A DNA stretch of 20,446 bases from positions 1-20,446 of IMG/VR virus record IMGVR_UViG_3300032093_001042. One strand, given 5' to 3'. Numbering within the stretch: position 1 is the first letter of the stretch; each line of letters opens with the position of its first letter. The translations under genes were made by a program, and so were the position numbers. Shown here piece by piece: positions 1 through 20,446 of the stretch. The notes beneath the pieces were generated by a model. The model was not told where the DNA came from and ran no database searches. It was given only the letters and a program-made list of their open reading frames with translations. The DNA comes from a virus.

Positions 1-1211
1 GTGATTGCTCCGATACCTGCATTTTGTGCAGCTTGTACCTGAAGACCTGTACTAGATACTGTACGAGCAATAGCTTCGTTGATAAGCTTCATACCGCCTA
101 TACCTGTTTGAACAATAAGCTTACGACCAGGATCTGGACCTTGGAATTCTACACGACCTGCATAGAAGTTATAAATCTCAGCTTTGAACATATCAAGATT
201 AAAGTTAATCTTGTTGTACACTCTCTTATAAGAAGAGTCAAGCTGCTTCCAAAGACCTACAGTAAGACGAATATCATCTGGACCATCCTGACGAATTCTT
301 CCTCCTTTACCCCACATTAGGTAAGTTTCGATATCACGTGCAATCTTAGAAAGGTGTGCAGCTTCTAGTTTGGTGATAAGAGCCTTGCTCAAATTACCAT
401 TAGCAATAGCACCTTTTACATAATCAGCACCCATAGTTCCAATCATTTTCTCAATAGAGTTAACAGAAGGATCTATGTTTTTGTCGAATGATCTCCAAAT
501 TTCTACTACAGGGATAGTACCTTTTGCAGTCATACCACCTTTTGCCATAAGTTCTGCACGGCTAGAGATAGAATATTCTACGTTAGCTTCTGCACCACCT
601 ACGAAGTTGTAGTATTCACGGAAACCAGTTCTTACTTGGATATCCGCAAATCTCTCACCATATTCTCCACGAGCAGATGCCACACGGAAAAGTTTAGTTT
701 GAGGTGCTAAGTATTTGTTATCCAAATATTTGAAGCTATCATTGTTCACAAGCTGAACGGTATACACGAAACCGTCACCAAGTGTTACAACATCTACATC
801 AGGAACAATGTACATTTCAGCTCCGTTATACTTGTCAAAAGTGATAATGTCGGTGTGACCGAATTCTCTCTTGTTAACTTTGATACGGAATGTTGTACCA
901 TCGATACCTTTTGTCAGATTTCCTGGCTCGATATCTTCAATAATGTAAGGAAGATCGATAGAAATAGGCAATTGCCATTTCCACTCTCCACGTACGTTGT
1001 CAACCATAATGGTATTCTTACCATTAAAGCTAGACATTTGATACAAAGGCATTTCCACTTTTTGTGTCATTGCCCAGATGTCAACCGGACCCATATCCAT
1101 AGGTTCGGCATCCTTCAGTAGATTCTTAAGGTGGTACGAATCCAGGTGCGAACCTGCAGTGTACTCGTTATCCCTCATGAATATACCATTGTTTAGAACA
1201 GGTGTGCTCAT
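1..1211 (-). CDS. Major capsid protein, C-terminus cut by window edge
   Basis: The reading frame starts at the ATG at 1209-1211 and stays open to base 1, giving 403 codons and no stop. The protein begins MSTPVLNNGIFMRDNEY and is a mixed, globular, non-membrane protein without low-complexity tracts. Segments such as VEYSISSRAELMAKGG and ETYLMWGKGGRIRQDG look like capsid shell rather than fibre sequence. Its place directly downstream of terminase, portal and a scaffold-like gene is the classic position of the HK97-fold major capsid protein, and crAss-like capsid proteins run to about 490 aa, so perhaps 80-100 residues are missing. Codon choice is visibly different from its neighbours: many TTC, TAC, AAC, ATC, GGT and CGT codons, as expected for the most abundant virion protein. 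The assignment rests on context and general character, not on an alignment. Confidence 0.72.
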   Translation of the reverse strand, partial: MSTPVLNNGIFMRDNEYTAGSHLDSYHLKNLLKDAEPMDMGPVDIWAMTQKVEMPLYQMSSFNGKNTIMVDNVRGEWKWQLPISIDLPYIIEDIEPGNLTKGIDGTTFRIKVNKREFGHTDIITFDKYNGAEMYIVPDVDVVTLGDGFVYTVQLVNNDSFKYLDNKYLAPQTKLFRVASARGEYGERFADIQVRTGFREYYNFVGGAEANVEYSISSRAELMAKGGMTAKGTIPVVEIWRSFDKNIDPSVNSIEKMIGTMGADYVKGAIANGNLSKALITKLEAAHLSKIARDIETYLMWGKGGRIRQDGPDDIRLTVGLWKQLDSSYKRVYNKINFNLDMFKAEIYNFYAGRVEFQGPDPGRKLIVQTGIGGMKLINEAIARTVSSTGLQVQAAQNAGIGAI

Positions 1212-1240
1212 GTTTGTTTGTTTTTGTTATTTGTTATTTG
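1212..1240 (-). promoter_or_regulatory. A/C-rich unstructured leader of the capsid gene
   Basis: Read on the minus strand, the 29 bases before the capsid ATG are almost only A, C and T, with AACAAAT and AACAAA repeated in tandem. There is no Shine-Dalgarno sequence. Weakly structured A-rich leaders are the usual ribosome-loading signal in Bacteroidota, so this probably supports strong translation of the capsid message. The gap is too short to hold a separate promoter, so the gene is probably read from upstream. Confidence 0.5.
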
Positions 1241-2488
1241 TTAATACCGTTTAAAAAAGTTATTCCTCTGTAACTTCGGCTGTTGTCTTCCTCTTCCTTT
1301 TTCTTGCTCTTCTTCACGGACACTAGTCGTAGTCTTATTTGCTTGTTCAGTCTTTAACATTCTTACGGTTTTTTCTGCTTGGGTATTACTTCCTATCTGT
1401 CTTACTTTTGCTTTATAACCATCAGGATCAGCAAGTAACCAAAGTGCTTCTGCTATCAAATCGTGACGTGGCTCTACGTATTGGTACTTTTCTATAAGGT
1501 GTCCAAACAAGTTTGTAGGACGACCACTTACAGATGGGTAGTTATTTTCTAAAAGACCAGACCATAAAAAGTTCTGTGTTTTACGATCTAGCTTTACCCC
1601 ACTAAGCTCACCTCTATCTAAAGTGCTAGCTAATGTATCCATATAGTTTCTAGCAGCTTCGTCACGTTGCCTTTTAATAGCTTCTTGTTGTTGCAGCTTC
1701 TGTGCTATAATCTGATCTTGCATTTGGTCCAACTTCGGTTTGAACTTTTTAGCTTTGTTTTCTAAATCACCTCTGTCTTTCCAAGCATTGATTTCTTCTT
1801 CGATATCTTCATCATCTCCAAAGTTTGTAGCACGAAGGTACTCACGGCAAGCAATTTCCTGACCTCTTTCGTCATCGATAGGTATTTGCTTTACCTCTTC
1901 AGTATGTGCAAGAACTTTAAATAAATGCTTTAAATCTGTACCACCATCTGCTAGGTATTTACCTGCAACTTGAAGTTCTTCTGGTAAAGAAGTCCAAAAG
2001 TCTTTAGATACTGTACCTAAAGCTTGTTCTTCTTTTGCTTTTAAATTAGCATCTAAAAGTTCTTCTATATCTTGTACAGAATAATTTTCTAAAGGAGTAT
2101 CATCATCAAATCCTACAATCTTACCATCGTCCATCATCTTTCTAAGGACGTTGATCATTGTACCCTTATTCATCTTCTGTTTCTCATCTTCATGTTTTAC
2201 AGAAGTTGTAGGGTTAAGGATTTTATCGGCCTCCTCTTTTGTTGTTTCAATATTTGAAGGAACGTCTTCTTCTTCTGTTTCTTCTTTTTTGCTTTCAGGT
2301 TTTGATATTGAATCTAAAACCTTAGCTACTGGGTCTGCAGTTGAAAAGAAGTTTTCTTTCTTTTCTTCTCCTGTTCCATCGTCAGATGTCATTATACTAT
2401 CTGTCGATACCCCTGGAACTCCTAGAATCTCATCTATCGTTTTAGAATCTAATTCTACGGTTGTGTTGGTTGTTGTTTCTTTTGCCAT
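1241..2488 (-). CDS. Scaffold-like / capsid assembly protein candidate (415 aa)
   Basis: The protein has a long, disordered, very acidic N-terminal half (about residues 1-110, rich in E, D, T, S and K), then helical segments including a Q/E/R-rich coiled coil near 240-290 (DQMQDQIIAQKLQQQEAIKR). It ends in a basic tail, NNFFKRY. No enzyme motif or membrane segment is visible. Its position between the portal and capsid genes, together with acidic helical character, is typical of phage scaffolding or head-assembly proteins; a basic C-terminal tip that binds the coat protein is also common in scaffolds. It could instead be an internal virion protein. It follows a 109-base gap with promoter-like signals and precedes the capsid gene by 29 bases. 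Confidence 0.5.
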   Translation of the reverse strand: MAKETTTNTTVELDSKTIDEILGVPGVSTDSIMTSDDGTGEEKKENFFSTADPVAKVLDSISKPESKKEETEEEDVPSNIETTKEEADKILNPTTSVKHEDEKQKMNKGTMINVLRKMMDDGKIVGFDDDTPLENYSVQDIEELLDANLKAKEEQALGTVSKDFWTSLPEELQVAGKYLADGGTDLKHLFKVLAHTEEVKQIPIDDERGQEIACREYLRATNFGDDEDIEEEINAWKDRGDLENKAKKFKPKLDQMQDQIIAQKLQQQEAIKRQRDEAARNYMDTLASTLDRGELSGVKLDRKTQNFLWSGLLENNYPSVSGRPTNLFGHLIEKYQYVEPRHDLIAEALWLLADPDGYKAKVRQIGSNTQAEKTVRMLKTEQANKTTTSVREEEQEKGRGRQQPKLQRNNFFKRY

Positions 2489-2597
2489 ATTTTGTTAAGT
2501 GTTGGTTGACTTACAATTACGAGTTCAAATATAAAATATAAACTTTTAAAGTTTACAGGTTGTTAAAGTTCTTTACAAAGTTTTTGACATATTATAA
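2489..2597 (-). promoter_or_regulatory. Candidate internal promoter/operator upstream of scaffold and capsid genes
   Basis: This gap holds no gene. On the minus strand there is TATATTTG (2526-2533), an exact match to the Bacteroidota -7 consensus TAnnTTTG, 38 bases before the ATG. Just upstream lies a perfect inverted repeat, AAACTTT-T-AAAGTTT as written on the plus strand (2540-2554). Extended to 2556, the 17-base element AAACTTTTAAAGTTTAC matches the gap at 10801-10817 at 16 of 17 positions. Two further AACTTT copies sit upstream. No clear TTG -33 box is at the right distance, so a repressor or phage activator site, or a phage-specific promoter, is possible. The setting would let the head genes be transcribed more than the upstream block. 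Confidence 0.5.
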
Positions 2598-5393
2598 CTA
2601 ACCTTTTTTCTTTTTCTCTTGCTTTTTCTGATTTTGAGATTTTGCAAGGTTTTCTACATCGTATTTATTTTTGTTTTCCTGTGCTATTTGTAGGTCCATA
2701 TTCTTCATCTGCAATTGAGTATTTAATTTTTCTCTTTCCATCATTTGCATTTCTCTCTCGTTAGTCTGTCTATTGGTTTCTTTTTCTCTTTGTAAGCTCA
2801 TTGTGTCTTGAAACTCTTCACTGTTTCTAATACGTTCCATCTCATCTAAGTAATCACTCTGCATGTTTTTATTAATATCAACCATAGCACCCATACCTGC
2901 AGCACGTATCTCAGCTATTAGAATATCTTTTCTTCTATTCTTTTCATTCTCCATAGCTTGATGATCCATTTGTAATTTCCTGTCTTTTTCAGCAGCTTCT
3001 ATTCTCATTTGTTCTAACTGCTGTTGTTGTTGCTGTTCTTGTTGCTTTTGTTGCATAGCTTTTTTCTCCATGTCTTTCATTACATGGTCTATCTCAGCTA
3101 AAGACTTAGACTGCATGATGTTACCTAAATCATAAAGACTAGCACCAGTAGTATTATTGTTTACTGCTAATTGTTTAAGTTGTTCTACTAAAGATCTATA
3201 ATCAGCTTTTGTAGTACAATATACATTGATATCTGACAACAACAGTTGTGTACCGTTTATCTCAAAATTTACTTTCTCATCTAACGTAGTCATATACTGC
3301 AAACGTAATGATGGATTAGTAGAATGATAATATTGAGCAAGGTCTGTTCTCATCTGATGTACTCTAGGCATTAGGTAATCTGAGTGTTGTATAAAGTACA
3401 TTTCTGTCTGAGCATAAGAAGCTGAGATAGCCTGCTCTACTCCTGTAGCTGTTTGTGTTTGACCTATCTGCTGACCTAATCTTTGTGGAGTAATACCTAT
3501 TACCTCATAAGCTTGTTGTTTAAAATAATTAGCAAGCTGAATTCTAGACATTAACCTTTGTGTCTGCTCTAACGGAAGCACCTGAAAATGATTAAAGTTT
3601 ACACCATTTTCTGTATTCGTAAGAGATGTATCTACAGGAAGAATGCTAAAGTCTTTCATAGCTGTGTAGGCCTTAGCATAATTGTTCTTGCCCCAATCTT
3701 CTCCTAATGAGTGTTTAGGTAATACGTTCTGATCTAATAGAATAACTGTACCTAGTTCATCCACCAATATATCTGCAATTTGGTTATTAACCATGTTGTA
3801 GGATACTTGGAAAGGTTTCATCAAGTCTACTAAGGACATAGACTTAGTATTTCTATCAGAGAATATTGCACCTTCCACAGGCAACTTACAACCATACAAG
3901 GTTTTATCTCCTTTAAATTGAAACTTTAAAGGCCCTGGCTTATTTTGATTAATACCTATGTACATTGGATTTACCCCACCCGGATTACTCATACCTAACA
4001 TAGAAGGTCTATTAGGACCTATCTTTGTAACACCCCAAGTTTCGTTAATCCATATCCAGTCAATATGTTCACCAAATACTAGATTATCTCTAGTCTTGTT
4101 TTTAAATACTGCGGTGTTATATACAGGCTTGTCGTGAACAACATACTCTTCACTGACAATATCTATAATAACATTACCTACTTCGTCTATTTTTGTAAGG
4201 TGACCAACCTTTCTTTGTGATTTCCAATAAGATGTTGTAACACGTATTAGAGAAGCCATTGACCAATCAAAGGTACTTTCACTCTGACTAACTACAGCTT
4301 CTACTACATCAGGACCATATAATCCTCCCTCCCAAGTAGACATAAACTGTCTCCATTCTAATGAAGGCCTGTTAACATTCCAATCATGAGATTTGGTAGC
4401 ATCGTAAAAAGACCCATCATTCTGATAACCTGCAACTGGGTATATGGCAGACTTAACAGGATAGATAGCTTCTATAGCCTTTTGCTGCTCTTCGGTAAGA
4501 AGCCATCCATACTTATCAATAACATCAGAGATAGTCATCAAGTCTATCTTTCCTACCCAAGCACCATCAGAAACATATCTAACTTCTGGTGACTTATAGT
4601 AAAACACTAATGCAGGATTCCACAGCTCAACATCATAATCATCCTCTAACATCTTAAAATGCCAAAACTCTCTATCCGTAATAAGCATATCACGGAAACC
4701 TCTTTCTTCTAACTCATCTATTCTAAACCTTTCAGCATCTACTTTATATTGGTGAGATGCCCATTGTTCACCCATACTTCTATAATTCTTGCTAAAGAAT
4801 TTTTCTATTTCTGGTAAACCCTTAATCTTATCTTCTGATAATTCCTGTTGAACTTGCTCTTGCATTTCAGGATCCTCAGGATCAATACCTTGTTCTATTA
4901 ATTTCATCATCAGCTTTTGTTGTGCTCTTTGTATAAGAACACTTTCAACTTGCTGACGTTTCTCTTCTAACATAGTGTTATAAGATTCATCATCAACACT
5001 TTGGAAACTAACGGATGTGTTTCTTTTAGCAAATTCTGCACACATTACATTGATTACATTTGGTATAATCGGATAGAATTTGAGCTCTAATGCTGCTATA
5101 TTTTCTACCTGTAAGGTGTCTATAACTTCCCTATAATCATTATCTGAATCAGGAATATAGTCTGTTCTATCTATAATACCTTTAGCTAACTTATAGTTCT
5201 TAAGTATCTTTCTAGCATTTCTAGATATTTGACGAATACCATTCCATTCTAACCAATCAGCTACCCATGCCACCCACTTGTCATCCTTTTCTTTTCTAGG
5301 TAAAAACTGAATAGGTTGTGTTAATGTCGTATTGATTCCTCCAAGTTCTGCTTTGGCACCACCCTTTAGATCTAAGGCATTAAGAATTTTCAT
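2598..5393 (-). CDS. Portal protein (931 aa)
   Basis: The portal is the dodecameric ring at the capsid vertex through which DNA is packaged and ejected. The call is based on the position directly after terminase (2-base gap), the length, and a mixed alpha/beta body of about 740 residues followed by a long helical tail. Within the body, a stretch such as LFQ-free PFQVSYNMVNNQIADILVD and the segment around GITPQRLGQQIGQTQTATG (near residues 650-670) resemble portal stem and helical regions. From about residue 750 to the end the protein is rich in Q, E, K, R and M (runs such as KQQEQQQQQQLEQM), predicting a long coiled coil like the barrel extension of P22-type portals, and ends in KKQEKKKKG. 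At 931 aa it is longer than most portals but in keeping with crAss-like ones. The stop is TAG, with TAA two codons later. Confidence 0.8.
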   Translation of the reverse strand: MKILNALDLKGGAKAELGGINTTLTQPIQFLPRKEKDDKWVAWVADWLEWNGIRQISRNARKILKNYKLAKGIIDRTDYIPDSDNDYREVIDTLQVENIAALELKFYPIIPNVINVMCAEFAKRNTSVSFQSVDDESYNTMLEEKRQQVESVLIQRAQQKLMMKLIEQGIDPEDPEMQEQVQQELSEDKIKGLPEIEKFFSKNYRSMGEQWASHQYKVDAERFRIDELEERGFRDMLITDREFWHFKMLEDDYDVELWNPALVFYYKSPEVRYVSDGAWVGKIDLMTISDVIDKYGWLLTEEQQKAIEAIYPVKSAIYPVAGYQNDGSFYDATKSHDWNVNRPSLEWRQFMSTWEGGLYGPDVVEAVVSQSESTFDWSMASLIRVTTSYWKSQRKVGHLTKIDEVGNVIIDIVSEEYVVHDKPVYNTAVFKNKTRDNLVFGEHIDWIWINETWGVTKIGPNRPSMLGMSNPGGVNPMYIGINQNKPGPLKFQFKGDKTLYGCKLPVEGAIFSDRNTKSMSLVDLMKPFQVSYNMVNNQIADILVDELGTVILLDQNVLPKHSLGEDWGKNNYAKAYTAMKDFSILPVDTSLTNTENGVNFNHFQVLPLEQTQRLMSRIQLANYFKQQAYEVIGITPQRLGQQIGQTQTATGVEQAISASYAQTEMYFIQHSDYLMPRVHQMRTDLAQYYHSTNPSLRLQYMTTLDEKVNFEINGTQLLLSDINVYCTTKADYRSLVEQLKQLAVNNNTTGASLYDLGNIMQSKSLAEIDHVMKDMEKKAMQQKQQEQQQQQQLEQMRIEAAEKDRKLQMDHQAMENEKNRRKDILIAEIRAAGMGAMVDINKNMQSDYLDEMERIRNSEEFQDTMSLQREKETNRQTNEREMQMMEREKLNTQLQMKNMDLQIAQENKNKYDVENLAKSQNQKKQEKKKKG

Positions 5394-5394
5394 A

Positions 5395-7593
5395 TTATCT
5401 TATATTTTTAAATGGGTTTTTTCTTATTGTCTGCATACCTGGGACGTTGGTTTTCCCAATATTTCTAAACATACTTTGAGCAAATTTAGTATTTTTGTTG
5501 GTAGGTACAGTAGTTGTCTCCTTAAAAGTCAACATTTTACGGTTTGCTTGCTGTACTTTTGCAAAGGCTATAAGAGCTGCTAAGGATACTAACCGGTCAA
5601 CGTTGATTCCCTCTTGATAGTTTTCCATCTCTACCATAGCCATTACATCAGGTATTCTTTCTATTCCAAACACAGTTCTTTCTACACCTTTCATCAACTC
5701 TTCTACGTTTGTTTCTTCAACTAAGTATTCTATTAAATAGTTAAGAAGATGGTCTTTGAATAACCTACCTGTGTTTCTCCAGCCATATTCTTGAAACACA
5801 CTAGCATTTGCATGCAGGTCTTTTAAGAATAACATTTGTGACTTAGGTACTAAAAATCTTTGTTTGTTCCTATCAATCATATAGGTGATGAAAGATGGAA
5901 TATTGTTCTCTACAACTGTCCAAGCATTATAGTACTCAATAATCAATTCTAACATTTGATGAGTACGTTTAATATCGTCAAATCTACCACACCACCATGC
6001 AACTATCTTATCTGGTTCTACAAATGTTTGCTGTTCCGAGCCATCTTGTTTTTGTACCTGTCTAGGATTTTTGTAAACATAAATAGAACATAATGATTCT
6101 GATGTAGTAGTTTTACCTTCTCCTACAGGATCGACAGAAGCATAATACAAACCAAATGGTGGATCTTTTATTGGACGTTCGTGTATTACAAATACACCAC
6201 CTTTGTCAATCTCATTACTTACAATTGGAAACTGTCTAATAGGAACTCTAGGAGTCTCCCTCACTTTAATTTTACCATCTACATCTTTATATATATCTAC
6301 ATACTCTAAAGAGTATTCTTTGTCTTCAATTCTTTTCTTTTGCTCTGCTACAAGGTGGCTAGGAAACTTAGATTCTTTTCTAAACTTAAATGCTTCCTCA
6401 ATATTTATAGGCATCTGAGAGATACGTAGCTGATACTTTTCAGGAGTAAGGTCTTTCTTCCATTGTTTCCTCATCTCTAAAATAGAATCTAAAGCATCTC
6501 CTACCATAGAGTTACCATACTGATCTATGTATGGTTGCATAGACCATTGTTCTGGTATAAACAATCCACTCTTTCCTGTAGTACCTTTATTATCTATCAA
6601 ATCTGTATAAACAGGGTATATGTCATTAGCTTCGGGATAGATAGTCATATTCTTTAATGGTTGACAATCATCCAATTCACCCACAGACCCTGCAGCTATA
6701 AACATACCTGTAGTCATAAGTCCTGAGGTCATAGCAGGTCTTAAGAACTCAAATGTTTTATCCATGCTTGGAGCAATCCCTGCTTCCTCATAAAAGAAGT
6801 AACTTGTTTCTCCACCTACACCTTGTGTGTCAGACTTTTCAAAAGAAGTTCCTCTAAGCACACCTTTCAAACCCGATTCTACCCAACGTCCATTAACCTT
6901 TTGCCTATCAATCTGTTTCCATTCAGGATATGCACCAGGAGTAAAATCCCTTGTCCAAGCTGTATTCTTATTTAAGAAGTCTTTGTACTCATTCATAAAG
7001 TTCCAAGTCTTCTTAACGTACGCAGATGTACTAGCACCCATCTGAAGTATCACACCTTCTTCAAACCAAATCTGATTAAGTAACTTAGCTGAATGGTAGT
7101 ATGAAGAGGCTATCTGACGTTTCTTAGTTATGGCTGCATGCTTATAATGTAACTCGGCTAGAAGCTCATACAAAGCCATATGGTACTGAGCATCCCTTAC
7201 ATCAGGAAAGTCAAACTTGCCTGTCTCCTTATTCTTAATAGGAAGGAAGTTTAACCACATGTAGTACTCACGGGGTAGAAACCATACATTATCGGCCCCG
7301 GTGGCACTATTTGTATTTCTAAAGAGTACTCCTGTACGACATCTGGTTTTTTGCTCGTTCCAGTATGTGATAAAGTCTTTAGTTCCTCTAGGAAAGGAAC
7401 AATAATACTTATTTGTTCTGTATGTTCTAGCTTGCTCGTTGAATATGTGAGAAGTATCGTCGAATCCATATTTACCTGGTTCTTTAAATAGTTTAATTAA
7501 AAAGTCTCTAAACTCAGAACGACTACTAAATTCTGTAGTCGTCCACGTACCCTTATCCCATGTAGGTATAGATATAGGTCCTTCGGCTATCAT
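5395..7593 (-). CDS. terL: Terminase large subunit, TerL (732 aa)
   Basis: This is the ATP-driven packaging motor and headful nuclease. The ATPase domain has a non-standard Walker A, KKRQIASS (residues about 157-164), of the K-x-R-Q type seen in many phage terminases, and a Walker B with catalytic glutamate in SYFFYEEAG (E269/E270), followed by a coupling-type segment MFIAAGSVG (298-305). The RNase H-fold nuclease domain shows acidic residues in YYASVDPVGEG (D488), TVVENNIPSF (E562), and RIPDVM...NVDRLVSLAAL (D649, D666). Length and layout fit crAss-like and T4-type terminases. Its ATG overlaps the stop of the 172 aa gene upstream (ATGA), so the two are translationally coupled. No obvious small terminase is annotated, but several small upstream genes are candidates. 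Confidence 0.93.
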   Translation of the reverse strand: MIAEGPISIPTWDKGTWTTTEFSSRSEFRDFLIKLFKEPGKYGFDDTSHIFNEQARTYRTNKYYCSFPRGTKDFITYWNEQKTRCRTGVLFRNTNSATGADNVWFLPREYYMWLNFLPIKNKETGKFDFPDVRDAQYHMALYELLAELHYKHAAITKKRQIASSYYHSAKLLNQIWFEEGVILQMGASTSAYVKKTWNFMNEYKDFLNKNTAWTRDFTPGAYPEWKQIDRQKVNGRWVESGLKGVLRGTSFEKSDTQGVGGETSYFFYEEAGIAPSMDKTFEFLRPAMTSGLMTTGMFIAAGSVGELDDCQPLKNMTIYPEANDIYPVYTDLIDNKGTTGKSGLFIPEQWSMQPYIDQYGNSMVGDALDSILEMRKQWKKDLTPEKYQLRISQMPINIEEAFKFRKESKFPSHLVAEQKKRIEDKEYSLEYVDIYKDVDGKIKVRETPRVPIRQFPIVSNEIDKGGVFVIHERPIKDPPFGLYYASVDPVGEGKTTTSESLCSIYVYKNPRQVQKQDGSEQQTFVEPDKIVAWWCGRFDDIKRTHQMLELIIEYYNAWTVVENNIPSFITYMIDRNKQRFLVPKSQMLFLKDLHANASVFQEYGWRNTGRLFKDHLLNYLIEYLVEETNVEELMKGVERTVFGIERIPDVMAMVEMENYQEGINVDRLVSLAALIAFAKVQQANRKMLTFKETTTVPTNKNTKFAQSMFRNIGKTNVPGMQTIRKNPFKNIR

Positions 7594-8108
7594 AGATCGT
7601 AGGCCTTGTCTTTACCAGCCCATGTTACAACCTTATTCTCTTCATCAAAGTCTGATTTTATCTTTTTAAAAGAATCTCTAATACTACCATAGTTTTTAGC
7701 AGCATTAATAATTTGGGTAAGATTTCCGTCCTTTCCATCAGAGATTTCAGCTTCATCAAAATAATCACTAATCTTATCTAAAGCATTAGACAAAGAATGA
7801 TACATTCTAGAGATAGGTGTAGAATACATTTTAGCACATTTATCAATGGCTGTTATAATATCTGCATCATCTAAAGAAAAGTCTATACCTAAATCTAAAG
7901 CTATTAACTCCGACTTTTCTGAAGCAGGAATATTGCTATATGGATTTTCGTGTCTAGGATATGACATATAAAAAACATAGGATATAACCTTTATAGCATT
8001 ATCCTGATATTTGTCTACTAAACATTTTAAAAATTGTAAGTTATGACAATGGATTGTAAGTGATATCTTACCATCTTCATAATCTATTAGTTTTACAGCA
8101 TCAATCAT
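7590..8108 (-). CDS. Unknown protein upstream of terminase (172 aa)
   Basis: I do not recognise a named family. The protein is soluble and acidic. The first 50 residues look like a beta-rich segment, then comes FYMSYPRHENPYSNIPASEK (about 47-66), a motif style I associate with conserved phage proteins next to packaging genes, then mostly helices to the end. It overlaps the 130 aa gene upstream by 8 bases and its stop overlaps the terminase start, so it is made together with TerL. The location and size make it a candidate for a packaging accessory or small-terminase role, but no helix-turn-helix is evident, so this is only inference. Confidence 0.75.
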   Translation of the reverse strand: MIDAVKLIDYEDGKISLTIHCHNLQFLKCLVDKYQDNAIKVISYVFYMSYPRHENPYSNIPASEKSELIALDLGIDFSLDDADIITAIDKCAKMYSTPISRMYHSLSNALDKISDYFDEAEISDGKDGNLTQIINAAKNYGSIRDSFKKIKSDFDEENKVVTWAGKDKAYDL

Positions 8109-8493
8109 GTTTTAATATTTCTTTTAGTTGAACAATTACATCTTTAGAATCGTGACCATTCCATAAACTTTTGGGAACAGTACTAGCAAATTTACAGAAA
8201 CTCCATAGAGACATTGGTAAATGATATGTTATCTGCATAAGCTTTTTCTCACTAGGAGGCATGTAGTCAATCCCTAGTACAAACCAACGATTAGTATTTT
8301 TACCATACTTATCCCTCACAGATTTCCATACGTATGCATTATTTTCAGAGAACAATCTAGCTACTGTTATAAATAACAAGTTCCTATGTTCATATAGTTC
8401 TGAGAATGTGTGATAACCATCTGAAATTTCAGCAATAGATATCTTCTTTGACTTATGTAGTTCTTTTAAAAACTTACTTAGTTCCTTTTCCAT
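8101..8493 (-). CDS. Conserved phage protein with YHTFSELYEHR motif (130 aa)
   Basis: The central pattern SDGYHTFSELYEHRNLLF (residues 23-40), then W-K-S (about 55), WFVLGI, QITYHLPMSLW (about 88-98) and LWNGHDSKDV (about 110-119) matches, from memory, a widespread small phage protein whose members carry SDGYHTF.ELY.HR, QITYHLP and W.GHTS.DV. Its function is not known to me. Several His, Trp and Asp residues are conserved in the pattern, so an enzymatic or metal-binding role is possible. The gene overlaps the 36 aa gene upstream by 20 bases and the 172 aa gene downstream by 8. Confidence 0.82.
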   Translation of the reverse strand: MEKELSKFLKELHKSKKISIAEISDGYHTFSELYEHRNLLFITVARLFSENNAYVWKSVRDKYGKNTNRWFVLGIDYMPPSEKKLMQITYHLPMSLWSFCKFASTVPKSLWNGHDSKDVIVQLKEILKHD

Positions 8494-8584
8494 AAGTTTC
8501 CTGTTCTGTGTAAGTGGTTGTTATAACAGGCTCTGGTATTACATATTCTTTAATATTCCAAAACCATCTTGCTTCAATATCCAT
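8474..8584 (-). CDS. Small hypothetical protein (36 aa)
   Basis: A short frame starts at the ATG at 8582-8584, sharing one base with the stop of the nuclease gene (TAATG), and ends with TAA at 8474-8476, inside the start of the 130 aa gene. The peptide is MDIEARWFWNIKEYVIPEPV followed by a Thr/Glu-rich tail. It fills the only gap in this part of the block, and the coupled start is the same arrangement used by clear genes elsewhere here. It has no recognisable motif. The 20-base overlap with the next start suggests translational coupling. It could be a chance frame, but the tight fit argues for a real gene. Confidence 0.55.
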   Translation of the reverse strand: MDIEARWFWNIKEYVIPEPVITTTYTEQETYGKGTK

Positions 8585-9399
8585 TACTTTTGTTTTTTTA
8601 AATATTTAATCATTGCTTCTACCTCTTTACGATAATATGTCAACTCGTAAGGTACAACTTTTTCTGGGATTGGATTACCATTATCATCTGTACAAACTAT
8701 AGGATAGCCATAGTCATCAGTACCGCAGTTCTTAAAAGTAATATGATGAATCCATAACTTACCAGGTTTATACAACGGATTATGTTTAAGTATCATATAA
8801 AGATAAGTACTTAATTGTAATCCATAATGTACAAGGTGGCAATCATCTAAATGCTGAATAGGTTTAGCCATTTTAGAAACAGTACCATCCCAAGACTTAA
8901 AACCTGCTGTTGTAATTTCTTTATTAGTTTTATAATCGAATATATCTATAGTATCTCCTATAACTTCTACCCTATCTGATTGACCACATATACCTATAGA
9001 TTTTAGATACATAAAATGCTCAGGATAAATACCTTCTGACAAACGTTGTTCTGGAGCAATCTTTTCCTCAATATTTTGAAGAGGTTTAATAATAGGTACA
9101 GGTCTCCCTGCACGATTAATTGTTTCTACGTCACAGATATCTTTTTCTCTTTCTTTATGATACCATGTTCCAAGGTCTGTAGACCTTTTGGTTTCTCTCT
9201 CCCATATTTCACGAATCTTTTCGGGAGGAACTTTATACCACTTAGAACGAGGGTTTTTACTAGACTTCTCTGACCTTTCCACAGGGTCAAACTTAGGTTT
9301 AAATAATCCTACAAACTTGGTTACGGAAAGCCAATCAATCCTTTCATTAGGATCGATGCTTTCGTATGTATGATTTTCTTCCCTAAATCTGACTGCCAT
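8584..9399 (-). CDS. PD-(D/E)XK nuclease, RecB/Cas4-like (271 aa)
   Basis: The catalytic core is clear: GQSDRVEVIGDTIDIFDYKT (residues 139-158) gives the G-x-x-D...D-x-K pattern with D142, D155 and K157 as metal-binding and catalytic residues. An upstream LGTWYHKE (76-83) supplies the histidine typical of RecB-like nucleases. The C-terminal part, with QLSTYLYMI near 195, matches the Q-x-x-x-Y motif of the same group. I see no four-cysteine cluster, so it is not an iron-sulfur Cas4. Such phage nucleases act in recombination, replication-end processing or concatemer resolution. Location among the packaging genes favours DNA-end processing coupled to packaging, which is inference. Confidence 0.85.
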   Translation of the reverse strand: MAVRFREENHTYESIDPNERIDWLSVTKFVGLFKPKFDPVERSEKSSKNPRSKWYKVPPEKIREIWERETKRSTDLGTWYHKEREKDICDVETINRAGRPVPIIKPLQNIEEKIAPEQRLSEGIYPEHFMYLKSIGICGQSDRVEVIGDTIDIFDYKTNKEITTAGFKSWDGTVSKMAKPIQHLDDCHLVHYGLQLSTYLYMILKHNPLYKPGKLWIHHITFKNCGTDDYGYPIVCTDDNGNPIPEKVVPYELTYYRKEVEAMIKYLKKQK

Positions 9400-9403
9400 A
9401 ATA

Positions 9404-9733
9404 TTAATCGTGAGGGTTTAGACCTATCTTATTATTTATTTCTACTTCTTCTTCATCTGTTACAAATCTATCCCAACGTTTATACTCAGGATCGGGACAG
9501 TATTCTGAAAGACTTCTTAGCTTCCAAGCTAACTTACAACCACAAAGTCCACAACAAGGTTGTGTTCCTGGTACTACACATTTATCATCCGTCATACTAA
9601 GATGAGGACACTCCATGCATTTTACCAATCTTTCAGCTGCTATTTCCTCAACATCTTCTTTTTTAAAGATATTGTTTTTAATACCTTCCAGTATACTTTT
9701 TCTGTTTTTCCAAATTCGGTGTATATTTCCCAT
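9404..9733 (-). CDS. Cysteine-rich, probably zinc-binding protein (109 aa)
   Basis: The central region (about residues 37-80) contains KCMECPH, then DKCVV, then QPCCGLCGCKLAWKLRS and finally EYCPD, giving eight cysteines spaced in CxxC-type pairs as expected for a zinc ribbon or similar fold, followed by a KRW segment. I recall this Cys pattern with CGC.L..K.RS....CP from conserved small proteins of Bacteroidota phages, but I know no function for them. The N-terminus is basic and helical. The start lies within the HU-like gene, overlapping it by 56 bases; a closer internal start is not evident because the only other Met is at the first cysteine pair. A DNA- or protein-binding accessory role is likely. 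Confidence 0.78.
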   Translation of the reverse strand: MGNIHRIWKNRKSILEGIKNNIFKKEDVEEIAAERLVKCMECPHLSMTDDKCVVPGTQPCCGLCGCKLAWKLRSLSEYCPDPEYKRWDRFVTDEEEVEINNKIGLNPHD

Positions 9734-10088
9734 AACGTTTTTCCATTACTTTAATAAATTTTTCTTTATCTTGTTTATAGGTTTCTATCGCATGCTTTAA
9801 GTTATTTACAGTGTCTTCTATACGTTGTTTACGTTTAAACATTCCAATGGTATTTACCGGGTAGGTTTGTAAAATATTTTCATATTTTTCTTTTAGTGTT
9901 TCAGCCCTAGTATTTATCATAATCATTGTTCCTAGACCTTTTATTTCTAGGCAGTAATGTTTAGTATTAACAATATGCTCACGTACTTTTTTCCAATAAA
10001 ATTTCATAAAGTCTTTAAGGAAAGTTTTATCAAGGCCTGTTTGCTCGTGTAACTTATCCAATACTACATCCCATCTATCTGGCCTCAA
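9678..10088 (-). CDS. HU/IHF-like DNA-bending protein, TTG start (136 aa)
   Basis: Residues 8-40 (VVLDKLHEQTGLDKTFLKDF and onward) form the two-helix N-terminal dimer part of the HU/IHF fold, and CLEIKGLGTMIMINTRAETL (46-65) matches the hallmark beta segment of HU (compare the GFGTF...RAER pattern). A helical C-terminal extension of about 65 residues replaces the usual short end. HU-like proteins encoded in the structural region are a known feature of crAss-like phages, where they are proposed to condense or package DNA. The start must be TTG at 10086-10088, since the next ATG would remove the first helix; the start overlaps the winged-helix gene by 14 bases. Non-ATG initiation here could hold expression low. 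Confidence 0.72.
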   Translation of the reverse strand: MRPDRWDVVLDKLHEQTGLDKTFLKDFMKFYWKKVREHIVNTKHYCLEIKGLGTMIMINTRAETLKEKYENILQTYPVNTIGMFKRKQRIEDTVNNLKHAIETYKQDKEKFIKVMEKRYGKYTPNLEKQKKYTGRY

Positions 10089-10440
10089 CGTGAATAACTT
10101 TATAGTTCAACAATATGTTACCTTTTGTTTTAATACCCAATTCAGGATTTAAAAACACTACTTTCTTCCAGTCACCCTTTTTACATATAAGGTTATATTC
10201 CTTAGCTTTCTTTAAGCTGTTTCTTACAGTCTGAGGTGTTTTAAAGATTTCATATTTTATAGTTAAATCAAAGAACTCTGCTTGATCAAATTCATCTTTT
10301 GTTCCTAACAAAGTCAAACATTCTAAATCTGAATCGGTAATAGATATCTCGTGCACATAACAATAAGTCATGAGTTGGAAACGGATTATTTCATAAATAT
10401 CCATTTCAATCTTCTTATCGACCAAATCAAAAGCAGCCAT
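10075..10440 (-). CDS. Winged-helix DNA-binding protein candidate (121 aa)
   Basis: The region FKTPQTVRNSLKKAKEYNLICKKG (about residues 70-93) reads like a recognition helix followed by a hairpin wing, and VVFLNPELGIKTKGNILLNY (about 98-115) completes a winged-helix-style domain. The N-terminal third is helical. I recall the pattern of R-N-x-L-x-x-A...G-L-I...K-K, then LNP, then G-N-I-L-L-x-Y-K, from uncharacterised Bacteroidota phage proteins. Roles could be late-gene regulation or DNA recognition for packaging (a small-terminase-like job). It precedes the HU-like gene, overlapping its TTG start, and follows the 104 aa gene by 8 bases. The stop is TAG. Confidence 0.68.
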   Translation of the reverse strand: MAAFDLVDKKIEMDIYEIIRFQLMTYCYVHEISITDSDLECLTLLGTKDEFDQAEFFDLTIKYEIFKTPQTVRNSLKKAKEYNLICKKGDWKKVVFLNPELGIKTKGNILLNYKVIHVEAR

Positions 10441-10448
10441 TGTAAAGA

Positions 10449-10763
10449 CTATTTAGAAGATTTAAGCTTTCTAAAGTTTTTAGAATGATCTTTCTTTGTT
10501 TCGGTTTTTTCTATTTCTTGTTCGGGTACACCAGGAATCTGATCACCTTGTTCCTGTTCATACATCATTTGTGTAAATGCTTGCTGAATACGTACTCTCT
10601 TAAAAGTAAGTTCATCAATATCAGCAAGTAGTCCTAGATACTTCTTTTTCTTCTCTAGAAATTCAGATTGTTTGTCATAGAAATCACCAAGTTCTTTTTG
10701 CTGTTGAGCAATCTCTTCTGGTGATAATTCTCTCTCTTCGTTTTGTTGGTTTAGGTTTTCCAT
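10449..10763 (-). CDS. Small coiled-coil protein (104 aa)
   Basis: The protein is acidic and strongly helical from about residue 14 to 72 (EEIAQQQKELGDFYDKQ, then EKKKKYLGLLADID), with a heptad-like pattern, followed by a disordered, Lys-rich C-terminal tail ending LKSSK. There is no known family. It is the first gene after the second candidate promoter element, so it probably opens a transcript covering the packaging genes. Small helical proteins with basic tails in this place can be small terminase subunits or minor head proteins; the sequence does not decide. Confidence 0.72.
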   Translation of the reverse strand: MENLNQQNEERELSPEEIAQQQKELGDFYDKQSEFLEKKKKYLGLLADIDELTFKRVRIQQAFTQMMYEQEQGDQIPGVPEQEIEKTETKKDHSKNFRKLKSSK

Positions 10764-10832
10764 AGTTTTAAACTTTTTACAAATGTAATATAAAAAGTTT
10801 AAACTTTTATAGTTTACTAAACTTTTTCGACA
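10764..10832 (-). promoter_or_regulatory. Candidate promoter/operator before the packaging genes
   Basis: On the minus strand TACATTTG (10780-10787) matches the Bacteroidota -7 box TAnnTTTG, 17 bases before the ATG. Upstream is a perfect 16-base palindrome AAAAGTTTAAACTTTT (10793-10808), and the element AAACTTTTATAGTTTAC (plus strand, 10801-10817) matches that at 2540-2556 at 16 of 17 bases. The ends of the two gaps next to the upstream gene are also alike (minus-strand ATGTCGAAAAAGTTTAGTAAA here, ATGTCAAAAACTTTGTAAA there). No coding frame longer than 8 codons is present. This is either a host-type promoter with an overlapping operator or a phage promoter. Confidence 0.5.
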
Positions 10833-12164
10833 TTACCTACTTACTTCTTCCCAGTCTATTGAGGCATACATTCCTAAAGTTCCTCCTATAGTATCTATAG
10901 CTGCTTCTACTATTAGTTCAAAAGCTACACCGGTTAGACCGTCTCTTTCTAGCTGATTAGCAAACAGTGCTTCCTTTAGTATGTTTATACTAGGTGAGGC
11001 TTGATTAGAAGAATTTATATAACCTAGAGCAAGCACTCTACCACCTGTTGCAGATGTTCCTGTAAGATTATACTCTACTGCAGAATCGGGTCCTACAGGT
11101 ACCCATGCTCCACCAGTTATAGTACCACCTTGTACTACTCTCCAAGCATAGTTCTTACCGTTACCTAATCCTAATATAGATATAGCGGTTGCTATTACTA
11201 TAGCATCTAGCTTTGTTGCTGTAAGTTTTAGTCCTACCATAGGATAAAAAGTACCTGCTGCAGCAAAGCTTGTTGGTGTAGTAATAGGAGTACCAACAGC
11301 TTGTTGTGCTCCTCTTAGTTCATAACCACCCTCAGATATTACAGTAGAACATACTTGTTTTAAAGTACTTGGTGCCGCGGTGTTTCCTTCATTAGTAATC
11401 TCATATCTTAGTGGTAGAGAAGCTGTGGTTATATAGGTAGTACTAATAATATTAGCATGGTTAAACCTGTGACATAGTACAAATATTCCATCTATTACAA
11501 AGCCTACCCTTACAGTTCCCTCACCTAACCACTCAATATCAGTAAACATGATCTGAGCCTTGGTTATATCTAGAGTAATACCCGAAGGTCCTGTACCATC
11601 TAGCTTATCTACATTCCATAAGTTCTGAGGTACTATTGTTTCAGTAACAAGGCCTGTGACTAAGCTTCTTTCTACAAAACTTACAGTACTATCTTTTAAC
11701 TGTATATAGATACCATTATCTACACCAAAATAACCTACTCTTTGTCTGAGGTTAGTCTGTGCCGGTGCCATCACAAAAGTATTGAATACTAGTAATGACT
11801 TACCTGGTTGGTAAGAGAATACTTTATAAGTTTCTCTTATTACTTCTGAACCTGTTGCTGCTGTTACATTAAGGTTTACTAGTCCTTGATCAGGACTAAA
11901 AACTGCGGTGCCACCACTAGCAGTAGCTGTAGCCCATAGTCCATTATCTTTATATCTATGTGAAGAATCAAAAAGAGTTAATGGTTCTGATACTCTTAAT
12001 CTACCAAAGGCATCGTTAGCCATAGGTCCTACAACTTCACTGCCTATAGTAGTAGTTAAAGTATCAATACTAGTATTAATAAGGTCTAAACCTTTTAACA
12101 TCCGGTATTGCCAAGGGTAATTATAACCCTTGCTACCATTATCTTTTAGATTACCTATTGACAT
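10833..12164 (-). CDS. Virion structural protein of the DAFGRLRVS family with shared N-terminal tag (443 aa)
   Basis: Residues 1-26 (MSIGNLKDNGSKGYNYPWQY and onward) are nearly the same as the start of the 246 aa protein. From about residue 49 the sequence DAFGRLRVSEPLTLFDSSHR leads into a large beta-rich domain that continues with KSLLVFNTFVM, NLRQRVGYFGVDNGIY, DIEWLGEGTVRVGFVIDG and STVISEGGYELRG (to about 290). I recognise this block from a widespread virion protein of marine and freshwater phages, often annotated only as structural. The last 150 residues are a second beta-rich region. There are no enzyme motifs. The short N-terminal segment is probably an attachment or docking peptide, and the rest an exposed decoration, neck or fibre-associated protein. 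Confidence 0.75.
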   Translation of the reverse strand: MSIGNLKDNGSKGYNYPWQYRMLKGLDLINTSIDTLTTTIGSEVVGPMANDAFGRLRVSEPLTLFDSSHRYKDNGLWATATASGGTAVFSPDQGLVNLNVTAATGSEVIRETYKVFSYQPGKSLLVFNTFVMAPAQTNLRQRVGYFGVDNGIYIQLKDSTVSFVERSLVTGLVTETIVPQNLWNVDKLDGTGPSGITLDITKAQIMFTDIEWLGEGTVRVGFVIDGIFVLCHRFNHANIISTTYITTASLPLRYEITNEGNTAAPSTLKQVCSTVISEGGYELRGAQQAVGTPITTPTSFAAAGTFYPMVGLKLTATKLDAIVIATAISILGLGNGKNYAWRVVQGGTITGGAWVPVGPDSAVEYNLTGTSATGGRVLALGYINSSNQASPSINILKEALFANQLERDGLTGVAFELIVEAAIDTIGGTLGMYASIDWEEVSR

Positions 12165-12168
12165 AATT

Positions 12169-12900
12169 TTATATGCTAAATTTTCTTACAGCTATAACAT
12201 TTAGCACATTTGATTTATTAACTGCATCAAAACGGTCACCGTTAAACCTGTATGAAAAAGCGGTAGTAAGTGTTCCAGAAGGTTGTGAATATTCAGTACT
12301 TGTCCAATATGATCCTTGATCTTTTATAAGATTACTACCTAAAGCTTCTATAACTCTAGATATATCATATATATTATTCCATATATAATAAGCCTCGCCT
12401 ATAGATGGTAGATACCAATCATTTTTACCACCATCCGTACTGCTTAAACAAAGTCTTGCAGCACTAGTAGTATGACCAACCTGAGATACTATAGCATTAC
12501 TATTTTTTAATCCATCCCACTTACTCTGTGCTGTAACACCTATATTTGGAATCCCTGTTACATTACTATAAACTTCAGCAACTAGACCAATAGGACTTAG
12601 TACTAAATAGTTTTGAACAGGACCCTTTTGTGGAGTTTGTAGAGGTGCTGTAGACAACCATCTATGAAATATTATACCACCTTCTTCAGGAACATATTGA
12701 CCAATCTCATATTTAAAACCTGAGATAAGTTCTGATAAAGACATTGCTGCAGGTGGGTACACATTAGCATTACCAGAACGTCTTTTCTGATTACCTTTTT
12801 GATAAATACCTACTTGTACGTATGTATTGTCAGGATCTACTTGATTTAATCTAGCTACTTTATTCTGTGATATAAGTGCTTGTATTTTAAATTCGTCCAT
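12169..12900 (-). CDS. Surface protein with C-terminal DUF1566/C-type-lectin-like domain (243 aa)
   Basis: The C-terminal half contains the pattern of Lcl/DUF1566-type C-type-lectin-fold domains: NDWYLPSIGEAYYIWNN (about residues 160-176), GSYWTSTEYS (about 196-205), then FSYRFNGD and the final IAVRKFSI. These domains bind ligands and are common at the tips of phage fibres. The N-terminal 60 residues are a different module with QVGIYQKGN and PPAAMSLSELI. The gene follows a gap with a TG-CA-TTTG element and ends 4 bases before the 443 aa gene, so it sits with other virion-surface genes. A receptor-binding or head-decoration role is inferred. Confidence 0.7.
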   Translation of the reverse strand: MDEFKIQALISQNKVARLNQVDPDNTYVQVGIYQKGNQKRRSGNANVYPPAAMSLSELISGFKYEIGQYVPEEGGIIFHRWLSTAPLQTPQKGPVQNYLVLSPIGLVAEVYSNVTGIPNIGVTAQSKWDGLKNSNAIVSQVGHTTSAARLCLSSTDGGKNDWYLPSIGEAYYIWNNIYDISRVIEALGSNLIKDQGSYWTSTEYSQPSGTLTTAFSYRFNGDRFDAVNKSNVLNVIAVRKFSI

Positions 12901-12939
12901 ATTATATATTTTAAAATTTTTACTAAATTAATTAAATTT

Positions 12940-12947
12940 CAAATGCA
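12940..12947 (-). promoter_or_regulatory. Weak TAnnTTTG-like box upstream of the lectin-like gene
   Basis: TGCATTTG on the minus strand is one base off the Bacteroidota -7 box and lies 40 bases before the ATG at 12900, similar to the spacing (38) before the scaffold candidate. The rest of the gap is extremely AT-rich. There is no matching palindrome, so this is weak. Confidence 0.25.
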
Positions 12948-12956
12948 TTTATTATA

Positions 12957-13037
12957 CTATACCACAAAATCACCAGAAACCAAATTATCAGTAGTAATAT
13001 ACTTTACATGGTATATTATATTCGGATTAAAAGACAT
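12957..13037 (-). CDS. Possible 26-aa peptide or leader
   Basis: An ATG at 13035-13037 shares one base with the stop of the 174 aa gene (TAATG) and opens a 26-codon frame (MSFNPNIIYHVKYITTDNLV, then six residues) ending in TAG. It occupies most of an otherwise empty 136-base gap. The coupled start resembles real junctions in this block. It has no known motif and is short enough to be chance; it could also be the remnant of a larger gene. If TAG were read through, only six more codons would follow before TGA. Confidence 0.35.
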   Translation of the reverse strand: MSFNPNIIYHVKYITTDNLVSGDFVV

Positions 13038-13561
13038 TAATTAATTATTTTTTTTACCAAAACTGGTATCTCTGATTTCTTTACTATCTGACCCTTCATA
13101 TATGGATCTGGAGGAATATAATGATACAATAATTTTTTTGTATATAAATCTCTAAGTGTGCCTTCAAATTCTTCTTCCGTTGGCTTTCTTGCAAGCTTTA
13201 ATTCCATAGCTTCAAAGGCTGCCTCAGGAGATATCCAAGACAATTCCTCTTTTACAATTTTTTCTAGACTATATAATGCTATTAAATAGGCAGCTTCGGC
13301 AGCTTTATCTTTTTTTTTATCTTCTTCTTTTACAAGGCTATCTACCTCAATCTTTTGTGTAAGCTGTTTATTAAGCTCTTTTAAGTTATTATTTTCCTTT
13401 GTTAATTTGGTATTCTCATTAGTTAGAGAATCATTAGCTACTTCTAAATGTTCTTTTTCTTCTACAACTACTACATGATTTTCCCCGGCTTTAAATGTAG
13501 TGGCTAATACTAAACCCATAATTGAAGCTAGTACCGCTAAAATTGTAAAACTTTTTTTCAT
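13037..13561 (-). CDS. Membrane-anchored coiled-coil protein, inner-spanin-like candidate (174 aa)
   Basis: There is one N-terminal hydrophobic segment (residues 5-22, FTILAVLASIMGLVLATT) after a KK charge, so it is either a signal anchor or a cleavable signal peptide. A heptad-rich coiled coil follows (about 32-75, NDSLTNENTKLTKENNNLKE). The C-terminal half is helical and basic. An N-terminal anchor plus a periplasmic coiled coil is the architecture of inner-membrane spanins, which bridge to an outer-membrane lipoprotein to disrupt the envelope; the 79 aa lipoprotein nearby is a possible partner. It is the last gene of the lysis group, 2 bases after the 91 aa gene. A structural role is the alternative. 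Confidence 0.65.
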   Translation of the reverse strand: MKKSFTILAVLASIMGLVLATTFKAGENHVVVVEEKEHLEVANDSLTNENTKLTKENNNLKELNKQLTQKIEVDSLVKEEDKKKDKAAEAAYLIALYSLEKIVKEELSWISPEAAFEAMELKLARKPTEEEFEGTLRDLYTKKLLYHYIPPDPYMKGQIVKKSEIPVLVKKIIN

Positions 13562-13563
13562 GG

Positions 13564-13839
13564 TTACTTTCTTATAGAAGTAATAATCATATCTCTTATG
13601 TCATGGAGAGCCTTAGTGTTATTATCAATAGTATCTTTTAAAATTTTTTGATCATTACGTATATAGTCGTTAAGTTCTTTTTGTAATGCTGTAACATCTG
13701 CTTTTAATCTATCCTCAGATGCTAACTGTCTTTTTAATAAATACCATAATGCACCACCAAGTGCTAAGGTTACTACCCCAAGTGCTCCATATTGAGTAAG
13801 TGTGTCAAACACCCCAAAAGATGCAGATAGTGTTGTCAT
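13564..13839 (-). CDS. Membrane protein with coiled coil, paralogue of next gene upstream (91 aa)
   Basis: Residues 16-35 (QYGALGVVTLALGGALWYLL) are a transmembrane segment, followed by a charged coiled coil (about 38-85, SEDRLKADVTALQKELND). The layout and the pattern QYGALG-V---ALG--W...L...DRL...V..L...L are shared with the neighbouring 68 aa protein, so the two are tandem duplicates. One transmembrane helix with a cytoplasmic coiled coil resembles BhlA-type holin-like proteins. Its position in the endolysin cluster suggests a part in membrane permeabilisation or its timing. Confidence 0.72.
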   Translation of the reverse strand: MTTLSASFGVFDTLTQYGALGVVTLALGGALWYLLKRQLASEDRLKADVTALQKELNDYIRNDQKILKDTIDNNTKALHDIRDMIITSIRK

Positions 13840-13842
13840 AGA

Positions 13843-14049
13843 TTATTTTTTTAAACTTTGTTCTAATAACATTTTTTCTAACTCCTCCACTCTCTTTTGT
13901 AGCCTATCTTTTTCTTCAAGGTTTTTATTCCACATCTTCCAAGCTACAAAGCCTAAAGCTATAACCACAATACCTAAAGCTCCGTACTGTACAAGACCTT
14001 CGTAGGCTCCTAAACCAGGATTAGTATGTCCAACATTAGTAGTGTCCAT
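13843..14049 (-). CDS. Small BhlA-like membrane/coiled-coil protein (68 aa)
   Basis: A short N-terminal lead is followed by a transmembrane helix (about residues 19-38, LVQYGALGIVVIALGFVAWK) and a charged coiled coil (42-66, LEEKDRLQKRVEELEKMLLE). It is a paralogue of the 91 aa protein downstream, 3 bases away. Its ATG shares a base with the stop of the two-helix holin candidate (TAATG), so these are translationally coupled. The size and topology fit small holin or holin-regulator proteins. Having two copies suggests a holin/antiholin pair or subfunctionalised subunits, which is inference. Confidence 0.72.
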   Translation of the reverse strand: MDTTNVGHTNPGLGAYEGLVQYGALGIVVIALGFVAWKMWNKNLEEKDRLQKRVEELEKMLLEQSLKK

Positions 14050-14333
14050 TATACAATAGGTTCTTCGGGTTTAACACTAGATTCTTCTTTCTCAGACTTA
14101 TTAGGTTTATTAGCTATCCACTTATCTAAGGAAGTACCAAAGAAAGCACCTAAGACTATGAACATTATACCATCAAACACAAATTCGTGGATAGGCATAT
14201 TTTTACCCATGAAGCCGGTGATAATATCGCAAGTAAGTGTTATTACTATTAACCCAAAGGCACACAAGCCAATAAAGGTTTTTTCACTAAGTGTGTTTTC
14301 ATCACATAGCAAATCTTTGAAAAACTGTTTCAT
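14049..14333 (-). CDS. Two-transmembrane holin candidate (94 aa)
   Basis: Two hydrophobic segments are visible: about residues 20-42 (FIGLCAFGLIVITLTCDIIT) and 52-67 (VFDGIMFIVLGAFFGT), followed by a hydrophilic charged tail (KPNKSEKEESSVKPEEPIV). Short two-helix proteins next to an endolysin are commonly holins, which form the lesions that release or activate the lysin. The gene lies two bases after the lipoprotein gene and overlaps the next start by one base. No family motif is recognised, so holin is a context call. Confidence 0.65.
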   Translation of the reverse strand: MKQFFKDLLCDENTLSEKTFIGLCAFGLIVITLTCDIITGFMGKNMPIHEFVFDGIMFIVLGAFFGTSLDKWIANKPNKSEKEESSVKPEEPIV

Positions 14334-14335
14334 AC

Positions 14336-14575
14336 TTATTTAGTTATGTATTTATATACAATAACGTCACCAACTCGAGTGTTGGTTGTACAAGGTACGG
14401 TGTCGTTGTTCGATAACAAAGCTAAAAATTTTGGTGATATATAATCATGAATACTAATATTTTTTTTCTGCCAGGTTTTAACAACAGAATAACTCTGTAC
14501 TTTAACCTTGTATCTACAACAAGATGTTAAAAACAACAGGCAAAATAAAAGTGTTTTACTTAGTAAGCCAACCAT
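14336..14575 (-). CDS. Small lipoprotein, possible outer-membrane spanin (79 aa)
   Basis: The N-terminus is a lipoprotein signal peptide: a short basic part (K7), a hydrophobic core LLFCLLFL and a lipobox L16-T17-S18-C19, followed by a second cysteine. The mature chain of about 60 residues is basic with several Tyr and Lys. In lysis cassettes of Gram-negative phages such a small lipoprotein is often the outer-membrane spanin. Its start overlaps the endolysin end by 20 bases, showing coupling. It lacks the proline-rich stretch of Rz1-type o-spanins, so the function is uncertain, but membrane lipidation is well supported. Confidence 0.68.
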   Translation of the reverse strand: MVGLLSKTLLFCLLFLTSCCRYKVKVQSYSVVKTWQKKNISIHDYISPKFLALLSNNDTVPCTTNTRVGDVIVYKYITK

Positions 14576-15170
14576 AAAACCTATTAGTTAAAGATTTTCT
14601 ATCTTCTAGACCATGTGTACCACCATTTATTCTTTTAGTCATAGCTAGGATTGTAGCATCAGATACACCACCGTCAGCTATTAACCATAACTTATTATTG
14701 TCAAAAAAGAACATAGCAGATTCAAATGCATAATCAGAAGCTACTAAATCAGGATTAGTCATAATCTCAGGCTTCTTTAAATAATTTGCAAATGCTTGAT
14801 AATTAGACTTTCCTGTAAGCTGAAGGGCACCTCTGCCGCGGAATTTCCAGCCATCTCCAGAAGCCTCATTACCATTACCCATACGGTTGGCATATACTCT
14901 ATTAGCTATTTTGATAGGTTGCCTAGCATAGCTATCTTCTAACTTATCTGGAAAGTATTTACCAAAAATCTTATCCAACCCTGCAGCAGAGTAATTAAGG
15001 TTTTCTGAAAAGATTTGGAAACCTCCACTCTCATGTGAAGTCTGTCCAAAAAAGTGTGCTGCCCTAGAAGGTGTTAGCTTATAATAAGCTGCAGCAGCTT
15101 TTAGTGTTCCAGGTCCAAATGCTCCGTCAGCTTTGGTACCTATTTTTTCTTGTAGTTTTATTAGACTCAT
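14556..15170 (-). CDS. GH19 endolysin (peptidoglycan-degrading chitinase-like lysozyme, 204 aa)
   Basis: This family hydrolyses the glycan backbone of peptidoglycan at the end of infection. The GH19 signatures are visible: HFFGQTSHESGGF (residues 39-51) with catalytic E47, SENLNYSAAGL (55-65) with E56 as the probable second acid, and the substrate-cleft block RGRGALQLTGKSNY (111-124). A final RINGGTHGLEDR (180-191) is also typical. The N-terminal KADGAFGPGTLKAAAAYY (13-30) looks like the end of a peptidoglycan-binding helix. There is no signal peptide, so release depends on the holin genes just downstream. The gene is preceded by an A/T-rich leader (AATAAAAATAAT before ATG), and is followed by overlap with the lipoprotein gene. 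Confidence 0.92.
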   Translation of the reverse strand: MSLIKLQEKIGTKADGAFGPGTLKAAAAYYKLTPSRAAHFFGQTSHESGGFQIFSENLNYSAAGLDKIFGKYFPDKLEDSYARQPIKIANRVYANRMGNGNEASGDGWKFRGRGALQLTGKSNYQAFANYLKKPEIMTNPDLVASDYAFESAMFFFDNNKLWLIADGGVSDATILAMTKRINGGTHGLEDRKSLTNRFYGWLTK

Positions 15171-15181
15171 ATTATTTTTAT

Positions 15182-15409
15182 TTATTCAGTTGGTGGAAAT
15201 GGTGGTGGTATAGGTGCAACCCATTCAATAAGTGGTAAATCTTTTACCCACAAAAAGTCAGGGTTAATACAGTTATCCATTTCTTGTGTTGATATAACCC
15301 AATTAGGAGGTGTATTACCGTCCTCTACTGGATTGAAGTACCAATCGGGTGCTAATGTTTGCCCTACTAATTGGTCTTTTTCTTCTATTGTTAATTGTCC
15401 TACTTGCAT
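15182..15409 (-). CDS. Small fibre-associated hypothetical protein (75 aa)
   Basis: The protein is acidic, ending in a proline-rich tail (PIPPPFPPTE). The core shows EEKDQLVGQ, then PDWYFNPVEDG, NWVISTQEMDNC and PDFLWVKDLPLIEWVAP. I recall similar YFNP...D...NWVIS...E...W.K.LPLIEY patterns in small proteins encoded next to fibre genes in Bacteroidota phages. It lies 3 bases after the 907 aa fibre gene and 11 bases before the endolysin. It may be a fibre chaperone or tip-associated protein. The function is unknown. Confidence 0.75.
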   Translation of the reverse strand: MQVGQLTIEEKDQLVGQTLAPDWYFNPVEDGNTPPNWVISTQEMDNCINPDFLWVKDLPLIEWVAPIPPPFPPTE

Positions 15410-15412
15410 ATT

Positions 15413-18136
15413 TTAAACTTGTCTATTTAATGTAGTTTGAAATGCTTGAACTCTATTGTAAAAATTTAATGTTTGAACTGCATCTAAAGAATCACCTATT
15501 GAAGCAAATGCACATTCTTTATTGTCATAATAAACAATTGAAGCACCACTTCTTGAGGCAGAAATCAAAAGTGTTTGTGTAATTTGACTTGTAGTTCCAT
15601 TTGTTGATGTTCCGTTGGCTATATTAGAACCATTTTTATAAAATGCAGAAGATGTCGCATTTATCCTTGATGATTGATAAAATCCCCTTGAATCAGTTTC
15701 AGCCGTTGCTATGGCTGTTCCATTTGTACCACCATAAATAGAACTTCTACCATTACTTGATTGCCTTATTGTAAATCTACAATAGTTTGGACTTCCACCA
15801 CCACTATCACTACCTATTGAAGAAGAAAATCCAGCAGTTGCAGAATTTGTTCTTGAATAAAAAGATAAGTGCTTATTATCGGTAGCTACAAAGGCAGTTG
15901 ATGGTGCTAAAAAGGTATCGGCATAAGCATTAGAGCCATTTGGTAATGCACCATTTTGGCTAAATGTCCATCCTCCAACAAATGATAAATTATAAGTACC
16001 TACTGTCTTTAAGTTAACAGCACATGAACTTGCCGAAGAACCAACCATAGGGTATATAGCTTTCATTGATGTCCATAAGCCATCAGCCTTTAATCCTATA
16101 ACTAAATTATTTACAGCAGTAGCTTCAACTTGGTCAACTATGTTTGCTGAATTTATAAATGCTTGGGCATCAGGGTCACTTACTATTGGAGGTGTAGGAA
16201 GAATTGCTCTACCTAAAGTGGTTTGTAAATTTTGTACAGCAGTATAAAAATTAGATGCTTCTGTGTCTGTCAATCCATCTCCTATTGAAGCAAATGCACT
16301 TTGTTTGGTACTATAATATTGTGGCGTACCATTATTATTTGATGCACCAATAAAAAATGGAACGGTTGAAGTTGCACTTGATGGAGCAGTTCCGTTAATT
16401 ATGTTTACACCATTTTTAAATGTTTTTATAACATTGGATGCTGTTCTTGTGCCTACATAAAATCCTTGAGTATTTGATGTTGCAACAGAATTAAGAGTAA
16501 CTGTATTGTTAAATCTAAAAAAAATTGTATTTGCACTTGATAAAGCTAAATCAGAATAACTATCAGGACTTGGTTTTAAAGTTCCTATATCAGCTGCTGA
16601 ACCAGCCGAAAGAAAATTAGTCCTACTATAATAAGATAAGTGACCACTATTTAAACCTATTGCTGATGTACTTAAAAAAGTATTTGCGTAAGCATTAGTT
16701 CCATTTGGAGTAGCACCATTTGTACTGTAATTCCAACCTCCTACCCAACTTAATCTAAAAGCATTATTGGTGTCTTGCGGATTAACCAAATTATATTTCA
16801 TTTGGTTAGCCATATCTACTTGTAATGTTTTATCTGTTATCATAGGATATATGGCTTTCATCTTAGTCCATATATTATAAGATTTTAATTGACCAATAAA
16901 AGTACCAATGGCTACTTGTGTTGATGTATTAGTTATTTGGGTAGCAAATAAATAAGCATTTGTTTCATTACCATAATTTCTATTATAGTAGAAAGACTGT
17001 GTGGGATTTATATTTCTACTTAATGCTACTTGATATTTCTCAACTATTTGATAAAAAAGCTGTGATTCTAAATCTGTAAGACCACTTCCAATACTTGCAA
17101 AAGAATATTGTCTTTGTGAATAATTACCTGATGCTGGACTACCATTTACATTTAAGTTAGCTATAAAAATTGTATTTGTTATTGTGCTTGTATTTGGTGT
17201 AGAAACATTAGTATTTGTAGTTCCAAATTGAGTTCCATTTTTAAATACTTTAAACAAATTAGTAGTTGTTCTTGTTCCAATGTAAAAACCTTCTGAATTA
17301 GCATTACCAATAGTAATTCTGTTTGTATTAAAGTTGTATTGGTCTGAATATAAATTTCCATCACTCCACCTTAAATTTATGGACAAATATCCATTACCTC
17401 CAGTACCAGTTACTACACCTATGTCACCTACACCTGATGCACTATTTGTTCTTGAATATATAGAAATATGAGTATTACCATTTGATAATGTAGAAGATGG
17501 CGATAGAAAAGTATCCGCATAACCATTTGTACCATTACCAGCCATTCCGTTGGAACTAAAAGTTATACTACCTATACCACTCGGATAGCTTAATCTAAAT
17601 GCTCCATTACTATCAACTGGATTCTTTAAATTAAACTTCATCTGATTTGCTATATCCACTTGTGTTACCTTGTCAGTAATCATAGGATATAAAGCATTAA
17701 ACTTAGTCCATATATTAGCACCCTTTAAATCTAATACAAATTCATTAAGTGCAACTGTTTGTGTTGTTGCTGTTAGTGTAGTGGCTGTATTATAAGCATA
17801 AGCATCTGCATCATAAACATATAAGGAGTTACTTGTAGCACTTGCAGTACCCGAAGGATTAGTAGCATATACTTCACAAGTAATAGTACATCCTGCATCT
17901 ACAAATATTAAATTATAAGTTGTTGCACCAGGAGTAGGAAAAGGTACCACAGGAACACCATTTCTTTTCCACCAATAAGTAAAGGTTGGACTAGGAGATC
18001 CTGTCCATGTACCATTTGTAGTTGTTAATACATTACCTACCACATTAGTTCCTGATATCACAGGAGCAGACGTATTTACAGGTGCCGATGCTGGCCCCGA
18101 AAATGTTCCTGCTCCTAATAATAACAGTGTTCCCAT
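15413..18136 (-). CDS. Large fibre/adhesin protein with Ig-like domain and three repeated modules (907 aa)
   Basis: Residues about 18-107 form an Ig-like domain of the invasin or BIg style (P-V-I-S-G-T...G-T-W-T-G-S-P-S-P-T...C-E-V-Y-A-T-N-P-S-G-T). Then come three copies of one long module, about 111-376, 392-645 and 655-907. Landmarks recur: IWTKFNALYPM / IWTKMKAIYPM / LWTSMKAIYPM (142, 422, 687); ISIYSRTNS / LSYYSRTNF / LSFYSRTNS (224, 500, 757); GFYIGTRT / GFYVGTRT / GFYQSSRI (283, 558, 818); and FASIGSGLTD / FASIGDGLTD / FASIGDSLDA near each end. The modules are beta-rich and likely lectin- or concanavalin-like. They end in a helix, FYTAVQNLQTTLGR. No enzyme residues are apparent. The protein is likely the receptor-binding fibre or head adhesin. 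Confidence 0.85.
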   Translation of the reverse strand: MGTLLLLGAGTFSGPASAPVNTSAPVISGTNVVGNVLTTTNGTWTGSPSPTFTYWWKRNGVPVVPFPTPGATTYNLIFVDAGCTITCEVYATNPSGTASATSNSLYVYDADAYAYNTATTLTATTQTVALNEFVLDLKGANIWTKFNALYPMITDKVTQVDIANQMKFNLKNPVDSNGAFRLSYPSGIGSITFSSNGMAGNGTNGYADTFLSPSSTLSNGNTHISIYSRTNSASGVGDIGVVTGTGGNGYLSINLRWSDGNLYSDQYNFNTNRITIGNANSEGFYIGTRTTTNLFKVFKNGTQFGTTNTNVSTPNTSTITNTIFIANLNVNGSPASGNYSQRQYSFASIGSGLTDLESQLFYQIVEKYQVALSRNINPTQSFYYNRNYGNETNAYLFATQITNTSTQVAIGTFIGQLKSYNIWTKMKAIYPMITDKTLQVDMANQMKYNLVNPQDTNNAFRLSWVGGWNYSTNGATPNGTNAYANTFLSTSAIGLNSGHLSYYSRTNFLSAGSAADIGTLKPSPDSYSDLALSSANTIFFRFNNTVTLNSVATSNTQGFYVGTRTASNVIKTFKNGVNIINGTAPSSATSTVPFFIGASNNNGTPQYYSTKQSAFASIGDGLTDTEASNFYTAVQNLQTTLGRAILPTPPIVSDPDAQAFINSANIVDQVEATAVNNLVIGLKADGLWTSMKAIYPMVGSSASSCAVNLKTVGTYNLSFVGGWTFSQNGALPNGSNAYADTFLAPSTAFVATDNKHLSFYSRTNSATAGFSSSIGSDSGGGSPNYCRFTIRQSSNGRSSIYGGTNGTAIATAETDSRGFYQSSRINATSSAFYKNGSNIANGTSTNGTTSQITQTLLISASRSGASIVYYDNKECAFASIGDSLDAVQTLNFYNRVQAFQTTLNRQV

Positions 18137-18139
18137 TCT

Positions 18140-18880
18140 TTATAAATAAAATCCAGATGCTGATACGTATACACTAGATCCTGTAGTAAGACACACAGCT
18201 TCTAAATCATCACCTGCAGGAACAAGCAATGGTGTAGGAAATGATAAGCTAAACCCACCACCGGCAGGAGCTGCATATCCTTGATACAAAATACCTGCTC
18301 CAGTAGAATAAGTTATACGAACAACAGTACCCACAGTAGCATGACTATTAGTTACCAATATCTGTGTAACATACATGTCTGTCGCAGGACCTGGACTAGG
18401 TATCACAGGTGTTAACGTAAGATCTATTATCGGACCTACTGCTCCTGTAATCAAATTAGGAGGCAACGGATAAGTAGCAACCAAACCATCAACAGTAATA
18501 GTATTGCCCCCATCCTGTATGTTCACAGCATTACCCCCACCACCATTCAGTACTGTAGTACCTGACGGTGCTGTAATAGGTGTAAGATTCCCAGGTGCAG
18601 GAGCAGGAGTAATAGTAGTCTGGGTAGTTTGATTAAACCAAACAGTAGCCGTCACCGTAGAAGTAGCTACATCTATAATATCATATCTTACTATAATATT
18701 CCCTGCAACATACCCTGTCCCAGAACCTGTCGCCTCATAAGTAGTAGTCCTAGTCTCATAGTCTACACCAGGCAAAGCATTTATACTAGCATTAATTGCT
18801 GATAATAACTGCAACGTCTTTAACTGATAAGGATAATTGTTACCCTTATTGCCATTATCCTTTAAGTTACCTATACTCAT
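18140..18880 (-). CDS. Surface/structural protein with shared N-terminal tag (246 aa)
   Basis: It starts MSIGNLKDNGNKGNNYPYQL, almost identical to the first residues of the 443 aa protein, and DNA similarity between the two starts is visible as well. After the tag (to about residue 40) comes a low-complexity, Thr/Ala/Pro/Gly-rich part with PAPAPGNLTPITAPSG, then beta-rich segments and a terminal VYVSASGFYL. There are no membrane, enzyme or cysteine motifs. It precedes the 907 aa fibre gene by 3 bases, so a virion decoration or fibre role is likely, with the shared tag as the docking site. Nothing more can be assigned. Confidence 0.72.
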   Translation of the reverse strand: MSIGNLKDNGNKGNNYPYQLKTLQLLSAINASINALPGVDYETRTTTYEATGSGTGYVAGNIIVRYDIIDVATSTVTATVWFNQTTQTTITPAPAPGNLTPITAPSGTTVLNGGGGNAVNIQDGGNTITVDGLVATYPLPPNLITGAVGPIIDLTLTPVIPSPGPATDMYVTQILVTNSHATVGTVVRITYSTGAGILYQGYAAPAGGGFSLSFPTPLLVPAGDDLEAVCLTTGSSVYVSASGFYL

Positions 18881-18883
18881 ATA

Positions 18884-19027
18884 TCATTTATACGTTTGTG
18901 AATATTTTGTATCAAATAGCAAAGCTACAGTCATATCACCCTCCCAATAATAATTTTTATCTGCTGTATCAGTACTATAGTTATAATCTAAAAAACTTAG
19001 AGGATAACTATAATTGATTACTAGCAC
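18884..19027 (-). CDS. Possible small protein, GTG start (47 aa)
   Basis: The frame starts at GTG (19025-19027), preceded by A-rich sequence, and ends with TGA three bases before the next ATG (18880). The peptide reads MLVINYSYPLSFLDYNYSTD, then a Tyr-rich portion, and ends LFDTKYSQTYK (first codon read as Met). It fills most of the 165-base space between two genes and ends close to the downstream start. It is in the same frame as the gene upstream, separated by tandem TAA TAA stops and six codons, so it may instead be the detached end of a longer ancestral gene. There is no known family. Confidence 0.5.
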   Translation of the reverse strand: MLVINYSYPLSFLDYNYSTDTADKNYYWEGDMTVALLFDTKYSQTYK

Positions 19028-19045
19028 TCTTATTATTTTTAATTA

Positions 19046-19516
19046 TTATTTGTTGTAAACCCTAATCTCAAAGATGCTATTACTATTAAGCACATTACTT
19101 AATACCGTATCTTTGGGCAAAGGAAAATCTAAAACACCACCTGTGTCACCTGACTGAGTGGTAAGAATCTTAACCGAATTAGCTGTATCAAAACTAGCAG
19201 TAGAAGTCCATACATTTGTTGAACCATTATAAACAATCTCCGGTGTGATATGAACACTATACAACAACCCATCTACAGTATAGTTCTTATCGGTAAACAA
19301 AGCCTTCGACAAACTAACAGTATACTCACCAATACCTGCATAACTATAGGTAACCTCCAAACCCAAACTGTTCTCCAACTCTTGTAACACAACAGGAGCC
19401 GACGTAACAGTCTGACTCAATATAACCTTATAACTCTTATACCCCTGCAAGTATACCCTCGCAACAGATATAGTCTGGCCCAATAACTGCCATAAATGTG
19501 TAAACCTGTTTCTCAT
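19046..19516 (-). CDS. Unknown protein, first gene of the minus-strand block (156 aa)
   Basis: I chose the ATG at 19514-19516 because it follows an A-rich tract (TTAAAAAAAAAGAGT) of the kind seen before other starts here; an upstream ATG at 19556-19558 would add 14 Lys/Asn-rich residues (MVFSKSNNKLKKKS). The protein has a basic N-terminus, MRNRFTHLWQLLGQTISVAR, followed by beta-rich sequence with TVTSAPVVLQEL and GGVLDFPLPK. The middle, with VTYSYAGIGEYTVSL, looks like a beta-sandwich virion protein. There is no motif of an enzyme or membrane protein. Being first in the block beside fibre genes, it may be a minor structural protein. Codons are rich in G and T on the coding strand, more so than in the packaging genes. 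Confidence 0.7.
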   Translation of the reverse strand: MRNRFTHLWQLLGQTISVARVYLQGYKSYKVILSQTVTSAPVVLQELENSLGLEVTYSYAGIGEYTVSLSKALFTDKNYTVDGLLYSVHITPEIVYNGSTNVWTSTASFDTANSVKILTTQSGDTGGVLDFPLPKDTVLSNVLNSNSIFEIRVYNK

Positions 19517-19764
19517 ACTCTTTTTTTTTAATTTGTTATTACTTTTACTGAACACCAAAAATAATAATTCCTACAACATATCCTACATCACCCTCACAAT
19601 TTATTTTACCCCCCAAAAACACAATACCTACACGAAAGCAAGAGTATTCATAAAATACCATACCTATACTCAAACAAGGGTACCACCCACACAGCCCCCC
19701 CACCAAGTTGGGAAAGGGGGTACCCCCGGGTGTTCCTAGGTTGTTGATGGGACAAGGTACGATG
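19517..19764. promoter_or_regulatory. Divergent transcription switch region without genes
   Basis: This is the space between the minus-strand block and the plus-strand units. The bases 19551-19633 contain no G on the plus strand (28 C, 0 G in 83 bases), so a minus-strand leader transcript would be C-free and unstructured. I see no clean TAnnTTTG box upstream of the 156 aa gene. From 19676 to 19735 it becomes GC-rich with overlapping palindromes (see next entry). A late promoter, an origin or a genome end could all be here; the sequence does not decide. Confidence 0.4.
19695..19730. repeat. GC-rich palindromic patch
   Basis: In an otherwise AT-rich region, a run of seven C (19695-19701) is followed by CCAAGTTGG (19703-19711), then the perfect 12-base palindrome GGGGGTACCCCC (19716-19727), then GGG. 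The C-run could pair with the G-run to form a stem-loop (C5 with 19716-19720), or the palindrome could fold on its own. A further GGGTACC lies just upstream at about 19678. No T-run on either side makes it an ordinary terminator. Confidence 0.55.
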
Positions 19765-19780
19765 CCAACCTTTTTTATGT
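19765..19780 (+). promoter_or_regulatory. Conserved CCAACCTTTTTTA element, copy 1
   Basis: First copy of the repeated element CCAACCTTTYTTA. It continues with TGT, and an ATG lies 31 bases after the element begins (19796), the same distance as for copies 2 and 3. The element opens the unit that ends at the terminator at 19888-19917. Confidence 0.65.
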
Positions 19781-19887
19781 AATAGGGTAATGGTTATGAC
19801 CTTTCTAAGAAAGATTAGAAGAACATGCTAACTGTCTACTAATCCGAGACTCAGGATTGGAATAGGCAAAGCCAGAGTCGTACTGCA
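19781..19887 (+). ncRNA. Candidate small RNA (or micropeptide transcript) of the first plus-strand unit
   Basis: Between element copy 1 and the first terminator there is no credible gene; the only frame at the expected distance is an 11-residue peptide (ATG 19796, TAA 19829-19831). The transcript has short hairpins: CTTTC-TAA-GAAAG (19801-19813), AATCC-loop-GGATT (19841-19858) and GGC-AAA-GCC. It does not fold as a tRNA: no acceptor or T-arm match was found on either strand. The size of about 110-150 bases and the closing terminator suit a small regulatory RNA. Function is unknown, and a translated micropeptide remains possible. Confidence 0.4.
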
Positions 19888-19917
19888 AACAGGGCCTTCG
19901 GTCCTGTTCTTTTTTTT
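19888..19917 (+). terminator. Intrinsic terminator of the first plus-strand unit
   Basis: The stem is AACAGGGCC paired with GGTCCTGTT (9 bp with one G-U pair), with the small TTC loop, followed by C and eight T (19910-19917). This is strong and in the plus orientation. Confidence 0.88.
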
Positions 19918-19946
19918 AAGTGGTATGTCGGCATTAAAGCACTTTC

Positions 19947-19962
19947 CCAACCTTTCTTAGTG
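19947..19962 (+). promoter_or_regulatory. Conserved CCAACCTTTCTTA element, copy 2
   Basis: The second copy of the repeated element begins 30 bases before the ATG of the 61 aa gene and 30 bases after the T-tract of the preceding terminator. The base at the Y position is C. Downstream GGGGAAATAAACTCT leads to the ATG. Confidence 0.65.
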
Positions 19963-19976
19963 GGGAAATAAACTCT

Positions 19977-20162
19977 ATGGACACAAAAGAACTAATTGCT
20001 AAGGCAAGAGACATTATGGAAAGCTTTGACCAATCGGCAGCTATGACCATTGGATATGATAAGCCATCATACACCTTAACAGCCGAACAAATGCTAATCA
20101 TTGCAGCAGCACTTTACCATGCTGATTGCGAGATACAAGAGGAAGATGACCTACCATTCTAG
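19977..20162 (+). CDS. Small unknown protein of a monocistronic unit (61 aa)
   Basis: The protein is small, acidic and helical: MDTKELIAKARDIMESFDQS, a middle part with YTLTAEQMLIIAAALY, and an acidic end EIQEEDDLPF. It has no known family and no cysteine cluster or membrane span. The start is set by the element 30 bases upstream, and TAG is followed at once by a terminator, so the gene stands alone. Small acidic proteins expressed from separate early-type units in phages are often host-takeover or inhibitor proteins; that is inference from setting only. Confidence 0.78.
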   Translation: MDTKELIAKARDIMESFDQSAAMTIGYDKPSYTLTAEQMLIIAAALYHADCEIQEEDDLPF

Positions 20163-20165
20163 ATT

Positions 20166-20189
20166 AGGGGCTTTGCCCCTTTTCTTTTT
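20166..20189 (+). terminator. Intrinsic terminator after the 61 aa gene
   Basis: A 6-bp perfect stem, AGGGGC paired with GCCCCT, has a TTT loop and is followed by TTTCTTTTT. It begins four bases after the stop codon. Confidence 0.85.
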
Positions 20190-20202
20190 ACCGTGTCCTT
20201 TT

Positions 20203-20220
20203 CCAACCTTTTTTATTGTG
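20203..20220 (+). promoter_or_regulatory. Conserved CCAACCTTTTTTA element, copy 3
   Basis: The third copy lies only 13 bases after the T-tract of the preceding terminator and starts 31 bases before the ATG of the 51 aa gene. The short space leaves no room for a full upstream -33 region, which suggests that the element itself is the promoter core. Confidence 0.65.
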
Positions 20221-20233
20221 AAAATATATACCT

Positions 20234-20389
20234 ATGAAAACCTTCAATCAATTCATTGCTGAGCATCCTGAACTACAAGAAATGGATGCCATGGACCAAC
20301 AATTCTTCTATGATAGCTACTTAGAAGATTACCGTTTTGGTTTAGACAGATTATCGGAAGACCCTGATCCATATGGGGATAACGATTAA
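20234..20389 (+). CDS. Small acidic unknown protein of a monocistronic unit (51 aa)
   Basis: The frame runs from the ATG at 20234 to TAA at 20387-20389. The protein, MKTFNQFIAEHPELQEMDAM and then QQFFYDSYLEDYRFGL, ends in an Asp/Glu/Pro-rich tail (SEDPDPYGDND). It is strongly acidic, with no membrane part and no known motif. It is bracketed by element copy 3 and a terminator, the same unit layout as the 61 aa gene. Acidic small phage proteins sometimes mimic DNA or inhibit host enzymes, but nothing here proves that. Confidence 0.78.
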   Translation: MKTFNQFIAEHPELQEMDAMDQQFFYDSYLEDYRFGLDRLSEDPDPYGDND

Positions 20390-20401
20390 CTCTACACATA
20401 G

Positions 20402-20431
20402 GGAGCACCTTCGGGTGCTTCTTTGTTTTTT
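20402..20431 (+). terminator. Intrinsic terminator after the 51 aa gene
   Basis: The stem GGAGCACC pairs with GGTGCTTC (8 bp with one G-U) around a TTCG tetraloop closed by C-G, followed by TTTGTTTTTT. This is a textbook plus-strand terminator. Confidence 0.88.
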
Positions 20432-20437
20432 AAATGT

Positions 20438-20446
20438 CCAACCTTT
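20438..20446 (+). promoter_or_regulatory. Conserved CCAACCTTT element, copy 4, cut by window end
   Basis: The last nine bases are CCAACCTTT, identical to the start of copies 1-3 and located 6 bases after the T-tract of the third terminator. A fourth unit very probably continues past the window end. Confidence 0.6.

Follow-up and report, generated by a model that had tools for sequence, protein, structure and literature searches.

Introduction

Class I activator sites of the CRP type are centred near -61.5 or -71.5. In the middle promoters of phage T4, the host -10-type box is kept and the -35-type box is replaced by an AT-rich phage element that serves a phage activator (PMC2988021). Sigma-A promoters of Bacteroidota combine a -33 box (TTTG/TTG) with a -7 box (TAnnTTTG), the latter lying at -12 to -5 in Flavobacterium psychrophilum (PMC9723704). 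The late genes of Crassvirales are thought to use host RNA polymerase (PMC10136315), and in the papers searched we came across no account of an activator or a late promoter element in crAss-like phages. Here we compare these systems with two intergenic regions, gap A and gap B, of a crAss-like virus fragment.

A crAss-like genome fragment and its relatives

The window, by which we mean the whole stretch of DNA analyzed, is a 20.4-kb fragment (20,446 nucleotides) of a virus record. Its late genes here all lie on the minus strand, so we read the elements described below on that strand. Judged by its crAss-type terminase (phrog_6681, E 1.3e-58) and portal protein, the window is a member of the Crassvirales. 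Every tblastn match of annotated phages to the window was below 60% identity, with the matches listed at 20-30%; the best portal match among the matches listed was to Leptolyngbya phage Lbo-JY46 (30%), followed by Cellulophaga phages phi17:2/phi4:1 (26%). The Epsilon crAss-like group includes phi17:2 (PMC7886860). Close relatives were many IMG/VR contigs, of which 80 were kept (portal identity 62-92%, mostly 62-66%). The genes around the two gaps are:

2598 to 5393, minus strand: portal protein (phrog_6547, E 2.7e-97), upstream of gap A
1241 to 2488, minus strand: 415-aa ORF between the portal and the capsid-type gene, predicted target of promoter A
1 to 1211, minus strand: ORF with its ATG at 1211 that runs off the window, presumed by position to encode the major capsid protein
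10449 to 10763, minus strand: 104-aa ORF, first gene behind promoter B, with 44 distinct homologs
10075 to 10440, minus strand: candidate regulator of 121 aa with a predicted winged-helix fold, encoded in the promoter-B operon
9678 to 10088, minus strand: HU/IHF-like protein, 136 aa as called, the gene after the 121-aa protein

In phi14:2 the gene order is portal, then a ~375-aa gene, then the major head protein. A homolog profile of the 136-aa protein matched crAss001 gp14, annotated as 'protein HU' (E 3e-4), and Pfam and PHROGs yielded no function for the 415-, 104-, 121-, and 136-aa proteins. Elsewhere in the window, a 130-aa WDGH-domain protein (8101-8493, minus strand; PF25311, E 3e-21) lies between an exonuclease and a 172-aa gene. 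With two matches in the ORF set of the relatives, the window's own ORF included, it is an unusual cargo gene.

A 17-bp element is conserved between the portal and downstream late genes

A first-pass annotation of this DNA had reported two copies of a palindromic 17-mer, each beside a TAnnTTTG box, and had suggested an internal late promoter with an operator for a dimeric regulator. We found the two copies, AAACTTTTAAAGTTTAC (2540-2556, plus strand) and AAACTTTTATAGTTTAC (10801-10817, plus strand), to be identical at 16 of 17 positions, and both boxes to lie downstream of them on the minus strand, at 5 bp in gap A and 12 bp in gap B. The elements, including a second element (U) considered further below, are:

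2556 to 2539 and 10817 to 10800, minus strand: the 17-mer in its functional direction (the genes run minus), GTAAACT(T/A)TAAAAGTTTA
2539 to 2555, minus strand: copy A of the palindromic element, TAAACTTTAAAAGTTTA, with a 16-bp core at 2539-2554, spanning about -33 to -18
2526 to 2533, minus strand: -7 box of promoter A, TATATTTG (TAnnTTTG), 5 bp from copy A, with a predicted start near 2521
2588 to 2600, minus strand: U, with the sequence TAGTTATAATATG here and TAGCTATATAaTg as the consensus of the clade, which overlaps the portal stop and lies 67 bp upstream of the -7 box start-to-start
10800 to 10816, minus strand: copy B, TAAACTATAAAAGTTTA, the palindromic element of gap B, separated by 12 bp from the -7 box downstream of it
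10795 to 10806, minus strand: AAGTTTAAACTT, overlapping copy B, from the gap-B ortholog comparison
10780 to 10787, minus strand: -7 box of promoter B, TACATTTG, aligned with the TATATTTG of orthologs, with a predicted start near 10775

When the window was searched with the 17-mer, six sites with three or fewer mismatches were found compared with 0.64 expected, a count that none of 100 shuffles reached, and dinucleotide shuffles of both gaps reached a 16/17 match once in 300. Within the window alone, the repeat is therefore moderately significant rather than overwhelming; its reality is settled because it is conserved in relatives. At gap A, which separates the portal from the ~420-aa and capsid-type genes, the 16-bp core AAATTTWTMAAGTTTA is present in about 74 of 79 relatives (matrix information, 16 bits), with 62 of 70 unique gaps scoring at least 12 compared with 9 of 1400 shuffles. 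An exception on the same branch as the window, L063, instead carries a canonical TTTG-22 bp-TAGATTTG promoter. In L082, another exception, a GIY-YIG-type reading frame has been inserted right behind the portal stop and splits the portal from the late promoter gap.

The matrix was also used to scan 161 sources (2.7 Mb, ~6% of the DNA non-coding), which returned 181 sites; 154 of these (about 85%) were located between genes, and 105 were followed within 150 bp by an ATG in the same direction. Most of the latter preceded one of two gene families, the largest found downstream of the sites: the ~420-aa gene at gap A (70 sources) and a ~100-aa gene at gap B (17 sources). A third site precedes a ~1,000-aa gene adjoining giant genes in six of six larger contigs, and a fourth precedes a 1,024-1,257-aa gene in two larger contigs. 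Two distant phages, phi4:1 and Lbo-JY46 (the latter in the stretch examined), yielded no 16-mer, and AAGTTTA alone gave no strong genome-wide signal, the window and G007 excepted.

The proposed operator for a dimer held up in part. TAAACT-N5-AGTTTA in the inverted arrangement, spanning 17 bp, occurs between genes seven times in seven sources, compared with two everted and no direct occurrences, but the clade-wide 16-mer matrix is weakly palindromic, with 127 of 2000 column shuffles scoring equally well. In G007 (12012-12041, plus strand), TAAACCTATTAGGTTTA immediately precedes TAGCTATATGGTG; here a U element has as its neighbour a palindrome in which both halves are altered (TT to CC/GG type).

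The gap-A element takes the place of the host -33 box

Because TAnnTTTG lies at -12 to -5, the 16-mer of the window would span about -33 to -18, with starts near 2521 (A) and 10775 (B); the starts given in the first-pass annotation, ~2520 and ~10775, agree with the box position mapped in F. psychrophilum (PMC9723704). At gap A, the 16-mer is found 5-7 bp upstream of the Bacteroidota sigma-A -7 box, which is the expected place of the -33 box, and its spacing to TAnnTTTG is exactly 6 in 29 of 32 unique gaps (34 of 37 when all such gaps are counted). While TAnnTTTG was present in 32 unique gap-A relatives and in the 56 gap-B orthologs, as in a Bacteroidota sigma-A promoter, the -33 box was missing at gap A: within 17-23 bp upstream of the -7 box, TTTG was found in 0 of 32 gaps and TTG in 1 of 32. 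TTTG or TTG is located 20-22 bp before TAnnTTTG in the homologous gaps of phi14:2 and FpV21, which have a promoter of this type in the same place after the portal, in late gaps of crAss001, and within the clade in L063. Since these promoters keep the box that gap A lacks, we conclude that in this clade the 17-mer has replaced the -33 box of gap A, with U added.

About half of gap-A promoters carry TATATTA in place of TAnnTTTG. The spacing of the 16-mer to TATATTA (5 or 16) was considered as phasing evidence and dropped; the first box, at 5-7 bp, corresponds to what is seen at the second locus described below and was therefore taken as the core. A second TATATTA often follows TAnnTTTG by ~10 bp in gap-A relatives, frequently with TGTAGA further on, and one possible reading is that it represents tandem cores or an initial-transcript signal.

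A core lacking the 17-mer, TTTTTWGTATATTATAnTATA, was observed in late gaps of G003 (90.9k, 101.7k and 105.1k, minus strand), G004 (70.0k and 92.1k, plus strand) and G006 (86.8k and 96.9k, plus strand). Across seven sources it occurs in 25 of 267 gaps, mostly on late strands, compared with 3.3 for shuffled matrices. It may be a related core and a possible second late promoter class.

A second element, U, keeps whole-turn distances and varies together at two loci

The first-pass annotation had noted that both gaps begin with similar sequence. The similarity is real in both gaps, but in gap B it is not conserved, most orthologs carrying an intrinsic terminator there, and in gap A it marks the end of U, which is conserved in its own right. 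Neither U nor the replacement of the -33 box nor the helical phasing described here had been noted in that annotation.

In 74 of 76 sequences (14.9 bits), U occupies the left end of the gap, where it overlaps or adjoins the portal stop of gap A; the window's own copy scores 8.5, a value reached by a fraction of 0.01 of shuffles. After five sequences without a recognizable box were set aside, the distance from U to the box was 56-58 bp (39 gaps) or 66-68 bp (21 gaps) and no other value in 60 of 60 unique gaps, such that the two classes are one helical turn apart. When the U-to-16-mer spacing class was mapped on the portal tree, at least five changes were needed, each of about 10 bp.

A genome-wide scan located U a second time on the early strand, opposite to the late genes, as a rule immediately behind a terminator-like run, where it precedes a ~88-aa acidic ORF and a ~155-aa ORF; the gene is unrelated to gap A. 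This early-strand U was found in 71 of 78 IMG/VR relatives. Its distance to the box, TAnnTT[TG][AG] and commonly TAnnTTTA, was 55-58 bp in 50 of 53 unique sequences, matching the short class of gap A.

The variants of U at the two loci of a genome resemble each other. Among 20 genomes with both loci, 14 mismatches were counted between loci compared with 53 expected and a minimum of 30 in 20,000 permutations; for the 13 distinct pairs, the values were 12 and 36. The permutation test is inflated by shared ancestry, and the independent changes are few. For example, the same variant was present at both loci in G001 (TAGCTCTATTATCC) and in G004 (TAGCTATATAGTG). This covariation fits the trace expected of a trans-acting factor that differs between phages. 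In phi14:2, FpV21, crAss001, phi4:1 and Lbo-JY46, U was not found beyond chance.

Gap B combines a variant of the element with a host-type box

Orthologs of gap B were gathered through homologs of the 104-aa gene, and 56 were aligned; the 443-aa fibre-type protein failed as an ortholog finder, its domain being shuffled among genes. The orthologs keep a variant of the 17-mer before the ~100-aa gene that heads the winged-helix/HU operon, and in most of them an intrinsic terminator is followed by TTTAAATATATCTAGTTTAAACTTTTATTG-TATATTTG. A 16-mer matrix score of at least 10 was reached by 29 of 56 orthologs compared with 0.4% of shuffles, and the 16-mer stood 11-12 bp from the box in 31 of the 35 sequences scoring at least 8. 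The most conserved part of these gaps is (G)TTTAAACTT, 6-7 bp before the box, with TTTAAA 9-10 bp from the box in 54 of 56. TTTG at the -33 distance was found in 17 of 56 orthologs compared with 5.8 by chance, indicating that the -33 box is partly kept. An intrinsic terminator, TCCAGGTA..TGCCTGGATTTTTT, lies directly upstream of promoter B in L122, L136, G003, G004 and others; the window is without it.

The winged-helix protein is a candidate regulator

The 121-aa protein had been put forward as a possible regulator. AlphaFold2 predicted a winged helix with confidence (pLDDT 90.8), the closest structure being the DNA-binding domain of Fur/Zur (4mtd; Z 12.8, rmsd 2.2 over 88 residues), and a weak Foldseek match to the activation domain of T4 MotA was also obtained (1bja, E 0.043). 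In the model, residues ~13-102 match the Fur-family DNA-binding domain. Unlike Fur, the protein has no room for a C-terminal dimerization and metal-binding domain, as the match ends near residue 102 of 121, and it has no Pfam hit; moreover, a shared fold does not show function. The predicted fold makes the protein a fair candidate, but since Lbo-JY46, whose examined stretch yielded no such element, also has a recognizable homolog (hhalign E 7e-7), the protein is not an obvious specific partner of the element. We thus consider it a candidate only. The crAss001 protein gp13, annotated as a VpsT-like regulator and located in the corresponding position ahead of HU, gave no match to the winged-helix profile. 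No sigma-70 family gene was found in eight clade contigs, and among the 59 proteins of G004, Pfam named no DNA-binding regulator and its hits included neither MotA nor AsiA.

A model for activator-dependent late transcription

Comparison with relatives gives good support to the proposed internal late promoter and to conservation of the element upstream of it. We favor a model in which gap A is an activator-type late promoter that uses host RNA polymerase together with phage-encoded factors at U and the 17-mer, and we regard this as probable on the sequence comparisons. Gap A would be read leftwards by the host polymerase into the 415-aa and capsid-type genes. Host sigma-A would still recognize the -7 box, with the phage-specific, roughly palindromic 17-mer standing in for the lost -33 box and U some 63 or 73 bp before the start, on a fixed helix face. 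One or more phage-encoded proteins bound to U, in a class-I-like position, and to the 17-mer, in the -33 position, would then recruit or redirect the polymerase, so that the capsid genes would be switched on only once these binding proteins had been made. Gap B would be a host-type promoter with its own 17-mer, heading the winged-helix and HU-like operon. The sequences themselves show the elements and where they lie, as well as how these are conserved, phased and covarying; from this we infer promoter activity, use of the host polymerase, activation over repression and the protein identities.

Gap A resembles the T4 middle promoters, where MotA acts by sigma appropriation, in that it keeps the host box and has a phage element in place of the upstream box. 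However, the MotA box is single, is ~10 bp long, is separated from the -10 element by 12 +/- 1 bp and serves a protein that acts as a monomer, whereas the gap-A element is ~16-17 bp long, palindrome-like, of another consensus and 5-7 bp from the box, and gap A has a second element about 57 or 67 bp upstream. The position of U, centred near -63 or -73 in one-turn steps with none between, resembles that of a class I activator site, although unlike CRP-type sites U has no obvious palindrome. This anatomy fits activator-dependent initiation by host RNA polymerase in which features of T4 middle promoters and of class I activation would be combined.

Several observations count against the activator model. 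Between gap A, where 5-7 bp separate the 17-mer from the box, and gap B, where the separation is 11-12 bp, the element shifts by half a turn, so that a single protein cannot touch the polymerase identically at both. In addition, TTTG is above chance in gap B, TATATTA boxes occur at gap A, and the sequences are very AT-rich.

If the palindrome were a repressor operator, a dimer over -33 to -18 would block the polymerase until late, or the operon would be shut off by its own product, as in autoregulation by the winged-helix protein at gap B. The inverted 17-bp geometry, the similarity of the winged helix to Fur/Zur and MarR/BlaI-type domains, and a further TAAACTT just downstream of the box in gap-B orthologs are all consistent with repression, which would also accommodate the variable distance between element and box (5-7, 11-12, ~20 and ~25 bp) more easily. 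However, the missing -33 box would leave a repressor little basal promoter to act on at gap A, the conserved sites of both gaps place the 16-mer upstream of the box, and U and its phasing are left unexplained. We regard repression as unlikely.

An ordinary host sigma-A promoter, in which the 17-mer and U are AT-rich spacer or UP-type sequence for sigma and the alpha C-terminal domain and no phage protein takes part, would account for the host-type TAnnTTTG box, the AT-rich sequence and the distance of U, which suits alpha-CTD contacts. This reading is quite unlikely given that each element holds 15-16 bits of specific sequence and that a shared host polymerase does not predict the two-locus covariation of U unless U tracks host lineage.

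We consider it more doubtful still that gap A serves a phage-encoded RNA polymerase recognizing TATATTA and perhaps U. The main reason for keeping this reading is the excess of the TTTTTWGTATATTATAnTATA core described above; crAss-like phages also encode a virion RNA polymerase, coevolution of polymerase and promoter would fit the covariation of U, and TATATTA takes the place of the host-type box in the gap-A promoters mentioned earlier. However, TAnnTTTG is nearly invariant in the other half of gap A and in gap B, and the virion polymerase of phi14:2 serves early genes, with late genes thought to be left to host RNA polymerase (review PMC10136315). Chance similarity of AT-rich gaps, which the presence of only two copies in the window and the one shuffled gap pair in 300 might have suggested, is refuted by the conservation and rigid spacing among relatives that are mostly 62-66% identical in the portal.

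Beyond gap A, the activator model extends to the proposal that this undescribed crAss-like group has evolved a promoter class of its own, in which a phage activator with a coevolving site, U, acts from whole-turn distances on the capsid promoter as well as on an early-strand one, and a second phage factor replaces the -33 box, retargeting the Bacteroidota polymerase. We hold this wider proposal tentatively, at slightly under even confidence. For the question of how crAss-like phages time their late genes, the analysis supplies two defined DNA elements, each exactly positioned, and two promoters as their targets. A protein that binds U, if found, would to our knowledge have no precedent in the crAss-like group as a candidate for a late or middle activator. 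As the clade swapped the host -33 box for a phage element and related phages keep it, they also provide a natural comparison for the takeover of an unusual sigma factor.

A minor observation concerns the host of Lbo-JY46 (L164). A cyanobacterial host is on record for this phage, yet the late gaps around its portal carry Bacteroidota-type boxes (TAACTTTG and TAATTTTG); the true host of this crAss-like phage may be a Bacteroidota companion in the culture.

Follow-up and report, generated by a model that had tools for sequence, protein, structure and literature searches.

Repeated single-block elements as probable immediate-early promoters in an uncultured phage of crAss type

An N4-like virion RNA polymerase (RNAP) is injected and uses several early promoters, and the N4 promoters contain a small, conserved hairpin. 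Housekeeping promoters of the Bacteroidota contain a -7 box, TAnnTTTG. In published accounts, the virion of crAss-like phages contains a giant RNAP (PMC8375218; PMC10136315). Expression of the early genes of crAss001 is reported for 0-10 min after infection (PMC8375218), and the early genes, or early operon, of phi14:2, a crAss-like phage of Cellulophaga, are reportedly transcribed by the virion polymerase (PMC8375218; PMC10136315). For phage P23-45, the account in PMC10770324 has a short conserved motif before the pre-early genes, which is assigned to the virion polymerase and for which transcription starts were mapped by sequencing; by the same account, relatives of P23-45 that have the polymerase also have a similar motif, and the motif is missing in those that lack it. 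No promoter for a crAss-like virion RNAP was found among the literature matches listed, although the phi14:2 RNAP paper (Drobysheva 2021) could describe one; the word "promoter" does not occur in the main text of the review PMC10136315.

The DNA analyzed here ("the window"), 20,446 nt long, is part of the genome of an uncultured virus. Its TerL matches phrog_6681 (terminase, E 1.3e-58) and its portal protein matches phrog_6547 (portal, E 2.7e-97), crAss-type matches that place the phage, as judged by these two proteins, in Crassvirales or a sister lineage. Among the best 30 of 143 TerL matches, identity to crAss-like and Flavobacterium phages is 23-25%, and none of the 143 is a relative at 60% identity or more. 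The minus strand carries the large structural genes. Divergent from them, on the plus strand from 19765, lies an array of small early units, so the early module diverges from the late structural module as it does in a phi14:2-type virion-RNAP system. A second record, IMGVR_UViG_3300005528_000448 (L004/L214; G001), represents the same phage (99.98% identity over 11,073 nt) and extends 2.8 kb past the window end; window coordinates equal L004 coordinates plus 10233. Searches with three proteins of this phage, the early one of 51 aa, another of 147 aa and the first late one (161 aa used), gave matches in the same phage only.

The array is marked by a 13-mer, CCAACCTTTYTTA, which occurs exactly three times in the window, always on the plus strand. 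Copy 1 (CCAACCTTTTTTA, 19765-19777) lies inside the conserved block of the nine-copy alignment, and copies 2 (CCAACCTTTCTTA, 19947-19959) and 3 (CCAACCTTTTTTA, 20203-20215) are likewise exact matches. A fourth copy (20438-20446, plus strand) is cut by the window end; in L004 it reads CCAACCTTTTCTA and agrees with the 13-mer in 12 of 13 letters. An earlier note on this DNA had placed three full copies and a cut fourth at these same positions, and had made its case depend on there being more outside its region; copies 4 to 9 were found beyond the window, in the overlapping contig. All nine copies fall within 3.1 kb of that contig, on the plus strand. For the 9-mer core, CCAACCTTT, this amounts to 9 plus-strand copies versus 0.14 expected, together with a single minus-strand occurrence (17981). 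At up to two mismatches to the 13-mer, the window contains 7 matches versus 2.23 expected, a number reached by none of 100 shuffles; one of the 7, at 19806, is on the minus strand. A stray one-mismatch copy, CCAACCTTTCTTT, is present at 4204, antisense within the portal gene. Exact minus-strand copies are absent from the window, as the earlier note had said.

When the nine copies are aligned, 11 of the 13 positions never vary and one further position is T in 8 of 9. No other conserved block is present between -45 and +60, where single columns above 1 bit occur at -12, +14, +19, +20, +25 and +34. The earlier argument that no long upstream promoter part would fit before copies 3 and 4 was loose, as such an element and a terminator could share the same DNA, but a conserved upstream block is indeed absent. 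The 13-mer is not self-complementary and no conserved hairpin block flanks it in the nine copies; it does not have the conserved hairpin of an N4-type promoter. As a family-wide motif the exact 13-mer was rejected: among 173 loci, only the three window pieces and two loci of the window's own phage carry it more than once. Scanning all viral contigs for the pattern returned 89 stretches; among the 80 listed, only the window phage had two matches.

The copies are regularly placed with respect to genes and terminators. In units 1, 2 and 3 a start codon lies at +31, +30 and +31, in agreement with the 30 or 31 bases first noticed, and in the eight coding units the start codon follows the beginning of the element by 30, 31, 39, 31, 30, 32, 47 and 68 nt, i.e. 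30-32 nt in five of eight, with copies 4, 8 and 9 at 39, 47 and 68 nt. The first three units each end, as had been claimed, in a terminator hairpin, all on the plus strand: 19888-19908 (L004 9655-9675), followed by CTTTTTTTT; 20166-20180 (L004 9933-9947); and 20400-20423 (L004 10167-10190). The gaps from T-tract to next copy had been given as 6 to 47 nt; they are in fact 29, 13 and 6 nt. Seven of the eight later copies begin no more than 75 nt after the hairpin of an intrinsic terminator; for the ninth copy, the preceding terminator is about 220 nt away. Unit 2 encodes a 61-aa early protein (19977-20162, plus strand) that matches nothing in PHROG or Pfam at E 0.1, and unit 3 a 51-aa early protein (20234-20389, plus strand) with weak matches only (PHROG, E 0.019; Pfam, E 0.058, below cut-off). 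The description of the locus as tiny promoter-gene-terminator units is accurate except for unit 1, which is without an ordinary gene, and one bicistronic unit beyond the window. The latter, at L004 10593, contains two genes, the second of which (10795-10992) has no element of its own. Thus, the element marks transcription units rather than genes. Farther along L004, the neighboring early genes at 11991-12395 and 12721-13059 are paralogues with 59% identity, the second being cut by the contig end; the L213 early module encodes a distant homologue of the pair (40% over 45 aa).

Unit 1 (19778-19917, plus strand) is predicted from an ORF scan and RNA folding to yield a transcript without an ordinary gene, possibly a small RNA or a leader, with an intrinsic terminator at its end. 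It contains no plus-strand ORF of at least 40 aa and, in L004, none of at least 30 aa that starts with ATG. An 11-codon ORF, MTFLRKIRRTC (19796-19831, plus strand), can be read in the sequence; its ATG has the canonical +31 spacing, and a second ATG, at 19790, is in frame with it. The fold of unit 1 has a z of -2.16 over 143 nt (6 of 200 shuffles as good) and of -2.55 over 138 nt (3 of 200), both values including the terminator hairpin. No Rfam family matches the window, unit 1 included, at the gathering score; the candidates sbrA and DLEU2_5 scored below that threshold and were rejected. A unit of this kind is also found in the relative G010 (L201:5309-5392, minus strand), in which the element is present, no ATG occurs up to +75, and the fold has a z of -5.46 (0 of 200 shuffles). 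In another relative, G018, the stretch after the third element folds with a z of -2.76 (2 of 200 shuffles). The G018 early module also contains a Hatchet ribozyme at L191:2735-2901 (plus strand; Rfam RF02678, 81.2 bits, E 8.6e-16).

Related phages were collected by a TerL search; 80 of its 576 matching stretches were retained, and 20 of these records were extended. Five of the extended records reach the divergent junction, and every one has a repeated word in its early units. These five relatives have TerL proteins 59-61% identical to that of the window phage and the same junction, with shorter arrays and other words: TTCATCCCA four times in G010, TTTTCTCTTTAYTA three times in G005, CTAGCCCTT three times in G018, CTAGCC four times in G015 and GTATYATATCTCAT three times in G011. 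Each set is on the early strand, and the words do not occur elsewhere in their own contigs on either strand. GTATYATATCTCAT is absent from G012, a 95.6-kb record of the same phage as G011 (99.9%). In the pooled set of 26 elements from six phages (the window phage and the five relatives), a terminator-like hairpin is present within the 75 nt before 16 of 20 non-first elements, versus 47 of 1800 random positions; the four without one are single elements of G001 and G005 and two of G010. G015 and G018 have a common word despite early proteins that are 31-37% identical in their matched parts (TerL, 78.1%). G010 and G005 have different words although their TerL proteins are 93.3% identical, a point we count against our preferred explanation. 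Arrays are present at 6 of 11 junctions examined; a comparable array was not found at those of L213, phi14:2, crAss001, cr130_1 and FpV21. Two other recurrent words were seen. The 17-mer CATTCTTTTTGTCAGGG is common to G010 (L201:5898-5914, minus strand) and G005 (L208, near 5576), just before the first early unit; extended by one base, it is found in these two only among viral contigs. TTTGTATATTATA recurs in relatives, several times before structural genes (e.g. L213 2611-2623 and L190 7930-7942), and is, by this position, a possible late promoter word; it is not enriched in the window itself.

The strength of the statistical case differs among the phages. When 16 records are scanned de novo for 14-mers that recur three or more times within 1.3 kb, at no more than one mismatch, the early element is recovered in four of the six array phages (G001, G010, G005 and G011). 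The scan finds no family in the window alone and three in the overlapping contig. In G005 the early element is the sole family; other families are present in G010 (4), G011 (3), G009 (2), G006 (1), G017 (1) and G020 (3), and G018 has 68 in all. When exact 9-mers located after terminators are considered, four words are obtained for the window phage, all of which overlap the element. CTAGCCCTT of G018 is one of ten such words in its contig, and the words of G010, G005, G015 and G011 fail, some at the G+C or copy filter. Most records contain between one and nine confined 9-mer triples per contig, and G018 contains 49. Because the terminator test singles out the window phage only, and because such triples are common, the case for each relative taken alone is modest, and that for the window phage is very strong. 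Simple repeat counts, for which the opposite strand is void as a control since the repeat is symmetric, give a top word of 3 copies in G005 (shuffles 2-4), of 4 in G018 (shuffles 3-4) and of 4 in G015 (shuffles 3-4); in G010 the top words represent a leader word before start codons and not the element. Counted by upstream region, TTCATCCCA of G010 is present in three (1 of 10 shuffles reached 3), TCTCTTTACTA of G005 in three (shuffles up to 2) and CTAGCCCTT of G018 in two (shuffles up to 2). Words of phi14:2 and cr130_1 slightly exceed shuffles (5 versus 3 and 4 versus 3), and none of them forms a unit-wise array. A core common to all six words, sought by ungapped block alignment, is not supported: 45, 37 and 57 of 300 shuffles did as well at widths 7, 8 and 9, respectively.

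The host-type -7 box, TAnnTTTG, lies ahead of the first late gene of the window phage, of G010 and of G005, but is absent between -40 and +75 at all 19 early elements tested (those of the window phage, G010, G018 and G005, and not the 7 in G015 and G011), so that the early elements do not resemble Bacteroidota sigma promoters. In the window the candidate box, TATTTTTG, lies on the minus strand at 19556-19563, 39 nt before the late-gene ATG at 19516; in G018 no such box was found close to the start of the first late gene. G006, G009, G012 and G023 each encode a homologue of the phi14:2 RNAP; in alignments of more than 2,300 columns, identity to the G006 protein is 28.8-31.1%. G006 and G023 have the catalytic loop DFDID, and G009 has DFDFD. 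Since G009 and G010 represent one and the same phage (99.8%), the array and an intact-looking polymerase occur together in one phage. The G012 homologue (L175, minus-strand ORF 10433-19999) matches a profile of four at E 1.7e-259, and its DxDxD loop is replaced by unrelated sequence between conserved flanks, which we also count against the preferred explanation.

A promoter role for the 13-mer is well supported. As the earlier note proposed, it has the features of a single-block early promoter: it occurs once per unit, after terminators, with a constant, short spacing to most start codons, on the early strand only, and without the host -7 box. In the reading we favor, with a probability of roughly 0.6, it is an immediate-early core promoter most probably read by a virion RNAP that enters with the DNA, and the late operon uses a host-type promoter. 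Early expression, the RNAP homologues, the absence of the host box and the lack of matches to two sigma-domain families in the records searched together make a phage polymerase the likeliest reader, although none of these shows it; the window fragment stops short of the RNAP gene. Further points against this reading are the missing common core of the six words, the junctions of phi14:2 and others that have no comparable array, the repeat counts of G005, G018 and G015 that do not clearly exceed shuffles, and the G018 late gene with no host-type box nearby. Each unit would consist of a promoter, a leader mostly no longer than about 20-30 nt, one gene (once two, once an RNA-like product) and an intrinsic terminator, and the transcription start would fall accordingly between element and start codon as far as the spacing indicates. 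With a promoter and a terminator to each unit, nearly every tiny early product would come from its own transcript. The promoter itself would be one short block, with neither a host -7 box nor a second conserved block, its reader most probably a crAss-type virion RNAP entering with the DNA, and the divergent late operon would be served by a host-type TAnnTTTG promoter.

The element could instead be a promoter or activator site for host RNAP, directed there by an alternative sigma factor, a phage-encoded one or an activator, which we regard as unlikely but not far-fetched. AACCTTT resembles the -35 motif of AAC type that ECF sigma factors recognize, and cr130_1, a distant crAss-like phage, matches two sigma-domain families and encodes a sigma factor. 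However, neither of those families (PF04542 and PF08281) has a match in 11 window-family records, several of which are fragments, or in phi14:2. An ECF-sigma promoter would have its -35 element about 30 nt before the start site, and with 30-32 nt between element and ATG most coding units would then have their transcription start on the ATG or beyond it; the element is also without a second conserved block. It is distinctly improbable that the element acts in RNA, as a boxA-like antitermination or processing signal within array-long transcripts. Its location just after terminators and the word TTCTCTTTA of G005, which resembles boxA, would fit such a signal, but the words of other lineages are unlike boxA by eye, and one element per unit, after and not before the terminator, is what a promoter requires. 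In addition, the array offers no other promoter-like site: sigma-70-like sites number 8 versus 10.8 expected from shuffles, with no excess, and TAnnTTTG is absent near the tested elements.

The constant distance to the ATG in five of eight coding units could also reflect a translation or leader signal set by its spacing from the start codon. We give this very little weight, since copies 4, 8 and 9 lie farther from their genes, unit 1 and the G010 unit carry the element without an ordinary gene, and the second gene of the bicistronic unit does without one. Chance repetition in T-rich intergenic DNA deserves hardly any credence as a general explanation. It gains from the three-copy relatives, in which a confined 9-mer triple alone is not rare and simple repeat counts (G005, G018 and G015) go little or not at all beyond shuffles, but for the window phage it is refuted by the excess of core copies together with their placement after terminators.

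A palindrome, GGGGTACCCC, lies at the late/early junction (19717-19726) and occurs once in the window (0.0037 expected). It is present exactly once each in the window, G010 (L201 5961) and G018 (L191, about 950), at the junction. Palindromes of the GGGG-n-CCCC type are also found at the junctions of L213 (GGGGTTCCCCC, 9236) and phi14:2 (GGGGAGTATCCCC, 98031), each being the sole GGGG-(1 to 5)-CCCC match in the DNA examined, and G015 carries GGGTACCCCC at its junction. The exact word was not found in G005, nor was the palindrome found in the examined pieces of G015, G011, crAss001, cr130_1 and FpV21. It is possibly an origin, a packaging site or an operator. A more far-reaching proposal, which we put forward tentatively and with some doubt, is that the elements are the first recognized promoters of crAss-type virion RNAPs; that in most lineages a separate word in the same layout (CCAACCTTTYTTA, TTCATCCCAYTATTTA, TTTTTCTCTTTAYTA, CTAGCCYTT and GTATYATATCTCAT) indicates a polymerase and promoter that co-evolve quickly; and that the palindrome next to unit 1 (GGGGTACCCC, or a similar one, in five of the phages) marks the start of transcription or of genome entry.

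Nine near-identical, single-block promoter candidates within 3 kb, together with the sets from relatives, provide templates for testing the question of virion RNAP promoters. Compared with described systems, the window phage would resemble N4 in having an injected polymerase and several early promoters, but no hairpin is conserved around the 13-mer. With phi14:2, whose virion RNAP is gp66, it shares the divergent late/early junction and small early genes, and the polymerase of phi14:2 is homologous to that in relatives of the window phage; in phi14:2, however, a strong repeated element was not found, and there is only a weak, post hoc enrichment of ANCCTTA (6 versus 0.83, with one of these six lying within a gene). 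P23-45, as described, offers the closest parallel. The P23-45 motif is AT-rich and its starts are mapped, whereas the window phage has a CCAACC block and its kin have lineage-specific words; what the two would have in common is a virion-carried, two-barrel polymerase and a short conserved motif before the pre-early genes.
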